The notes under the pieces: generated by a model | What the model was told of the DNA's origin: nothing | The model's input: only the letters and a program-made list of their open reading frames with translations | Databases searched by the model: none | Program-made: the position numbers and the translations under genes | Assembly: GCA_018663625.1 (NCBI GenBank) | Contig: JABJPX010000038.1 | Location: 1-64,000 of the forward strand | Length of the DNA: 64,000 nucleotides | Reading direction: 5' to 3' | Source: Polaribacter sp. | Lineage (GTDB): Bacteria > Bacteroidota > Bacteroidia > Flavobacteriales > Flavobacteriaceae | Shown: positions 1 through 64,000 of the stretch, piece by piece | Layout of the letters: each line of letters opens with the position of its first letter | Numbering within the stretch: position 1 is the first letter of the stretch

Positions 1-301
1 CTACGCGTTGGATCATCATGTAGAAAGGTTGGCAGACGATCATTTAAAAGCAAAGGAATTAGGACGTGTTTTACAAGAGGCTGCCTATGTTACTAAAGTG
101 GAACCAATAGAAACTAATATCATTATTTTTTATGTAGATGAGAAGATCGGTGCAACCCATTTTATTGAGAAAATGAAGGACAAAAACATTCTTCTAACAC
201 CAATGGGAGAAGGGAGAATTCGAATTGTTACTAATTTAGATTATACAGATGAAATGCATGAAATACTCCTAAAAGAGTTGAAAAAAGATCAATTTTCTTG
301 A
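1..301 (+). CDS. ltaE: Threonine aldolase, C-terminal part (5' end outside window)
   Basis: The reading frame is open from base 2 with no start, so the gene begins before the window. About 99 C-terminal residues remain. They look like the small domain of PLP-dependent low-specificity L-threonine aldolases: YALDHHVERLADDH near the beginning and GRIRIVTNLDYT near the end. The family cleaves L-threonine or allo-threonine to glycine and acetaldehyde in the cytosol. The PLP lysine lies in the missing part. The 3' end overlaps the convergent membrane-protein gene by 13 bp. Family assignment rests on the C-terminal domain only. Confidence 0.75.
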   Translation, partial: YALDHHVERLADDHLKAKELGRVLQEAAYVTKVEPIETNIIIFYVDEKIGATHFIEKMKDKNILLTPMGEGRIRIVTNLDYTDEMHEILLKELKKDQFS

Positions 302-903
302 TCCAATTTTGCCAACTCGATATAGTTTCTGTTTAATTTGTTCAATAAAATTCCATAGAGGAGTTGATAGAAGCCCCAGAAGAGGAATAACATAATTATG
401 GTGACAAGCATCATAATCAAGACAATAATCCATCCGGGAGTATTCTCTAAGTTTCCTTGTGGAGTCATGACCATTCCAAAAGTTATTATTGCAGCTAGGT
501 AGACAATGTAAAGTAAATTAAAGATGACATAATTTCTGACTGTTCTTCTTGTTTTTTTGATTTTGGTCATCAATTTTTTTGTATTGTCGATACTTGAAAT
601 GTTTTTATAATTTTTATAAAACAGGAAGAGGAAATAAAAGAGTACGGGAATTGTTAAATATTGCGATATTTGAACAAACTCGTAAATCTCCATTTCAACC
701 AAGATTTTTTCGTCGTTAGAAATATCAAAAACAAAAGTAGACAGGATCATAAAAGCAAACTCTAAGAGTCCAATAACAAAAATCCATTTTACAATTGATG
801 ATGATTTTGCCTGTGTCATTTTATAAATTTCTGATGTAGAAATTCTCGTTATTTCTTCGGGTTGATTTTCCCAAGCTTTTTTATAATTGTCCAATAAATC
901 CAT
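289..903 (-). CDS. Four-helix membrane protein paired with an ECF sigma factor (unknown function)
   Basis: 204 residues. A polar N-terminus of about 35 residues (ENQPEEITRISTSEIYKMTQ) is followed by four hydrophobic segments near residues 38-60, 82-98, 123-146 and 157-187, with a basic cytoplasmic-looking loop (KKLMTKIKKTRR) between the second and third. There is no signal peptide and no catalytic motif. The start codon lies 3 bases after the stop of the ECF sigma gene, so the two are surely co-transcribed. By analogy with other ECF operons it could be a membrane-bound anti-sigma factor whose N-terminal tail holds the sigma factor. That is inference from position; I recognise no anti-sigma domain. 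The gene end overlaps the convergent threonine aldolase gene. Confidence 0.7.
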   Translation of the reverse strand: MDLLDNYKKAWENQPEEITRISTSEIYKMTQAKSSSIVKWIFVIGLLEFAFMILSTFVFDISNDEKILVEMEIYEFVQISQYLTIPVLFYFLFLFYKNYKNISSIDNTKKLMTKIKKTRRTVRNYVIFNLLYIVYLAAIITFGMVMTPQGNLENTPGWIIVLIMMLVTIIMLFLFWGFYQLLYGILLNKLNRNYIELAKLDQEN

Positions 904-906
904 AGG

Positions 907-1401
907 TTATGGGTTTAATATGTTTTTAAGTTTTTCCTTTGCTCTATTCATTTTCACTCTTGCATTTCCATTCGAAATTCCTAATGTTTCGGATATTTCT
1001 TTGTAAGGTTTGTCTTCTAAATATAAAAATATTAACGCTTTTTCGATATCACTCAATTGATGAATTGCTTTGTATATAGCTTTTAATTGTTGCTCTTCTG
1101 TATCATCATAATCAATCGCTTTTATTTTATATTCAAAATCACTAATATCCTGTGTTTTTACACTTCTAGTCGATTTTCTATATAGGGAAATTGCAGTATT
1201 TAGGGCAACTCGATACATCCAGGTACTAAACTTAGCTTCGCTTCGAAACTTTTCGTAGTTTCTCCAAAGTTGAATAGTCACTTCTTGAAACAAATCATTA
1301 TGCGCATCTCTATTTGTAGTGTACATTCTACAAATTTTATGAACGATATTCTGATTTTTTTCAAAGTCCGATAAAAATTTAGATTCTAAATCTTTCAGCA
1401 C
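907..1401 (-). CDS. ECF-type RNA polymerase sigma factor
   Basis: 164 residues, typical for an ECF sigma factor. Sigma region 2 spans about residues 20-80, with DLFQEVTIQLWRNY and FSTWMYRVALNTAISLYRK for -10 recognition and core binding. Region 4 spans about 108-160, with a helix-turn-helix at YKEISETLGISNGNARVKMNRAKEKL. There is no region 1.1 or region 3, as expected for the class. It heads a two-gene minus-strand unit with the membrane protein downstream and diverges from the B12-domain MerR gene across 117 bp. Carotenoid genes elsewhere can be under ECF control, so a light- or membrane-stress role is conceivable, but nothing in the sequence identifies the target promoter. Confidence 0.9.
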   Translation of the reverse strand: MLKDLESKFLSDFEKNQNIVHKICRMYTTNRDAHNDLFQEVTIQLWRNYEKFRSEAKFSTWMYRVALNTAISLYRKSTRSVKTQDISDFEYKIKAIDYDDTEEQQLKAIYKAIHQLSDIEKALIFLYLEDKPYKEISETLGISNGNARVKMNRAKEKLKNILNP

Positions 1402-1427
1402 TTTTATTATTGATTTTAATATAAGTC

Positions 1428-1468
1428 ACAAAAATGTACAAAAAGTTACAAGTTTTGAAACAAAACTT
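1428..1468. promoter_or_regulatory. Tandem 10-bp ACAA repeats plus 8-bp inverted repeat in the ECF/merR divergent region
   Basis: Three units beginning ACAA follow each other at exactly 10-bp spacing: ACAAAAATGT (1428), ACAAAAAGTT (1438) and ACAAGTTTTG (1448). The last unit runs into a perfect inverted repeat, AAGTTTTG-AAA-CAAAACTT (1450-1468). One-helical-turn repeats and a short-spaced palindrome between divergent regulator genes suggest a protein binding site, perhaps for autoregulation by the MerR protein. Binding is inferred only. Confidence 0.4.
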
Positions 1469-1488
1469 CTTTTTTTATTAAAAACAAG

Positions 1489-1496
1489 TATCTTTG
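1489..1496 (+). promoter_or_regulatory. -7 promoter element for the MerR regulator gene
   Basis: TATCTTTG matches the Bacteroidota -7 consensus TAnnTTTG exactly and lies 23 bases before the TTG start codon, leaving a leader of roughly 15 nt. I find no TTG -33 element at the usual 17-23 bp spacing, so it may be activator-dependent or weak. Confidence 0.5.
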
Positions 1497-1518
1497 TCTA
1501 GGAACCAATAAGATAAGT

Positions 1519-2412
1519 TTGAATAATATTAAGCAAGACTTTACGATAAGAGATTTACAAAACATCTCTGGAATCAAAGCGCATACGATACGAATTTGGG
1601 AAAAAAGATACAATTTATTGGAACCTAAAAGGTCAGACACAAATATTCGTTCTTATTCACATCAAAATTTAACCAAGCTGTTAAATATTTCTTTACTGAA
1701 TAAAAATAGCTTCAAAATTTCGAAAATTGCGGAGATGTCCGAAGCTGAGATTATTCGAAATGCAAGAGATCTAGCATTTAAAATAGCCATCAATGATGAA
1801 GCAATTAATTCATTTAAATTGGCAATGTTTCAATTTGATAAAATTTTATTTAATGAAACCTATAATAAATTACTTCACAAAATAACCTTCAGAGATGTTT
1901 TTAAAGATGTGTTTATTCCTTTTTTAGAACAAATCGGTTTGCTGTGGCAAACAGAGACGTTGCTTCCTGCACATGAGCATTTTATATCAAATTTAATTGC
2001 GCAAAAAATACAAATAAATACAGAAAAGTTACAGTCAATTTCTTTAGACTCTAAAAATACCTATGTGTTGTTTTTACCAGAAAACGAAATTCACGAATTG
2101 GGCTTGTTGTATTTAAACTACGAACTTGTTTTAAGAGGAAACCATACAATTTATTTAGGACAGAGTCTGCCTTTAAATAATTTGAGTTATTTTTTCAAAA
2201 GTGATCGAGAAATTACTTTTGTTACTTCACTTACCATACGACCCTATGATGATAATATCACAGGTTATTTCAATGAAATAGATACTATTTTAAAAGATTC
2301 TAAGCATCATTTCATTGCTATTGGACAAAAAACAAAAGTAGTACAAGCATCTGATTTCAATTCGAAGATTACTTTATATGACTCCATAAAAGATTTATTA
2401 AAAGTGTTGTAA
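1519..2412 (+). CDS. carH: CarH-like MerR regulator with a B12-binding domain (carotenoid control)
   Basis: 297 residues. The N-terminal winged-helix MerR domain (about 6-75) contains FTIRDLQNISGIKAHTIRIW and then EKRYNLLEP. A helical four-helix-bundle region (about 85-170) and a Rossmann-like B12-binding domain (about 178-297) follow. Two signatures of CarH/LitR photoreceptors are visible: W143-x9-E153-H154, which in CarH packs over the adenosyl side of B12, and E190-x-H192-x-x-G195, whose His is the lower axial cobalt ligand. In that family the dark AdoB12-bound tetramer represses carotenoid genes and light dissociates it. The position after W143 is Gln (Q144), where Thermus CarH, as I recall, has the His that ligates cobalt after photolysis. 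The start is TTG; no ATG is available upstream. It lies 92 bp before crtI on the same strand, so crt genes are the obvious targets. The symbol is by analogy. Confidence 0.82.
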   Translation: MNNIKQDFTIRDLQNISGIKAHTIRIWEKRYNLLEPKRSDTNIRSYSHQNLTKLLNISLLNKNSFKISKIAEMSEAEIIRNARDLAFKIAINDEAINSFKLAMFQFDKILFNETYNKLLHKITFRDVFKDVFIPFLEQIGLLWQTETLLPAHEHFISNLIAQKIQINTEKLQSISLDSKNTYVLFLPENEIHELGLLYLNYELVLRGNHTIYLGQSLPLNNLSYFFKSDREITFVTSLTIRPYDDNITGYFNEIDTILKDSKHHFIAIGQKTKVVQASDFNSKITLYDSIKDLLKVL

Positions 2413-2440
2413 ATCTTTCTTTAAATATTTAATATATCAT

Positions 2441-2498
2441 TATATTTGTTGAACAACTAACCCCCCTTCTTCAAATATTTATTATTTGTGGTACAAAT
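2441..2498 (+). promoter_or_regulatory. crtI promoter with two candidate operator copies
   Basis: TATATTTG (2441-2448) is a perfect TAnnTTTG -7 element. Overlapping it is ATTTGTTGAACAACT (2444-2458), and exactly 40 bp downstream is ATTTGTGGTACAAAT (2484-2498), ending 6 bases before the crtI ATG. Both fit ATTTGT-N3-ACAAMT, an inverted repeat with a 3-nt centre. A repressor bound at both, on the same face of the helix, would cover the promoter and the start site. The neighbouring MerR protein is the natural candidate. The repeats are seen; the binding protein is inferred. Confidence 0.5.
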
Positions 2499-2504
2499 CA
2501 ATCA

Positions 2505-3971
2505 ATGAAAAAACAAGTTTATATTATTGGCTCTGGATTCTCGTCACTATCTGCTTCTTGTTATTTAGCCAAGGCAGGCTATAACGTTACTGTTTTAGAA
2601 AAAAACGACACCTTAGGTGGTCGTGCGAGACAATATAAAAAAGAAGGATTTACCTTCGATTTAGGCCCTTCTTGGTATTGGATGCCAGATGTATTTGAAC
2701 GCTTTTTTGCAGATTTCGGAAAAAAACCATCAGATTACTATACCCTAGACAAATTGTCTCCAGGTTACGAAGTGTATTTCGGTGAAAATTCTTCCGTAAA
2801 AATAGCAAGTAAATTGGATGAAATTTATGATTTATTTGAAAAAGAAGAAGAAGGAAGTGCCAAGCATCTAAAAGTATTTTTAGATTCTGCAAAAGCAAAT
2901 TATGATACGGCTATAAAAGATTTGGTATACAAACCTGGGATTTCTCCTTTGGAGTTGGTAAACACCACTACAATTTCTAGAGTTACTCAGTTTTTCTCAA
3001 CAATCAGAAAGCAAGTAAGAAAAAATATAAAGAGTTCAAAATTAATTCAGATTTTAGAATTTCCTGTTTTGTTCTTAGGTGCAAAGCCTGACAATACCCC
3101 TGCATTTTACAATTTCATGAATTATGCAGATTTTGGATTGGGAACTTGGCATCCAAGAGGTGGAATGTATAAAGTAGTGGAAGGTATGGTTGCATTAGCT
3201 GAAACTTTGGGTGTTCAATTTAAAACCAATGCAACTGTTTCTAAAATTTTAACTGATGCAAACAAAAATGTAAGTGGTTTGTTGCTTAATGGTGAAAAAA
3301 TTGAAGCAGATTTAGTTTTAAGTGGTGCTGATTATCATCATACAGAAACCTTGCTAGATAAAAATGTGAGACAGTATTCAGAAAAATACTGGGACAAAAA
3401 AACGTTTGCACCTTCGTCATTACTTTTCTATGTTGGTTTTGACAAAAAAATAAAAAATGCGAGCCATCATACGCTCTTTTTTGATACCGATTTTGATGCA
3501 CATGCTGAAGAAATTTATGACAATCCAAAATGGCCAACAGATCCGTTGTTTTATGCAAATTTCACATCGATGACAGATACTACTTCAGCACCAGAAGGAA
3601 AAGAAGCAGGTTTCTTTTTAATCCCATTGGCACCAGGTATTGAGGATACCGAAGCTTTAAGAGAACAATATTTTGAGAAAATAATGGACCGTTTCGAAAA
3701 ATTGACGCAACAAGAAGTTAGAAGCAGTGTACTCTTTAAAAGATCATTTTGTGTAAATGACTTTAAAGAAGAATACAATTCTTACAAAGGAAATGCATAT
3801 GGTATGGCAAATACTTTGTTGCAAACTGCCTTTTTAAGGCCCAATATTAAAAGTAGTAATGTGGGGAATTTATATTTTACGGGACAATTAACCGTTCCGG
3901 GACCAGGAGTGCCACCTGCATTAATTTCAGGAAAATTAGCTTCAGAATTAATTATAAATAAACAGTCGTAA
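2505..3971 (+). CDS. crtI: Phytoene desaturase (lycopene-forming)
   Basis: 488 residues, normal CrtI length. The N-terminal FAD-binding fold reads IIGSGFSSLSASCYLAKAGYNVTVLEKN (GxG at G9 and G11, acidic E32), followed by LGGRARQYKKEGFTFDLGPSWYWMPD. The C-terminal CrtI signature GQLTVPGPGVPPALISG occupies about residues 460-476. The enzyme introduces four double bases of conjugation into phytoene, giving lycopene, at the inner membrane with FAD. It is first of a crtI-crtB-crtZ operon; crtB begins 1 bp after its stop. Transcription probably starts from the TATATTTG element upstream, with control by the adjacent B12-domain MerR regulator. Confidence 0.95.
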   Translation: MKKQVYIIGSGFSSLSASCYLAKAGYNVTVLEKNDTLGGRARQYKKEGFTFDLGPSWYWMPDVFERFFADFGKKPSDYYTLDKLSPGYEVYFGENSSVKIASKLDEIYDLFEKEEEGSAKHLKVFLDSAKANYDTAIKDLVYKPGISPLELVNTTTISRVTQFFSTIRKQVRKNIKSSKLIQILEFPVLFLGAKPDNTPAFYNFMNYADFGLGTWHPRGGMYKVVEGMVALAETLGVQFKTNATVSKILTDANKNVSGLLLNGEKIEADLVLSGADYHHTETLLDKNVRQYSEKYWDKKTFAPSSLLFYVGFDKKIKNASHHTLFFDTDFDAHAEEIYDNPKWPTDPLFYANFTSMTDTTSAPEGKEAGFFLIPLAPGIEDTEALREQYFEKIMDRFEKLTQQEVRSSVLFKRSFCVNDFKEEYNSYKGNAYGMANTLLQTAFLRPNIKSSNVGNLYFTGQLTVPGPGVPPALISGKLASELIINKQS

Positions 3972-3972
3972 T

Positions 3973-4815
3973 ATGAAAGATTTATTTGATGATGTTTCCG
4001 ACGGGTGTAGCAAATTAGTGACACAAAAGTATAGTACTTCATTTTCCTTGGCGGTAAACATGTTGTCTCCAAAGATAAGAGCTGACATTTATAACATCTA
4101 TGGTTTTGTTCGTTTTGCAGATGAGATCGTAGATACTTTTCATGATTATAACAAAGTGGACCTAATGGCTCATTTTGAAAAAGACTACTATGCTGCAAAA
4201 TCACAAGGAATCAGTTTAAATCCTATTCTAAACTCTTTTCAAAAGACGGTGTCTAGATATGATATCCCGGATGAAATGGTACAAGCATTTTTGAAAAGTA
4301 TGAAGGCAGATTTGCACAAAACAGAATATACTACCAAAGAAGAGTATGATGAATACATTTATGGCTCGGCAGATGTTGTTGGTTTAATGTGTTTGAAGGT
4401 TTTTGTAAATGGGGATGACAAAATGTATGAAGACCTTAAAGATGCTGCTATGCGTTTAGGTTCTGCCTTTCAAAAGGTAAATTTCTTAAGAGATTTAAAA
4501 GATGATTATGAAGTATTGAATCGCTCCTATTTTCCAAATATTGATTTAGGGAAGTTAGATGCTGCGTCAAAAGATTTAATCATTGATGAAATTGAAGCTG
4601 ATTTTGAATATGCTTTTTCAAACGGAATTTTAAACCTTCCTACTGAAGCAAAATTTGGAGTCTATATGGCCTATAGATATTATCGAAGGTTGCTGAAGAA
4701 ATTACATAAAATTCCATCAGAGAAGATTATGGACTCAAGAGTTCGTATATCTGATCCAATGAAAATTAATCTTTTAGCAAGAAGTTACGTAAAATATAAA
4801 TTGAATATTATCTAA
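3973..4815 (+). CDS. crtB: Phytoene synthase
   Basis: 280 residues, in the squalene/phytoene synthase family. The first Asp-rich motif is D50-EIV-D54 in VRFADEIVDTF, preceded by the family hallmark YSTSFSLAVNML. The second is D174-LKD-D178 in FLRDLKDDYEVLNRSYFP. Both motifs bind Mg-diphosphate. The enzyme condenses two geranylgeranyl diphosphates head-to-head to phytoene, the committed step of C40 carotenoid synthesis, and feeds CrtI encoded just upstream. The gene starts 1 bp after crtI and its stop overlaps the crtZ start (TAATG), which points to translational coupling. Confidence 0.95.
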   Translation: MKDLFDDVSDGCSKLVTQKYSTSFSLAVNMLSPKIRADIYNIYGFVRFADEIVDTFHDYNKVDLMAHFEKDYYAAKSQGISLNPILNSFQKTVSRYDIPDEMVQAFLKSMKADLHKTEYTTKEEYDEYIYGSADVVGLMCLKVFVNGDDKMYEDLKDAAMRLGSAFQKVNFLRDLKDDYEVLNRSYFPNIDLGKLDAASKDLIIDEIEADFEYAFSNGILNLPTEAKFGVYMAYRYYRRLLKKLHKIPSEKIMDSRVRISDPMKINLLARSYVKYKLNII

Positions 4816-5264
4816 TGATATACGCATTAATTACTTTAGGTGTTTTTTTAACAATGGAAGGAGTCACATGGTGTACTCATAAATATGTAATGCATGGTTT
4901 TGGCTGGTTTTTACATGAAGATCATCATCAACCCAAATACAATGGTTTTGAGAAAAATGATGCTTTCTTCATTGTATTTGCGATCCCAAGTATTGCGTTG
5001 TTCTATTTTGGAACCTACTCTGCGCACACGTACTTATTTTTTATTGGTTTGGGAATTTTGTGCTACGGATTGGCATACTTTTTAATTCATGATGTGCTAA
5101 TTCACCAACGTTTTAAATGGTTTAAAAATACTGACAATTCGTATTTAAGAGGCTTACGTAAAGCACATAAGGTGCACCATAAAAATATGGGAAAAACAGA
5201 AAGCCAATGTTTTGGGATGTTGTTTGTTCCTTTTAAGTATTTTAAAAAACCGAAATTAAATTAA
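4815..5264 (+). CDS. crtZ: Beta-carotene hydroxylase
   Basis: 149 residues with about four hydrophobic segments and the di-iron histidine clusters of the fatty acid hydroxylase/CrtZ family: H22-KYVM-H27, H34-ED-HH (37-38), H92-DVLI-H97 and H118-KV-HH (121-122). It hydroxylates the C3 positions of beta-carotene rings to give zeaxanthin, the usual yellow pigment of marine flavobacteria, in the inner membrane using O2. Its start overlaps the crtB stop. The lycopene cyclase that must act between CrtI and CrtZ is not encoded here: the next gene is ribB, convergent and 13 bp away. Confidence 0.92.
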   Translation: MIYALITLGVFLTMEGVTWCTHKYVMHGFGWFLHEDHHQPKYNGFEKNDAFFIVFAIPSIALFYFGTYSAHTYLFFIGLGILCYGLAYFLIHDVLIHQRFKWFKNTDNSYLRGLRKAHKVHHKNMGKTESQCFGMLFVPFKYFKKPKLN

Positions 5265-5277
5265 TTATAGGGGTTAT

Positions 5278-6423
5278 TTAATACGTTACATAGTCTGTAA
5301 TTTCTAGGCCATATCCAATCATACCTACTCGTTTTGTTTGTTTGGTATTGGTCACAAGTTTTATTTTGCTGATATGAATATCATGTAAGATTTGCGCACC
5401 AATTCCAAAATCCTTATTGTCCATTCCTATGGCTGGTGCCATTAATTGGCCGTTTTCTTGATTTTCCTTTAATATACTCAATCTTCCCAATAAGTTCTGT
5501 GATTGGTTCTGTTGGTTGATAAATAGAATAGCTCCTCTGCCTTCTTCGTTGATCACTTGAAACATTTGATCTAACTTTTTATCGGCATTATTGGTGAGCG
5601 TACCAAGAATATCATTATTTACTAAGGTCGAATTTACGCGTGTTAAAATCGCCTCCTCTTTGGACCAAGTTCCTTTAGTTAAGGCTAAATGTACTTGATT
5701 GTTGGTGGTTTGTTGATAGGCTCTTACACGAAATTCACCAAAACGAGTTTCTAATAGAAAATCTTCTTTCTTTTCAATCAAAGAATCATGCTCCATTCTG
5801 TAAGCGACTAAATCTTCAATAGAAACAATTTTAATATCAAATTTTTCGGCAACTTTTAACAGTTGAGGTAGGCGCGCCATGGTTCCATCTTCATTCATGA
5901 TTTCTACAATCACTCCAGCGGGTTCTAAGCCAGCCAAGCGTGCAAAATCTATAGCTGCTTCAGTATGTCCTGTTCTTCGTAATACACCTCCTTCTTTTGC
6001 TTTTAGGGGGAATATATGCCCTGGTCTTGCGAGGTCAGTTGGTTTTGTTTCTTTGTCAACCAATGCTTTTATAGTAAGTGCTCTATCTGCTGCAGAAATA
6101 CCAGTAGTTACTCCTTTTCCACGGAGATCTACCGAAACGGTAAAAGCGGTTTCCATGGGGTCCGTATTGTTTTGTACCATCATTCCCAAACCTAATTCTT
6201 TACATCGATTTTCGGTCAGTGGTGTGCAAATTAATCCACGCCCATGCGTTGCCATAAAGTTCACCATTTCTGAAGTTGCCATTTCAGCTGCTGCCAAAAA
6301 ATCACCTTCATTCTCTCTGTTCTCATCATCTACGACAATGATTACTTTTCCATTTTTTATGTCCTCAATAGCAGCTTCTATCGAATCTAATTGTGTGTTA
6401 CTCTGTGTTTTGATAGGGGTCAT
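5278..6423 (-). CDS. ribB: 3,4-dihydroxy-2-butanone 4-phosphate synthase with degenerate GTP cyclohydrolase II domain
   Basis: 381 residues. Residues 1-205 are an intact DHBP synthase, with the acidic loop DDENRENEGDF (32-42), HGRG (60-63), RRTGHTEAAIDF (149-160) and E174. It converts ribulose 5-phosphate to the four-carbon unit of riboflavin. Residues 225-381 align with GTP cyclohydrolase II, but the zinc site HSECLTGD...RCDCG is replaced by NSTLVNND...TNNAD (264-281). The three Cys positions are now L267, N278 and A280. Only the fold-like tail DNKDFGIGAQIL remains. So it should be RibB only, and a separate RibA must exist elsewhere. The start overlaps the lptG stop by 4 bp (ATGA), so it is the last gene of the tpx-to-ribB run. 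Confidence 0.92.
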   Translation of the reverse strand: MTPIKTQSNTQLDSIEAAIEDIKNGKVIIVVDDENRENEGDFLAAAEMATSEMVNFMATHGRGLICTPLTENRCKELGLGMMVQNNTDPMETAFTVSVDLRGKGVTTGISAADRALTIKALVDKETKPTDLARPGHIFPLKAKEGGVLRRTGHTEAAIDFARLAGLEPAGVIVEIMNEDGTMARLPQLLKVAEKFDIKIVSIEDLVAYRMEHDSLIEKKEDFLLETRFGEFRVRAYQQTTNNQVHLALTKGTWSKEEAILTRVNSTLVNNDILGTLTNNADKKLDQMFQVINEEGRGAILFINQQNQSQNLLGRLSILKENQENGQLMAPAIGMDNKDFGIGAQILHDIHISKIKLVTNTKQTKRVGMIGYGLEITDYVTY

Positions 6424-7868
6424 ATTTTTTGTGTGTTTTTGGACGTAAATTTCTTAAAAAAGTGAATAATAGGTTGTGTAAAAACATCAATATTAAAGAG
6501 TCCTTTGTCTCTGGTGGCTCTTCTTGTTAGTAAAATTGCTATTGGTAGCATTATTAAGATGGCTATCCAACCTCCTAACAACGAGCTAACAGTGCTTTCC
6601 TCCGCTAAATTTTTACCAAATGTATTGCTAAAAAAATAAGTCACATAGATAGATATTGCTAATATCATAGGCAATCCAAAGCCTCCTTTTCTTATTATAG
6701 ATCCTAGAGGAGCTCCAATAAAAAACAATAATAAGCAAGACAACGAAAAAGCAATTCGATTGTAAAATTCGGTATCGTAGAGATTTAAATTCTTCCTTTT
6801 GAATTTGAAATTATTGGTGTTCGATTTTATATTGTTTTCTGCTCTACTTGTAACCGCAATTGCATTGTTGAGAATGTTAATTTTATTATTTAAATTAAAA
6901 TTCTCTAATATATTGGATGCAATTTTTTTAGTCTTTAGTGAATCTTGATATGCGTATAGCTTTTTAACTTTCAGAATTGAATTCAAACTTTTGGTTCTTA
7001 AGCCCACATATTCATCATAATTGTTTTTTAAATCGGGCAGCGTATCATTAATCTGTTGAATGCTGAGCATGTTATGACGTCCTTTGTACTTTTCATCATC
7101 TAAATCTTCTTGGGACAATGAAGAGATATCAATATTCATTTCGTATTCTTTAAAAGTAGCATTCGATGAAGGCATTCGCTTCCTTTTTATCAGAGATGAT
7201 CCTGATTTAATATGCTCTTCATAATAATTGCCATTGTATAAAATGAAGGTCATGTACTTACTTCCTTCTTCTGAAACAATTTTACCTCTTTCTGCAGTAA
7301 TTACCTTTTGATTTCCTTTTCTGCTTTTAAGCTCATAAATTAAAACCTTCTTCAGCAAGTTTTCTTCTTCCCCATATTTTTCTTCAAATTTTATTTGATA
7401 ATTAGGGATTTCGGTATTGAAACTTCCGGGTATTAATGCCATTGCTGGCTGTTTCTTTTTGATATTCTGTTTTAAGTTTAATTGCTTAAATACTGCATAT
7501 GGATATACGTTATTTAAAAACAAGAAGTTAATTCCACTCAAAAAGATCGCTAAAATCGCCAATGGCCTTACGAGTCTTTGAAGAGAGACTCCTGCAGATT
7601 TTGCAGCGGCAAACTCATAGTTTTCACCCAAACTCCCCAATGCCATAATCGAAGAGAGGAGCACTCCAATTGGCAATGCCTGTGGAATGATCATTAAGGC
7701 AGTATAGTATAAAAATTTAAAGATGAAAGCCAAACTGATGCCCTTGCCAGCAATGTTTTCAAACGTTTGCCACAATGCTTGCATGACCAAGACAAATAAG
7801 ACAATTAGAAAAGTCGCGAAAAAAGGTACTAAAAAACTTTTGAGTATGTATCTATCAAGAATTTTCAT
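6420..7868 (-). CDS. lptG: LptF/LptG-family permease (lipopolysaccharide export)
   Basis: 482 residues. Three N-terminal membrane helices (about 10-30, 50-75, 98-120) carry the YjgP/YjgQ signature MKILDRYILKSFLVPFFATF and the coupling-helix region GSLGENYEFAAAKSAGVS. A large periplasmic beta-jellyroll domain (about 130-370) follows, then three C-terminal helices (about 370-455). The family forms the LptB2FG ABC transporter that extracts LPS from the inner membrane. Bacteroidota often carry LptF and LptG apart, and I cannot tell which this is; G is a guess. It sits between lolA and ribB in one minus-strand run, so two envelope-transport genes are adjacent. Confidence 0.85.
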   Translation of the reverse strand: MKILDRYILKSFLVPFFATFLIVLFVLVMQALWQTFENIAGKGISLAFIFKFLYYTALMIIPQALPIGVLLSSIMALGSLGENYEFAAAKSAGVSLQRLVRPLAILAIFLSGINFLFLNNVYPYAVFKQLNLKQNIKKKQPAMALIPGSFNTEIPNYQIKFEEKYGEEENLLKKVLIYELKSRKGNQKVITAERGKIVSEEGSKYMTFILYNGNYYEEHIKSGSSLIKRKRMPSSNATFKEYEMNIDISSLSQEDLDDEKYKGRHNMLSIQQINDTLPDLKNNYDEYVGLRTKSLNSILKVKKLYAYQDSLKTKKIASNILENFNLNNKINILNNAIAVTSRAENNIKSNTNNFKFKRKNLNLYDTEFYNRIAFSLSCLLLFFIGAPLGSIIRKGGFGLPMILAISIYVTYFFSNTFGKNLAEESTVSSLLGGWIAILIMLPIAILLTRRATRDKGLFNIDVFTQPIIHFFKKFTSKNTQKI

Positions 7869-7926
7869 CCATGCAAAAGTAGTTTCTTAAACGATAAGAT
7901 GCTACTAATTTTCTGTTAATTGAGGA

Positions 7927-8586
7927 TTAATCTATTGTATATCCATTTTCTTCAGAATACTTTTGGGTATCGAAAGAAAATATTTTTTCTGGTAATTTTT
8001 GATTGGGGATAAACGTGGTAATGGTAAAGGTGGTTTTAGAGCCGTTTTCACCAGTTTGAATTAACTGATAAATATGTTTTGTCTTCAGGTCAATTACCAA
8101 TTCTACTTTTATAATGTTGGATGTATTGTCCATTGGAAATAGGTTGACAAACTGAAGGTTGCGTCCGTTTTTCAGTATAACTTTACCCATTGTATAGGTA
8201 TATCCTTCTTTGTAAAACGAAGCTAATTTTGATGGGTAAATAAAACCATCTTCTCCATCAATATCTCCCTTTGAAACTGTAATTTCTTTTTCTTCTTCGT
8301 TAATTACATACATTGTAAATCCGTTAAAAAGAAATGTGTTTCCTAAGTATTCCAAATTGTATTTTTCTTGTTGAAGGATAATTTTTCCAATAATAGGAGC
8401 TTCGTCTCCATCATAAATGCCAGCATCTTCATTGACTAATGTTTGACTAAATTTAATCTCCATATTTTCATAGCCTTCCATCTTTGATGCTACAGCGTCC
8501 AAAAGCAATTTTGCATCTTCGGTGCTTTGCCCCAAAGCGTGTAAGGTCATGAATAAACTGATTACTACGATTCCAAAATTCTTCAT
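7927..8586 (-). CDS. lolA: LolA-like outer-membrane lipoprotein carrier
   Basis: 219 residues with a signal peptide (MKNFGIVVISLFMTLHALGQ, cleavage after about residue 20). The body is a LolA/LolB-type open barrel: ASKMEGYENMEIKFSQTL near the N-terminus, then repeated beta strands ending in TITTFIPNQKLPEKIFSFD, the usual C-terminal pattern of the family. It would bind lipoproteins released by LolCDE in the periplasm and hand them to the outer membrane. It lies between ftsK and lptG, 32 bp after ftsK. The low sequence conservation of the family makes this a fold-level call. Confidence 0.8.
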   Translation of the reverse strand: MKNFGIVVISLFMTLHALGQSTEDAKLLLDAVASKMEGYENMEIKFSQTLVNEDAGIYDGDEAPIIGKIILQQEKYNLEYLGNTFLFNGFTMYVINEEEKEITVSKGDIDGEDGFIYPSKLASFYKEGYTYTMGKVILKNGRNLQFVNLFPMDNTSNIIKVELVIDLKTKHIYQLIQTGENGSKTTFTITTFIPNQKLPEKIFSFDTQKYSEENGYTID

Positions 8587-8618
8587 TAATAAAATTTAAT
8601 AGCTCTATTTAAAGCATG

Positions 8619-11039
8619 TTATATATTCTTCTCGTTTTCTAAGAGTTGATCTAATGCCGATAAGTCTGTCAATAGCACCTGTCTAGCTTTGCTGCCTTCA
8701 AATCCACCAACAATGCCTGCAGCTTCCAATTGGTCTATTAATCTACCCGCCCTGTTATATCCTAATTTTAATTTTCTTTGCAATAAAGAAGCGGAACCTT
8801 GTTGCGCAATTATAATAATTTCAGCAGCCTCTCTAAAGAGTTTGTCACGGTCTGCGATGTCTATATCAACAGTAGTGCCACTTTCATCATCAATGTATTC
8901 TGGTAATAGATGTGCTTCTGCATAGGCTCTTTGCGAACCAATAAAATCCGTAATTTTTTCAACTTCTGGTGTATCTACAAAGGCACACTGAATACGATTA
9001 ATATCATTTCCATTGGTATATAATAAATCTCCACGACCAATCAATTGATCGGCACCACCAGCATCTAAGATCGTTCTAGAATCTATTTTTGAAGTTACTC
9101 TAAAGGCAATTCTCGCGGGGAAATTCGCCTTAATAATTCCTGTAATTACATTTACGGACGGTCTTTGTGTAGCAACGATTAAATGAATTCCAATAGCCCT
9201 TGCCAACTGTGCCAGACGTGCAATGGGGGTTTCTACTTCTTTTCCGGCAGTCATTATTAAATCAGCAAATTCATCAATCACCAAAACTATGTACGGTAAA
9301 AATTGATGTCCGTCATTTGGGTTTAATTTTCGTGCTTTGAATTTTGCATTGTATTCTTTGATATTCCGAACCATAGCATTTTTTAGCAAATCATAACGAT
9401 TGTCCATTTCGGTACACAACGAATTTAAGGTGTGAACTACTTTTGTGGTATCTGTAATGATCGCTTCTTCTGCGTCGGGTAATTTTGCCAAATAGTGGCG
9501 TTCAATTTTATTGAACAAAGTCAGTTCTACTTTCTTTGGATCTACCAAAACAAACTTTACTTCTGCCGGGTGTTTTTTATAGAGCAGCGATGTTAATACG
9601 GCATTCAATCCTACCGATTTTCCTTGTCCGGTAGCTCCAGCCATTAGTAGGTGTGGCATTTTTGCCAAATCGACAACAAAGGTTTCATTTGAAATTGTTT
9701 TTCCCAATGCAATGGGCAACTCCATGGTTGACTCTTGAAACTTCTTAGATGCTATCACAGAATGCATGGATACAATGGTTGCTTTTTTATTGGGTACTTC
9801 AATACCAATGGTTCCTTTCCCTGGGATGGGTGCTATGATACGAATTCCTAATGCAGATAAAGACAAAGCAATATCATCTTCTAAGTTTTTAATTTTTGAA
9901 ATTCGAATTCCAGCATCGGGTACAATTTCATATAAGGTAATCGTAGGGCCTACGGTTGCTTTAATTTCGACAATCCCAATCTTGTAATTTTTTAATGTTT
10001 CAACAATCCGATTCTTATTCGCTTCTAATTCTTCGGGATCAATAGAAATGGTTTCGTTGTATTGCTTTAAGAGGTTGAAGGTTGGGAATTTAAAATTTGA
10101 CAATTCTAGCGTTGGATCAAATTCACCAAAATCTTTTACAATTTTATCGGATAAATTCTCTGCAACGCTCTTTTCTTCTTCTATTTCTTCAACTTCAATT
10201 TCTAAAGAAGGTACTTCCACCTCAATGGAAGGTCTTTTTTTCTCTTCCACATTCAATACGATTTCTTCCGTTTTGGTAACAGGCTCAGAATGTTTTGAAA
10301 TGGTGGGTTGTAGATTTTCTAAAGACAATTCAAATTCAGATTTCAATGGGTCTTCTTCAGTTTCTAGATCACTGGCGATAGCATCTGTTTCTTCTGAAAG
10401 AATTGGTGCGGTTGCATCGGTTGCAGTTTTAAACGCCGTCTTTCTAGCATTTCTTTCTCTGAGTTTTTCAACAAACCGATCTGCTGTTAATTTGTAACGG
10501 ATGGCCAAATAGGTAATTAAAAAGAAGGTTAAAACGATGGCCAAACCTGTTTTTCCTAAAAAGCGTTGTAGATAATCATTTACTTCATATCCAATGGTTC
10601 CTGAGAGAAGGGCAGAGGAAGCGTCCATAAAACCAAAAGCAATGGAAATCCAAAGCATCCTTAACAATCCCCAGTTCCAGGAAATGATAATTTTACTAAT
10701 TTTCTTTTGAAAAATTAAATACAACCCCGAAATTCCTAATTGAAAAGCAAGTATAAATGCGCCGATCCCAAAACCTTTATAAATGAAAAAGTGACTCAGG
10801 TTTGCGCCGATTTTGCCAAGAAGGTTCTTACTCAATACTTTTTTATTGGTAAGTTGGGTAAGCGTACTTTGATCTTCTTGCCAATTAAAAAAGAAGGATA
10901 CAAAAGCAATGGCTAGAAAGCAGGCAAATAAAATTAAAAACGATGCAATAATGGTTTGAGACTGCCTTGTTTTTAGAAATGCAAAAACAGGCGTTTTGGG
11001 CGTCTTGGTAGCGGTGTTTTTAGTTGCTTTTTTAATCAT
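8619..11039 (-). CDS. ftsK: DNA translocase FtsK
   Basis: 806 residues, the usual length in Bacteroidota. Four N-terminal membrane helices (about 28-52, 85-112, 122-147, 163-182) anchor it at the septum. An acidic low-complexity linker (about 205-310, with runs such as EVEEIEEEK) follows. The motor has Walker A GATGQGKS (468-475), Walker B VLVIDEFAD (D589, E590) and RPSVNVITG. A C-terminal winged-helix gamma domain (about 735-800; SLLQRKLKLGYNRAGRLIDQLE) reads KOPS-like sites. It pumps chromosomal DNA during division and activates XerCD at dif. It sits in the tpx-dgkA-ftsK-lolA-lptG-ribB run. Confidence 0.95.
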   Translation of the reverse strand: MIKKATKNTATKTPKTPVFAFLKTRQSQTIIASFLILFACFLAIAFVSFFFNWQEDQSTLTQLTNKKVLSKNLLGKIGANLSHFFIYKGFGIGAFILAFQLGISGLYLIFQKKISKIIISWNWGLLRMLWISIAFGFMDASSALLSGTIGYEVNDYLQRFLGKTGLAIVLTFFLITYLAIRYKLTADRFVEKLRERNARKTAFKTATDATAPILSEETDAIASDLETEEDPLKSEFELSLENLQPTISKHSEPVTKTEEIVLNVEEKKRPSIEVEVPSLEIEVEEIEEEKSVAENLSDKIVKDFGEFDPTLELSNFKFPTFNLLKQYNETISIDPEELEANKNRIVETLKNYKIGIVEIKATVGPTITLYEIVPDAGIRISKIKNLEDDIALSLSALGIRIIAPIPGKGTIGIEVPNKKATIVSMHSVIASKKFQESTMELPIALGKTISNETFVVDLAKMPHLLMAGATGQGKSVGLNAVLTSLLYKKHPAEVKFVLVDPKKVELTLFNKIERHYLAKLPDAEEAIITDTTKVVHTLNSLCTEMDNRYDLLKNAMVRNIKEYNAKFKARKLNPNDGHQFLPYIVLVIDEFADLIMTAGKEVETPIARLAQLARAIGIHLIVATQRPSVNVITGIIKANFPARIAFRVTSKIDSRTILDAGGADQLIGRGDLLYTNGNDINRIQCAFVDTPEVEKITDFIGSQRAYAEAHLLPEYIDDESGTTVDIDIADRDKLFREAAEIIIIAQQGSASLLQRKLKLGYNRAGRLIDQLEAAGIVGGFEGSKARQVLLTDLSALDQLLENEKNI

Positions 11040-11077
11040 TGAAAATGCTCATAGATGTTCGGTAAAGGTACCTTTTA

Positions 11078-11458
11078 TTAAAATAATTCGATCATTCTTT
11101 GGCCGTAAATAAAACCTGCAACAATGAGCGCAGAAAATGCAGCAAAACTTGGCGCTCCAGCTGCAATGTCTTTTATAAAACCAATTTTTTCATGGTAGTC
11201 TGGGTGGACGAAATCGGCCAATTTTTCAATAGCAGTATTCAATGCTTCTGCAACCAAAACCATTCCAATGATTAAGGATTGAATCATCCATTCTGTGTTT
11301 GAAATGTTAAAATACAAGCCAAAACCAACGGCGACTGCTCCAAAAAATAATTGTGCTTTGATACTGTCTTCCGTCGTTATTAAAAGCCACATTCCTTTCA
11401 AAGCGAATTTTAAACTTCGAAGTCTTCCTTTTAAAAAACTATCGTTAGGGTTTTTCAT
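11078..11458 (-). CDS. dgkA: Diacylglycerol kinase family protein (DgkA-type)
   Basis: 126 residues with three hydrophobic helices and the DgkA signature EALNTAIEKLAD (71-82), preceded by the amphipathic N-terminal RLRSLKFALKGMWLL. The family phosphorylates diacylglycerol or undecaprenol in the inner membrane, recycling lipid carriers. Gram-positive and Bacteroidota members may prefer undecaprenol; the sequence cannot decide. The start is 4 bp downstream of the tpx stop, so the two are co-transcribed. Confidence 0.88.
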   Translation of the reverse strand: MKNPNDSFLKGRLRSLKFALKGMWLLITTEDSIKAQLFFGAVAVGFGLYFNISNTEWMIQSLIIGMVLVAEALNTAIEKLADFVHPDYHEKIGFIKDIAAGAPSFAAFSALIVAGFIYGQRMIELF

Positions 11459-11462
11459 GTAT

Positions 11463-11960
11463 TTATAGTGCCTTTAATGCAGCGTCGTAGTTTGGCTCTT
11501 CAGTAATTTCCGAGACTTGTTCTGTATAAACTACGGTTCCTTCAGTATTTATAACGACAATGGCTCTCGAGTGCAAATTTGTTAAGGGACCATTGGTAAT
11601 TTCTAATTGGTATTGTTTTCCAAAACTACCCATCGCAAAATCAGATAACATTACTACGTTTTCAATTCCTTCTGCGCCACAAAAACGTGCTTGTGCAAAA
11701 GGTAAATCTCTCGAAATACAAACAACTACGGTGTTTTCTAAACTGGCTGCTTTTTTGTTGAACTCTCTAACAGAGGTTGCACAGGTTCCAGTATCGATGC
11801 TTGGGAAGATATTTAATACAATGTTTTTTCCAGCATAATCCACGAGGCTTTTGTGACTTAAATCAACTGCTGTTAAGTTGAATTCTGGTGCTTTTTCGCC
11901 CGTTTTTGGTAAGCTACCTATTGTTGTTATAGGATTCCCTCCTAATGTAATGTTTGCCAT
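11463..11960 (-). CDS. tpx: Thiol peroxidase
   Basis: 165 residues, a full-length atypical 2-Cys peroxiredoxin of the Tpx class. The peroxidatic C60 lies in FPSIDTGTCATSVREFN and the resolving C94 in ARFCGAEGIENV. The start NITLGGNPITTIGSLPKTGEKAPEF is also typical. It reduces hydrogen peroxide and alkyl hydroperoxides using thioredoxin. It is the first gene of a six-gene minus-strand run and diverges from the MATE gene across 121 bp. Confidence 0.95.
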   Translation of the reverse strand: MANITLGGNPITTIGSLPKTGEKAPEFNLTAVDLSHKSLVDYAGKNIVLNIFPSIDTGTCATSVREFNKKAASLENTVVVCISRDLPFAQARFCGAEGIENVVMLSDFAMGSFGKQYQLEITNGPLTNLHSRAIVVINTEGTVVYTEQVSEITEEPNYDAALKAL

Positions 11961-12020
11961 TTTTACTGAATTTTAGTAATTTCAAAAATACATTTTTTTG
12001 TTGAATTTAAACTGTTACTC

Positions 12021-12057
12021 TTTTGTTAATATTCTTCAGTTATTATAAATACCTTTG
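12021..12057 (+). promoter_or_regulatory. Promoter of the MATE transporter gene
   Basis: TTTTG (12021-12025) and TACCTTTG (12050-12057) are separated by 24 bp, close to the TTG-N17-23-TAnnTTTG consensus of Bacteroidota vegetative promoters. The predicted start of transcription is about 20 bases before the GTG start codon. Confidence 0.55.
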
Positions 12058-12081
12058 TCCTCCTAAAATCAGTAATTAAAC

Positions 12082-13461
12082 GTGAATATTTCTCAATATA
12101 CTTCAGAATTTAAATACAATTGGAAGCTCGCTGCTCCCGTAATGCTCGGTATGTTAGGGCATACTTTTGTCAGTTTTGTTGACAACATCATGGTTGGACA
12201 AATTGGGACTGCAGAATTGGCTGCAGTTTCTTTAGGGAATAGTTTTATATTCATTGCCATGTCTGTTGGTATTGGTTTTTCTACCGCCATTACCCCTTTA
12301 GTCGCCGAAGCAGACAGTGCCGATAATTTTGATCAAGCAAAATCTACTTTTAAACATGGTCTCTTTTTATGTACTGTTTTAGGAATTGTTTTGTTCTTAG
12401 GTGTCTTTTTTGCAAAGCCATTGATGTATTTGATGAAGCAACCCGAAGAGGTAGTGGAATTGGCAATCCCATATTTAGATTTGGCTGCTTTTTCTTTAAT
12501 TCCATTGATTGTTTTTCAAGCATTAAAACAATTTAGTGATGGCATGTCGATGACTAGATATCCAATGTATGCAACATTAATCGCCAATATTGTCAATGTC
12601 ATTTTAAACTATTTGTTAATTTTTGGAAAATTTGGTCTTCCAGAATTAGGAATTGTTGGTGCTGCATATGGTACGGTAATTTCTCGTTTTATCATGCTTG
12701 CATATCTTTGGTGGCTTTTGGCAAATAAAGAACGCACGAAAGTATTGGTTACGAATATTAAGTTTTTTGTTTTAGAAAAATTAATGCTTCAGAAGTTAAT
12801 TAATTTAGGAGCGCCCAGTGCAATGCAAATGCTTTTTGAAGTGGCTATTTTTACAGCTGCTATTTGGTTGAGTGGCTTGTTGGGGAAAAATGCACAAGCA
12901 GCAAATCAGATCGCCTTAAATCTTTCTTCAATGACTTTTATGGTGGCCATGGGTTTAAGTGTAGCTTCTATGATTCGGGTTGGGAATCAAAAAGGATTGC
13001 AAAAATTTAAAGAATTGAGAAGAATTGCTTTTTCTATTTTCTTATTAGGAATTTTATTAGCCATTTTCTTTGGTACTGTTTTCTTCTTATTTCACAAGAG
13101 TTTGCCTAAAATTTATGTAGATTTTACAGATGCCACCAACTACGCAGACAATTTAGAAGTAGTATCCATTGCTTCACAACTCCTGTTCGCAGCCGCTATC
13201 TTTCAAATTTCAGATACGATACAAGTGGTTGTTTTAGGAGCATTACGTGGTCTACAAGATGTTAAAATACCTACCATTATTACTTTTATTTCTTATTGGG
13301 TCATTGGTTTTCCAATCAGTTATTTTTTAGGAAAAGCATCCATGTATGGTAGTTTTGGTATTTGGCTAGGCTTGTTAGCAGGCTTGTCTACCGCAGCAAT
13401 TTTACTGTACATGCGTTTTAATTATTTAACGTTAAAACTAAATAGAGAACAACAGAATTAA
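12082..13461 (+). CDS. norM: MATE-family multidrug efflux transporter
   Basis: 459 residues with twelve hydrophobic segments in two homologous halves. MATE hallmarks are LAAPVMLGMLGHTFVSFVDNIMVGQIGTAELAAVSLG at the N-terminus and NLGAPSAMQMLFEVAIFTAAIWLSGLLG at the start of the second half. It would export cationic drugs or metabolites using a Na+ or H+ gradient. The start is GTG; it follows the promoter-like TACCTTTG at a suitable distance and no ATG precedes it. The gene stands alone, divergent from tpx, with a small acidic-protein gene 77 bp downstream. The substrate cannot be told from sequence. Confidence 0.92.
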   Translation: MNISQYTSEFKYNWKLAAPVMLGMLGHTFVSFVDNIMVGQIGTAELAAVSLGNSFIFIAMSVGIGFSTAITPLVAEADSADNFDQAKSTFKHGLFLCTVLGIVLFLGVFFAKPLMYLMKQPEEVVELAIPYLDLAAFSLIPLIVFQALKQFSDGMSMTRYPMYATLIANIVNVILNYLLIFGKFGLPELGIVGAAYGTVISRFIMLAYLWWLLANKERTKVLVTNIKFFVLEKLMLQKLINLGAPSAMQMLFEVAIFTAAIWLSGLLGKNAQAANQIALNLSSMTFMVAMGLSVASMIRVGNQKGLQKFKELRRIAFSIFLLGILLAIFFGTVFFLFHKSLPKIYVDFTDATNYADNLEVVSIASQLLFAAAIFQISDTIQVVVLGALRGLQDVKIPTIITFISYWVIGFPISYFLGKASMYGSFGIWLGLLAGLSTAAILLYMRFNYLTLKLNREQQN

Positions 13462-13464
13462 CCT

Positions 13465-13472
13465 TACATTTG
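13465..13472 (+). promoter_or_regulatory. -7 element before the 75-residue acidic protein
   Basis: TACATTTG fits TAnnTTTG exactly and begins 4 bases after the MATE stop codon. It leaves a leader of about 60 nt. No TTG is found at -33, so the gene may also be read from the MATE promoter. Confidence 0.4.
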
Positions 13473-13538
13473 TAGTACTAAAAGATATTTATAGCACTTC
13501 AGTTTCGACATTGTTCAAGCTGATCTAAAAAGCAACTC

Positions 13539-13766
13539 ATGGAGATTCCAAAATTTTTATTAGCAGACAATAGCAAGTATCCTGAAGATATTTTTATTCT
13601 TCATACCGAGTATCCTCGTTTTTTAATCAATTTAAAAGACGATCAAATCGAATGGTTTGAAGATTTAACCGGAGAAAATGAAGAAGATATTGCCACCGAA
13701 TTGGCGGATTTAATGGACAAAGCAGGAATGTTTTATGACAAAGAAATTGGACAATACGACGCGTAA
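13539..13766 (+). CDS. Small acidic protein of unknown function
   Basis: 75 residues, strongly acidic (many Glu/Asp, especially WFEDLTGENEEDIATELADLMDKAG), with no signal peptide and no membrane segment. The N-terminal half reads as beta strands (DIFILHTEYPRFLINLKDD) and the C-terminal half as a helix. Flavobacteria have small conserved proteins that look like this, but I know no function. It follows the MATE gene and is closed by an intrinsic terminator at 13833-13861. Coding is supported by ATG, codon use like its neighbours and the terminator. Confidence 0.7.
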   Translation: MEIPKFLLADNSKYPEDIFILHTEYPRFLINLKDDQIEWFEDLTGENEEDIATELADLMDKAGMFYDKEIGQYDA

Positions 13767-13832
13767 ACTTCAACCTTAGAAGCATTTTTCATTTCTTTTC
13801 AGAAATGAGATAAAAAATGATATTCCTATTCA

Positions 13833-13861
13833 ACTACGAAAAGCAATTTTCGTAGTTTTTT
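13833..13861 (+). terminator. Intrinsic terminator after the acidic-protein gene
   Basis: A perfect 10-bp stem, ACTACGAAAA / TTTTCGTAGT with a GCAA loop, runs into seven or more T residues. It ends the MATE/acidic-protein transcript 67 bp after the stop. Confidence 0.85.
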
Positions 13862-14010
13862 TATGCACTAATTTTAAGACTTCAATACTTCAAATCCTAG
13901 TAACCAATCCGTTTCAATATTCAGGTAATTTTTCACAAAACCGAGTCAGTTGTCTGTGAATGTGATTAATAAGTATTTAGAATTTAAATCTAAAAGGCTC
14001 ATTTAAAGCA

Positions 14011-14038
14011 AAAAAAGAGAAGCGTTGGCTTCTCTTTT
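14011..14038 (-). terminator. Intrinsic terminator of the acyl-CoA reductase-to-ompH run
   Basis: AAAAGAGAAGC / GCTTCTCTTTT form an 11-bp stem with a GTTG loop; on the minus strand it is followed by a run of T (the A tract at 14011-14016). It lies 22 bp past the ompH stop. The stretch 13862-14010 between the two terminators holds no gene I can support. Confidence 0.85.
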
Positions 14039-14059
14039 AAAACGATACTCGTTTCATAA

Positions 14060-14584
14060 TTATTCTTCAGTGGTAGCTTTTGGCTTTTCAATATTCAATT
14101 TCACCATTACCAATTCCGTAATATCAAAGGCACTATCAACATATGCAAACTCATTTCCCTGAAGGGTTAAAATTTGTGTATAGTTGTTTTCTTTGGCGAC
14201 TGCTCTAATTGCTTCACCCAACTTTTTGTATAGGGGCTTCATCAACTCATTTTCTTTTTGTCGCATTAATTGTGTTCCTGCTTCTTTTGCCTTATTTACT
14301 TCAGCTTCAAATTTCTGAATTTCAATCAATTTTAAAGTTTTTGTATCTTGAGAAATGCTGTCAGCGATATCTCTAAATTCGTTCAAACTATTCTGATAAG
14401 CTGAAACTTTAAGGGCAAAAACCGAATCCAATCTTTCTGCATATTCTTTGGTTAGCTTGACAACAATTTTACTTTCGGGCATTACACCTAGTAAGTAATC
14501 ACTGTTTACGGTTCCTACTTTAGATTGTGCTAGCGCAATACTACTTATTAAGATAGCAATTAAGATACTAATTTTTGATTTCAT
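14060..14584 (-). CDS. OmpH/Skp-like periplasmic chaperone
   Basis: 174 residues with a signal peptide (MKSKISILIAILISSIALAQ). The mature protein begins KVGTVNSDYLLGVMPESKIV, typical of the OmpH family. A long charged helical region of coiled-coil character (about 45-125) forms the Skp tentacle, and the C-terminal strands contain NNYTQILTLQGNEFAYVDSAFDITELVMVKL. Skp proteins hold unfolded outer-membrane proteins in the periplasm. It is the last gene of a long minus-strand run, 51 bp after miaA, followed by a strong terminator. Confidence 0.85.
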   Translation of the reverse strand: MKSKISILIAILISSIALAQSKVGTVNSDYLLGVMPESKIVVKLTKEYAERLDSVFALKVSAYQNSLNEFRDIADSISQDTKTLKLIEIQKFEAEVNKAKEAGTQLMRQKENELMKPLYKKLGEAIRAVAKENNYTQILTLQGNEFAYVDSAFDITELVMVKLNIEKPKATTEE

Positions 14585-14635
14585 GTTCTTTATTTTTGTT
14601 TGGCAAAGATATAAAAGGGATTGACTAAGAAAAAA

Positions 14636-15565
14636 TTACGGTTCTTTAAAAGTGTTCATTTTTTCTGAAATATCGCTAATGATTTTATCAATGCTTGATT
14701 GAGAGTCAAACCAGAGGGTTTCTTTGTCTCTTTTGAACCATGTTAACTGTCTTTTTGCAAAACGGCGTGTATTTTTTTTAATTTCTGATATCGCAAATTC
14801 TCGGGTAAATTTCCCCTCAAAAAAAGAAAACAATTCTCGATATCCTACTGTCTGCAATGCATTGAGTTTTTTGTGGGCATGGAGGGTTTTTGCTTCTTCC
14901 AATAAACCATTTTCTAACATACAGTCTACACGCAAGTTGATGCGATCATATATAAAGGGTCTTTCTGCATCCAATCCAATTTTAATGGAAGTAAAATTTC
15001 TTGGTGCTTTGGGTTTGTTCTTAAAGGTAGAGTAAGGCAGTCCACTGCCAATACATACTTCTAGAGCTCTAATGACGCGTTTTGGATTGTCTAGCGCAAT
15101 TTTTTCATAGGTTTCTATGTCCAACTCTTTTAGTTGATTTTGAAGTGATTCCAAGCCTTTGGACTCCAATTCTAAATTCAAATTTTCCCGAATGTACGGT
15201 GCTACTTTTGGAAATGCATCCAAACCTATTAATACAGCATCTACATACAAGCCACTTCCGCCCACCATAATTTGCACAGAATTTTCTTGAAATAATTCTT
15301 TCAGTTTTTTAAGAGCTTCTCTTTCAAATTGCCCTACATTGTAATCGTCAAAAATACTTTTATTTTGAATGAAATGATGCTTTGCTGCGGCGAGTTCAGT
15401 TTCTTCAGGCACTGCAGTACCGATTTTCATTTCTTTAAAAAATTGACGAGAATCACAGGAGATAATATCACTTTTAAAATATTTTGCGAGTACAATACTG
15501 AGTGCTGTTTTTCCAATGGCTGTTGGACCAACAATGGTAATTAAAAAATTTTGTGTGTCTTTCAT
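14636..15565 (-). CDS. miaA: tRNA dimethylallyltransferase
   Basis: 309 residues. The P-loop GPTAIGKT spans 13-20, followed by SDIISCDSRQFFKEMKIGTA (substrate-binding DSRQ) and GGSGLYVDAVLIGLD. The late motif LQTVGYRELFSFFEG and the basic KKNTRRFAKRQLTWFKRD bind the tRNA anticodon loop. It adds the dimethylallyl group to A37 of tRNAs reading UNN codons. Its start overlaps the ion-channel stop by 4 bp (ATGA), so the two are translated in tandem. Confidence 0.95.
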   Translation of the reverse strand: MKDTQNFLITIVGPTAIGKTALSIVLAKYFKSDIISCDSRQFFKEMKIGTAVPEETELAAAKHHFIQNKSIFDDYNVGQFEREALKKLKELFQENSVQIMVGGSGLYVDAVLIGLDAFPKVAPYIRENLNLELESKGLESLQNQLKELDIETYEKIALDNPKRVIRALEVCIGSGLPYSTFKNKPKAPRNFTSIKIGLDAERPFIYDRINLRVDCMLENGLLEEAKTLHAHKKLNALQTVGYRELFSFFEGKFTREFAISEIKKNTRRFAKRQLTWFKRDKETLWFDSQSSIDKIISDISEKMNTFKEP

Positions 15566-16389
15566 TCGTTTAAAATACTTCCGCAGTGATCACAAAATTT
15601 TGCTTTGTCTTTATGAGTATCTTTTAAGCAATTGGGACAGGACTGAGTATTGCTGTCGATTTTGTTTGTGTTTTTAGAAATTTCAGAACTTACAATCCCG
15701 GTGGGAATGGCAATAATTCCGTACCCTAAAATCATAATGATACTTGCGATGAATTGCCCAAGCGGTGTTTGTGGAGCAATGTCTCCAAAACCAACTGTTG
15801 TAAGGGTTACAATTGCCCAATAGACACTTCTTGGGATGCTTGTGAATCCGTTTTCTTCTCCTTCAATCATGTACATAATGGTTCCCAAAATAATACAAAC
15901 GATGACCACGAAAAATAAAAAAACTGCAATTTTGGCTCTGCTAGATCTTAAAGCAACTAACAAGGTATTGGAAGCTCCTACATAGCGTGTGAGTTTTAAG
16001 ATCCTAAAAACTCTTAGTAGCCGCAATGCCCTTAATGCGGCCAAGTGATGCGAACCTACAAAAATAAAAGAGAGGTATTTTGGGATGGTCGAGAGCAAAT
16101 CAATGATGCCATAAAAGCTGAAAATATATTTGAAAGGTTTTTTTATTGAAATCAAACGTAAGATATATTCCAATGAAAAAAGTAATGTAATTATCCACTC
16201 AGAAATGTCTAGGAAGCTGTGGTATTTAGCATCGAAACTTTCAATGCTCTCCAGCATTACGAGTAGGATACTTGCAATAATGGCAATTAAAAGAATGACA
16301 TCGAAGAGTTTTCCTTCTTTGGTATCTGCTTCATAAATAATTTCATGAAGACGCTGTTTCCAAGTTGTTTTTTTTATTGTTGCTTTCAA
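15562..16389 (-). CDS. Voltage-gated-type potassium channel with C-terminal zinc ribbon
   Basis: 275 residues. Six membrane segments lie about 28-46, 63-80, 87-103, 115-135, 153-175 and 212-235. The S4-like segment carries a positive residue every third position (R120, R123, R126, R129, K132, R135). The pore has the K+ selectivity filter TTVGFGD (197-203). Instead of a large cytoplasmic regulatory domain there is a 40-residue tail with two CxxC pairs (C251/C254 and C266/C269), a probable zinc ribbon. It should be a tetrameric K+ channel in the inner membrane. The overlap with miaA looks organisational rather than functional. Confidence 0.88.
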   Translation of the reverse strand: MKATIKKTTWKQRLHEIIYEADTKEGKLFDVILLIAIIASILLVMLESIESFDAKYHSFLDISEWIITLLFSLEYILRLISIKKPFKYIFSFYGIIDLLSTIPKYLSFIFVGSHHLAALRALRLLRVFRILKLTRYVGASNTLLVALRSSRAKIAVFLFFVVIVCIILGTIMYMIEGEENGFTSIPRSVYWAIVTLTTVGFGDIAPQTPLGQFIASIIMILGYGIIAIPTGIVSSEISKNTNKIDSNTQSCPNCLKDTHKDKAKFCDHCGSILNE

Positions 16390-16457
16390 GTGTGCTATTT
16401 GTGTGTTTGAACTAACGAAGTTATGCTATTTTTATCAAAATTTATTTTGAATGAAGA

Positions 16458-17543
16458 TTATGGTGATAAGCGTATTATTTTTTGAACATTGTTTTTTTTG
16501 AGGTAGTTTTTTATAATTGTTTTAGAAATTTCTTTATTTTCAAAAGGTGTCAGCACCTTTTTTAGGATATCAATTTTATTTTCTTGGTAGGCTAAGTTGG
16601 TATATCCGTAGCCAAAAACGGTATTTCCTTCCACTAAAATAATGGCGTTTTCGCCCAGCTCACGCCCTTTTTCAATAATTAAAAAATTGTTATTATTAAA
16701 ATGGTCGTTGATGATTTTTATCTTTTTCTTGAAGTTGAATTTTGGGACCAATGCTGCCAACTCTGTCTGGTATCTTAATTTTGTAAATAAGTCATTCCCA
16801 GTTTTTTCGAAGGTAATAGAGGCGGTTCTTTCTTGAATTTTTACCGCTCTTTTGGTTTCTTTTGTAAATAGCTGATTTACCGCTGATTTTATGTTTTTTC
16901 CTTTTCCAATATAGATGATTGTTCCCCTTATATTGTGTACATAAAAAAGTCCTTGTGCAGTGGGCAAACCTTGTAAAATGAATTGAAACTTCTCCTTTTC
17001 TGTTCTTTTATCAAAATATTTGATGGTATTTTGTAAGATGTCTTTCTGAACATCTTTCTGAAGTAATAGCTTAAACAACTGTACCGTTGCCAATGCATCT
17101 CCATTTGCTCTATGTCTATCTGTAATAGGAATTCCGAGTGATTTTACCAACTTTCCTAAACTATAGGAGGGTTCATCTAAAATAAGTTTTTTACTTAACT
17201 CAACCGTACATAAGGTGTTTCTGTCAAACTCAAACCCCAATCTAGAAAATTCAGTACGTAAAATGCGGTAATCAAAAGACGTATTATGTGCAACCAAAAT
17301 ACAGTCCTTGGTAATTTCTACAATCCGTTTTGCAACCTCATAAAACTTAGGCGCGTTTCGCAACATTTTATTGTTAATACCTGTTAGTTTTACAACAAAT
17401 TCTTGAATTTCTTTTTCAGGATTTACCAAACTTATAAATTGGTCTACAGTATTTTGACCGTCAAATTTATAAATGGCGATTTCTGTAATGCCTTCTTCGT
17501 TAAATTTTCCTCCGGTAGTTTCAATATCTAAAATTGCGTACAA
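16458..17543 (-). CDS. DnaQ-like 3'-5' exonuclease fused to a degenerate GIY-YIG domain
   Basis: 361 residues. The DEDDh exonuclease (1-165) has Exo I D6-x-E8 in ILDIETTG, Exo II D91 in HNTSFDYRIL and Exo III H144/D149 in HRANGDALATVQLF, all intact. Residues 195-275 match a GIY-YIG nuclease fold: GLFYVHNIRGTIIYIGKGKNI (198-218), ending VPKFNFKKK. In UvrC/Cho the segment after YIGKxKN is RxR; here it is KSA (219-221), so the catalytic Arg seems lost. The last 85 residues are unassigned. Similar two-domain proteins occur in Bacteroidota and are annotated as epsilon subunits, but a repair role is as likely. It is the first gene after yggS, 24 bp apart. Confidence 0.82.
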   Translation of the reverse strand: MYAILDIETTGGKFNEEGITEIAIYKFDGQNTVDQFISLVNPEKEIQEFVVKLTGINNKMLRNAPKFYEVAKRIVEITKDCILVAHNTSFDYRILRTEFSRLGFEFDRNTLCTVELSKKLILDEPSYSLGKLVKSLGIPITDRHRANGDALATVQLFKLLLQKDVQKDILQNTIKYFDKRTEKEKFQFILQGLPTAQGLFYVHNIRGTIIYIGKGKNIKSAVNQLFTKETKRAVKIQERTASITFEKTGNDLFTKLRYQTELAALVPKFNFKKKIKIINDHFNNNNFLIIEKGRELGENAIILVEGNTVFGYGYTNLAYQENKIDILKKVLTPFENKEISKTIIKNYLKKNNVQKIIRLSP

Positions 17544-17567
17544 ATTTCTTTTTCTTTTATGATAAAT

Positions 17568-18239
17568 TTAAGCAATGTAATTGCGACTACCAAATATGGC
17601 ACTTCCAACACGTATCATATTGCTTCCGTTTTTAATTGCTAAACGGTAATCTCCACTCATTCCCATAGAGAGTATTTTTAATGCGCAATTGGCACGAACC
17701 GTTGTTGTTTTTTGAATGTCGAAGAATTGCTTTAAAGCGTTAAATTCTTCTTCTAATTGTTGTTGATCGTCTGTAAATGTGGCCATTCCCATAAATCCAA
17801 CAATGGAAATATTCTCTAGCGTTGCCAATTCTTCTGAAGTAATAATTTCTTCAATTGCATCAAAAGACAATCCAAATTTAGAATCCTCTTTGGCTATTTT
17901 GGCTTGTAACAAACAGTGAATTACACGATTGTGTTTTTTTGCTTGTTTGTCAATCTCTTTTAAGGTTTTAAAGGAATCTACACCATGAATTAAATCGACA
18001 AAATGTGCCATGTATTTCACCTTATTACGCTGTAAATGACCAATCATATGCCATTCAATGTCTTTGGGTAAGTCTTCAAACTTTTCTGCCATTTCTTGAA
18101 TTTTATTCTCTCCAAAAATTCGTTGCCCTGCATCATAGGCTTCCTGTAAGTCTGCAATGGGTTTTGTTTTTGAAACAGCTACTAAGGCTACTTCTTCTGA
18201 GATGGATTCTTTTATCTTCTGTAAATTGTCTTTAATCAT
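17568..18239 (-). CDS. yggS: YggS/PLPBP-family pyridoxal phosphate homeostasis protein
   Basis: 223 residues, a single TIM barrel. The PLP lysine is K24 in VALVAVSKTKP. Other family motifs are FGENKIQEMAEKFEDLP, EWHMIGHLQRNKVKYM and the C-terminal LSMGMSGDYRLAIKNGSNMIRVGSAIFG. These proteins bind PLP without known enzymatic activity and keep PLP and amino-acid pools in balance. It lies 13 bp after serA, beside two serine-synthesis genes, one of which (serC) uses PLP. Confidence 0.93.
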   Translation of the reverse strand: MIKDNLQKIKESISEEVALVAVSKTKPIADLQEAYDAGQRIFGENKIQEMAEKFEDLPKDIEWHMIGHLQRNKVKYMAHFVDLIHGVDSFKTLKEIDKQAKKHNRVIHCLLQAKIAKEDSKFGLSFDAIEEIITSEELATLENISIVGFMGMATFTDDQQQLEEEFNALKQFFDIQKTTTVRANCALKILSMGMSGDYRLAIKNGSNMIRVGSAIFGSRNYIA

Positions 18240-18252
18240 TTTCTTTTGTTGC

Positions 18253-19203
18253 TTAACGCAATAGTGCTATAATCTGACTCGCCAACTCCGTACCAATTCG
18301 ATCTTGCGCTTCTTTGGTCGCTGCGCCAGTATGTGGAGTTAAAGAAAGTTCTGGATTCATTAATAGTTGCATTTCTGGAGTTGGTTCTTTTTCAAAAACA
18401 TCCAATCCAGCAAACAGTACTTTTCCATTTTCAATGGCATTAACTAGGGCAACTTCATTGATAACACCACCTCTTGCAGTATTTATGATTCCAACACCCG
18501 GCTTCATTTGTTGAATTTCTTTTTCGTCAATTAAATACTTTTCTGTGCTTGGTGTATGAATTGATATAAAGTCGGCTTCTTTGAATACTTCCTCTTTTGA
18601 GACTGTATCGATATTGAAATTGACTTTCTGTCCATTGAAAAAGTCCAATGTAATGGTGGCTTTTTCAATATAAATATCGGTAGCAATTACTTTCATACCA
18701 ATTCCTAAAGCAATTTTTGCTGTTTCTTGACCAATACGTCCAAAACCAATTAGTCCAAGTGTTTTTCCTCGCAACTCTATGCCTTCTGCATACATTTTTT
18801 TCAAATCATTGAAACGAGTATCTCCTTCTAAAGGCATTTCTCTGTTTGCTTGGTGAAGAAAACGCGCCAATCCAAACAAGTGTGCAAACACCAATTCTGC
18901 CACAGCACTTGAAGAGGCAGCTGGGGTGTTGATTACATGTATCCCTTGATCTTCTGCAAACTGCACATCGATATTGTCCATGCCAACACCACCGCGTCCA
19001 ATTAATTTAATACCTGGACAGGCTTCCAATAATTCTTGACGAATTTCGGTTGCACTTCTTACCAAAACAGCATCAATACCGTTTTCATTGATGTAACTTT
19101 CCAGTTGATTTTGTGCCACTTTTATGTTGAGTACTTCAAAGCCTGCAGCTTCTAAAGCGTCAATTCCATTTTGTGAAATTCCGTCGTTTGCTAATATTTT
19201 CAT
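18253..19203 (-). CDS. serA: D-3-phosphoglycerate dehydrogenase (short form, no ACT domain)
   Basis: 316 residues, a D-2-hydroxyacid dehydrogenase. The NAD-binding GFGRIG spans 153-158. Catalytic residues lie in HTPSTEKYLIDE, NTARGGVINE and the acid/base H291 of LTPHTGAAT. GRGGVGMDNIDV (70-80) is typical of SerA. The usual C-terminal ACT serine sensor (in enzymes of 400 or more residues) is absent, so feedback by serine through that domain is not possible. It oxidises 3-phosphoglycerate to phosphohydroxypyruvate, the substrate of SerC encoded 70 bp upstream in the same run, which supports SerA over other members of the family. Confidence 0.9.
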   Translation of the reverse strand: MKILANDGISQNGIDALEAAGFEVLNIKVAQNQLESYINENGIDAVLVRSATEIRQELLEACPGIKLIGRGGVGMDNIDVQFAEDQGIHVINTPAASSSAVAELVFAHLFGLARFLHQANREMPLEGDTRFNDLKKMYAEGIELRGKTLGLIGFGRIGQETAKIALGIGMKVIATDIYIEKATITLDFFNGQKVNFNIDTVSKEEVFKEADFISIHTPSTEKYLIDEKEIQQMKPGVGIINTARGGVINEVALVNAIENGKVLFAGLDVFEKEPTPEMQLLMNPELSLTPHTGAATKEAQDRIGTELASQIIALLR

Positions 19204-19273
19204 GCTAAAATTCTTTCTAAGGTGAACATTTTAAAAGTAAATAATGGATGCATTATTTCTTTAAGTTGCTTAA

Positions 19274-20338
19274 TTATTTATTTTTTTCTAGTGCTTGCAT
19301 GGTGTCTACCAATACTTGCACACTGTATAGTGGTAGCGCATTGTACATGCTTGCTCTGTAGCCACCAACACTTCGATGCCCTGTTAAACCATTGATTCCA
19401 GCTTCTTTCCAAAGAGTATCGAAAGTTTCTTTTAATGAAGGGTCTGTTAAGACAAAAGTAGCATTCATCGTACTTCGGTCTTCTTTTGCAACCACACCTT
19501 CAAACAAGGGGTTTCGGTCTATCTCTGCATACAGCAGTGCTGCTTTTTTGTTATTTACGGTTTCTATAAACGGAATGCCTCCTAAATCTTTCAACCATTG
19601 CATGGTTAATGTAGAAACATACACGGCAAAAACAGACGGTGTGTTGAACATACTGTCTTTGTCTATATGCGTTTGGTAATCGAGCATAGACGGGATGTGT
19701 CGGGTTACTTTACCCAGAATTTCTTCTTTAATAATGATCAAGGTGGCTCCGGCAGGTCCCATATTTTTCTGTGCTCCCGCATAAATTAAATCGAATTTCT
19801 CGAAATCTAATTGACGTGAAAAAATATCTGAACTCATGTCGCAAACTAAGGGTGCATTGGTGCTTGGAAATGTTTTCATTTGTGTACCTGCAACGGTATT
19901 GTTACTTGTACAGTGAAAATAGTCGATATCTACTGGTAGGGAATATCCTTTTGGAATGTAGGAAAATCCAGAGTCTTTAGAGGAACCTACTTCAACCACT
20001 TCTCCGAAAGCCTTGGCTTCTTTAATGGCTTTGTCTGCCCAAGTACCGGTATTTAAATAGGCTGCTTTTTTCTCTAGTAAATTATAGGCAACCATTAAAA
20101 ATTCTAAACTGGCACCTCCCTGTAAAAACAAGGCTTTGTAGCCTTTGTTTTCAAGACCTAATAATTCCAATGCCAATTGTCTTCCTTTTTCCATAACGCT
20201 TACAAAAGAGGCACTACGGTGTGAAATTTCAATCAAAGACAAAGCATCATCATTAAAATTGAGAATTGCTTCCGATGCTTTTTGCAATACTTCTTGTGGC
20301 AGAATACATGGTCCTGCGCTAAAATTATGTTTTTTCAT
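19274..20338 (-). CDS. serC: Phosphoserine aminotransferase
   Basis: 354 residues. The N-terminal NFSAGPCILPQEVL and the PLP lysine K191 in YAGAQKNMGPAGATLIII are diagnostic. FLQGGASLEF binds the PLP phosphate, and the C-terminal GLTGHRSVGGYRASMYNALP binds the substrate phosphate. It transaminates phosphohydroxypyruvate with glutamate to phosphoserine; the family can also serve vitamin B6 synthesis. It lies between the acyl-CoA reductase (27 bp upstream) and serA. No phosphoserine phosphatase (serB) is in the window. Confidence 0.95.
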   Translation of the reverse strand: MKKHNFSAGPCILPQEVLQKASEAILNFNDDALSLIEISHRSASFVSVMEKGRQLALELLGLENKGYKALFLQGGASLEFLMVAYNLLEKKAAYLNTGTWADKAIKEAKAFGEVVEVGSSKDSGFSYIPKGYSLPVDIDYFHCTSNNTVAGTQMKTFPSTNAPLVCDMSSDIFSRQLDFEKFDLIYAGAQKNMGPAGATLIIIKEEILGKVTRHIPSMLDYQTHIDKDSMFNTPSVFAVYVSTLTMQWLKDLGGIPFIETVNNKKAALLYAEIDRNPLFEGVVAKEDRSTMNATFVLTDPSLKETFDTLWKEAGINGLTGHRSVGGYRASMYNALPLYSVQVLVDTMQALEKNK

Positions 20339-20365
20339 TTTTTGAATTGTTAATGCGTCACTTTT

Positions 20366-21427
20366 TTAAATTCCAGCTAAAAAATCTAAGGTATTAATTC
20401 CATCTGCATAATCCCATAATTGTGGCTGCTGAGTTTCTCCAAAAGCAATTTCATTTGCTATAAAACCATTGGATACAATACATTGAATTTTATCTTTGTC
20501 TTCTTCTAATTTACTTTTCAAAGCGCCTTCATTTTCATAATATTCATAGAAAATAGTGGCAATAGGAGAGGAGTAGCTTTCATCTTCTTTAATCATCAAG
20601 AAACCATTTTCTAATAAATCAAATTCACTCATTAAATAGACTGCCTTGTTGTAGTCGTAATTGTTCGCGTATTTGGCATTGTTGATAATCTCTCTTTTGT
20701 TATACATCCCATTAAAAAAGGCATCGAAATTATATCCTTTTGGGACATACAATTTGGAAACACTTCTACATCCCAATCCAAAGTAATTAAAAATATCTTC
20801 AGAGAGCTTTTCTAAGTCCAAATCAGATTCTTTTCCTGTTAATACAGCAACAGAATTTCTGCTTTTTCGAATGATATTGGGTTTGTTTTTAAAATAATAT
20901 TCAAAATATCGTGCAGTATTATTGCTTCCAGTAGCTATTACGGCATCAAAATCTGCTAATTTATCTTCTGTAAAAGTGATTTTTTCTTTAAAATATGGAT
21001 CAATATGTTCTAAATATTTTGCCAAGAAAGGCAATAAGTGTTTGTCGTTTGAGGATTGTTTTACTAAAACAGCATGTCCAGAAATCAACACTGTCAAAAA
21101 ATCATGAAAACCGACTAAGGGGATATTCCCTGCCATTACAATCGCTACTTTTTTATCGGGTGAAGATGAAGGTTTATAGGTGTTGGCAAACGTATGTAGA
21201 TTATTGTCTGTAAGTGCATTAGACCAGTTAGAAACTGCTTCTAAAATGGCATCTTTTGTAAACCAAGAATTGTGCTCTTGGGCTATTTTAATTTGATGTT
21301 TAAAGCCATCAAAAAACAGCTCATTTAAAAGAACGGCTTCTTTTTTTTGAATCCCATCCTTGGAAAACTGACTTAAAAAACTACCTAATTTTACAAAAGC
21401 ATTTATTCTATTTTCAATACGATCCAT
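20366..21427 (-). CDS. LuxC-family acyl-CoA reductase
   Basis: 353 residues, an aldehyde-dehydrogenase-like fold of the LuxC family (long-chain acyl-CoA or acyl-protein reductases). Visible are [35 protein letters not shown] (cofactor-binding part, 92-126), [17 protein letters not shown] and the probable nucleophile C220 in [16 protein letters not shown]. LuxC makes fatty aldehyde in luminous bacteria, but no luxA, B, D or E is here. The gene heads the serC-serA run and diverges from a 2[4Fe-4S] ferredoxin gene. I recall this neighbourhood as recurrent in Bacteroidota. The real substrate is unknown. The start ATG at 21427 is the first available. Confidence 0.85.
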
Positions 21428-21431
21428 TATA

Positions 21432-21478
21432 TTTTGGTTGTCTGTTTTATTGGCGTTATTTTTGCAATTGCAAAGTTA
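21432..21478. promoter_or_regulatory. Interleaved divergent promoters of ferredoxin and acyl-CoA reductase
   Basis: Plus strand: TTTTG (21432-21436), 20 bp, then TATTTTTG (21457-21464), a full match to the Bacteroidota consensus, reading towards the ferredoxin. Minus strand: TAACTTTG (complement of 21471-21478), reading towards the reductase. The TTTG ends of the two -7 boxes face each other inside a perfect 14-bp palindrome, TTTGCAATTGCAAA (21461-21474). The two start points would be only a few bases apart, so the promoters should exclude each other. Confidence 0.6.
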
Positions 21479-21500
21479 CATAAACTCAAAGAAAAAAACG

Positions 21501-21851
21501 ATGGCAATTATAATTACTGACGAATGTATTAACTGTGGAGCATGTGAGCCAGAATGCCCGAATACAGCAATTTACGAAGGAGCCGACGACTGGAAACATG
21601 CTGATGGTACAGATTTAACAGGAAACATTGTTTTGCCCAATGGAAAAGCAATGAATGCAGACGAGGCGCAGGAGCCTATTTCTGATGAGATCTATTATAT
21701 TGTAGCCGACAAGTGTACAGAATGTGTTGGTTTTCATGAAGAGCCACAATGTGCTGCCGTATGCCCTGTTGATTGTTGTGTGCCAGATGATGATCATGTG
21801 GAAACCAAAGAAGCATTGTTGGAAAAACAAAAATTTATGCATTCGAATTAA
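21501..21851 (+). CDS. fdx: 2[4Fe-4S] ferredoxin
   Basis: 116 residues from the ATG at 21501. An upstream in-frame start would add 21 residues, but it lies before the promoter and lacks family similarity. Two cluster motifs are seen: C9-x2-C12-x2-C15-x3-C19 ([12 protein letters not shown]) and C72-x2-C75-x8-C84-x3-C88, the spacing of Allochromatium-type ferredoxins with an extended second site. The segment between the motifs holds an acidic insert ([14 protein letters not shown]). It is a soluble low-potential electron carrier. It diverges from the acyl-CoA reductase gene, which makes an electron-donor role for a neighbouring redox reaction thinkable, and is closed by a terminator. Confidence 0.93.
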
Positions 21852-21874
21852 AACGAACTGTTTATATCATTATA

Positions 21875-21903
21875 AAAATCCTGAAGAAATTCAGGATTTT
21901 TTT
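21875..21903 (+). terminator. Intrinsic terminator of the ferredoxin gene
   Basis: AAAATCCTGAA / TTCAGGATTTT make a perfect 11-bp stem with a GAAA tetraloop, followed by T residues, 23 bp past the stop. Confidence 0.88.
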
Positions 21904-21933
21904 GTTTTCATAATTAACTGAAACTTCTTCCAA

Positions 21934-21969
21934 TAAAAAACACCCAACACATAAAGTGTTGGGTGTTTT
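21934..21969 (-). terminator. Intrinsic terminator of the TonB receptor operon
   Basis: AAAACACCCAACAC / GTGTTGGGTGTTTT form a perfect 14-bp stem with an ATAAA loop. On the minus strand a T tract follows (A residues at 21934-21940). It lies about 45 bp past the receptor stop codon. Confidence 0.88.
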
Positions 21970-22013
21970 CATTATAAAGTACTTATTTTATTCTTACATC
22001 TTAGGATGTCTGA

Positions 22014-24713
22014 TTAAAATTGGTAGTTTAATGATAAGTTAAACATGGTACCTAATTGGCTAAAGTGAGATCCATCATACGTCATTTGAGAGTAACGACC
22101 ATTAAAAGTAATGGCATTAGCTTCATTCTCAAGTTGCGTTAATCCAGAACCACCATCTGCAATAGAAATGATACTTGTATCATCTATGATTGCTTGTCCT
22201 GCAGCATTGTCTGCTTTGAACGCCCATTCTGGTAATACGTTTAACAAGTTATTTACATTTAAAGCAATTGATAATTTATCAGTTGCTTGATAGTTAATTG
22301 CTAAATCGGTAACAATTTTAGGTGTAAATTCAGTTCTTAAGCCTTCGCTCATGAATTTTTGTCTAAAGGTTGTTTTTCCGAAATACGTATTGTTTAAAGC
22401 AAGACCCCATTTATTGATATCATAGTTTGCACCTAAGATCCATTTTGTTTTTGGTCTAGAAGTAAACATTAACGCTAAGTTCGATCTATCAAGTACTGGA
22501 TAATCAGTTCCTTCTACGTTAATAGTAGGTACCTCTTCTGTTCTTTTGTTTTCAATCGTGTAATTTCCAGAAAGGTTTAACCCTAACTTTCCTTCACCTA
22601 TCTCAATATTTGAAATTCCTGAAACAAAATCAATACCAGATGTAGTAGTATCGAAACCATTAAGGAAGAATTGATTGCTACCAATTTGGTTTGTGTAAAT
22701 TACTCTGTCTTCTACGTCAATTTTATAATAATCAACTGTAAAACTTACATTGTTTGCTAATTTTCCACCAAAACCAACAGTAAGGTTTGTTGACTTTTCT
22801 GGTGTTAATTTAGGAATTCCTAATTCTCTAGCTTTAGGAGATACGTTGTTTACCAATCCAACAACTTCAATTCCTCCACCATCAGCAAAAGAATACTGAG
22901 ATTTTTCAGTATAAATTTGATGTAAACTAGGTGCTCTAAATCCTGAAGATACAGAACCTCTCATGGTTAATTTGTCAGACAATTTGTAACGAGAACTTAA
23001 TTTGTATACGAATGTATTTCCAAAATCAGAATAGTTTTCACCACGTACTGTACCACTTATTAAAAAAGCATCAGATACATCATAATCTAAACTAAAATAT
23101 CCTCCTAAGTTATATCTGTTAAAGATTCCAGAGTTTACTGGGTCATTTCCAGCAAAAGAATCTGATCCACCACCTTCATAAGAAGAAAGTTTACCTGCAA
23201 TAATTTCAAAATTTTCATTTCTAAACTCTGCACCCATACCAATACTTACTTTGTCAGACAATAAACGAGAAACATCTAAATTTCCAACAATGTGATTAAA
23301 AGCAGTTCCTCCTGGATCAAAACTAGTAGGACTTAATGCTTGATAGTTTTCACTTGCGTTGTGAGAATTGTTCACTTTGTACGTTTGTTCATTTCCACCA
23401 ACAGTAACACTTGAATCTATGTTCCAGTCATTTACTTTACGAGTAATTCCAAAAGTTGCATTGAAGTCGTTTAAGATTCCTTCAAAAGTAGGAACATATC
23501 CATCAAATCCACCTGCTTGGTTTGAAGGGAATAAATCTTGTAAATAAGCAGATTCTCCTGTTGCTACTTTCCAATATGGAGTTCTGTAGTTTGCATACGA
23601 GTTTACTTTTTTAAATACATAAGCTGCATTGAAGTACAATCTAGACTCTTCAGATAAATCATAAGCACCATTCACTAAGAATTTTGTTGCTACTGTTTCA
23701 GGAGAACCGTTAATGTTTCCTGCATCTGGTTTACGTGCTAAAAATTCTTCAACAACCGCTAAGTCAGCACCAAATCCAGTTCCACCAAAAGCTTCTCCTT
23801 TTGCACTTACCATACCTGGTCTGTTTGCCAATCCAACTTTAGAAAAATCGATTGTATAGTTTACAAAACCTTTATCGTCTCCGATAGAAGAACCATTGTT
23901 AATGCTAATTCCAAACATTTCACCATCTCCTTCAGAAGTAACTCCTGATCTTAATGTTGCAGATCCTCTACTTACATCGTCTTTTAAGATAATGTTGATT
24001 ACACCTGCAATTGCATCTGAACCATATTGTGCAGAAGCCCCATCTCTTAATACTTGAATACTCTTTATAGCATCTACAGGAATTGCAGAAATATCTGTAC
24101 CTGTTTCACCACGTCCAGGAGAATCTTGTGTATATAATAATGCACTTACGTTTTTACGCTTTCCATTAATTAATACCAATGTTCTACTTGGTCCCATGTT
24201 TCTGATTTCGTACGGATCTAATAAAGAAGTTGCATCGTTTACAGGTGTTTGTACCGTGTTAAAAGATGGAATTCTAAATTGTAACGCCTTATCAAAAGTG
24301 TTTTGACCTGTAGACATTAATTCTTTCACACCAACAACATCTACTGGCAATGCAGTATCTGCATTACTTCTTGGAGCTGTTCTAGATCCTACTAAAATAA
24401 TTTCGTCTAAAGCATTGTCTTCTTTCATAACAATTGTTAGGAATGAAGTACTTGTAACTTCAATTGTTCTTGAAGCATACCCCATAGAAGAGATTACCAA
24501 TGTAGATGGTAAGCTTGCTACTGTAATCGAAAATGCTCCTGAATCGTCAGAAGTCGCTCCGTTAGCTGTTCCTTTTTCTACGATATTCATGTATGGCAAT
24601 CCTTCACCAGTTGAATCCGTCACTTTTCCTTTTACAGTTTGTGCTAGCGCCCCTAAAGGAAGCATCAAAAGAAAAGCAATTGTACATAATTTTAATAAAT
24701 ACTTTTGTTTCAT
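22014..24713 (-). CDS. TonB-dependent outer-membrane receptor (CarboxypepD_reg N-domain)
   Basis: 899 residues from the ATG at 24713, which opens a good signal peptide (MKQKYLLKLCTIAFLLMLPL, cleaved after GALAQ); an upstream in-frame ATG would add 12 residues before it. Residues 25-110 form a carboxypeptidase-regulatory-like beta-sandwich (VKGKVTDSTGEGLPYMNIVEKGT). The plug (about 125-255) contains RTLVLINGKRKNVS and IPVDAIKSIQVLRDGASAQYGSDAIAGVINIILK. The rest is a 22-strand barrel ending in F (LGTMFNLSLNYQF). There is no SusD partner. It is a close relative of the receptor just upstream, sharing plug motifs, but lacks its STN signalling domain. The ligand is unknown; siderophore-type receptors share this plug. 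Confidence 0.9.
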   Translation of the reverse strand: MKQKYLLKLCTIAFLLMLPLGALAQTVKGKVTDSTGEGLPYMNIVEKGTANGATSDDSGAFSITVASLPSTLVISSMGYASRTIEVTSTSFLTIVMKEDNALDEIILVGSRTAPRSNADTALPVDVVGVKELMSTGQNTFDKALQFRIPSFNTVQTPVNDATSLLDPYEIRNMGPSRTLVLINGKRKNVSALLYTQDSPGRGETGTDISAIPVDAIKSIQVLRDGASAQYGSDAIAGVINIILKDDVSRGSATLRSGVTSEGDGEMFGISINNGSSIGDDKGFVNYTIDFSKVGLANRPGMVSAKGEAFGGTGFGADLAVVEEFLARKPDAGNINGSPETVATKFLVNGAYDLSEESRLYFNAAYVFKKVNSYANYRTPYWKVATGESAYLQDLFPSNQAGGFDGYVPTFEGILNDFNATFGITRKVNDWNIDSSVTVGGNEQTYKVNNSHNASENYQALSPTSFDPGGTAFNHIVGNLDVSRLLSDKVSIGMGAEFRNENFEIIAGKLSSYEGGGSDSFAGNDPVNSGIFNRYNLGGYFSLDYDVSDAFLISGTVRGENYSDFGNTFVYKLSSRYKLSDKLTMRGSVSSGFRAPSLHQIYTEKSQYSFADGGGIEVVGLVNNVSPKARELGIPKLTPEKSTNLTVGFGGKLANNVSFTVDYYKIDVEDRVIYTNQIGSNQFFLNGFDTTTSGIDFVSGISNIEIGEGKLGLNLSGNYTIENKRTEEVPTINVEGTDYPVLDRSNLALMFTSRPKTKWILGANYDINKWGLALNNTYFGKTTFRQKFMSEGLRTEFTPKIVTDLAINYQATDKLSIALNVNNLLNVLPEWAFKADNAAGQAIIDDTSIISIADGGSGLTQLENEANAITFNGRYSQMTYDGSHFSQLGTMFNLSLNYQF

Positions 24714-24744
24714 AAATAATTTGTTAGTTAATAAAAAGTGTGAT

Positions 24745-24778
24745 ATCACCTAATTCCAGATAAACATGGATAGGTGAT
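24745..24778 (-). promoter_or_regulatory. Hairpin between the two TonB receptor genes
   Basis: In the minus-strand RNA, ATCACCTA-TCCA pairs with TGGA-(AT)-TAGGTGAT: 12 bp with a 2-nt bulge and an 8-nt loop. It lies about 32 nt before the downstream receptor's start and 93 nt after the upstream receptor's stop. It could stabilise or partly terminate the upstream message, or act in the downstream leader. There is no immediate T tract, so a strict terminator is not supported. Confidence 0.5.
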
Positions 24779-24870
24779 TTACATAGATAAGTCTGTAAAG
24801 GATTTTTTATACTCTTTATTTTTTCTTTTTTTTAAAGAAAAATCAAATTAGATATCAAAAAAGGAATAAA

Positions 24871-27807
24871 TTATAGGTTGAATGTCAATTTTATGTAATA
24901 AAAAGCACCATTTGTTCCCATTTGTGTAGCGTCCCATAAACCACCACTATCGGTATAACCATTCTGTCTTGAAGGATAGATATTGAAGATATTATTAACA
25001 CCTAGTTGTAGGTTTGTAGCAGTGTTTAATTGATAATTAAAATGCAAGTCGGTAGTTACTTTTGGTTTGTAAATATCTGTTGCGGCGTTGAGTCGTTCGG
25101 AAGCCGAATTATTGAAATTGGCAACATCTTCTCGTATTTGCCAATCAATTAACTTTATACGACTAAAACGGGTAAAGTTGATGGAGGTTTCTAATTTTTT
25201 AAATTCGTAGTTAAAGCTCAAATTAAACTTACTCTTTGGAGCCGATCCTAATAAAAATTGTTGGTCTCTAGCATCAAAAAAAGTGTCTGCATCCAATTCG
25301 TTATTTTTAATTTCGGTCAGTTTCATATAATTGACGTTTCCCGATAGGTGTATCGAAATTTTACTTTTGTCGAGTACTTTTTTCCAATTAAGAATCATAT
25401 CGAGTCCTTTGGTTTCCGTGTCTACACCATTTGCGAAAAACTGCACGTTGTCTAATCCAAAGCCAAGCGATGACGCATCAAAATTACCACTTAAAATAAT
25501 TCGATCCTTTATGGCTACAAAATAAGCATCAACAGAAGCACTAAAATTAGGGCTTATTTTGGTAGTAAACCCAACACTAAAGTTTCTTGCCTTTTCTTCC
25601 TTTAATTGATCAATATTAAAAGAACGGGCTATCGGATTGTTATTTGCAATTAATAGTGATTCTGAGGGTACATTTCCAATAAAGTTGGTAAAGGTTAGAT
25701 TGTAATAGGTTTGTGCCAAAGACGGAGCTCTAAAACCGGTACTATAGGAACCTCGGATATTTAATTTTGGAGTAACTTGATATCTGGATGCCAATTTTAT
25801 ATTAAGTGTACTCCCAAAATCACTGTAATATTCATAACGCAATGCCGCACCAATCATGAATTCTTTTGTGAAATCAATTTCCGTGTCTGCATAAATACTA
25901 AAATTAGAACGATTCCGATCTACTTCATTTTCCGGAGCATATCCAGGAAATCCTTGTGCACCTCCTGGGCGAATGATACCATTGAATGTTTTGTAATTTG
26001 CAATGGGAGTTTGAGATGTAACCAGTTCATCATAAATATCATAGGATGCATAAGAAGCTTCTTCACCAGCAAAAATCGCATACTTATCGAGACGGTATTC
26101 GAGTCCTAAAGCGATATTGTATCCAAGCGACTTGGTATAAAAATATTTAGAAAAATCAACACTGGTTGTATTTTGAATTAACTGATGTCCACCAGCATCA
26201 AACTCTGTAGGAGAGTTTTCCTCTAAAGTAGCATTCAATGTATTTTTTATAAAGTAATGAAAATTATTTCGACCAAACGTATTATTAATATCTACATTCC
26301 AATCTTTAAAATTTGCGACGAATCCGAATGAAAATGAATTGTCAGTGATGTTGGAGGTAATTAGTGGATTAAATCCTTCAGGGTAGATATCTAAAATATT
26401 TCGTTCACTATCCATAGCTCTTGTAAAAGCAAATGCCTCTGTGTCTTTATAGTTAAATCCACCATTCACGTAAAACTTCGTAGCAGCACCTATGGGGATT
26501 TCAGCATTTAAAAAGAAACTCACATTTTTTACGGAGGCCTGTCCAAATTTTTGTCGATTAATTGTTCCAGGTCGAATTGTATTGTCTGAAGATAATGCTT
26601 CTGTTGAAAAATTTATAAATCCATTTTCAGCAATTTTAGCACCATAATTCAATGCCAACTTATAAGTGAATCCATCTATTTTAGAGGGAAGTGTACCTGT
26701 GCTATTTGCATTGTGAAATCCAACAGTAGAACTTACATTCAAATCGTCATCTCCATCTTTTAAAATAATATTGAGGACCCCTGCAATGGCATCAGAGCCA
26801 TACTGTGCCGATGCTCCATCGCGTAATAATTCAATTCTCTTGATGGCAGAAATTGGAATGGCATTCAAGTCCGTTCCAGAATTTCCTCTTCCTCGAGTTC
26901 CATATAAATTTATTAAGGAGGCCTGATGCCTTCTTTTTCCATTAATCAATACCAATGTTTGATCAGGGCCCAAGCCTCTCAGTGTAGCTGGATCGATATG
27001 GTCTGCACCATCTGCACCCGATTGTTTTGAAGCGTTAAAAGAGGGAATTGCATATTGTAAAAATTGATTGATTTCTACTTGACTACTTTTTGCTGCTGAA
27101 TTTTCAATGTCAATAAAATCAATAGCTACGGGAGTATCATTTGCAGCCCTATTTTTATTTCGAGAACCTACAATTTTAACTTCATCCAATTCTTGTCCAG
27201 AGGTTAATACAATGGTATGAAATTTCTTTGGCGTTAATTGAAGTGTTTTCGTTTCATGTCCCAAAAAACCAACCACGACATTGTTGTCTCTTTGAATGTT
27301 AAATTGAAAAGTTCCATCGGTATTTGTTGTGGTTCCAAACAACGATTTGCTGTCTTTTAAAGTAGCGCCGCTTAATGGAATGTTATCGGAGCTTAGAACA
27401 ATACCGCTAACGACAATGGTTTTATAACTATACGAACTGTCTATATCAATTGTCGTATAATTTGAAACGGCTGCTTTGGATTTGTTTCTTCGATTTAACG
27501 CCTCATCTTTTGAGTAAACAACATAGTAGCTGTTCCCTAAATCATCATATAGAAAAGGGGTTAACTTTTGTAATAAAGAGATGGATTCTTTTATGGATAA
27601 ATTGAAGAACCCACTTTCTTGTACGAGCCGATTCTTAATTAATTTGGTGTCGTAGGTAAAGAATATTTTGTGGGTATTGCTTATTTTATCAAGTAGTTTA
27701 GAGAGTTCAATCTCTGTATTTTTTTTAATTTGAGCATTCGTTGAAAGGCAAGTTGAAAAGAGACATAGCATCCATACTAATTGTAAGAATATTAGTTTCT
27801 GTTTCAT
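24871..27807 (-). CDS. TonB-dependent receptor/transducer with STN signalling domain
   Basis: 978 residues. After a signal peptide (ending about STNAQ) comes an STN domain (about 30-95; IELSKLLDKISNTHKIFFTYD), the periplasmic signal-transfer domain of FecA-type transducers. Then come a CarboxypepD_reg-like domain (about 130-205; VVSGIVLSSDNIPLSGATLKD), a plug (about 225-355; LGPDQTLVLINGKRRHQASL, LRDGASAQYGSDAIAGVLNIILKD) and a barrel ending in F-N-L. It imports an unknown ligand and reports binding to FecR, encoded 20 bp upstream, which controls the ECF sigma factor. The tight sigma-FecR-receptor order makes the signalling role very likely. Confidence 0.92.
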   Translation of the reverse strand: MKQKLIFLQLVWMLCLFSTCLSTNAQIKKNTEIELSKLLDKISNTHKIFFTYDTKLIKNRLVQESGFFNLSIKESISLLQKLTPFLYDDLGNSYYVVYSKDEALNRRNKSKAAVSNYTTIDIDSSYSYKTIVVSGIVLSSDNIPLSGATLKDSKSLFGTTTNTDGTFQFNIQRDNNVVVGFLGHETKTLQLTPKKFHTIVLTSGQELDEVKIVGSRNKNRAANDTPVAIDFIDIENSAAKSSQVEINQFLQYAIPSFNASKQSGADGADHIDPATLRGLGPDQTLVLINGKRRHQASLINLYGTRGRGNSGTDLNAIPISAIKRIELLRDGASAQYGSDAIAGVLNIILKDGDDDLNVSSTVGFHNANSTGTLPSKIDGFTYKLALNYGAKIAENGFINFSTEALSSDNTIRPGTINRQKFGQASVKNVSFFLNAEIPIGAATKFYVNGGFNYKDTEAFAFTRAMDSERNILDIYPEGFNPLITSNITDNSFSFGFVANFKDWNVDINNTFGRNNFHYFIKNTLNATLEENSPTEFDAGGHQLIQNTTSVDFSKYFYTKSLGYNIALGLEYRLDKYAIFAGEEASYASYDIYDELVTSQTPIANYKTFNGIIRPGGAQGFPGYAPENEVDRNRSNFSIYADTEIDFTKEFMIGAALRYEYYSDFGSTLNIKLASRYQVTPKLNIRGSYSTGFRAPSLAQTYYNLTFTNFIGNVPSESLLIANNNPIARSFNIDQLKEEKARNFSVGFTTKISPNFSASVDAYFVAIKDRIILSGNFDASSLGFGLDNVQFFANGVDTETKGLDMILNWKKVLDKSKISIHLSGNVNYMKLTEIKNNELDADTFFDARDQQFLLGSAPKSKFNLSFNYEFKKLETSINFTRFSRIKLIDWQIREDVANFNNSASERLNAATDIYKPKVTTDLHFNYQLNTATNLQLGVNNIFNIYPSRQNGYTDSGGLWDATQMGTNGAFYYIKLTFNL

Positions 27808-27827
27808 TGGTTGAGGTAGTATTGTGT

Positions 27828-28817
27828 TTACTTCTTTCTAATTATAAGCGAATTGTCCTTTTTTAATATGGTAACATTGGCAGATTTTTCAATTGCGTTT
27901 ATACAAATATCGATATTTGTATTTGGAACTGCCCCAGTAATTAGGATATCTTTACTTTTTGTGTCTTTAAAAACAACGGAATATCCATACGTTTCTTTAA
28001 TTTTCTCCATGACTTTTTCTAGAGAAATATTTTCGAAGAGCAATGAACCGTCTTTCCAGGAAGTTTCAACAATTGGATTGTAAATATTGATGTCTTCTAA
28101 AATTTCTCTTTTGTCAGCCGAGTAGGAAAGGTAGTTGCCCGGAAGCATCTTTTTGTCTCCTGCATTTTTAAGCTTTAACCAAATATTCCCTTCTTCTAAG
28201 AAAACCGCTGTTTTTTCTTTTTTCGTGTTTACATTAAATGAAGTTCCATAGACTTCAACAGATAAATCATCTGTAAGTACCCAGAATTTTGCGTTTGTAG
28301 TTACTTTTTTATCTACCTGAAAAAAAGCTTCCCCCGACAGCCATACTTTTCTGCTTTCATTTTTGTAGTAGGAGAGACTTGAGTTTGAATTTAAGGTAAC
28401 ATTACTACCATCTTGTAGTTTTATTTTTAAAATTTCACCAAAATGAGTCTCGTGGGTAATTTTAGGGCTTCCACTTAAAAAATAAAACCCTAAAGAAACA
28501 AGCAATGCAATAGAAGCCGCAATACGAAGCGGTTGTAAAAATTGCACCTTTCTTTTTGGTGCTGTTTGTTTCTTTTGAATTTTTGCTTCTAATTTTGACC
28601 ATTCGAAAGCAACTTTTTCTTTGCTTACAAATTCTTTCTTAAAAGAGATTCCTAATACAAGGTCCTTTGCTTGATTTAAAATTTCTTTTTGATCAGGGTT
28701 GTTATAGATCCAGTGTTCCCAGAAATTAATATCGGTAGCGTTTTTTTGAAGTACCCAGTTTTTAAACGAAGTGTCTTCTAAAAAATCATTGATTTTGTTG
28801 TACTCTTTGTATTTCAT
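27828..28817 (-). CDS. FecR-family anti-sigma/sigma regulator
   Basis: 329 residues. The cytoplasmic N-terminal part (1-95) contains FWEHWIYNNPDQKEILNQAKDLV, typical of Bacteroidota FecR. One membrane helix lies about 96-116 (LRIAASIALLVSLGFYFLSG). The periplasmic FecR domain (about 125-225) has THETHFGEILKIKLQDGSNVTLNSNSSLSYY and VWLSGEAFFQVDKK. The C-terminal DUF4974 domain (about 255-329; SLLFENISLEKVMEKIKETYGYSVVF) resembles an STN fold and contacts the receptor. It relays receptor occupancy to the ECF sigma factor encoded 67 bp upstream. Confidence 0.92.
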   Translation of the reverse strand: MKYKEYNKINDFLEDTSFKNWVLQKNATDINFWEHWIYNNPDQKEILNQAKDLVLGISFKKEFVSKEKVAFEWSKLEAKIQKKQTAPKRKVQFLQPLRIAASIALLVSLGFYFLSGSPKITHETHFGEILKIKLQDGSNVTLNSNSSLSYYKNESRKVWLSGEAFFQVDKKVTTNAKFWVLTDDLSVEVYGTSFNVNTKKEKTAVFLEEGNIWLKLKNAGDKKMLPGNYLSYSADKREILEDINIYNPIVETSWKDGSLLFENISLEKVMEKIKETYGYSVVFKDTKSKDILITGAVPNTNIDICINAIEKSANVTILKKDNSLIIRKK

Positions 28818-28884
28818 TTTCTATTATAATCATATTCTAATTAAAGTAAGGTATGTTATCTGTTTTTATACTCTTAAATTTATG

Positions 28885-29454
28885 TTAAAGCGATTTAAAA
28901 AGTTTTAAAATAGAAATATCTTCTTTCAGACTTTTAATCGCTTTGTGCAAAGTATTTACGACACTTTGGTAATTGATGTTCATGATTTCAGCAATTTCTG
29001 CTGTTTTCAATTCGCTATAATATTTTAAATAAATAGCCTCTTTTTGTCTTTTGGGCAATTTATTTAAAAGGACTTCGATCTTTTTGTTTTTAAAAATTGC
29101 TGTTTCCTGATTCATAATCAACTCTTCTTTAGTGAATTGAATGTCGGTAATGATTTCTTCAGAGAAATCAGTCGTTTTCATTTTCTTATTCTTTGTAATT
29201 ACTTTTATGATAAAACGTTTATAAGAAGTAAACAAATAGGGCGCAATGGTGTCTAAATCACTGAGATTTTCTCTTTTTTCATAGATGTATAAAAAAAAGT
29301 CTTGTAGTGTGTCTTCTGTAAGTACTTCATTTTTGGAAATTTTTAATCCATAACTGTGCAACAACGGATAATAAGTTTCAAAAAGGACTGCAAAGGCTTT
29401 CAGATCGCCTTCTTTTAGCGATTTCCAAAGATATTTATCAGTCAGTTTCTCCAT
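28885..29454 (-). CDS. ECF sigma factor of a FecR/TonB signalling system
   Basis: 189 residues. Region 2 spans about 15-85 (FAVLFETYYPLLHSYGLKIS, LTEDTLQDFFLYIYEKRENL, APYLFTSYKRFIIK). Region 4 spans about 125-180 (LNKLPKRQKEAIYLKYYSELKTAEIAEIMNINYQSVVNTLHKAIKSLK), with the long linker between. It is of the FecI-like class of Bacteroidota. With FecR and the STN receptor downstream it should switch on the receptor operon when the ligand is bound. It diverges from ychF across 126 bp. Confidence 0.92.
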   Translation of the reverse strand: MEKLTDKYLWKSLKEGDLKAFAVLFETYYPLLHSYGLKISKNEVLTEDTLQDFFLYIYEKRENLSDLDTIAPYLFTSYKRFIIKVITKNKKMKTTDFSEEIITDIQFTKEELIMNQETAIFKNKKIEVLLNKLPKRQKEAIYLKYYSELKTAEIAEIMNINYQSVVNTLHKAIKSLKEDISILKLFKSL

Positions 29455-29552
29455 TTGCGAATTAAAAATGTTAAAATAATGACTAATATAAAGAAAAATA
29501 TGAGTTCCTGTTTTCTTTATTGATTTTATTCCTCATTTTATGAAACTTCCTA

Positions 29553-29560
29553 TATATTTG
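29553..29560 (+). promoter_or_regulatory. -7 promoter element of ychF
   Basis: TATATTTG fits TAnnTTTG exactly and lies 20 bases before the ychF ATG, leaving a very short leader. No TTG lies at the standard -33 distance. Confidence 0.5.
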
Positions 29561-29580
29561 CTCACGCAAAATTTATAGAG

Positions 29581-30672
29581 ATGAAAGCCGGAATTGTAGG
29601 ATTACCAAATGTAGGAAAATCAACGTTGTTTAATTGTTTGTCGAATGCAAAAGCGCAAAGTGCCAACTTTCCTTTTTGTACAATCGAACCCAATATTGGT
29701 GTTGTAAATGTGCCAGATGCACGTTTAGAAAAATTAGAGGAATTGGTAAACCCAGAAAGAGTATTGCCTGCAACTGTAGAGATTGTAGACATTGCTGGAT
29801 TGGTAAAAGGAGCAAGTAAAGGCGAAGGTTTAGGAAATCAATTCCTTGCCAATATTAGAGAAACAGATGCTATTTTACATGTTGTACGTTGTTTTGACAA
29901 TGACAATATTATTCACGTAGACAACTCTATAGATCCCGTTAGAGATAAAGAAACCATTGATATTGAATTGCAATTAAAAGATTTGGAAACCGTTGAGAAG
30001 CGCTTAGAACGTGTAAAAAGAACCGCTAAAACTGGGAATAAAGACGCACAAGCCGAATTGGTTGTTTTATTAAAAATTCAAGAAACACTCTTAAAAGGTG
30101 TTTCTGTAAGAGCATTGAATTTCTCAGAAAAAGAAATGGAATATGTTCAACCATTACAATTCATAACTTCAAAACCAGTATTGTATGTGTGTAATGTTGA
30201 TGAAAATTCAGCAGTATCTGGAAACGATTATGTAGAAAGAATTCGAGAAGCGGTGAAAGATGAAAACGCAGAAGTAATTGTTTTAGCGGTAGGCACAGAA
30301 GCAGATATCACAGAATTAGATGATTACGAAGAAAGACAAATGTTTTTAGCAGATATTGGTTTAGAAGAAGCTGGTGTTTCGCGTTTAGTGCGTTCTGCAT
30401 ACAAACTTTTAAATTTACAGACTTATTTTACGGCAGGTGTTAAAGAAGTGAGAGCTTGGACCATTCCAATTGGATCAACAGCACCTCAAGCAGCTGGTGT
30501 CATTCATACTGATTTCGAAAAAGGATTTATCCGTGCCGAAACAATTGCCTATGAAGATTATATAACTTTTGGAAGCGAAGCCAAAGTTAAGGAAGCAGGG
30601 AAAATGAAAGTAGAAGGGAAGGAATACATTGTTAAAGACGGAGATGTAATGCATTTTCGATTTAATGTGTAA
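29581..30672 (+). CDS. ychF: Ribosome-binding ATPase YchF
   Basis: 363 residues, the full family length. G1 is GLPNVGKST (7-15). [14 protein letters not shown] is the switch I region, and [37 protein letters not shown] is the Obg-family G3. The G4 position carries NVDE rather than NKxD (YVCNVDENS), the change that makes YchF prefer ATP. A coiled-coil insert and a C-terminal TGS domain ([38 protein letters not shown]) follow. It binds ribosomes and affects start-codon choice and stress responses. Single gene with its own promoter and terminator. Confidence 0.96.
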
Positions 30673-30699
30673 GCCTTATCTTAAATAGATACTAGTAAA

Positions 30700-30724
30700 A
30701 AAAACTCTATTAGAGTTTTTTTTT
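30700..30724 (+). terminator. Intrinsic terminator of ychF
   Basis: AAAACTCT / AGAGTTTT with a 3-nt loop is followed by a tract of nine T, about 30 bp past the stop. The core stem is short but flanked by A and T runs that extend it. Confidence 0.8.
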
Positions 30725-30785
30725 ATTTAAAATTAAAAAAGTAATTTGGTCTCTGATTGCTTAGAAAAACAGAAAACTATACAAT

Positions 30786-31973
30786 ATGAAAAAACACCTA
30801 CTTATTTTATTTTTAACTCTCTTCATTGTTGCGTGTAATAGTATCAAAAAAACACAAGAAGCGTTACATAAAGGAAATTATGACAAAGCCATTAGTTTGG
30901 CTGTTCGGAATTTAAAAGGCAATAAATCGAAAAAGAAAACCCAGCCTTATATTTTAATGTTAGAAGAGGCCTTTGGCAAAGCTTCTCAGAGAGACCAAGA
31001 AGAAATTGCTTTTTTAAAGAAAGATGCAAATCCTGAAAATTTAGAAAGAATTTACAATATATACCTTCGTTTAAAAGAAAGACAACAAAAAATCAAACCT
31101 CTGTTGCCTCTTAAAATTTCAAAAAAGAATGCAAATGCACGTTTTGACTTTGAGAATTATGATGAAGCGATTATCACATCAAAAACTGAGGTATCAAATC
31201 ACCTGTATACAAAAGCAAAAGCATTATTTACCTCGAATTACAAATACGACTATCGAAAAGCATATGAGGAGTTAAAATATATAGAAGAAATAAATCCAAA
31301 CTATAGAGATACACGTTTTTTAATGCAAGAAGCGAATGCCAAGGGAATCGATTATGTTTATGTTTCAATGAAAAACGAAACATCGCAAGTGGTTCCAAAA
31401 AAATTAGAAAAAGATTTGTTGAATTTTGATACGTATGGCTTGAATGATTTGTGGACGGTGTATCACAGTAAAAAAGATACTGAAATTAGATATGATTTTG
31501 GATTGTCTTTGAATTTAAGAAAAATAGCAGTTTCTCCAGAACAGGTGAGAGAAAAGCAACTCATAAAAGAAAAACAAATAAAGGACGGATATAAATACTT
31601 GTTAGATGCAGACGGGAGTCAAGTCAAAGACAGTTTGGGCAACAAGATTAAAGTTGATAAACTTGTAAATGTACGTTGTGAATTATATCAATTTACACAG
31701 TTTAAATCTGCCACAGTATCCGGGGAAGTGACCTATGTAGATTTTAAAACAAAACAAACGATTAAAGTATTTCCAATAAAAAGCAAATTTGTTTTTGAAC
31801 ACCAATATGCAGATCACAATGGAGATAAAAGAGCTTTAGAACGTTCTTACTTGAGTTTATTAATGGCTAAATCTGTTGTTTTTCCGAGTAATGAACAAAT
31901 GATTTATGATACTGGTACCGATTTAAAAAGAAAATTAAAAGCGATTATTGCTCGAAATAAATTCCAGAAATAA
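30786..31973 (+). CDS. Lipoprotein of unknown function with helical repeats
   Basis: 395 residues. A lipoprotein signal peptide ends in the lipobox FIVAC (Cys17), so the protein is probably anchored in the outer membrane. Residues 20-200 are predicted TPR-like helices (ALHKGNYDKAISLAVRNLKGN; the second, KAYEELKYIEEINPNYRDTRFLMQEA, is a good TPR unit). The C-terminal half is beta-rich (LVNVRCELYQFTQFKSATVSGEVTYVDF). It resembles conserved lipoproteins of Bacteroidota, but I know no function. It stands between ychF and gcvT, with its own terminator overlapping the stop codon. Confidence 0.8.
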   Translation: MKKHLLILFLTLFIVACNSIKKTQEALHKGNYDKAISLAVRNLKGNKSKKKTQPYILMLEEAFGKASQRDQEEIAFLKKDANPENLERIYNIYLRLKERQQKIKPLLPLKISKKNANARFDFENYDEAIITSKTEVSNHLYTKAKALFTSNYKYDYRKAYEELKYIEEINPNYRDTRFLMQEANAKGIDYVYVSMKNETSQVVPKKLEKDLLNFDTYGLNDLWTVYHSKKDTEIRYDFGLSLNLRKIAVSPEQVREKQLIKEKQIKDGYKYLLDADGSQVKDSLGNKIKVDKLVNVRCELYQFTQFKSATVSGEVTYVDFKTKQTIKVFPIKSKFVFEHQYADHNGDKRALERSYLSLLMAKSVVFPSNEQMIYDTGTDLKRKLKAIIARNKFQK

Positions 31974-31992
31974 TCGCTGCTCTATTTTTTTT
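31940..31992 (+). terminator. Intrinsic terminator spanning the lipoprotein stop codon
   Basis: AGCGATTATT (31940-31949) pairs perfectly with AATAATCGCT (31969-31978), followed by T8 at 31985-31992. The downstream arm contains the TAA stop, so a ribosome finishing the gene would melt the hairpin. Confidence 0.6.
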
Positions 31993-32000
31993 ACTCCTTA

Positions 32001-33086
32001 TTATCCTTTATAAAAAGGCAATTTCACGACCGTTGCTGGAATTGCTTTCTTACGAATCTGAATGTGTATTTGTGTTCCTGATTTCGCAAAGGCTCTTGGG
32101 ACATAACCCATTCCAATTCCCTTTTGTAAACTTGGACTCATGGTTCCAGAAGTTACATTTCCAATAACACTTCCTTCAGTATCAACGATATCATATCCAT
32201 GTCTTGGAATACCTCTTTCGTTCAATTCGAAAGCAACAAGTCTCCGTACTGGTTTTGCTTCTTTTTGCGCTGCTAATGTCGGTGCATTTATAAAATCTTT
32301 TGTGAATTTGGTAATCCAACCTAAACCTGCTTCTATCGGAGATGTAGTGTCGTTAATGTCATTGCCATACAAACAATAGCCCATTTCTAAACGTAAAGTA
32401 TCTCTTGCTGCTAAACCGATGGGTTTAATTCCAAATTCTTCTCCGGCTTCAAATACTTTATTCCAAATTTGTTCCACTTCATCATTCTTACAGTAAATTT
32501 CAAATCCACCAGCACCCGTATATCCCGTTGCAGAAATGATCACATTTTCGATGCCTGCAAAATCACCCACTTTGAAAGTATAAAAAGGAATGTCTGCCAA
32601 ATCTAAGGAAGATAACGACTGCATTGCGACTACCGCTTTTGGTCCTTGAATTGCCAATAAAGAGTAGGCTTCTGAAAGGTCTTTTAGCTCCGCGCCAAAG
32701 GTTTCATTGTGTTTCGAAATCCAATTCCAGTCCTTTTCAATATTTGAAGCATTTACAACAAGTAAATACTGGTTTTGTTTTATTTTATAACAAATAAGGT
32801 CATCTACAATTCCATTGTTTTCATTTGGAAAACAACTGTATTGCGCATCACCAATGTCTAATTTAGAGACGTCGTTTGAAGTTACTCGTTGTAGAAGTGC
32901 CAATGCATTTTCACCACTTACCAAAAACTCACCCATATGACTCACGTCAAAAACACCAATAGATTCCCTTACGGTAAGATGTTCTGCTGTAACTCCTTCA
33001 TACTGTACAGGCATATTATACCCTGCGAAAGGAACCATTTTTGCGCCTAATGAAACATGTGTGTCGTGTAGTGCTATATTTTTCAT
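32001..33086 (-). CDS. gcvT: Glycine cleavage system T protein (aminomethyltransferase)
   Basis: 361 residues from the ATG at 33086, which gives the usual N-terminus ([29 protein letters not shown]); an earlier in-frame start would add 19 unconserved residues. [32 protein letters not shown] (folate site with its Asp) and [12 protein letters not shown] are GcvT motifs. It transfers the methylene group from the aminomethyl-lipoyl H protein to tetrahydrofolate. gcvP and gcvH are elsewhere, as is common in Flavobacteriia. It converges on the lipoprotein gene (27 bp apart). Confidence 0.95.
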
Positions 33087-33170
33087 TTGTAGTTTTCTTA
33101 AATTTTTCGCTAAATTATTGAAAAATAGACAATAATCAATCACTAAATTTTCGTTAATTTTCTAAAATAA

Positions 33171-33252
33171 GAACCCGAAACAATTCCACATATGAATTTA
33201 AGTTCCAGGAACACTTAAGTATACTTTAGTTGTTCTTGGTTCAGGAAATTGT
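33171..33252. promoter_or_regulatory. Nested inverted repeats in the gcvT/VF530 spacer
   Basis: CCAGGAACA (33205-33213) pairs with TGTTCTTGG (33231-33239), nine pairs with one G-T. Inside is an imperfect TTAAGTA/TACTTTA repeat; outside, ACAATTCC (33180-33187) and GGAAATTGT (33244-33252) extend it with one bulge. In addition GTTCCAGGAAC (33202-33212) is a perfect small palindrome. This is much more symmetry than the A/T-rich spacers around it show. It may be an operator or a folded RNA; no known RNA family is recognised. Confidence 0.4.
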
Positions 33253-33291
33253 GTTAATTTTGGAAAATAGCGAAATACAGCTGTTTATAAT

Positions 33292-33299
33292 TATTTTTG
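33292..33299 (+). promoter_or_regulatory. -7 promoter element of the VF530-family gene
   Basis: TATTTTTG matches TAnnTTTG and lies 22 bases before the ATG. Confidence 0.5.
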
Positions 33300-33321
33300 T
33301 TTTACCTGATTTAGATACATA

Positions 33322-33543
33322 ATGAGCAACGAACAACCGAATAACCCCATGCATGGGATTAAGTTAGCAACCATTTTAGAAGAACTTTTTAAAGAATATG
33401 GGTGGGAGGAATTAGGAGATATCTTAAATATAAAAGCATTTCAGAACAATCCAACCTACAAATCGAGTTTAAAATTCTTAAGAACGACTCCATGGGCGAG
33501 AGAGAAAGTAGAGAAACTCTATGAGAAAACCATGCTGAAATAA
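33322..33543 (+). CDS. VF530-family (DUF2132) small protein
   Basis: 73 residues. It matches the VF530 family pattern: NNPMHGIKLATILEELFKEYGWEELGDILNIKAFQNNPTYKSSLKFLRTTPWAREKVEKLY. The family is a small helical fold first solved for a Vibrio fischeri protein and regarded as a possible DNA-binding domain; its function is not known. It is a single gene with its own -7 element, preceded by an unusually symmetric spacer and convergent with thrC. Confidence 0.85.
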   Translation: MSNEQPNNPMHGIKLATILEELFKEYGWEELGDILNIKAFQNNPTYKSSLKFLRTTPWAREKVEKLYEKTMLK

Positions 33544-33596
33544 ATAAAGGCTTCTCGTTTGCAAAACCGAAAAACGTTTAGAATATTCCTCTATAT

Positions 33597-34883
33597 TTAT
33601 TCTGCGTTTAAATAACTCTTTAACTCTTCGTAAGTACGAATCTTCAGAGATACTTTTTCTTTGCCAATTACTTTTTTGATTTGTTCAGGAATTTCAATGG
33701 AGACAGGTAGTGTTGTTTCTACAACATCTAAAAACTTTACAGGATGAGCTGTTTCTAAGAATACACCGTACTCATTTTCTTCTAAATTATGTTTCTGTAA
33801 TCCCAAATATCCTACTGCTCCATGCGGATCTGCAATATATCCAGTTTCTGTGAAAATTGATTGCATCGCTTTTTTGGTAATCTCATCTGTAAAACTATAC
33901 GATGAGAATTTATTTTTCAAGGCCATCAAATCATTATTAAATAACTCTTGAATTCGAATAAAATTACTAGGGTTTCCAACATCCATTGCATTTGAAATGG
34001 TAGCTTTAGATGGTTTTGGAACGTAGTTTCCGTTTTCTAAATAATTGGAAACAGTATCATTGATATTGGTAGCTGCAATAAAGTGTTTTATGGGTAATCC
34101 TAATTTATTAGCCATGATTCCTGCGCAAATATTTCCGAAATTTCCACTTGGTACTGAGAAAACCAATTCTTTGTTTTGCTTCTTTAATTGTTTGTATGCA
34201 AAGAAAAAGTAAAACATTTGTGGCAACCAACGTGCCACATTTATGGAATTTGCAGAGGTCAGTGTTCGTTGGATCGTTTTATCCAAAAAGGCTGTTTTTA
34301 CCATGTCTTGGCAATCATCAAAAACCCCATCTACTTCCAAGGCAGTAATGTTGTTTCCTAAAGTAGTCAATTGTCGCTCTTGAATATCGCTTACTTTTCC
34401 ACTTGGGTATAAGATTACTACTTTTATTCCTTTCGCATTTAAAAAACCATTTGCAACGGCTCCCCCAGTATCTCCAGAGGTTGCTACTAATACCGTAATT
34501 TCTTTGTCATTGTCGCGATTGAAATACGCTAAGCACGAGCTCATAAAACGCGCACCAACGTCTTTAAAAGCCATTGTGGGTCCATGAAATAATTCAAGCG
34601 TACCTATGTTTTCTTCAATTTCTACAACAGGAAAATCAAAAGAAACTGTTTCCTTGATAATTTCTTTTAATACGGTTTCGGGAATTTCATCTCCTACAAA
34701 TTGTTTGATGGCTTCAAAGGCAATTTCTTCATGACTATATTGTTCAATGTTTTCGATAAAATCTTTCGATAGCGGCGTAATATTTTCTGGAAAATAAATC
34801 CCCCTGTCTTTTGCAAGCCCTTCTATTACTGCATTCTTAAACGTTGTGTTTGGTGACTTTCGATGTAAACTGTAATAGTTCAT
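33597..34883 (-). CDS. thrC: Threonine synthase
   Basis: 428 residues, the long bacterial type. N-terminal MNYYSLHRKSPNTTFKNAVIEGLAKDRGIYFPE and the PLP lysine K107 in FHGPTMAFKDVGARFM are characteristic, with VATSGDTGGAVANGF (PLP phosphate) and SVPSGNFGNICAGIMA. It converts phosphohomoserine to threonine, last step of the pathway. It is the last gene of thrA-thrB-thrC, 55 bp after thrB. No terminator is evident in the short spacer to the convergent VF530 gene. Confidence 0.96.
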   Translation of the reverse strand: MNYYSLHRKSPNTTFKNAVIEGLAKDRGIYFPENITPLSKDFIENIEQYSHEEIAFEAIKQFVGDEIPETVLKEIIKETVSFDFPVVEIEENIGTLELFHGPTMAFKDVGARFMSSCLAYFNRDNDKEITVLVATSGDTGGAVANGFLNAKGIKVVILYPSGKVSDIQERQLTTLGNNITALEVDGVFDDCQDMVKTAFLDKTIQRTLTSANSINVARWLPQMFYFFFAYKQLKKQNKELVFSVPSGNFGNICAGIMANKLGLPIKHFIAATNINDTVSNYLENGNYVPKPSKATISNAMDVGNPSNFIRIQELFNNDLMALKNKFSSYSFTDEITKKAMQSIFTETGYIADPHGAVGYLGLQKHNLEENEYGVFLETAHPVKFLDVVETTLPVSIEIPEQIKKVIGKEKVSLKIRTYEELKSYLNAE

Positions 34884-34938
34884 TGTTGTGATTTTTTTTA
34901 ATTTAAGGTATTGATAAAGCGAAAAATGAATATAAAAA

Positions 34939-35862
34939 CTATTTAATAATTTTCATTCCTTGTGGATTTATTTTCGAAATAAACATTTCAAAACCAATTC
35001 CTGTTTCTTGATAGGCTGCTTCAATAGCTTTATACACGTTTTTTGCACTTTTATCTCCTTTACATAGGGCGAAAATTGTGGGACCAGACCCACTAATTCC
35101 TGCGCCTAAAGCTCCTGCTTTTATTGCATTTGTTTTTACTTCGTCGAAAAAAGGAATTAAGCCTTTTCGAAAAGGTTCTACAATAACATCTACCAATGAG
35201 TTGCTAATCAATTCATAATTATTTGTGAATAGGCCACTTACCAAACCTCCTACGTTTGCCCATTGTGTAACAGCATCTTGCAAGGCGATCTCTTTTGGCA
35301 GTACCTCTCGTGCATCTTTTGTTTTTATCGCAATCTGAGGATGAATTGCAACCACTCTTAGTTCTTCAGGTACGGGAAGTTTTATAACTTCCAACGGTTC
35401 GTAACTCCTCACTAACACAAACCCTCCATAGATTGCGGCAGCCACGTTGTCAGCAATTGCAGATCCGCAAGCAACTTCTTCACCAAACATGGCAAATTTT
35501 GTCAATTCTAAGTTGGAATATTGATGTGTTAAAAATTGATTTACTCCAAATGCTGCGCCCGCAGCACTAGCTGCGCTACTGCCTAGGCCACTACCTGGAG
35601 AAAAACCTTTGTGAATGGTTAGTGCAATACCGAAATCGGCTTTTGCCTCTAATAATATTTTTTTAATTACAGCACTTGCTGCATTTTCATCAACGTTGTA
35701 TGGCAATACTGCACCTGTAATGTTGGTTATTTTAACTCCTTTTTCTACCGTTTTTATAAAAGTCATTTCATCTCCAATTGCATCTACTGCAAAACCCAAA
35801 GAATCAAATCCGCAAGAAACATTAGCGACCGTAGCTGGAGCAAATATTTTTAAATAATCCAT
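34939..35862 (-). CDS. thrB: Homoserine kinase (GHMP family)
   Basis: 307 residues. The GHMP ATP-binding motif PGSGLGSSAASAAGAA lies at 89-104, the N-terminal signature is IFAPATVANVSCGFDSLGFAVD and motif 3 is AGALGAGISGSGPTIFALC. It phosphorylates homoserine made by ThrA for use by ThrC. The gap of 103 bp from thrA is long for the operon and very A/T-rich, but no promoter of the consensus type is visible there. Confidence 0.96.
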   Translation of the reverse strand: MDYLKIFAPATVANVSCGFDSLGFAVDAIGDEMTFIKTVEKGVKITNITGAVLPYNVDENAASAVIKKILLEAKADFGIALTIHKGFSPGSGLGSSAASAAGAAFGVNQFLTHQYSNLELTKFAMFGEEVACGSAIADNVAAAIYGGFVLVRSYEPLEVIKLPVPEELRVVAIHPQIAIKTKDAREVLPKEIALQDAVTQWANVGGLVSGLFTNNYELISNSLVDVIVEPFRKGLIPFFDEVKTNAIKAGALGAGISGSGPTIFALCKGDKSAKNVYKAIEAAYQETGIGFEMFISKINPQGMKIIK

Positions 35863-35965
35863 GATTTATAGTATATAAAGATTGAAAATGAGAAAATTAA
35901 ATAGCATTTTTTTAGAAACTAAAGTACTACTATTTTTCACCTTTGTATTCTTTTTTTAATATAAT

Positions 35966-38410
35966 TTACAAATTACCAATTCTAATAATATCTGCAAAAA
36001 TACCCGAAGCTGTTACATCTGCTCCTGCACCTGCTCCTTTAATTATAAGTGGGTTTATTGGGTATCTGTCCGTGAAAAACAACACGATATTGTCACTCCC
36101 TTCCAGGTTATAAAAAGGATGTTCTGGAGCAATCTGTTGCAAGCCAACATTGGCATTTACATTTTCAAATGTTGCCACATATTTTAAACGACAATTTTTA
36201 GTGTTCGCTTCGTTGAATAAGTTTTTGAAATGTGTTTCATTTTGTACTAAAGATTCATAAAAAGCATCATTATTTGATGTTTTTAAGCTGTTTTCGGGTA
36301 AAAAAGCATTGTTTTCTATATTTTCTAACTCTAAATCGTAGCCGCTTTCTCTGGCTAAAATTAGAATTTTTCTTGCGACATCGATACCACTTAAATCAAT
36401 TTTTGGATCTGGCTCTGTATATCCTTCTTTTTGTGCTTGTGCTACCACATCATGAAAGGTAGTGTTTTCGTTGTAGTTGTTAAATACAAAGTTTAAACTT
36501 CCTGATAAAACGGCTTGAATTTTATGAACTCGATCGCCCGAAGCTATTAAGTTTTTTAAAGTGTCAATGATGGGTAAACCTGCACCCACATTTGTTTCAA
36601 ATAAGAAAGGAGCATTGTACTTTCTTGAAGTTTCTTTTAGTTTTTTATAATTTTCTAAAGTAGAGGCACAGGCAATTTTATTACAGGTTACGACACCAAT
36701 ACTTTCGCTTAAGTAGTTTTCGTAAAATTCTGAAACCTGCTGATTGGCGGTATTGTCTACAAAAACACTGTTTCTTAAGTTGTTGCTTTTTACTTTTTCA
36801 AAGAAGGCTATCAAACTCGTTGGTGTTCCGTTTTCTAATGGTTTTTTCCAGTTTTCCAAGTCAATACCATTTTCATCAAAAAACATTTTTCGAGAGTTTG
36901 AAATTCCGACAACTTTAATACTTAGTTTTAAATGCTTTTTTAAGTATTTTTTTTGCTGATGAATTTGAGCTAAAAAGCGTTCTCCAACATTTCCAACACC
37001 AGTAACAAAGAGGTTCAGTTGTTTTATTTTTTCTTCAAAAAATTGTTCATGTAAAGTGTTTAATGCTTTTTTCGCATCTTTTTTATTAATGACTGCCGAA
37101 ATGTTTTTTTCTGAGGCTCCTTGAGCAATTGCGCGAATATTGACATTGTTTTTCCCTAAAGAGCTAAACATTTTTCCGCTCAATCCTTGGTGGTTTTTCA
37201 TATTGTCTCCAACCAAAGCAATAATGCATAAATCTTGCTCTAAAATAACAGGTCTTACTTTTTGCTGATGAATTTCATATTCAAAGGTACTATCAATTAA
37301 TTTTTGAGCCCGATATGCGTCTTTATTTTCAACACCGATACAAATGGACAATTCAGAAGATGCTTGGGTAATTAAAGTGATGTTTATTTCGTGTAAAGAA
37401 AGTATTTCGAATAAACGTTTTGAAAACCCGGGCATCCCTACCATACCAGTACCACCTAATGTAATGAGTGTTATGTTTTCTATATAACTAATTCCTTTTA
37501 CGGGTTGGTTATTGGTGTGGGTATCTTTGGTAATTCGAGTCCCGATATCTTCAGGTTGAAATGTGTTTTTAATGACAATTGGGATTTCTTTTTGTAAAAC
37601 AGGTTGAATTGTTGGAGGGTAAATCACTTTTGCCCCAAAATGTGATAATTCCATGGCTTCGTGGTACGAAATATGAGGGATCGCAAATGCTTGTTTTACA
37701 ATGCTTGGATTGGAAGTGAACATTCCGCTTACGTCTGTCCATATTTGCAATTCTTTGGCATCTAAAGCCGCTGCATAAATTGCCGCTGAATAGTCAGAAC
37801 CACCCCGACCCAATGTCGTTGTTTGTCCTAGGTTTGTCCGAGCAACAAAACCAGGCATTAACGTAACATGTGCAGTAGCGTCCTTAAAGTAGTCTGTAAT
37901 GTTTTTGTTCGTTGCTGGAAAATCAACTACAGCATCTAAATACATTTCAGAGGCAACAATTAAATCTCGACTGTCTTTGTAGATGGTGTCGATTTTTAAA
38001 TTAGAAATTTCTGCAATGATAGAAGCTGATAATAATTCACCAAAACTAGAGATTGTAGCCAATGTTTTTGGACTCAATTCTTCCAATAAATAACATCCTT
38101 TGTAAATTGTTTCTAGTTGGTTGAATAATTCTTTGATATGTGCAACGATCGTAGGTTGCTGCTCTGTAGGAATTAACTCTTCAATGACATTAAAATGATG
38201 TTTTTCTAACTTTTGAATGATCTCCTTATAGCCGCTATTTTTATTTTGTGCCAAGTGTGCTCCTTCAATTAATGCATTTGTTGTTTTACCAAAGGCAGAA
38301 ACCACAACGATTATTTTTTGTTTTTTAGACGTAGCAATAATAATATTTATTACTTTTTTTATGTTTTCTGAACTAGCTACCGAGGAACCTCCAAATTTTA
38401 AGACTTTCAT
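35966..38410 (-). CDS. thrA: Bifunctional aspartate kinase/homoserine dehydrogenase I
   Basis: 814 residues. The kinase part (1-290) has KFGGSSVAS at the start and the TTLGRGGSDYSAA substrate loop. Two ACT regulatory domains (about 300-450; LITLGGTGMVGMPGFSKRLFEIL and IIALVGDNMKNHQGLSGKMFSSL) follow. The homoserine dehydrogenase (about 460-814) has LFVTGVGNVGERFLAQI for NAD(P) and SGSLNFVFNNY...EGYTEPDPKIDLSGIDVARKILIL. It catalyses the first and third steps to threonine. It heads thrABC and is preceded by a 200-nt leader with a Thr/Ile-rich peptide, so attenuation as well as ACT feedback is likely. Confidence 0.96.
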   Translation of the reverse strand: MKVLKFGGSSVASSENIKKVINIIIATSKKQKIIVVVSAFGKTTNALIEGAHLAQNKNSGYKEIIQKLEKHHFNVIEELIPTEQQPTIVAHIKELFNQLETIYKGCYLLEELSPKTLATISSFGELLSASIIAEISNLKIDTIYKDSRDLIVASEMYLDAVVDFPATNKNITDYFKDATAHVTLMPGFVARTNLGQTTTLGRGGSDYSAAIYAAALDAKELQIWTDVSGMFTSNPSIVKQAFAIPHISYHEAMELSHFGAKVIYPPTIQPVLQKEIPIVIKNTFQPEDIGTRITKDTHTNNQPVKGISYIENITLITLGGTGMVGMPGFSKRLFEILSLHEINITLITQASSELSICIGVENKDAYRAQKLIDSTFEYEIHQQKVRPVILEQDLCIIALVGDNMKNHQGLSGKMFSSLGKNNVNIRAIAQGASEKNISAVINKKDAKKALNTLHEQFFEEKIKQLNLFVTGVGNVGERFLAQIHQQKKYLKKHLKLSIKVVGISNSRKMFFDENGIDLENWKKPLENGTPTSLIAFFEKVKSNNLRNSVFVDNTANQQVSEFYENYLSESIGVVTCNKIACASTLENYKKLKETSRKYNAPFLFETNVGAGLPIIDTLKNLIASGDRVHKIQAVLSGSLNFVFNNYNENTTFHDVVAQAQKEGYTEPDPKIDLSGIDVARKILILARESGYDLELENIENNAFLPENSLKTSNNDAFYESLVQNETHFKNLFNEANTKNCRLKYVATFENVNANVGLQQIAPEHPFYNLEGSDNIVLFFTDRYPINPLIIKGAGAGADVTASGIFADIIRIGNL

Positions 38411-38627
38411 TTTTTTTAATAAAATAGTGATAAATAATTTTTATGAATTTGTTTTCGAATCTTTCTCGAAAAATATGATGACCTAATTTGATATGAAAAA
38501 TAAGAACCCCTAAAGGGTAATAATCGAAGAAATGCGAATGGTACCAATAGTAGCCATATCAAATAGAATTGCTGAAATGGTTAATGAAATAATATGTAGA
38601 TTTATGTTATTCACAAGGCAAAAATAT
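38411..38627 (-). promoter_or_regulatory. thr operon leader with candidate attenuator
   Basis: TATTTTTG on the minus strand (complement of 38620-38627) is a -7 element. Downstream lie the leader peptide (stop at 38511-38513) and a perfect 10-bp long-range stem: ATTTGATATG (complement of 38556-38565), placed on the inner ATG, with CATATCAAAT (complement of 38487-38496), beyond the peptide stop. A ribosome on the peptide would decide whether this stem forms. A short ACCC/GGGT hairpin followed by a T-rich tract sits at the stop codon; it is a weak terminator at best. The rest of the 314-bp spacer (38628-38724) shows no gene. Confidence 0.55.
38511..38615 (-). CDS. thrL: thr operon leader peptide, Ile/Thr-rich
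   Basis: 34 codons from a GTG at 38615 to TAG, ending 100 nt before thrA. It begins MNNINLHIISLTISAIL and ends MATIGTIRISSIITL. It has 10 Ile and 4 Thr, concentrated in the last 15 codons. An inner ATG at 38558 gives just that 15-residue peptide (5 Ile, 3 Thr). The GTG form is favoured because HIIS falls at residues 7-10 in both this peptide and the ilv leader, with identical codons (CATATTATTTCA). Against it, the best -7 element would leave almost no leader before GTG. Enterobacterial thr operons have Thr/Ile-rich leader peptides of the same kind; a link by descent is not claimed. Confidence 0.6.
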
Positions 38628-38724
38628 TGTTAATAATCAATAAATTAACTTTTATTAAAGATTATTTTATGTGAACTCCTTATTTATATCAAATGATTAA
38701 AAATAGCTACTATAAAATATTAAA

Positions 38725-40293
38725 TTAGTTTCTTTTTATGGATTTATTTGCCTTTTCCTTAATGATCATGGCAATGGGTTTGTTTTTAATTTTGCTTTCC
38801 AGCCATGATAAAATATCTAAATATAAAAAAGCTCTTTTTTCGTATTGATGATCTTCATATCTACTTAATCGGGCATGTATTTTTTTAAATTCGTTTTTAA
38901 TTTCATGCGGATACACATCACTTAAATCCCGGATGGAGGTGATGAACTCTTTTTGTACCTCTTGTAAGTTTTCCATTTTCAATAAAAACTTATAGGTATC
39001 TACAAACTGTCTTTCCAAATCATAGTCTAGCCCACATTCATAGTGTGCTATTAAGTTTAAGACTCTCGCAAAACACTGCAAGTCTTCAGCAACTTTTAAA
39101 TCTTTAGTGTTAATAATCTTACTTAAATAGAAGATGCATTCTTTATTTTTATTCATTCCAAAATATAAACAAGCAATTTTATAATACAAAATCACAATAT
39201 GATGATTGTCCAATCTAGATTGATACGTTTCTATTTTTGTATTGATAATGTCTACTAAATATTCCCCTTCACTAAAGGTTGCTTCTAGAAAATGCAAATG
39301 CAACTTATTGGTATAAAAATAGAGAAAGATGAGAATCTCTGTATTGCTATTAAATGGAATGCTTTTATTCTCAATTTCATTTTCGAAGTAGCTGAGTTCT
39401 TCTTTGAATTTTTGGTTGTTTTTTACTAAAAAAGAGGCCTCCAAAAGGTAGTTTTTTCCTTTTAGATAAAAGACAGGATGCAATGAAATTAACTCCTTAT
39501 GACTTTTGAATAAGTCGACCCATTTACTTGCATATTTATAGCTTTGTAAGAAATTCTGTGTTAATAAACTAAACCATAAATGTGATTTGTATAACCATAA
39601 TTTTTCTCGAAACCCAAAGTCTGAAAAATCATATTTTGGCAATTTATTATTAAAATAAGTCGTGATAAAATGCAATTCCTCATTATTTTTTACATAGCCA
39701 TTTTGTAACAAATGACTGTACAATTGCAGCGATAAATTAGAGAGTTTGCTTGTGGTTACATTGAGTTGACTTAAATTTTTTGCTTGCACAGATAGAAAAT
39801 CAGCGCGAGAACTAATACTTCGCGTAATGTACTGTGTTTCAATTACTTTTTCTAACTCTACAATTTCATAAGCTACATTCTTTTCTTCGTTATCAATAGC
39901 CAATCCCTTCGCTTTCTCTAATAATTTTAAACTTTGCTTATACAACCCTTTTTGATATAGAATGGTGGCAAAATCAAGTTGTTCTCTTATCTGTAAGCGA
40001 ATATTTTGGTGGGAAGGATTTAGGCGTAAACTAATTAAAATTTGTTTGTACAAATGAGCTTTTAGGTTGGATAATTGTTGTTTGGTGACAATATTGCTTT
40101 TAATGATTTCCTTTTCATTGTAGGCCTTCATTTTGTCTAAAAACTTAAACAAAGAAAAGAATTTAGCGTCTACATTTCCACCCAATCTACTCACATAAAG
40201 GTTGAATTGCCTCTTTTCTGATTTTGATAAGGATTTTACCAAAATAAACAAGGAATCCTTTTGTTGGTTGAGTGATGTAATGCTTTTGCTCAT
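38725..40293 (-). CDS. Helical-repeat protein of unknown function
   Basis: 522 residues from the ATG at 40293 (MSKSITSLNQQKDSLFILVKSLSKSEKRQF); an earlier start adds 16 residues that look untranslated. There is no signal peptide or membrane segment. The sequence is almost wholly alpha-helical, with TPR-like units (DFATILYQKGLYKQSLKLLEKAKGLAIDNEEKNVAYE about 117-153; YYKIACLYFGMNKNKECIFYLSKI further on) and many Lys, Leu and Tyr. I recognise no enzyme motif. It diverges from leuA and sits between the thr and leu-ilv operons; a regulatory or scaffold role is possible, but nothing shows it. Confidence 0.75.
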   Translation of the reverse strand: MSKSITSLNQQKDSLFILVKSLSKSEKRQFNLYVSRLGGNVDAKFFSLFKFLDKMKAYNEKEIIKSNIVTKQQLSNLKAHLYKQILISLRLNPSHQNIRLQIREQLDFATILYQKGLYKQSLKLLEKAKGLAIDNEEKNVAYEIVELEKVIETQYITRSISSRADFLSVQAKNLSQLNVTTSKLSNLSLQLYSHLLQNGYVKNNEELHFITTYFNNKLPKYDFSDFGFREKLWLYKSHLWFSLLTQNFLQSYKYASKWVDLFKSHKELISLHPVFYLKGKNYLLEASFLVKNNQKFKEELSYFENEIENKSIPFNSNTEILIFLYFYTNKLHLHFLEATFSEGEYLVDIINTKIETYQSRLDNHHIVILYYKIACLYFGMNKNKECIFYLSKIINTKDLKVAEDLQCFARVLNLIAHYECGLDYDLERQFVDTYKFLLKMENLQEVQKEFITSIRDLSDVYPHEIKNEFKKIHARLSRYEDHQYEKRAFLYLDILSWLESKIKNKPIAMIIKEKANKSIKRN

Positions 40294-40387
40294 AAAATAC
40301 TGATTATAAATAACTTGGGTATTAAAAAAAAGAAGTAGCAATCGTATTTAGTACTCTTAAAACATCCTTTTAATGAAGCCCAAGATA

Positions 40388-40395
40388 TACATTTG
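40388..40395 (+). promoter_or_regulatory. -7 promoter element of the leu-ilv operon
   Basis: TACATTTG fits TAnnTTTG and lies 30 bases before the leuA ATG. The leader of about 25 nt is too short for an attenuator, unlike the ilvD leader further down. Confidence 0.5.
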
Positions 40396-40425
40396 ATTTA
40401 TATATATGAAATTCAAAATATAAAG

Positions 40426-41601
40426 ATGCAGGATAATAAAGTTCAAATTTTTGATACTACCCTAAGAGATGGAGAACAAGTGCCAGGATGTAAACTGGAT
40501 ACGAAACAAAAGTTGGTGATTGCGGAACGTTTAGATTTGTTAGGTGTCAATGTTATCGAAGCTGGGTTTCCTGTCTCCAGTCCAGGAGATTTTAATTCTG
40601 TTTCAGAAATTTCAAAAATAGTAAAAAATGCAACGGTTTGTGGATTGACAAGAGCCGTAGAAAATGATATAAAAGTAGCCGCAGAAGCCTTGAAATATGC
40701 CAAATTTCCTAGAATTCATACTGGGATTGGTACCAGCGATTCCCATATAAAATTTAAATTCAATACTACTAGAGAAAAAGTAATTGAACGTGCTGTAAAA
40801 GCCGTTTCGTATTCAAAATCCTTTGTAGAAGATGTTGAGTTTTACGCCGAAGATGCTGGTAGAACGGAGAATGAATATTTAGCAAGCGTATGCGAAGCAG
40901 TTATTAAAGCAGGAGCTACGGTATTGAATATTCCAGACACAACAGGTTACTGCTTGCCAGAAGAATATGGTGCAAAAATAAAATACCTAAGAGAAAATGT
41001 AAAAGGCATCGAAAATGTAATTCTTTCCTGTCATTGTCACAATGATCTAGGAATGGCAACCGCAAATTCAATTGCAGGAGTTATGAACGGGGCACGTCAA
41101 ATAGAATGTACGATCAACGGAATTGGTGAGCGCGCAGGAAATACTGCCTTAGAAGAAGTTGTGATGGTTTTAAAGCAACACCCGTATTTGAATTTGGTGA
41201 CTGATATCAATACAAAATTATTATACGATACCAGTATTTTGGTTCGTGAAAGTATGGGAATGCCTGTACAACCCAATAAGGCAATTGTAGGTGCAAATGC
41301 CTTTGCGCACAGTTCTGGAATTCACCAAGATGGTGTAATTAAAAATAGAGAAACATACGAAATAATGGATCCTGAAGATGTGGGGGTTACAGAAAGTGCT
41401 ATTATTTTAACTGCAAGAAGTGGTAGAGCCGCATTGGCCTACAGAGCAAAAAAGATTGGATACGAATTGACAAAGGTGCAACTAGATTATGCTTATGAAG
41501 CATTTCTTGAATATGCAGATAAACAGAAAGAAGTAATGAATGAAGATCTTCATTTGATTTTAAAAAAAGTAAATAAAATTTCTAAAATAACAATGACATA
41601 A
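40426..41601 (+). CDS. leuA: 2-isopropylmalate synthase, short form without regulatory domain
   Basis: 391 residues from the ATG at 40426; an earlier frame start would place the N-terminus upstream of the promoter. The DRE-TIM barrel begins [71 protein letters not shown] (metal-binding HxH) and [14 protein letters not shown] are LeuA motifs. Canonical LeuA has about 510 residues and a C-terminal LeuA allosteric domain; this one ends about 115 residues earlier, after a helical subdomain. It condenses acetyl-CoA with 2-oxoisovalerate. Context (leuCDB) supports LeuA over citramalate or homocitrate synthase. The stop overlaps the leuC start (TAATG). Confidence 0.92.
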
Positions 41602-42983
41602 TGGGAAAAACATTATTTGATAAAGTTTGGGATGCTCATGTGGTTGATGTTATTGAAAATGGACCACAGGTGTTGTATATCGATAAGCATTTGATTCATG
41701 AAGTAACAAGCCCCCAGGCTTTTAATGAGTTAGAAAGTCGAGGAATTCCGGTAGCAAGACCTGATAAAATTGTGGCTACAGCAGATCACAATACCCCAAC
41801 ATTAAATCAGCATTTGCCTGTAAAAGATTTTTTGTCTAGAAATCAATTAGAACAACTTACTAAAAACTGTGCTAAAAATAAGATTACCTTATATGGTTTA
41901 GGCCATGAGAATAACGGAATTGTTCACGTGATAGCCCCAGAATTAGGGTTCACTCAACCTGGTATGACCATGGTCTGTGGAGATTCTCATACATCAACAC
42001 ATGGTGCTTTTGGTACCATTGCTTTTGGAATTGGTACCAGTCAAGTAGCGCAAGTATTTGCAAGCCAATGTTTATTGTTAGAGAAACCAAAAAGTTTGCG
42101 TGTAAATGTAAACGGAAAATTAGCAAAAGGGGTATTGCCAAAAGATGTTATTCTGTATATTATTTCTAAACTGGGAACCAATTCTGGTACAGGGTACTTC
42201 TGTGAATATGCAGGGAATGTTTTTGAAGAAATGTCTATGGAAGGCAGAATGACCGTTTGTAATATGAGTATTGAAATGGGAGCAAGAGGAGGAATGATTG
42301 CTCCAGACGAAACCACTTTTGAATATGTAAAGGGAAGAGAGTTTGCACCGAAAGGAGCTGCATTTGACCAGAAAGTTGCTGCATGGAAAACACTTCCTAC
42401 GGATGCTGATGCCATTTTTGACCAAGAATATTCAATAAATGCGGAAGACATTGGTCCCATGATTACCTATGGTACCAATCCAGGAATGGGAATTAAGATT
42501 ACAGAAAACATCCCAGAACTAGAGGATGCCTCGTTTGAGAAATCATTAGCATATATGAATTTCAAAAAAGGAGAATCGCTGATTAATAAGGCCATTAATT
42601 ATGTTTTTATTGGAAGTTGTACCAACTCTAGAATTGAAGATTTTAGAATTGCAGCCGCTTTTGTGAAAGGAAAAAAGAAAGCTGATAATGTAAATGCCTG
42701 GTTGGTTCCAGGTTCACAGAAAGTAGCAAAGCAAATAGAAGCAGAAGGATTAAAAGCTATTTTTGAAGCTGCTGGTTTTACATTAAGGCAGCCCGGATGT
42801 TCTGCCTGTTTGGCAATGAATGATGATAAAATTCCACAAGGTGAATATTGTGTTTCTACTTCAAACAGAAACTTTGAAGGGAGACAAGGGCAAGGAGCCA
42901 GAACTATTTTGGCAAGTCCATTGGTAGCTGCAGTTACCGCAATAGAAGGAAGAATTGTAGATATTACAAAACAGATAAACTAA
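41601..42983 (+). CDS. leuC: 3-isopropylmalate dehydratase large subunit
   Basis: 460 residues, an aconitase-family [4Fe-4S] enzyme. Cluster cysteines lie in [15 protein letters not shown] and in [11 protein letters not shown] (C-x2-C). [25 protein letters not shown] is the family signature. With LeuD it isomerises 2- to 3-isopropylmalate. It is coupled by one-base overlaps (TAATG) to leuA before it and leuD after it. Confidence 0.97.
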
Positions 42984-43561
42984 TGGAGAAATTTATACAA
43001 TTAACATCGACAGCGATTCCTTTAGAAACGGAGAATGTGGATACAGATCAAATAATTCCAGCACGTTTTTTAAAAGCAACGGATAAATTAGGATTTGGAG
43101 ACAATGTTTTTAGAGATTGGCGTTTCCACAAAGATGGAAGTCTTAATGAAAGTTTTCCATTAAATCAGTCTATCTATGGTGGAAGTATATTAGTGGCTGG
43201 AAACAATTTTGGTTGTGGTTCTAGTAGAGAACATGCAGCCTGGGCATTGGCAGGCTATGGTTTTAAAGTGATTGTAAGTAGTTTTTTTGCAGATATCTTT
43301 AAAGGAAACGCACTAAATAATGGTGTATTACCAATACAAGTTTCCGAAGTATTTTTGAAAGACTTATTAGATAAAATTCAAGTAGATCCTACATTAGAAA
43401 TCAATATAGACTTAGAAAATCAATCTATTTCTTATGTCAATGGAGAAGAAGCATTTGAAATAGACGCATATAAAAAAGTCTGTTTGATCAACGGATATGA
43501 TGATATTGATTTTTTAATCAGTAAAAAAGATAAAATTAACGCCTTTGAGGCAACACGATAA
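42983..43561 (+). CDS. leuD: 3-isopropylmalate dehydratase small subunit
   Basis: 192 residues. The swivel domain has [16 protein letters not shown] near the start and [42 protein letters not shown], the substrate-recognition loop of the family. It pairs with LeuC. It overlaps leuC by one base, and leuB follows after 5 bp. Confidence 0.97.
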
Positions 43562-43566
43562 AAGTT

Positions 43567-44682
43567 ATGAAATTTAATATTGCAGTAATTCCTGGAGACG
43601 GGATTGGGCCAGAGGTAATCAATCAAGCAAAAAAAGCACTCAACGCAGTAGCAAACACGTTCAATCATGTTTTTATTTATAAAGAAGCGCAGATGGGAGC
43701 TTGTGCAATTGATGCAACAGGAAATCCGTTACCAGACAATACACTAAAGATTTGTAAAGATTCAGATGCCATATTATTTGGTGCTATCGGAGATCCAAAG
43801 TATGATAATGACCCAACAGCAAAAGTAAGACCAGAGCAAGGATTATTAAAATTACGAAAAGAATTAGGATTGTTTTGTAACATAAGACCAGTAAAAGCTT
43901 ACGAACAACTCATCGACAATTCTCCCTTAAAAAGAGAAATTATTTCCGGTACTGACATTTCTATCTTTAGAGAATTAACAGGCGGAATTTATTTTGGAAT
44001 AAAGAAGTTAAGTGAAGACGGGACTGTTGCTTTTGATGGTTGCTCTTATTCAGTAACTGAAATTTCAAGAATTGCGCATTTCGCATTTAAATCAGCACAA
44101 AACAGGAGAAAAAAAGTAACTCTAGTTGACAAGGCAAATGTATTAGAAACATCTCGTTTGTGGAGAAAAATAGTTACAGAAATTGCCAAAGAGTATAAAG
44201 ATGTTACCCTAGAATTTCTATTTGTAGACAATGCTGCCATGCAAATGATTTTAAATCCAAAACAATTTGATGTCATTCTTACCGAAAACCTTTTTGGAGA
44301 TATTATTTCTGACGAAGCCAGTGTTATCGGGGGGTCTATTGGGTTGCTTGCATCGTCCTCTATTGGAAATGAAAACGCACTTTTTGAGCCTATACACGGT
44401 TCATTTCCACAAGCAACAGGTAAGGATATTGCCAATCCTTTGGCGTCTATCTTATCGGCAGCCATGTTGTTAGAGCATTTAGGTTTGCATGATGAAGCTG
44501 AAGCTGTCGAAAATGCCGTTGAAAAATCCTTAGAATTGTCAATTGTTACTGGAGATTTAAATCCTGAAAAATCTTTTTCGACTTCTAAAGTGGGAGATTT
44601 TATTGCAGATTACATTGAACATCCAGATGATAGTAATCATAATTTTCAAAACATTCACATGGGGCAAAGTACCATTATCTAA
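43567..44682 (+). CDS. leuB: 3-isopropylmalate dehydrogenase
   Basis: 371 residues. IAVIPGDGIGPEVINQA, LLKLRKELGLFCNIRPVKAY, RELTGGIYFG and the metal-binding LTENLFGDIISDEASVIGGSIGLLASSSIG are the signature parts. PIHGSFPQATGKDIANPLA binds NAD. It oxidises and decarboxylates 3-isopropylmalate to 2-oxoisocaproate. The 317-bp spacer that follows carries the ilv leader and terminator rather than a new promoter, so it is the last gene before an internal attenuator. Confidence 0.97.
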   Translation: MKFNIAVIPGDGIGPEVINQAKKALNAVANTFNHVFIYKEAQMGACAIDATGNPLPDNTLKICKDSDAILFGAIGDPKYDNDPTAKVRPEQGLLKLRKELGLFCNIRPVKAYEQLIDNSPLKREIISGTDISIFRELTGGIYFGIKKLSEDGTVAFDGCSYSVTEISRIAHFAFKSAQNRRKKVTLVDKANVLETSRLWRKIVTEIAKEYKDVTLEFLFVDNAAMQMILNPKQFDVILTENLFGDIISDEASVIGGSIGLLASSSIGNENALFEPIHGSFPQATGKDIANPLASILSAAMLLEHLGLHDEAEAVENAVEKSLELSIVTGDLNPEKSFSTSKVGDFIADYIEHPDDSNHNFQNIHMGQSTII

Positions 44683-44711
44683 ATTATAAAAGAGGAACTC
44701 GTTACACTTAT

Positions 44712-44771
44712 ATGAACAGAAAAACGATCCATATTATTTCAATGATTCTCATCGTAATTCCTACGACATGA
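44712..44771 (+). CDS. ilvL: ilv leader peptide
   Basis: 19 codons from ATG to TGA: MNRKTIHIISMILIVIPTT. Six of 19 residues are Ile, with one Val, one Leu and three Thr. AGAGGAA lies about 19 nt upstream of the ATG and could be a ribosome site. A strong terminator begins 27 nt past the stop codon, and ilvD follows. This is the textbook order of an amino-acid attenuator: slow Ile-tRNA would stall the ribosome over the AU-rich Ile codons and change folding downstream. HIIS at residues 7-10 matches the thr leader. The peptide is called from composition and position only. Confidence 0.7.
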   Translation: MNRKTIHIISMILIVIPTT

Positions 44772-44776
44772 TCTTG

Positions 44777-44887
44777 AAGTGCTCTTTATAATTTTTATAA
44801 AAAACCTTCCCAATTTTCGGAAGGTTTTTTACGAAAATAATTCAAAAGTTGGGTGTCATATAAAAAATCATTTAAAGTGCTGTTTAT
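44777..44887 (+). repeat. 13-bp near-identical direct repeat flanking the ilv terminator
   Basis: AAGTGCTCTTTAT (44777-44789) and AAGTGCTGTTTAT (44875-44887) agree in 12 of 13 bases and lie 98 bp apart, one on each side of the terminator hairpin. The rest of the spacer up to ilvD (44888-44999) is A/T-rich with no reading frame or consensus promoter I can support. Confidence 0.45.
44799..44830 (+). terminator. ilv attenuator terminator
   Basis: AAAAAACCTTCC / GGAAGGTTTTTT make a perfect 12-bp stem with an 8-nt loop, ending in T6. It lies between the ilv leader peptide and ilvD. The upstream arm CCTTCC could instead pair in part with TTGAAG at 44774-44779, just after the peptide, giving a competing structure. 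It may also serve as the end of leuACDB transcripts. Confidence 0.8.
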
Positions 44888-44999
44888 GAGTGTTTTAATT
44901 GGTTTATATGGTACGTGAATTTAGCTTTTTTAATTATGAAATATTCAACAAAAACACAGAAACATAGTAATTTAGTCAACAAATTGAAGCATTTAATAA

Positions 45000-46682
45000 A
45001 TGGAATTGAATAAACATAGCAAAAGATTAACACAAGATGAATCTCAGCCTGCATCACAAGCCATGTTGTATGCCGTAGGGTTGTCTGACGAAGACATGAA
45101 CAAAGCGCAAGTTGGTATTGCAAGTACAGGTTATGATGGGAATCCATGTAACATGCACTTAAACAATTTGGCAGCAGAAGTAAAAGTAGAATCTAAGATT
45201 GCAGGTTTAGTTGGTTTAGGTTTTAATACGATAGGAGTTTCAGATGGTATTTCGATGGGAACATCGGGAATGAATTATTCGTTAGCCTCCAGAGATATCA
45301 TTGCCGACTCTATTGAGACCGTAATGAATGCACAAAGTTATGATGGATTAATTTCTGTCGTTGGTTGTGATAAAAACATGCCAGGAGCCGTAATCGCCAT
45401 GTTGCGATTGAACAGACCTTCTATTATGATGTATGGAGGAACGATCGCATCTGGAAATTATAAAGGAAAAAAACTGAATATTGTTTCTGCATTTGAAGCC
45501 TTAGGTCAAAAAGTAGCAGGAGAAATCGAAGAAGAAGAATACCGAGAAATTATAAAAAGAGCCATTCCAGGAGCTGGTGCGTGTGGAGGTATGTATACTG
45601 CAAATACAATGGCTTCTGCCATAGAGTGTATGGGGTTTGCATTGCCTTACAACTCATCAATACCTGCAGAAAACCCAAACAAACTATCGGAAGCAGAAAG
45701 AACAGCATTGGCCATTAAGAACTTACTGGCATTGGATTTAAAACCTTTAGACATTATTTCTAAGAAATCCATCGAAAATGCCATTGCAATTGTAAATGCA
45801 TTGGGAGGTTCTACAAATGCAGTCTTACATTTTTTAGCAATTGCACATGCAGCAGATATCGACTTTACTTTGTCAGATTTTCAAAAAGTAAGTGATCGAA
45901 CTCCATTAATTGCCGATTTAAAACCATCGGGAAAATATTTGATGGAAGATGTTCATGGAGTAGGTGGAACGCCAGCAGTCATGAAGTATTTGTTAGACAA
46001 CGGATATTTACACGGTGAATGCTTAACCGTTACTGGAAAAACATTGGCTGAGAACTTAGCACATGTGGAAGCATTGACTTTTGAGGAAGACGCTCAAGAT
46101 GTCATTTATCCAAAAGACAAGGCGCTTAAATCTTCAGGAAATATTCAAATATTATATGGAAACCTTGCCAACGAGGGCGCTGTGGCAAAAATTTCTGGAA
46201 ATGAAGGCTTACTCTTTGAAGGAAAAGCAGTGGTGTATGATGGAGAACAAGCTGCCAATACGGGAATATCAAAAGGAGAAGTCTCTAGAGGCGATGTGGT
46301 GGTTATTCGGTATGTAGGCCCCAAAGGTGGACCCGGAATGCCAGAAATGTTAAAACCAACATCCTTAATTATGGGAGCCGGTTTAGGAAAATCAGTAGCA
46401 TTAATTACCGATGGTCGTTTTTCTGGAGGAACCCATGGTTTTGTCGTAGGACACATTACACCAGAAGCACAGTCAGGAGGAACCATTGCACTTCTAGAAA
46501 CAGGAGATACGATTCGAATTAGTGCAGAAAATAACACCATTAACGTGTTGCTTTCAGAAGAAGAGTTAGCCGCTAGAAAAGCAAATTGGATTGCACCCGC
46601 ATTAAAACATAAAAAAGGAATCTTATACAAATATGCAAAAGTAGTTGCGTCCGCTTCAAAAGGATGTATTACTGATGCTTAA
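45000..46682 (+). CDS. ilvD: Dihydroxy-acid dehydratase
   Basis: 560 residues, IlvD/Edd family. Cluster cysteines: C50 ([10 protein letters not shown]), C123 ([11 protein letters not shown]) and the one in [34 protein letters not shown] and [17 protein letters not shown] with [20 protein letters not shown] are signature motifs. It dehydrates the dihydroxy acids of the Ile and Val routes using an Fe-S cluster. It is first of ilvDBNCA, downstream of the leader peptide and terminator, so its expression should respond to Ile supply. Confidence 0.97.
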
Positions 46683-46732
46683 AATACAATAGGTCATTTC
46701 CGTGAAAACAGAAAGCCAAAAAAAATAAACAT

Positions 46733-48466
46733 ATGGAAACTCAAACCATCAAAAATAAAGAAACAGATCAAATAGTTACCGAAAGAATTTCAGGTAGCGA
46801 AGCCATTGTTCGTAGTTTAATCGCGGAAGGAGTAAAGGTTTTGTACGGGTACCCTGGCGGCGCAATTATGCCCGTTTATGATGAATTGTATAAATACCAA
46901 GACAAAATACACCATGTGTTAACACGTCATGAGCAAGGGGCAACCCATTCAGCACAAGGATATGCAAGAATTTCAGGAGAAGTAGGTGTAGCAATTGCAA
47001 CTTCTGGTCCTGGAGCCACCAATTTAATTACTGGAATTGCAGATGCGCAAATAGATTCGACTCCAATGATCTGTATTACAGGGCAAGTACCTTCTCATTT
47101 ATTGGGAAGTGATGCTTTTCAAGAAACAGATATTGTCGGTATTTCTTCTCCTGTGACAAAATGGAATTGCCAAGTAACTAAAGCATCTCAAATCCCAGAA
47201 GCCATCGCCAAAGCATTTTTCATCGCAAAAAGCGGAAGACCTGGGCCTGTTTTGGTTGATATTACCAAAGATGCACAGTTTGAAGAGTTTGATTTTTCTT
47301 ACCAAAAATGTACGAAAGTAAGAAGTTATGTGCCTGTTCCAAAAACAGTATCAGGTACTTTGGAAGCGGCAGCAAAACTGATTAACGGAGCTAAAAAACC
47401 AATGATTATTTGGGGACAAGGCGTTGTTTTAAGTGAAGCAGAAGAAGCCTTTAAAGCCCTTGTAGAAAAATCAGGAATTCCAGCTGCATGGACCATTTTA
47501 GGTGCTTCTGCATTGCCAACTTCGCATCGTTTAAATGTGGGGATGTTGGGTATGCATGGTAATTATGCACCCAATAAACTTACCAATGAGTGTGATGTGT
47601 TGATTGCTATAGGAATGCGTTTTGATGATCGAGTTACTGGAGATCTCACCAAATATGCGAAACAAGCAAAAGTGATTCATTTTGAAATTGATCCTTCAGA
47701 AATTGATAAAAATGTAAAAACGGATGTTGCTGTTTTAGGGGATGCGAAAGCAACTTTAACTGCAATTTTACCGCTTATAAATGAGAATACACATACAGCT
47801 TGGCATCAAGAATTTAAAGATTTATATGCCATTGAATATGAAAAAATAATCAAAGACGATCTTTATCCAACAAAAGAGGGTTTGACAATGGGTGAAGTAA
47901 TTCATCAGATAAATGTGCATAGTAATGGAGACGCAGCCATTGTTACAGATGTTGGTCAACATCAAATGATCGCCTGTCGATATGCCGAATTCAATAAAAC
48001 AAAAAGTAACATTACTTCGGGTGGTTTAGGAACCATGGGGTTTGGACTGCCTGCAGCTATTGGTGCTAAAATGGCCGCGCCAGAGAGAGAAGTGGTTTCC
48101 ATTTCGGGAGATGGAGGTTATCAAATGACCATTCAAGAATTAGGGACTATTTTTCAGCAAAAAGCAGCGGTTAAAGTGGTGGTTCTAAATAATGATTTTT
48201 TAGGAATGGTACGTCAGTGGCAGCAGTTGTTTTTTGACAAACGCTATGCTTCCACAGAAATGATCAATCCAAATTTTGTTGCCATTGCGGAAGGCTATTA
48301 TTTAAAAGCAAGAAAAGTAACAAAACGAGAAGATTTGGCAGCAGCAGTAAAAGAAATGATGGAAAGCAAAGAAGCCTATTTTTTAGAAGTTTGTGTAGAA
48401 AAAGAAGGAAATGTATTTCCAATGGTTCCTTCAGGAGCAAGTGTTTCAGACATCCGTTTGTCATAA
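46733..48466 (+). CDS. ilvB: Acetolactate synthase large subunit
   Basis: 577 residues, a TPP-dependent enzyme. The catalytic Glu is E67 in LTRHEQGATHSAQGYAR, and VLYGYPGGAIMPVYDEL precedes it. The TPP motif is GDGGYQMTIQELGTIFQQKAAVKVVVLNN near residue 463. GMRFDDRVTGDLTKYA belongs to the FAD-binding domain. It condenses pyruvate with pyruvate or 2-oxobutyrate. ilvN follows after 38 bp; ilvD precedes by 50 bp. Confidence 0.97.
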   Translation: METQTIKNKETDQIVTERISGSEAIVRSLIAEGVKVLYGYPGGAIMPVYDELYKYQDKIHHVLTRHEQGATHSAQGYARISGEVGVAIATSGPGATNLITGIADAQIDSTPMICITGQVPSHLLGSDAFQETDIVGISSPVTKWNCQVTKASQIPEAIAKAFFIAKSGRPGPVLVDITKDAQFEEFDFSYQKCTKVRSYVPVPKTVSGTLEAAAKLINGAKKPMIIWGQGVVLSEAEEAFKALVEKSGIPAAWTILGASALPTSHRLNVGMLGMHGNYAPNKLTNECDVLIAIGMRFDDRVTGDLTKYAKQAKVIHFEIDPSEIDKNVKTDVAVLGDAKATLTAILPLINENTHTAWHQEFKDLYAIEYEKIIKDDLYPTKEGLTMGEVIHQINVHSNGDAAIVTDVGQHQMIACRYAEFNKTKSNITSGGLGTMGFGLPAAIGAKMAAPEREVVSISGDGGYQMTIQELGTIFQQKAAVKVVVLNNDFLGMVRQWQQLFFDKRYASTEMINPNFVAIAEGYYLKARKVTKREDLAAAVKEMMESKEAYFLEVCVEKEGNVFPMVPSGASVSDIRLS

Positions 48467-48504
48467 AATAATAGAACGCACATCGAAGAAATATTTTAAC
48501 AAAT

Positions 48505-49032
48505 ATGAGTACAGAAAAACAATTATTTACCATTTCAGTGTATACTGAAAACAATATTGGTTTATTGAATCGAATCTCCGCAATTTTTCAGCGAAGACAC
48601 ATCAATATCGAAAGTTTAAATACCTCGCCTTCTGAAATAGAAGGGGTCTCTAAATTTACAATTGTGGTCAATATGACAGATGAAAACATGAAGAAGATCA
48701 TTGGTCAGATAGAAAAGCAAGTAGAGGTTATTAAGGCCTATTATCACAAAGACGAAGATACTATTTATCAAGAATCGTGTATTTTTAAAATGCAATCTGA
48801 TTTGCTTTTTGAAGAAAGACAAATTCAGAATATTATTAAAGATAGCAATGCAAGAATTGTTACCGTAAATAAATCCTTTTTTGTGATTGAAAAATCAGGA
48901 AGAAAAGAAGAAGTAGATTTAATTTATAAAGAATTAAAACCTTTTGGAATATTGCAATTTACGCGTTCGGGAAGAGTATCTGTATCAAAACAACCCATGG
49001 AAATTTCACAAATGCTGACAGCATTCAACTAA
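48505..49032 (+). CDS. ilvN: Acetolactate synthase regulatory subunit
   Basis: 175 residues, the IlvH/IlvN type. An N-terminal ACT domain (about 6-80: [37 protein letters not shown]) binds valine or another effector. The C-terminal half (about 90-170) is the ALS_ss_C domain, ending [13 protein letters not shown]-like ([17 protein letters not shown]). It activates IlvB and gives feedback control. It lies 11 bp before ilvC. Confidence 0.95.
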
Positions 49033-49043
49033 AAAAAGTAAAC

Positions 49044-50522
49044 ATGTCAAATTATTTTAACACATTATCATTAAGAAATCAATTAGAACAATTAGGGAAA
49101 TGTAGATTTATGGATTCCTCAGAATTTGTAGATGGCGTTCAAGCATTAAAAGGAAAGAAAATTGTAATTGTTGGTTGTGGTGCACAAGGACTGAACCAGG
49201 GATTGAATATGAGAGATTCAGGTTTGGATATTTCATATACTTTACGTCAAGCTGCAATTGATCAAAAAAGAGATTCATACCTCAATGCAACCTCCAATGG
49301 TTTTACGGTGGGAACCTATGAAGAATTGATTCCTTCAGCAGATTTAGTATTGAATTTAACGCCAGACAAACAGCATACAAACGTTGTAACAACGATTATG
49401 CCGTTAATGAAGAAAAATGCAACGTTAAGCTATTCTCATGGATTTAATATTGTAGAAGAAGGAATGCAGATTCGTAAAGACTTAACTGTAATTATGGTTG
49501 CACCAAAATGTCCAGGAAGTGAAGTTCGTGAAGAATATAAACGTGGTTTTGGAGTGCCTACATTGATAGCAGTTCATCCAGAAAACGATCCAGAAAATAA
49601 AGGTTGGGCGCAAGCAAAAGCTTATGCGGTTGCAACCGGTGGAGACAGAGCAGGTGTGTTAGCATCCTCTTTCGTCGCTGAAGTAAAGTCCGATTTAATG
49701 GGAGAACAAACTATTTTATGTGGTTTGTTACAAACAGGAGCGATCTTATCTTTTGATAAAATGGTTGCTGAAGGTATTGATCCAGGATATGCTGCAAAAC
49801 TCATTCAATATGGTTGGGAAACTACAACAGAAGCGTTAAAGCATGGTGGAATTACTAATATGATGGATCGTTTGTCAAACCCAGCAAAAATTGAAGCATT
49901 TCGAATTTCAGAAGAATTAAAAGAGATTATGCGTCCACTATTCAACAAGCATATGGACGATATTATTTCTGGGCATTTTTCAAAAACGATGATGGAAGAT
50001 TGGGCAAACAATGACAAAAATTTATTGTCTTGGAGAGCTGCCACTGGAGAAACTGCTTTTGAAAAACAAGCCCTTACAGATCAAGAGATTTCTGAACAAG
50101 AATATTTTGACCACGGTACTTTATTAGTAGCTTTTGTTAGAGCAGGTGTAGAGTTGGCTTTTGAAGCAATGACTGCAGCGGGAATCATTGAGGAATCTGC
50201 GTATTATGAATCCTTACATGAAACACCATTAATTGCAAATACCATTGCACGTAAAAAATTATTTGAAATGAATCGAGTGATTTCTGATACTGCAGAATAC
50301 GGGTGTTATTTATTTGATCATGCTTGTAAGCCGTTGTTAACAGATTTTATGAAAACAGTAAAAACAAACATTATTGGGAAATCGTTTACAAATGAAAATG
50401 GTGTAGACAACCAAGAGTTAATTGCTGTAAATAGCGCAATCCGAAATCATCCAGTTGAAATCATTGGTGCACAACTAAGAGCTTCAATGACTGCAATGAA
50501 AGTAATTACATCAGAAGCATAA
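49044..50522 (+). CDS. ilvC: Ketol-acid reductoisomerase, class II
   Basis: 492 residues, the long (class II) form with a duplicated C-terminal knotted domain. The NADPH site is [58 protein letters not shown] and [17 protein letters not shown] carry the Mg-binding Asp and Glu. It isomerises and reduces acetolactate or acetohydroxybutyrate. It sits between ilvN and ilvA, with only 3 bp to ilvA. Confidence 0.97.
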
Positions 50523-50525
50523 TTA

Positions 50526-51788
50526 ATGCAATCAAAAAACACCTATTTTCCAAGTTTAGAAAACGTAAAAGCAGCCGCTTCAAATTTAAAAGGAGTGGCT
50601 TCTATTACGCCATTGAGCCAAAATGTTCAAAATTCAAAGAAATTTGGAGCCAATATACTATTTAAAAGAGAAGATTTACAAGTCGTTCGATCTTATAAAA
50701 TAAGAGGTGCTTATAATAAAATGTCTTCTTTGTCAACAGCGCAAAGAGAAAAAGGAATTGTTTGTGCCAGTGCAGGAAATCATGCACAAGGTGTTGCATT
50801 ATCTTGTAAGTTATTACAGATAAAAGGTACTATTTACATGCCTTCACCAACTCCGAATCAGAAGATTGAACAGGTAAAAATGTTCGGTGAAGATTTTATT
50901 GAGGTTGTAATTGAAGGAGATACTTTTGATGATGCTTATCATGCATCCATAGTTGCTTGTGAAGCAGAAGACAAAACATTCATTCATCCTTTTAATGATG
51001 AAAAGGTGATTGAAGGGCAAGCAACTGTAGGATTAGAAATCCTGAATCAAGCTTCAGTAAAAATTGATTACGTTTTTGTAGCAGTAGGAGGTGGAGGTTT
51101 GTCATCAGGCTTATCTGCAGTTTTCAAGCACTTATCACCAGAAACAAAAATAATCGGAATAGAGCCAGAAGGAGCTCCATCAATGAAGACTTCTATCACT
51201 CATAAAAAAGTGATCGCTTTAGATAAGATTGATGCTTTTATAGATGGTGCTGCTGTTAAAAGAGTCGGCGATTTGAACTTTGATATCTGTTTGCAAAACT
51301 TATCCGATATGATTACAATTCCGGAAGGAAAAGTCTGTCAGACCATTTTAGATCTCTACAATAAAGACGCCATTGTTGTTGAACCAGCAGGAGCGTTAAG
51401 TATTGCTGCATTAGATAGCTATGCAGATGAAATTCGTGGAAAGAATGTTGTTTGTATAGTGAGTGGAAGCAATAATGACATTACTCGAACTGCAGAAATT
51501 AAAGAAAGAGCTTTATTGTTTGCTAATTTAAAGCATTATTTCATCATTAAGTTTCCACAAAGAGCGGGTGCATTGAAAGAATTTTTGGTCGATATTTTAG
51601 GACCAAATGATGATATTACTCATTTTGAATATACCAAAAAAACCAATAGAGAAAATGGTGCAGCTGTTGTTGGCCTGCAATTAAAGTCATCCAGTGACCT
51701 AGCTCCTTTGGTTGCAAAAATGAAAAAAAATAATTTTTATGGTGATTATCTGAACGATAAACCCGATTTATTTCAATTTTTAGTGTAA
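50526..51788 (+). CDS. ilvA: Threonine deaminase (biosynthetic)
   Basis: 420 residues. The PLP lysine is K58 in VRSYKIRGAYNKM. SAGNHAQGVALSCKLL and the glycine-rich VAVGGGGLSSGLSAVFKHL bind PLP. The C-terminal 90 residues (HYFIIKFPQRAGALKEFLVDILGPNDDITHFEYTKK) form a single ACT-like domain, half of the tandem pair in the E. coli enzyme. It converts threonine from the thrABC pathway to 2-oxobutyrate, entry to isoleucine. Last of the ilv genes proper. Confidence 0.95.
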   Translation: MQSKNTYFPSLENVKAAASNLKGVASITPLSQNVQNSKKFGANILFKREDLQVVRSYKIRGAYNKMSSLSTAQREKGIVCASAGNHAQGVALSCKLLQIKGTIYMPSPTPNQKIEQVKMFGEDFIEVVIEGDTFDDAYHASIVACEAEDKTFIHPFNDEKVIEGQATVGLEILNQASVKIDYVFVAVGGGGLSSGLSAVFKHLSPETKIIGIEPEGAPSMKTSITHKKVIALDKIDAFIDGAAVKRVGDLNFDICLQNLSDMITIPEGKVCQTILDLYNKDAIVVEPAGALSIAALDSYADEIRGKNVVCIVSGSNNDITRTAEIKERALLFANLKHYFIIKFPQRAGALKEFLVDILGPNDDITHFEYTKKTNRENGAAVVGLQLKSSSDLAPLVAKMKKNNFYGDYLNDKPDLFQFLV

Positions 51789-51820
51789 ATTTAGAACTAA
51801 TTTAAAATTATATTTAAGCG

Positions 51821-53398
51821 ATGGGCATACCTGAAAAATATAAAATTACCTCACTATTACATCAAAAAAACTATTTAATAGCTGGTGAATTAAAAAAATG
51901 GACCGGTGAAACTGCTGATGTCCTTTCTACAATTTCTTCAACTCAAGATTACAAACCTACACTTTTAGGGAGTGTTCCTCAATTAGGAGAAGCACAAGCT
52001 CTAGAAGCTTTAGATGCTGCTTGTAATGCCTTTGATGAAGGAAAAGGGCTTTGGCCAACAATGAAAGTTGAAGGTAGAATTGCTGCCATGGAAAAATTTG
52101 TAGCACAAATGAAAACCAAGCGCGATGAAATTGTAAAGCTATTAATGTGGGAGATCGGGAAAACATTGCCCGATTCAGAAAAAGAATTTGATAGAACAGT
52201 CGAATACATTTACGATACGATAGAAGACTATAAGCAGATGGATCGAAATTCTGCAAAATTGGAAAAAAACTCAGGAGTTTATGCACACGTAAGACGAGGA
52301 CCTTTGGGAGTTGTTTTGTGTTTAGGACCATATAATTATCCGTTAAATGAAACTTTTTCCCTGTTAATTCCTGCACTAATTATGGGGAATACTGTTGTTT
52401 TCAAACCTGCAAAATATGGAGTACTCCTAATAGCTCCCTTGTTGGAAGCCTTTGAAAATAGTTTTCCAAAAGGTGTTGTAAATATTATCTACGGTCGAGG
52501 AAGAACGTTGGCAACACCCATCATGAAAACGGGTAAAGTGGATGTTTTGGCTTTAATAGGAAATAGTAAATCGGCCAATGCTTTACAAGCTCATCATCCT
52601 AGAAAAAATAGATTGCGACAGATATTAGGCTTGGAAGCTAATAATCCAGCCATTGTTTTAAAAGATGCCGATTTAGATTTGGCAATTAATGAATGTATTG
52701 CAGGAGCAATGTCCTTTAATGGGCAGCGTTGCACTGCTTTAAAGGTTTTATATGTTCATGAAGAAATTGTAGATGAATTTAACAAACGTTTTTCAGAGAA
52801 GGTAGATGCCTTAAAATTTGGAAACCCATGGGAAGAAGGTGTGAAATTAACTCCATTACCAGAAGTAGACAAACCTAGTTATATTCAAGAATTAATTGAT
52901 GATGCATTGGAGAAAGGTGCAAAAGTCATGAATAAAAAAGGAGGCGAACATTCTGAAAATTATATATTTCCAGCAGTTTTATATCCTGTAAATAAAGACA
53001 TGCGTGTTTTTCACGAAGAGCAATTTGGACCGGTAACTCCAGTAGTTTCCTTTTCTGATATTAATGAACCTCTAGATGATATGGCTGCTTCAAATTACGG
53101 ACAACAAGTTAGTATTTTTGGAAGTGATGCGAACACTTTAGCACCATTAATTGATACTTTGGTGAATTTAGTCTGTCGTGTAAATTTGAATAGTTCTTGC
53201 CAAAGAGGTCCCGATGTATATCCCTTTACAGGAAGAAAAGATTCTGCAACAGGTACTTTAAGTGTTCATGATGCATTGCGATCCTTTTCAATTAGAACTT
53301 TCTTGGCGTCTAAAGATAGTCCATACAACAATGCAATTTTACAAGACTTATTAGATAAGAAAGTTTCCAATTTTATAAGTACAGATTATATTTTGTAA
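51821..53398 (+). CDS. gapN: NADP-dependent glyceraldehyde-3-phosphate dehydrogenase (non-phosphorylating)
   Basis: 525 residues, aldehyde dehydrogenase superfamily. N173 in [12 protein letters not shown], the general base E272 in [16 protein letters not shown] and the nucleophile C304 in [14 protein letters not shown] are in place. [29 protein letters not shown] near the C-terminus is typical of GapN-like enzymes. It oxidises glyceraldehyde 3-phosphate straight to 3-phosphoglycerate, making NADPH. It is 32 bp after ilvA on the same strand; ilvC needs NADPH, which may explain the linkage, though that is guesswork. It converges on topB with 2 bp between the stops. Confidence 0.9.
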
Positions 53399-53400
53399 TC

Positions 53401-55743
53401 TTATTTACGGATAATTTCTAATACCAAATCTTTCGTCAATGGTTTCCCATTGGCGATTTTTTTTATGGCATCAAAAGTAAATATAAAATTACAGCCCACT
53501 TTATAATCCGAACACCCATAGGCCGTTTTTCCTTTTAAGAGTGTCCCTTTTTTACATTTTGGACAACTGATTTTGTCCGATGCAGTTGCTGTTTTTATTG
53601 GTTGTTTTTTGGGCTCTAAAAGGAGGCTGAAATCAGTACCAAATCGAAGGAGTCCCTCCACAGTTCCAGATGTCATTTTAAAGCCTTTTAAATTGGTGGT
53701 ACAGCCTTTGTCAATCAATCGGATAATTTGATTTTCAGAAACTTTCTTCCCATAGATTTCAAAAGGAATTTTTAAATCACAATTGTTTTTGTATTCCGAA
53801 CAGCCAAAAGCAGTAGACCCTTTTATTAAGGTGCCTTTTTTACATTTGGGACAGGATTTTCCAACAACTTCTTTTTTCGATTTAACTGTTTTTGTTTTAA
53901 TCGGTTTTGGATTTTTTGTTTGATTTCCTTTTTCAATAACAGATGAAATTCGTTTTACAGATTTGTTTGCCCGAACTTCATACACCAACTCATCCACCAT
54001 TTTCTTCATATTATTAATGAAGGTACCCGCATTAAATTCTCCTCGTTCAATTTCTTTTAAACGCTTTTCCCAACGCCCTGTGAGCTCTGCCGATTTTAAC
54101 AATTCATTATCAATCAAATCAATTAGGTCGATCCCTGTTTGAGTTGCGATGACCAATTTCTTTTTACGTTCAATATATTTTCTTCGGAATAAAGTTTCAA
54201 TAATACTTGCTCTGGTAGAAGGTCTTCCGATGCCATTTTCTTTCATTAATTCGCGCATTTTATCATCATCAACTTGCTTTCCAGCAGTTTCCATGGCGCG
54301 CAATAAACTTGCTTCTGTAAAATTCCGAGGAGGTTTTGTTTCCTTTTCTAAAAAAGAAGGTTCATGAGCTCCTTTTTCTCCTTTTACAAAGGCAGGTAAA
54401 TTTTTAGTTTCTTCATTCTTGTCACTCTGAGTTTGTCGAAGTGCTTTCATCTTGCTCTCTTCGGTCTCAAAGGCAACACGCCAACCTTTGGTTAAAATTT
54501 CTTTACCAGTGGTTTTAAAGGGAACTTCTGCAGCTTTTCCAATTACTGAAGTGTTTGAAACCTCAGAATCTGGATAAAAGACTCCGATAAATCTTCGGGT
54601 AATGATGTCGTATACTTGTTGCTGATTGTATTGCAAATTTCCTTGAATTCCTGTCGGAATAATGGCGTGGTGATCGGTTACTTTTTTATCATCAAAAACC
54701 CGTTTTGATTTTGGTATTTTGGTAGCTAAAAGCGGTTGTGTTAATGCACTGTAATTGGTTAATTTAGATAAGATACCTGCAACTTTTGGGTAAACATCAT
54801 TCGGTAAAAATGTAGTATCCACTCTGGGGTAGGTTACTACTTTCATTTCGTATAACTTCTGCACCATTTTTAAGGTTTCATCTGCAGAAAAACCAAATTT
54901 ATTATTGCAATACACTTGCAAACCGGTTAAATCAAATAGTTTTGGGGCGTATTCTTTTCCTTTCTTTTTGGTAACAGTAACAATTTCGAAATCGGAAGCG
55001 GTTACTTTATTGGCTAAAACCTGTCCATCTTCTTGTTTTAGAAAACGACCGTCTTCATAATTAAAAAGTGTATTTCTATAAGTGGTTTGCAATTCCCAAT
55101 ACGGTTGCGGTTTAAAATATTGAATTTCTTTAAAACGATTGACCAGCATTGCAAGGGTAGGGGTTTGTACTCTTCCTACGGATAAAACTTGTTTGTAGCC
55201 GCCATATTTTACGGTGTATAATCGGGTTGCATTTAAGCCCAATAACCAATCTCCAATAGCCCGCGAAAATCCTGCATAATATAAATTGTCGTATTGTTCT
55301 GCAGGTTTTAAGTTTTTAAACCCTTCTTTAATGGCTTCTTCGGTCAATGAAGAAATCCACAAACGTTGTACTTCTCCTTTATACCTCGCTTGGTTAATCA
55401 CCCAACGTTGAATGAGTTCTCCTTCAGTTCCCGCATCCCCACAATTGATCACAACTGTAGCTTTGTCAAACAAAGACTTTACAATATTGAATTGTTTTTT
55501 GATACCATCATTGCTGGTAACTTTCGTGTCAAATCGCTCTGGCAACATGGGTAAGTTGTTCAAGTCCCAACTTTTCCAATGCGGTTTGTAGTCTTTCGGT
55601 TCTAAAAGTGTACACAAATGCCCAAAGGTATAAGTTACTGCATAGCCATTGCCTTCATAGTAGCCATCACGTTTTGTGTTGGCACCTAGTATGTTAGCGA
55701 TTTCTCTGGCGACACTTGGCTTTTCGGCAATACAGACTTTCAA
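53401..55743 (-). CDS. topB: DNA topoisomerase III with two C-terminal zinc ribbons
   Basis: 780 residues. The TOPRIM domain (1-135) has CIAEKPSVAREIA (Glu7) and NCGDAGTEGELIQRW (DxGxEGE). The 5Y-CAP part contains LGLNATRLYTVKYGG, LSVGRVQTPTLAML and the active-site Y305 in VVTYPRVDTTFLP. DHHAIIPTG and MKENGIGRPSTRASIIETL follow. The tail has two Topo C4-type units (CPKCKKGTLIKGSTAFGCSEYKNNC and CPKCKKGTLLKGKTAYGCSDYKVGC) separated by a 60-residue spacer. It decatenates single-stranded DNA intermediates. Oddity: residues 434-443 (ALRQTQSDKN) are encoded by a sequence resembling a dispersed Bacteroidota repeat. Confidence 0.94.
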   Translation of the reverse strand: MKVCIAEKPSVAREIANILGANTKRDGYYEGNGYAVTYTFGHLCTLLEPKDYKPHWKSWDLNNLPMLPERFDTKVTSNDGIKKQFNIVKSLFDKATVVINCGDAGTEGELIQRWVINQARYKGEVQRLWISSLTEEAIKEGFKNLKPAEQYDNLYYAGFSRAIGDWLLGLNATRLYTVKYGGYKQVLSVGRVQTPTLAMLVNRFKEIQYFKPQPYWELQTTYRNTLFNYEDGRFLKQEDGQVLANKVTASDFEIVTVTKKKGKEYAPKLFDLTGLQVYCNNKFGFSADETLKMVQKLYEMKVVTYPRVDTTFLPNDVYPKVAGILSKLTNYSALTQPLLATKIPKSKRVFDDKKVTDHHAIIPTGIQGNLQYNQQQVYDIITRRFIGVFYPDSEVSNTSVIGKAAEVPFKTTGKEILTKGWRVAFETEESKMKALRQTQSDKNEETKNLPAFVKGEKGAHEPSFLEKETKPPRNFTEASLLRAMETAGKQVDDDKMRELMKENGIGRPSTRASIIETLFRRKYIERKKKLVIATQTGIDLIDLIDNELLKSAELTGRWEKRLKEIERGEFNAGTFINNMKKMVDELVYEVRANKSVKRISSVIEKGNQTKNPKPIKTKTVKSKKEVVGKSCPKCKKGTLIKGSTAFGCSEYKNNCDLKIPFEIYGKKVSENQIIRLIDKGCTTNLKGFKMTSGTVEGLLRFGTDFSLLLEPKKQPIKTATASDKISCPKCKKGTLLKGKTAYGCSDYKVGCNFIFTFDAIKKIANGKPLTKDLVLEIIRK
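54415..54444 (-). repeat. Dispersed-repeat-like sequence in frame inside topB
   Basis: On the minus strand the DNA reads GCACTTCGACAAACTCAG and then AGTGACA. I recognise it as one or two bases off a sequence (CACTTCGACAAGCTCAG followed by TGTGACA) scattered through many Bacteroidota genomes. It encodes ALRQTQSD at topB residues 434-441, in a loop between conserved blocks. The family match is from memory. Confidence 0.55.
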
Positions 55744-55889
55744 TAGTGATGGGGTTTAGGAATTCGAAAATAGTGAAATAATTGGGAATATTATTGATAA
55801 TTTCAAGTACAATTTGACCTGTTTTTAGATCTATAATTGATTTGATACATTGATTACAAGAAAATACTTTGGCATTTAAAATTGAATTA

Positions 55890-56405
55890 TTACTGAATTA
55901 CTTTTTCGAAAGCTAGTCTTTTTGCACCATAATTGGTGTATATAATCCCACAATATTGATATCCTATTTTTTTAATGAGTGCTTGCATTCCAAGATTTTC
56001 TTCGTGGGTGTCAATTTTTAAGCTTTGAATGTTTTTACTTTTTAATTGTTGATGAAATTCATCAAATAGTAGTGTTGCTAAACCCTGTTTGCGGTATTCT
56101 TTTTTTATGGCCATTCGGTGGATAACCCCATAGTTTTTTGATTCGTCAACTTTCCATGAACCTTCTTCAATTATTTGATAGGTGGGTTCTTTGTTGGTTG
56201 TAAACATTGAAGTTGCAATTACTTGATTTTCATCACTAAGCACCACGTAACTTTCTCCTTTTAAAATATCCTGTTCAACTTGTGCTGCATTTGGATATCC
56301 ATTTTGCCATTGATCAATTTTAAGAGATGCTAAAAGTTCTTTGGCATCCTTAATAATTGTCATTATTTCAGGAATGTTTTCAAGGGTAGAAAGCTTAATT
56401 TTCAT
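55890..56405 (-). CDS. GNAT-family N-acetyltransferase
   Basis: 171 residues. The acetyl-CoA-binding motif A is VIHRMAIKKEYRKQGLATLLFDEFHQQL (RKQGLA pyrophosphate loop, about 116-130), followed by motif B QSLKIDTHEENLGMQALIKKIGYQYCGIIY. The N-terminal half includes DAKELLASLKIDQWQNGYPNAAQVEQDI, seen in a subgroup of bacterial GNATs. The substrate is unknown. It lies 146 bp upstream of topB and 210 bp after lysA on the same strand, with no sign of a shared process. Confidence 0.85.
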   Translation of the reverse strand: MKIKLSTLENIPEIMTIIKDAKELLASLKIDQWQNGYPNAAQVEQDILKGESYVVLSDENQVIATSMFTTNKEPTYQIIEEGSWKVDESKNYGVIHRMAIKKEYRKQGLATLLFDEFHQQLKSKNIQSLKIDTHEENLGMQALIKKIGYQYCGIIYTNYGAKRLAFEKVIQ

Positions 56406-56416
56406 GAAAGTAAAGA

Positions 56417-56506
56417 TTAAATCATTTTAAAATCCAACATCAATTTTCCATTAATTGTTTCATTGCATTTGCGCGCATAATTACTTCCAATGCCTAAAAC
56501 TTTCAT
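56417..56506 (-). CDS. Possible 29-residue ORF or gene remnant between lysA and the GNAT gene
   Basis: ATG to TAA, starting MKVLGIGSNYARK and ending MLDFKMI. The beginning resembles the N-terminus of fumarylacetoacetate-hydrolase family proteins (MKIxxIGRNY...), after which similarity ends. It may be a decayed gene start or chance. No promoter is seen. Confidence 0.2.
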   Translation of the reverse strand: MKVLGIGSNYARKCNETINGKLMLDFKMI

Positions 56507-56615
56507 GGTATGCTGTTGTTTTTCTTGGAGGTATAAATGTATAAAAAATCCACCAAAAAAGAGAAGTGTTCCTTCAATTTAAAAGTGGATAAAATTTACT
56601 TGTATTGTTCTTTTT

Positions 56616-57824
56616 CTAAGACAATTCTAAGATTTCTTGATTGTTTAAAATGTCTTCGATGGTTTGTCTTTTTCTGATTAAATAATCTTTTCCTTGATGT
56701 ATCATTACTTCAGCAGGCAAATAGCGAGAGTTGTAGTTGGATGCCATAGAGAAACAATAGGCACCGGCATTATGGAAGCATAAGATATCTTCTTCAGAGA
56801 TTTCTGCAATGCGCCTGTTAGATCCAAAGGTATCGGTTTCACAAATGTACCCTACAACAGAGTAGTACCGATCTCTTCCTTCTGGATTTGAAATGTTGGT
56901 AATATGATGATAGGAGTCATACATCATTGGTCGAACCAAATGATTAAAACCAGAATCTACATGAGCAAAAACAGTGGAAGTGGTTTGTTTGACAACATTT
57001 ACTTTTGCTAAAAATACGCCTGCTTCGGAAACTAAAAATTTACCTGGTTCGAACATGAGGGTAATTTCTTTCCCATATTCTACACAAAACGCATTGAATC
57101 GTTCTGACAATTGCAAGCCTAATTGTTCTATATCTGTTGAAATATCTCCTTCCTTATATGGAACTTTAAAACCACTACCAAAATCAATAAAATCGATGTT
57201 GTCAAACTGTTTTGCAACATCAAATAAAATTTCTGTTGCACGCAAAAAAGTATCGATATCTAAAATATCAGACCCTGTATGCATGTGAATTCCATTGATG
57301 TTCATTCCTGTGTTTTCTACAACCCGTTTAATGTGTGGAACTTGGTGTATTGAAATTCCAAATTTAGAATCGATATGACCCACAGAAATTTTAGAATTTC
57401 CACCCGCCATAATGTGTGGATTGATACGAATACAAACAGGAATTTCTGGATGTTTTTGCCCGAACAATTCTAAAATAGATAGATTGTCAATATTAATTTG
57501 AACACCTAATTTCGCAACTTCTTCAATTTCTTTTAAGGAAACTCCATTGGGCGTAAAAATAATTTTTTTAGGAGCGATGCCAGTGGTCAATCCCAATTGC
57601 ACTTCTTGTATTGAAACCGTATCCAAACCGGCACCAATATTTTTAAAAAACTTTAAAATATTGATATTTGAAAGCGCCTTTACAGCATAATTTAATTTTA
57701 AGTTTTTTACGCTACTAAACGCATTTGTTAATCGGTTGTATTGGGCTTCGATTTTATCGGTATCATAAACATATAAGGGACTCCCGTATTTTTTTGTCAA
57801 TGCTAAAAGTTGTGTTCTTTCCAC
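56616..57824 (-). CDS. lysA: Diaminopimelate decarboxylase
   Basis: 402 residues, fold type III PLP enzyme. YGSPLYVYDTDKIEAQYNRL opens the protein, and the PLP lysine is K49 in LNYAVKALSN. NPHIMAGGNSKISVGHIDSKFGI, MHTGSDI and DFGSGFKVPY bind PLP and substrate. VVGYICETDTFG provides the active-site Cys across the dimer interface. It decarboxylates meso-diaminopimelate to lysine, final step of the aspartate-derived lysine branch. A minus-strand TAATTTTG (complement of 57848-57855) is a good -7 element before it. No lysine riboswitch is visible. Confidence 0.95.
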   Translation of the reverse strand: MERTQLLALTKKYGSPLYVYDTDKIEAQYNRLTNAFSSVKNLKLNYAVKALSNINILKFFKNIGAGLDTVSIQEVQLGLTTGIAPKKIIFTPNGVSLKEIEEVAKLGVQINIDNLSILELFGQKHPEIPVCIRINPHIMAGGNSKISVGHIDSKFGISIHQVPHIKRVVENTGMNINGIHMHTGSDILDIDTFLRATEILFDVAKQFDNIDFIDFGSGFKVPYKEGDISTDIEQLGLQLSERFNAFCVEYGKEITLMFEPGKFLVSEAGVFLAKVNVVKQTTSTVFAHVDSGFNHLVRPMMYDSYHHITNISNPEGRDRYYSVVGYICETDTFGSNRRIAEISEEDILCFHNAGAYCFSMASNYNSRYLPAEVMIHQGKDYLIRKRQTIEDILNNQEILELS

Positions 57825-58115
57825 GAATCTATTTTTTTATTATTCAGCAAAATTAGCCAAATTACAAGGGCTGACAGTATTTGTTAAAAAATATAACAAA
57901 TTGTTTTTTTTTGTGATTTTTACATTAAAAAAGAGTTTTTTATTTGGTGTTTTCTTTGTTTCTGAAATGTTTCATTTTCTGTAAAAATAGTAGTAAAAAC
58001 ACCTGTTCATCTTCGTTGAAATCCTGTTGATAACTAATTAAGAAAGCCATTTTATTTTTCTAGGTTAAATCCTATTTTAGCTATCACTTCACAGTTAATT
58101 GTAGTACGCTATTTT
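57825..58115. other. Divergent lysA/parE spacer without a gene
   Basis: 291 bp of A/T-rich sequence. It holds the lysA -7 element (minus strand, 57848-57855) and a perfect 8-bp inverted repeat, ATTTGTTA-N7-TAACAAAT (57879-57901), followed on the plus strand by a long T run. I see no consensus promoter before parE, no RNA gene and no supported small ORF. Confidence 0.5.
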
Positions 58116-59975
58116 ATGAGTCAAGAAACAAAATATACAGAAGATAATATTCGATCATTAGATTGGAAAGAGCATATAAGAATGCGCCCTGGGATGTACA
58201 TTGGTAAGTTGGGCGATGGCTCTTCTGCCGATGATGGGATCTATATTTTGGTAAAAGAAGTCCTAGACAATTCTATCGATGAATATGTTATGGGTGCAGG
58301 AAAAACGATTGAAATTTCTATTCAAGGGAGCAAAGTTACTGTGCGTGATTATGGTCGAGGAATCCCTTTAGGAAAGGTTGTTGACGTGGTTTCTAAAATG
58401 AATACTGGTGGAAAATACGATTCGAAAGCCTTTAAAAAATCGGTAGGTTTAAATGGAGTTGGTACCAAAGCCGTAAATGCATTGTCCTCTTTTTTTAGAG
58501 TAGAATCTTCCAGAGATGGAAAATCTGCTTCGGCAGAGTTCAGTCAAGGAAATCTTAAAGACCAAGAGTTTTTAGATGAAACTTCTCGTAGAAAAGGAAC
58601 TAAGGTTTCTTTTGTTCCAGATGAAGCTATTTTTAAAAACTATAAATACCGAAATGAGTATGTAGCAAAAATGCTGAAGTATTATGTGTATTTAAACCCT
58701 GGATTGACCATCATTTTTAACGGTGAGAAATTCTTTTCAGAAAATGGATTGAAAGATTTACTGGAAGACAACAACAATCAAGCAGATATGTTGTATCCAA
58801 TAATTCATTTAAAAGGAGATGACATTGAAGTTGCTATTACACATAGTAAAACCCAATATTCAGAAGAATACCATTCGTTTGTAAACGGACAACATACCAC
58901 GCAAGGGGGAACCCATCAAGCCGCATTTAGAGAAGCCATCGTAAAAACTATCCGTGAGTTTTACGGGAAAAATTTTGAAGCTTCCGATGTACGAAAATCA
59001 ATTATTTCTGCGATTGCCATTAAAGTGATGGAGCCAGTTTTTGAAAGTCAGACCAAAACTAAGTTAGGATCTACAGAAATGGGCGGGGACTTGTCAACAG
59101 TTAGAACCTATATCAATGATTTTGTAAAAACACAGCTTGACAATTACCTTCATAAGAACGTGGAGGTAGCCGATAAACTTCAAAAGAAAATAATTCAAGC
59201 AGAAAAAGAACGAAAAGAGCTTTCAGGAATTCGAAAACTAGCAAGAGATAGAGCTAAGAAATCGAGTTTACACAATAAGAAATTGCGTGACTGTAGAATC
59301 CATTTAGGCGATGTTAAGAAACAAAATTATTTAGAATCTACCTTATTTATTACCGAGGGAGATTCTGCCTCTGGTTCAATTACCAAATCGAGAAATGTAA
59401 ATATCCAAGCCGTTTTTAGTTTAAAAGGGAAGCCCTTAAACTCCTATGGACTGAGTAAAAAAATTGTGTATGAAAATGAAGAGTTTAATTTATTACAAGC
59501 AGCATTAAATATTGAAGATGGTTTGGAGGGATTGCGCTATAACAATATTGTTATTGCAACGGATGCCGATGTTGATGGGATGCACATTCGATTGTTATTG
59601 ATTACTTTTTTCCTGCAATTTTTTCCAGAATTAATCAAAGAAGGACATTTGTATATTTTAGAAACTCCTTTGTTTCGAGTTCGAAATAAGAAAGAAACGC
59701 GCTATTGTTATTCTGATGAAGAAAAACGTACAGCGATAGAAAAATTAAGAGGAAAGCCCGAGATAACTCGATTTAAAGGATTGGGAGAGATTTCACCGAA
59801 TGAATTTGTTCATTTTATTGGAGATGATATCCGTTTGGATCCCGTTATGTTAGACAAAGAAATGTCAATCGAAGAAATGTTGCAATTCTATATGGGGAAA
59901 AACACCCCAGATAGGCAGAAATTTATCATCGAGAATTTAAAAGTAGAGTTGGATACCATAGAAGACGAAGTGTAG
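58116..59975 (+). CDS. parE: DNA topoisomerase IV subunit B
   Basis: 619 residues. The GHKL ATPase has [16 protein letters not shown] (Asn box), [13 protein letters not shown] and [21 protein letters not shown]. The transducer domain has [19 protein letters not shown]. The TOPRIM part has [11 protein letters not shown] and [13 protein letters not shown]. It powers ATP-dependent strand passage with ParC to unlink daughter chromosomes. It begins [36 protein letters not shown], typical of Bacteroidota ParE. It is paired with parC 3 bp downstream; GyrB would normally not be beside its partner in this group. Confidence 0.92.
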
Positions 59976-59978
59976 CAT

Positions 59979-62711
59979 ATGAGTGAAGAAATAAACGACA
60001 ACGAACACCAAGAAGCATTAAAGAATCAATCAGAAGCGCTCGATCATCAGAACGAATCTGTTGAAACGATTACCAAAGTTACAGGGATGTACAAAGAATG
60101 GTTTTTAGACTATGCTTCTTATGTAATTTTAGAGAGAGCGGTTCCGTCCTTAGAAGATGGACTAAAACCCGTGCAGCGTAGAATTATGCATTCGATGAAA
60201 GATTTGGATGATGGACGCTATAACAAAGTAGCGAATATTGTTGGGCACACCATGCAATATCATCCGCATGGAGATGCTTCCATTGCAGATGCTATGGTAC
60301 AAATTGGTCAAAAAGAATTGCTGATTGACATGCAAGGAAACTGGGGGAACATTCTTACTGGAGACCGTGCAGCAGCCTCTCGTTATATAGAAGCTCGTTT
60401 GTCAAAATTTGCTTTAGATGTTGTTTTCAATCCCAAAACAACTGATTGGAAAATGTCCTATGATGGGAGAAGAAAAGAACCCATAGACCTGCCGGTAAAG
60501 TTTCCACTACTTTTAGCACAAGGAGCTGAGGGAATTGCAGTGGGTTTATCGACCAAGATTCTTCCACACAATTTTATTGAATTGATTGATGCTTCTATCA
60601 AGTATTTAAAAGGAAGAAGTTTTACCATTTTTCCCGATTTTTTAACGGGCGGAATTGCAGATTTTACCAATTATAATGATGGAAAACGAGGCGGGAAAGT
60701 GCGTGTGCGAGCAAAAATTGCTCAAGTAGACAAAAAGACATTGGTCATCAATGAGATTCCTTTTGGAACCACCACTACTACTTTAATTGATAGCATTATC
60801 AAAGCCAATGAAAAAGGGAAAATAAAAATTAAAAAAATAGAAGACAATACGGCTGCAGAAGTAGAAATTGTAGTGCATTTGCCACCCAACGTTTCTCCAG
60901 ATAAAACCATTGATGCCTTGTATGCATTTACAAATTGTGAAAATTCGATTTCACCTTTGTGTTGTACTATTGAAAATAATAAACCCGTTTTTGTGGGCGT
61001 TAGCGAAATGTTAAAGCATTCCACAGATTTAACGGTGAACTTGTTGAAAAAGGAATTGGAAATTCAATTGAATGAATTGGAGGAACAATGGCACTTTTCT
61101 TCTTTGGAACGTATTTTTATTGAAAACAGAATCTACCGAGATATTGAAGACCAAGAAACTTGGGAAGGTGTTATCCAAGCAATTGATGCTGGTTTAAAGC
61201 CGCATATAAAACATTTAAAGCGTGCAATCACCGAGGAAGATATTGTTCGTTTAACAGAAATTAGAATTAAGAAAATATCAAAATTTGATATAGATAAAGC
61301 CAAGCAATTTATACAAGGTTTGGAAGATAAGATTGCCGCTGTAAAAGGGCATTTAGCCAACCTAATTGAATTTGCAATCGATTACTTTAAGCGTTTAAAA
61401 GAGACTTACGGAAAAGGAAAAGAACGCAAGACCGACATTCGAATATTTGATGATATCGTTGCCTCGAAGGTAGCTATGAACAACGCCAAGCTTTATGTGA
61501 ATAGAGAGGAAGGTTTTATTGGTACTTCACTAAAAAGAGACGAATTTGTAACTGATTGTTCGGACATCGATGATGTGATTGTATTTAGAAAAGACGGTAA
61601 AATGATGGTAACCAAAATGGATTCTAAAATCTTTGTTGGTAAAAACATTATTCATGTTGCTATCTTTAAAAAGAAAGACAAACGAACGGTTTATAATTTC
61701 ATGTATCGAGATGGGGCAAAAGGCCCTTCTTATATGAAACGTTTCAATGTGACTTCGGTTACGCGAGACAAAGAGTACGATTTAACCAATGGAAACAAAG
61801 GATCTAAAGTATTGTATTTTACGGCAAATCCAAACGGAGAGGCAGAGGTAGTTACCGTAAATCTTCGTGCAGTTGGAAGTGTTAAAAAACTCAAGTGGGA
61901 TCTCGATTTTTCAGACTTGAGTGTAAAAGGCAGAGCAGTAAGAGGAAATACAATTACCAAATACACCATTAAATCCATTGAATTTAAATCGGCAGGAGTT
62001 TCTACCTTAAAACCACGTAAAATATGGTTTGATGAAGCAGTACAACGTTTAAATGTAGACGATAGAGGAGATCTTTTAGGAGAATTTAAAGCAGAAGATA
62101 AGCTGTTAATTATTTTGCAAAGTGGAAAAGCAAAAGCGGTAAAACCAGATTTGTCCATGCATTTTGAAAATGATATGATTGTCTTGGAAAAATGGAAGCC
62201 AAACAAACCTATTTCTGTGATTTATTTTGATGGAGAAAAGGAGCGTTACTACGTCAAACGTTTCCTAATAGAAGCTACTGATAAAGAAGAAACCCTTTTT
62301 GCAGACCATCCAAAATCGCAATTAGAAATTGTGGCAACAGATTACAGGCCGATGGCAGAAATTGTGTATTCCAAAAGAAATATTGAAAATCAAACCATTA
62401 ATTTTGAAAAATTTATTGCCGTAAAAGGAATCAAAGCACAAGGAAATCAATTGACTACCAATAAAATAAAGCAAGTGAATTTATTGGAACCATTGCCCTT
62501 TGAAGAACCAGCACCACCATCATCGGATGATATTGAAGTGATAGAAGAGCAGGTTATTGAAGAAACGTTGCCCATGGATGTGCCAACAATTGAAAATTCT
62601 TCTAAGTCAGAGCTTCTAAGTAAAGAAACTAAAAAAGAGGCACTCTTAAAGAAAGCGATTCAAAAGAAGAAGGAAAATACAGAAGATGATACTCAGCAAT
62701 CTCTTTTTTAA
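59979..62711 (+). CDS. parC: DNA topoisomerase IV subunit A
   Basis: 910 residues. The winged-helix breakage domain has YHPHGDASIADAMV (95-107, quinolone-determining region) and the catalytic Y136 in AAASRYIEARL. GLKPVQRRIMHSM lies near residue 62. The coiled coil and C-gate follow (about 330-480). The C-terminal beta-pinwheel (about 500-830) lacks a GyrA box (QRRGGKG), which favours topoisomerase IV over gyrase. The last 70 residues are acidic and then Lys-rich, ending DDTQQSLF. It cuts and rejoins DNA with ParE. Confidence 0.92.
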   Translation: MSEEINDNEHQEALKNQSEALDHQNESVETITKVTGMYKEWFLDYASYVILERAVPSLEDGLKPVQRRIMHSMKDLDDGRYNKVANIVGHTMQYHPHGDASIADAMVQIGQKELLIDMQGNWGNILTGDRAAASRYIEARLSKFALDVVFNPKTTDWKMSYDGRRKEPIDLPVKFPLLLAQGAEGIAVGLSTKILPHNFIELIDASIKYLKGRSFTIFPDFLTGGIADFTNYNDGKRGGKVRVRAKIAQVDKKTLVINEIPFGTTTTTLIDSIIKANEKGKIKIKKIEDNTAAEVEIVVHLPPNVSPDKTIDALYAFTNCENSISPLCCTIENNKPVFVGVSEMLKHSTDLTVNLLKKELEIQLNELEEQWHFSSLERIFIENRIYRDIEDQETWEGVIQAIDAGLKPHIKHLKRAITEEDIVRLTEIRIKKISKFDIDKAKQFIQGLEDKIAAVKGHLANLIEFAIDYFKRLKETYGKGKERKTDIRIFDDIVASKVAMNNAKLYVNREEGFIGTSLKRDEFVTDCSDIDDVIVFRKDGKMMVTKMDSKIFVGKNIIHVAIFKKKDKRTVYNFMYRDGAKGPSYMKRFNVTSVTRDKEYDLTNGNKGSKVLYFTANPNGEAEVVTVNLRAVGSVKKLKWDLDFSDLSVKGRAVRGNTITKYTIKSIEFKSAGVSTLKPRKIWFDEAVQRLNVDDRGDLLGEFKAEDKLLIILQSGKAKAVKPDLSMHFENDMIVLEKWKPNKPISVIYFDGEKERYYVKRFLIEATDKEETLFADHPKSQLEIVATDYRPMAEIVYSKRNIENQTINFEKFIAVKGIKAQGNQLTTNKIKQVNLLEPLPFEEPAPPSSDDIEVIEEQVIEETLPMDVPTIENSSKSELLSKETKKEALLKKAIQKKKENTEDDTQQSLF

Positions 62712-62720
62712 AAATAGGGA

Positions 62721-63860
62721 TTACTTCATTTTTTCAAAAAACACCAATTCATAATCGGGTAACAATGCTGGGTTTGTAATTTTGATGAGGTCTTTCAATA
62801 CCAAGTCAGGTCTTGTTGTAGCCAATTCATAATAAAGAACACCGCCCGATTTCCCTTTTTTTGTGGTTGGCGTATAGATATTGTCATCTTGAAATGCTTT
62901 GAATTTTGCATACAGTGCATTGCTTTCTAGAAGTTGTTTTTTCGAAGTAAAGTACCCAGGAGCAATCCAGATATCGGCATTTGCACCTTTGTCAAAAACA
63001 CTTTCAAAGCTTAATGACAAACTTCCTTTTCCTTTGGTGTCTTTCCATAAATAAGTAAGGTTTGCGTCTTTTAAAAATTGTGCAACAAAACTTTCCCCAG
63101 CCGGTAAATTCCAAATGTCTTTGCTCATAATTGCACCCGATAAAACCGTCGGTTTTTGAAGTCCCAGTAAAGCAGTTTTTTTAGCATTTACATAATTGGT
63201 TTCAATTGCTTTAAAGATACTGTCTGCCTGTTTTTCTTTGTCAAACAAAACCCCAAAAAACTTAATCCATTCTGCTTTTCCTAACGGAGTTTCTTCAAGC
63301 CAATCGCCATTATAAATGACGTTAATTCCAGCTTTTTGTAGCGTTGTTAAACTTTTGTCGGGTGAAGTAACGCTGAATCCAACCACGAGTTCGGGCTGTA
63401 GATCCAATAAAATTTCGGTGTTCAAAGAGTTTTCTTTTCCAATTTCAGCAATCTTTCCAGCATCCAATAATTTTCTTGTACGTTCTGATGAAACATATTG
63501 TCCATGTGGAAATCCAACAATGGCATTTTCTGACTGTAACAATTCAACCATCGGAATGTGTGTGGTAGAGGTAACAACAATATTTTTAACAGGAATCTGA
63601 ATCGTATTTAATTTAGTATTTGCTAGTGCAGTACTGGGTATTTTTTTAGAGAGAGGGTAGGTAGCATCTTCGGTAGCATTTTGGTACGCTGATTTTATGA
63701 TTAGTTTTTTATTGCCTTTCTCTTCAACAATATCAAAGCCTTTGGCATGTGTGATTTTTGCAGATGCCGATTTTAATACGGCTCGTTGTGCTTCCTTTTT
63801 ACAAGAGACAATTGCTAGAAGCGATGCAATAAGCACAATTTTTAAGGAAGTAATTTTCAT
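62721..63860 (-). CDS. btuF: BtuF-like substrate-binding lipoprotein (probable corrinoid uptake)
   Basis: 379 residues from the ATG at 63860; an upstream in-frame start would place 16 residues before the signal peptide. The lipoprotein signal ends in the lipobox AIVSC. The protein has the two-lobed helical-backbone metal receptor fold: NIVVTSTTHIPMVELLQSENAIVGFPHG, then ILLDLQPELVVGFSVTSPDKSLTTLQKAGINVIYNGDWLEETPLGKAEWIKFFGVLFDKEKQAD, and later AGESFVAQFLKDANLTYLW. These are shared by B12, haem and siderophore binders. The divergent cobalamin riboswitch next to it makes a corrinoid the best guess. No permease or ATPase gene is in the window. Convergent with parC, 9 bp apart. Confidence 0.8.
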   Translation of the reverse strand: MKITSLKIVLIASLLAIVSCKKEAQRAVLKSASAKITHAKGFDIVEEKGNKKLIIKSAYQNATEDATYPLSKKIPSTALANTKLNTIQIPVKNIVVTSTTHIPMVELLQSENAIVGFPHGQYVSSERTRKLLDAGKIAEIGKENSLNTEILLDLQPELVVGFSVTSPDKSLTTLQKAGINVIYNGDWLEETPLGKAEWIKFFGVLFDKEKQADSIFKAIETNYVNAKKTALLGLQKPTVLSGAIMSKDIWNLPAGESFVAQFLKDANLTYLWKDTKGKGSLSLSFESVFDKGANADIWIAPGYFTSKKQLLESNALYAKFKAFQDDNIYTPTTKKGKSGGVLYYELATTRPDLVLKDLIKITNPALLPDYELVFFEKMK

Positions 63861-63884
63861 TTCTGTTAAATTATGCAACAAGAT

Positions 63885-63901
63885 TACAAAACAATTTTGT
63901 A
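63885..63901. promoter_or_regulatory. Palindrome in the btuF upstream region
   Basis: TACAAAA-CAA-TTTTGTA is a perfect 7-bp inverted repeat with a 3-nt centre, 24 bp before the btuF ATG and about 30 bp before the riboswitch. It may be an operator; it could equally be chance in A/T-rich DNA. Confidence 0.3.
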
Positions 63902-63929
63902 TTAGCAATTTTTATCTTAGTTTCGCATC

Positions 63930-64000
63930 GATTTTAGGTTTTGATATCACAGTCGTTTGCTATCAAATTAAAAGGGAATCTGGTTAAAATCCAGAACTGT
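63930..64000 (+). promoter_or_regulatory. Cobalamin riboswitch, 5' part (cut by window end)
   Basis: The B12-box core is visible: GGGAATCTGGT at 63974, TAAAATCC and then AGAACTGT at the very edge, fitting GGGAA-GGTnnAA-CC-ACTGT of the AdoCbl aptamer. TTTGATA (63940-63946) and TATCAAA (63961-63967) form an upstream paired arm, followed by AAAAGGGAA as expected. It reads rightwards, away from btuF, so it should control an unseen gene, most likely a TonB-dependent B12 receptor (BtuB) or other corrinoid gene. Binding AdoCbl would switch the downstream gene off. Confidence 0.85.

Follow-up and report, generated by a model that had tools for sequence, protein, structure and literature searches.

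An isoleucine-rich leader and terminator between leuB and ilvD suggest an internal attenuator in a leu-ilv operon of Polaribacter

Introduction

Leader-peptide attenuation is best known from Proteobacteria. The attenuators of Escherichia coli ilvGMEDA and ilvBN and of Corynebacterium glutamicum ilvBNC lie at the 5′ end of their operons, and in the leu-ilv cluster of Lactococcus lactis, where leu genes followed by ilvDBNCA are subject to attenuation, the leader precedes the first leu gene. The E. coli pheST genes, which follow an attenuator, have a promoter before pheM. In Staphylococcus aureus, the ilv-leu attenuator is also located at the operon 5′ end, and the antiterminator proposed for it pairs with the U run without disrupting the terminator stem (PMC5794164). 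The pheM attenuator, which lies beside rplT and before pheST, senses phenylalanine and controls a tRNA synthetase (PMC5371410). A small intergenic ORF in a Mg2+ transporter operon of Salmonella acts, according to the title of the paper, on the translation of the next gene, and its title and the start of its abstract make no claim of a terminator (PMC8092293). In Bacteroidota, whose mRNAs lack SD sequences (PMC6847099), leader-peptide attenuation has been proposed and not worked out: in Flavobacterium psychrophilum, a member of the Flavobacteriaceae, "strong clues" for it were found upstream of amino-acid operons, and no word starting with ilv occurs in the main text of that study (PMC9723704).

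Here, we analysed a 64-kb stretch of Polaribacter sp. DNA (hereafter, the window) in which a leader lies between leuB and ilvD, unlike the L. lactis leader. The locus shares with the E. coli, C. glutamicum and S. aureus (PMC5794164) ilv systems a short ORF in which the regulated amino acid is abundant, followed by a terminator, an antiterminator and the control of ilv genes. It differs from them in having leuACDB upstream with no promoter of its own seen, and from the S. aureus one in that the stem itself, through its strand 3, is the predicted target of the antiterminator. Like pheM, it places a leader-peptide attenuator between genes, although it would sense isoleucine, and like the Salmonella case, it has a regulatory short ORF between two genes. 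In the open-licence literature, we found no paper on leader-peptide attenuation of ilvD in Bacteroidetes and none on an internal attenuator with a leader peptide in an operon, and, judging by titles and the beginnings of abstracts, nothing on isoleucine leader-peptide attenuation in Bacteroidetes in this arrangement. This kind of regulator is well known; its position in mid-operon, apparently without its own promoter, is unusual, and it is little described in the phylum.

Results

Layout of the leu and ilv genes

The window carries leuACDB-ilvDBNCA in this order on one strand, with gene identities that match NCBIfam (Table 1). A probable −7 box precedes leuA, and either TACATTTG or TATATTTG was present at this site in all seven relatives shown, while no leader peptide was seen in the 130 nt before leuA. 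The window LeuA lacks the C-terminal quarter, which in long LeuA contains the regulatory domain. In the genus, ilvD was present in 91 of 97 genomes and fell into two lineages, with 86-100% and 67-71% identity to the window ilvD; one genome (G023) has both, which suggests gene transfer. At 24 of 60 genus loci (e.g. L111-L116, L120-L123, L176 and L177), leuA is directly followed by leuB before ilvD, with no leuCD in between, and in L176 and L177 leuB shares 73% identity with the window leuB. A cobalamin riboswitch aptamer at 63919-64000 is cut by the window end.

Table 1. Features of the leu-ilv region, in window positions
Feature	Position	Strand	Basis or remark
leuA −7 box TACATTTG, probable promoter	40388..40395	+	30 nt before start codon; motif class enriched upstream of genes
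leuA, short form	40426..41601	+	profile NF002086; ends near position 384 of the best family profile (length 516)
leuC	41601..42983	+	NCBIfam
leuD	42983..43561	+	NCBIfam
leuB	43567..44682	+	NCBIfam
leuB-leader gap, 29 nt	44683..44711	+	without the NATATTTR box known before the leader in many relatives
Leader peptide ORF MNRKTIHIISMILIVIPTT, ATG..TGA	44712..44771	+	sequence read directly; 6 Ile of 19
Strand 1, predicted to pair with the strand 2 region in the absence of a ribosome block	44735..44747	+	fold prediction
Strand 2 core TTGAAG (GGAAG in many relatives), putative antiterminator partner of strand 3	44774..44779	+	comparison and fold prediction
AT hairpin TTTATAA-TTT-TTATAAA, extends the predicted antiterminator, overlaps the terminator stem	44785..44801	+	fold prediction
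Intrinsic terminator (strand 3, 44798-44810; loop; strand 4, 44819-44831; U6, 44825-44830)	44798..44831	+	sequence and folding
TAATTTAG, conserved promoter-like box (P2)	44968..44975	+	downstream of the terminator; ends 24 nt before ilvD
ilvD	45000..46682	+	NCBIfam
ilvB	46733..48466	+	NCBIfam
ilvN	48505..49032	+	NCBIfam
ilvC	49044..50522	+	NCBIfam
ilvA, threonine ammonia-lyase, first isoleucine-specific step	50526..51788	+	NCBIfam

An isoleucine-rich leader and a terminator precede ilvD

A first-pass annotation of this DNA had described an Ile-rich leader followed by a 12-bp terminator between leuB and ilvD. Both elements are present, with the isoleucines at codons 6, 8, 9, 12, 14 and 16 and a stem of 13 bp closed by an 8-nt loop. 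The terminator folds with −15.7 kcal/mol (z = −4.8; none of 200 shuffles folded equally well), and the 163-nt leader region has a folding z of −4.2. Using uniform thresholds, we counted three terminator-like hairpins and two Ile-rich short ORFs on the + strand of the window and three and four, respectively, on the − strand, and the leader and its terminator formed the sole pair of the two elements on either strand. The leader terminator was unlisted in an E. coli-type promoter/terminator scan, which is uninformative for this phylum, and no Rfam family, T-box or other, reached the gathering score at this site.

The same annotation had staked its reading on the conservation of the peptide in relatives, which was found both in the genus and beyond it. 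Specifically, one rule detected a leader-terminator pair at 47 of the 65 loci in the ilvD lineage to which the window belongs and at none of the 65 on the reverse strand; three of the 47 (L105, L108 and L137) were counted as false, their frame lying within leuB, and four leaders missed by the rule (L083, L110, L114 and L142) were included manually. Among the 23 genus loci with the other type of ilvD, only 3 had the pair. In other genera of the family, for which 109 of the 117 genomes with a match (besides G000) were analysed, it preceded ilvD at 55 of 109 loci versus 0 of 109 on the reverse strand. A typical genus peptide resembles MKKQILNIISIIIVIVIITT, and a typical terminator, AACCTTCC..GGAAGGTTTTTTT, spans about −200 to −173 from ilvD. 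We aligned 42 loci and the window, excluding named duplicates, loci without leuB upstream and short-gap loci, and the gaps inside the peptide in leader-bearing rows were of three or six columns. Some species are doubled in the sample, e.g. L002 = L110 and L003 = L128, which have identical ilvD stretches (L002 and L003 are Polaribacter).

Compared with the genus consensus, the window peptide has fewer isoleucines; it keeps IHIIS and its six Ile residues, and is a degenerate member of the genus leaders. The frame and the Ile-rich stretch have stayed open in the window, L082, L084 and L085 despite many substitutions, and in the sister genome G023 (L083) the codon ATT replaces the leader ATG that is present in its own sister L085. 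Genus loci without a leader exist and, together with the low count in the other ilvD lineage, indicate that the attenuator is dispensable. At none of the 109 loci from other genera was leuB directly upstream of ilvD within the 1.5-2.5 kb examined (only 268 and 838 nt at two loci), so that the leu-ilv fusion is not common among them; beyond these 109 loci, leuB does precede ilvD in Flavobacterium and at a few more distant loci.

Tandem arrangements, with two leader-terminator pairs before ilvD, were also observed, both in L104, L118, L133, L136, L009, L162, L021 and L033 and in 6 of the 109 loci from other genera (L235, L237, L267, L284, L299 and L306). In L104, L118, L133 and L136, the second leader ends in SPPS and has its stop inside TTGATACAG, while the arms of the second terminator are CCTGTATC and GATACAGG (CCTGTAT and ATACAGG in L118), from which GATACAG paired with CTGTATC is expected as the antiterminator of the second leader. 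With two attenuators in series, such a locus would behave as an AND gate.

Elsewhere in the window, a Thr/Ile-rich leader candidate, MNNINLHIISLTISAILFDMATIGTIRISSIITL, lies at 38510-38614 on the − strand, upstream of thrA (35966-38410). Its GTG start is placed 4 nt after a TATTTTTG box (38619-38626), suggesting a near-leaderless start, and peptides with a similar end (ITL) occur in L171-L173, L176 and L177. No clear terminator with a U run was seen behind this leader in the window.

Folding predicts a switch that depends on the ribosome position

With a ribosome placed on one codon after another, we folded the RNA from its downstream side to the terminator loop and used the pairing of strand 3 (44804-44810) as readout, in a thermodynamic model with an assumed leading edge of 15 nt. 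In the window, strand 3 pairing was 0.01-0.02 with the P site at codons 1-4, 0.37 at codon 5 and 0.57-0.66 at codons 6-17, among which are all six Ile codons, and then fell to 0.07 at codon 18 and at most 0.01 at codon 19 and the stop. Only one of 300 shuffles of 44772-44800 attained the mid value and none the contrast. A contrast of at least 0.4 was obtained for 104 of 126 scored pairs versus 102 of 630 spacers shuffled in two-letter blocks, the other 17 of 143 pairs being unscored as the arm had no uninterrupted Watson-Crick partner. The window fold thus modelled predicts a terminator that is free when translation is finished or absent and hindered when the ribosome stalls at the Ile codons. 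Antiterminator and terminator are predicted to exclude each other, and the antiterminator is weaker in the window, where it consists of GAAG and the AT hairpin.

In relatives, the 3′ arm of the terminator is copied near the leader stop. Of 81 pairs, 48 had a match of at least five letters, 18 one of four and 15 one of three or fewer, and 46 of these 48 longer copies start within −4 to +8 of the end of the stop codon. The corresponding numbers for the 61 pairs from other genera were 27, 24 and 10. The copied letters vary by lineage (GGAAG for GGAAGG, GATACAG for GATACAGG, AGAAG for AGAAGG, GAATGG for GAATGGC, and AAAGGGAT for GTAAAGGGA then T), and a match that persists while its letters change between lineages is the signature of an antiterminator. 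Taken singly, matches of at least five letters stand out only weakly against shuffled sequence (p 0.00-0.50, with a sum of 6.5 over the 48), and the weight of this evidence lies in their recurrence at one place. Strand 2 of the window matches strand 3 by GAAG only (4 pairs) compared with 5 to 8 matching letters in many relatives, and the antiterminator is weakened in the window lineage. The fold switch and the open frame nevertheless argue that the window copy still works, and we consider it probably functional.

These results also bear on whether an Ile-rich frame could have arisen by chance in AT-rich DNA before an ordinary terminator. Such DNA is rich in Ile codons and the peptide is short; against this, the pair is unique in the window, random relative offsets, tried 5000 times per strand, yielded a pair only 21 times on the + strand and 60 times on the − strand, the pair recurs in other genera on the coding strand alone and the arm copies are lineage-specific, which together make a chance origin hardly credible.

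Transcription of the leader most likely comes from the leu genes

The leader begins 29, 24 and 23 nt after leuB in L082, L083 and L085, and 51 nt after it in the neighbouring L084, which has a box before the leader; leuACDB is upstream in all four, as in the window. Over the 60 nt that precede the leader start codon in the window, L082 (its nearest relative), L083 and L085, we found neither NATATTTR nor TANNTTTG, the −7 element of the phylum (PMC6847099, PMC9723704), in agreement with the earlier remark that no promoter is visible between leuB and the peptide, the absence of a motif being weak evidence. One of the two forms, of which NATATTTR was picked after viewing the alignment and with box states typed by hand, is present at 27 of 40 leader loci with leuB upstream: 26 of 28 with leuB at least 45 nt away and 1 of 12 with leuB nearer (Fisher p 4e-7, which ignores relatedness). 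This set excludes L105, L108 and L137 (false) and L144 (wrong start) and includes eight hand-typed leaders missed by the automatic rule, that of the window among them. On the ilvD tree, built without L169 (too short) and without the Flavobacterium, L065 and L078 loci, spacing and box state gave five independent pairs, of which an average of 2.9 agreed, 0 opposed and 2.1 were the same, and the sign test was not significant. The box state changed at least seven times on this tree, and the pre-leader box may have been lost several times in the genus.

The element TANNTTTG is enriched upstream of genes in this genome (36 of 113 regions versus 7.6 expected), while no enrichment was seen for the class [AGC]A..TTTG, to which most NATATTTG forms belong (13 of 113 versus 19.3 expected). 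In addition, the pre-leader NATATTTR lacks a T that is nearly invariant in the mapped promoters of F. johnsoniae (PMC6847099). The pre-leader box is therefore only a probable promoter.

An active Ile attenuator with its own promoter, located in the 29-nt gap or within the last part of leuB, would be an ordinary promoter-proximal one and not internal. The boxes of the widely spaced relatives speak for it, as do six Flavobacterium loci with leuB upstream that carry TACTTTTG before the leader, and the AT-rich promoters of Bacteroidota are easily missed. The lack of either motif in the window and its three short-spaced relatives points the other way, as do leaders that begin 2 nt (L006) and 4 nt (L144) after the leuB stop, and we regard a separate promoter as unlikely. 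Since the window belongs to the short-spacing group without a box, its leader is most likely fed from leu transcription, which favours the internal attenuator that the first-pass annotation had proposed.

A conserved promoter-like box lies downstream of the terminator

The pattern TA.TTT.G occurs within 60 nt before ilvD at 59 of 69 loci versus a Markov chance mean of 1.5, uncorrected for relatedness. The class TA.TTTAG is mildly enriched in this genome (6 versus 2.0 expected, with the ilvD region in the sample), and the TAATTTAG of the window differs from the consensus at a site reported to be almost invariant in F. johnsoniae (PMC6847099). This P2 box may add some attenuator-independent ilv transcription. 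Among ten leaderless loci, seven have TATTTTTG (L098, L101, L121, L122, L126, L128 and L137) and three TAATTTAG (L091, L105 and L108), and a terminator-like hairpin before ilvD is kept in five (L091, L105, L108, L126 and L137). We do not claim a link between leader loss and a consensus box before ilvD, for which there are only two independent pairs on supported branches.

The conservation of this box and the leaderless loci that retain a hairpin would fit a terminator that now only ends the leu operon, with the leader as a relic and ilvDBNCA transcribed from TAATTTAG. The missing start codon of L083 and the weakened strand 2 of the window lineage point in the same direction. Yet the fold switch of the window persists with the right codon dependence, the frame and its Ile-rich stretch are open in four loci, the window included, and the window box is a non-consensus one from a class with mild enrichment; we judge it quite unlikely that the leader is a relic. 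Even so, most ilv transcription could start from TAATTTAG. The attenuator may be in decay, as suggested by the weak strand 2, the fewer isoleucines, the ATG loss in L083 and the lost pre-leader box, and selection on the attenuator may have been relaxed in the window lineage.

The spacer between terminator and ilvD (44832-44999) has a near-constant length (~172 nt) in many genus loci, with the conserved words TTGAATATCATAAT and ACCTGAATTTAAAG, and contains a dyad like ATTGAATTTTATTCAAT in many relatives. RNAalifold detected no conserved RNA structure in these ~170 nt (66 rows, including the non-homologous L100, L102, L119 and L170). Perhaps the spacer is a regulator site of the downstream start.

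Discussion

We consider it likely that this locus is a classic leader-peptide attenuator, responsive to charged tRNA-Ile, that lies within a fused leuACDB-ilvDBNCA operon and is fed by leu read-through. It comprises a short ORF with Ile codons, whose translation is putative, and a terminator between this leader and the first regulated gene, and it closely follows co-directional leu genes; fold prediction links a stalled ribosome to the antiterminator and a finished one to the terminator. In the mechanism that we infer, RNA polymerase coming from the leu genes would transcribe the leader. When Ile-tRNA is short, the ribosome would stall on the Ile codons and cover strand 1, strand 2 (GAAG and the AT hairpin) would pair with strand 3 (CTTC) and the polymerase would continue into ilvD. 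When the ribosome finishes or never starts, strand 3 would be free, the CCTTCC/GGAAGG hairpin would form and transcription would stop at 44825-44830. The ancestral box from which leader transcription probably began has been lost here, so the valve would work on leu read-through, while the box after the terminator probably adds some ilv transcription that escapes the attenuator.

The peptide, the arm copies and the predicted folds support the first-pass reading of the locus as a ribosome-mediated attenuator that mainly senses isoleucine. Its further statement, that leuACDB is constant and ilvDBNCA adjusted, finds incomplete support: the P2 box was ignored, the antiterminator is weaker in the window lineage than in many relatives and the constancy of leu expression is without support. 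That reading is right at its core and incomplete in leaving out the downstream box.

More tentatively, and with more doubt than confidence, we suggest that ilv attenuators next to a promoter have more than once become valves within an operon through operon fusion, with leaders 2-41 nt after leuB that are probably fed by ribosomes finishing leuB. Within one genus, leaders with their own box, leaders without it, a terminator alone and tandem attenuators are found side by side, so that the survival of regulation through operon fusion can be tested by comparison. The arrangement suggests how the leu and ilv genes of one operon could differ in their expression ratio. If our reading is true, ilv output would be the product of leu transcription and a fraction set by isoleucine, above a minimum supplied by a second, downstream start.
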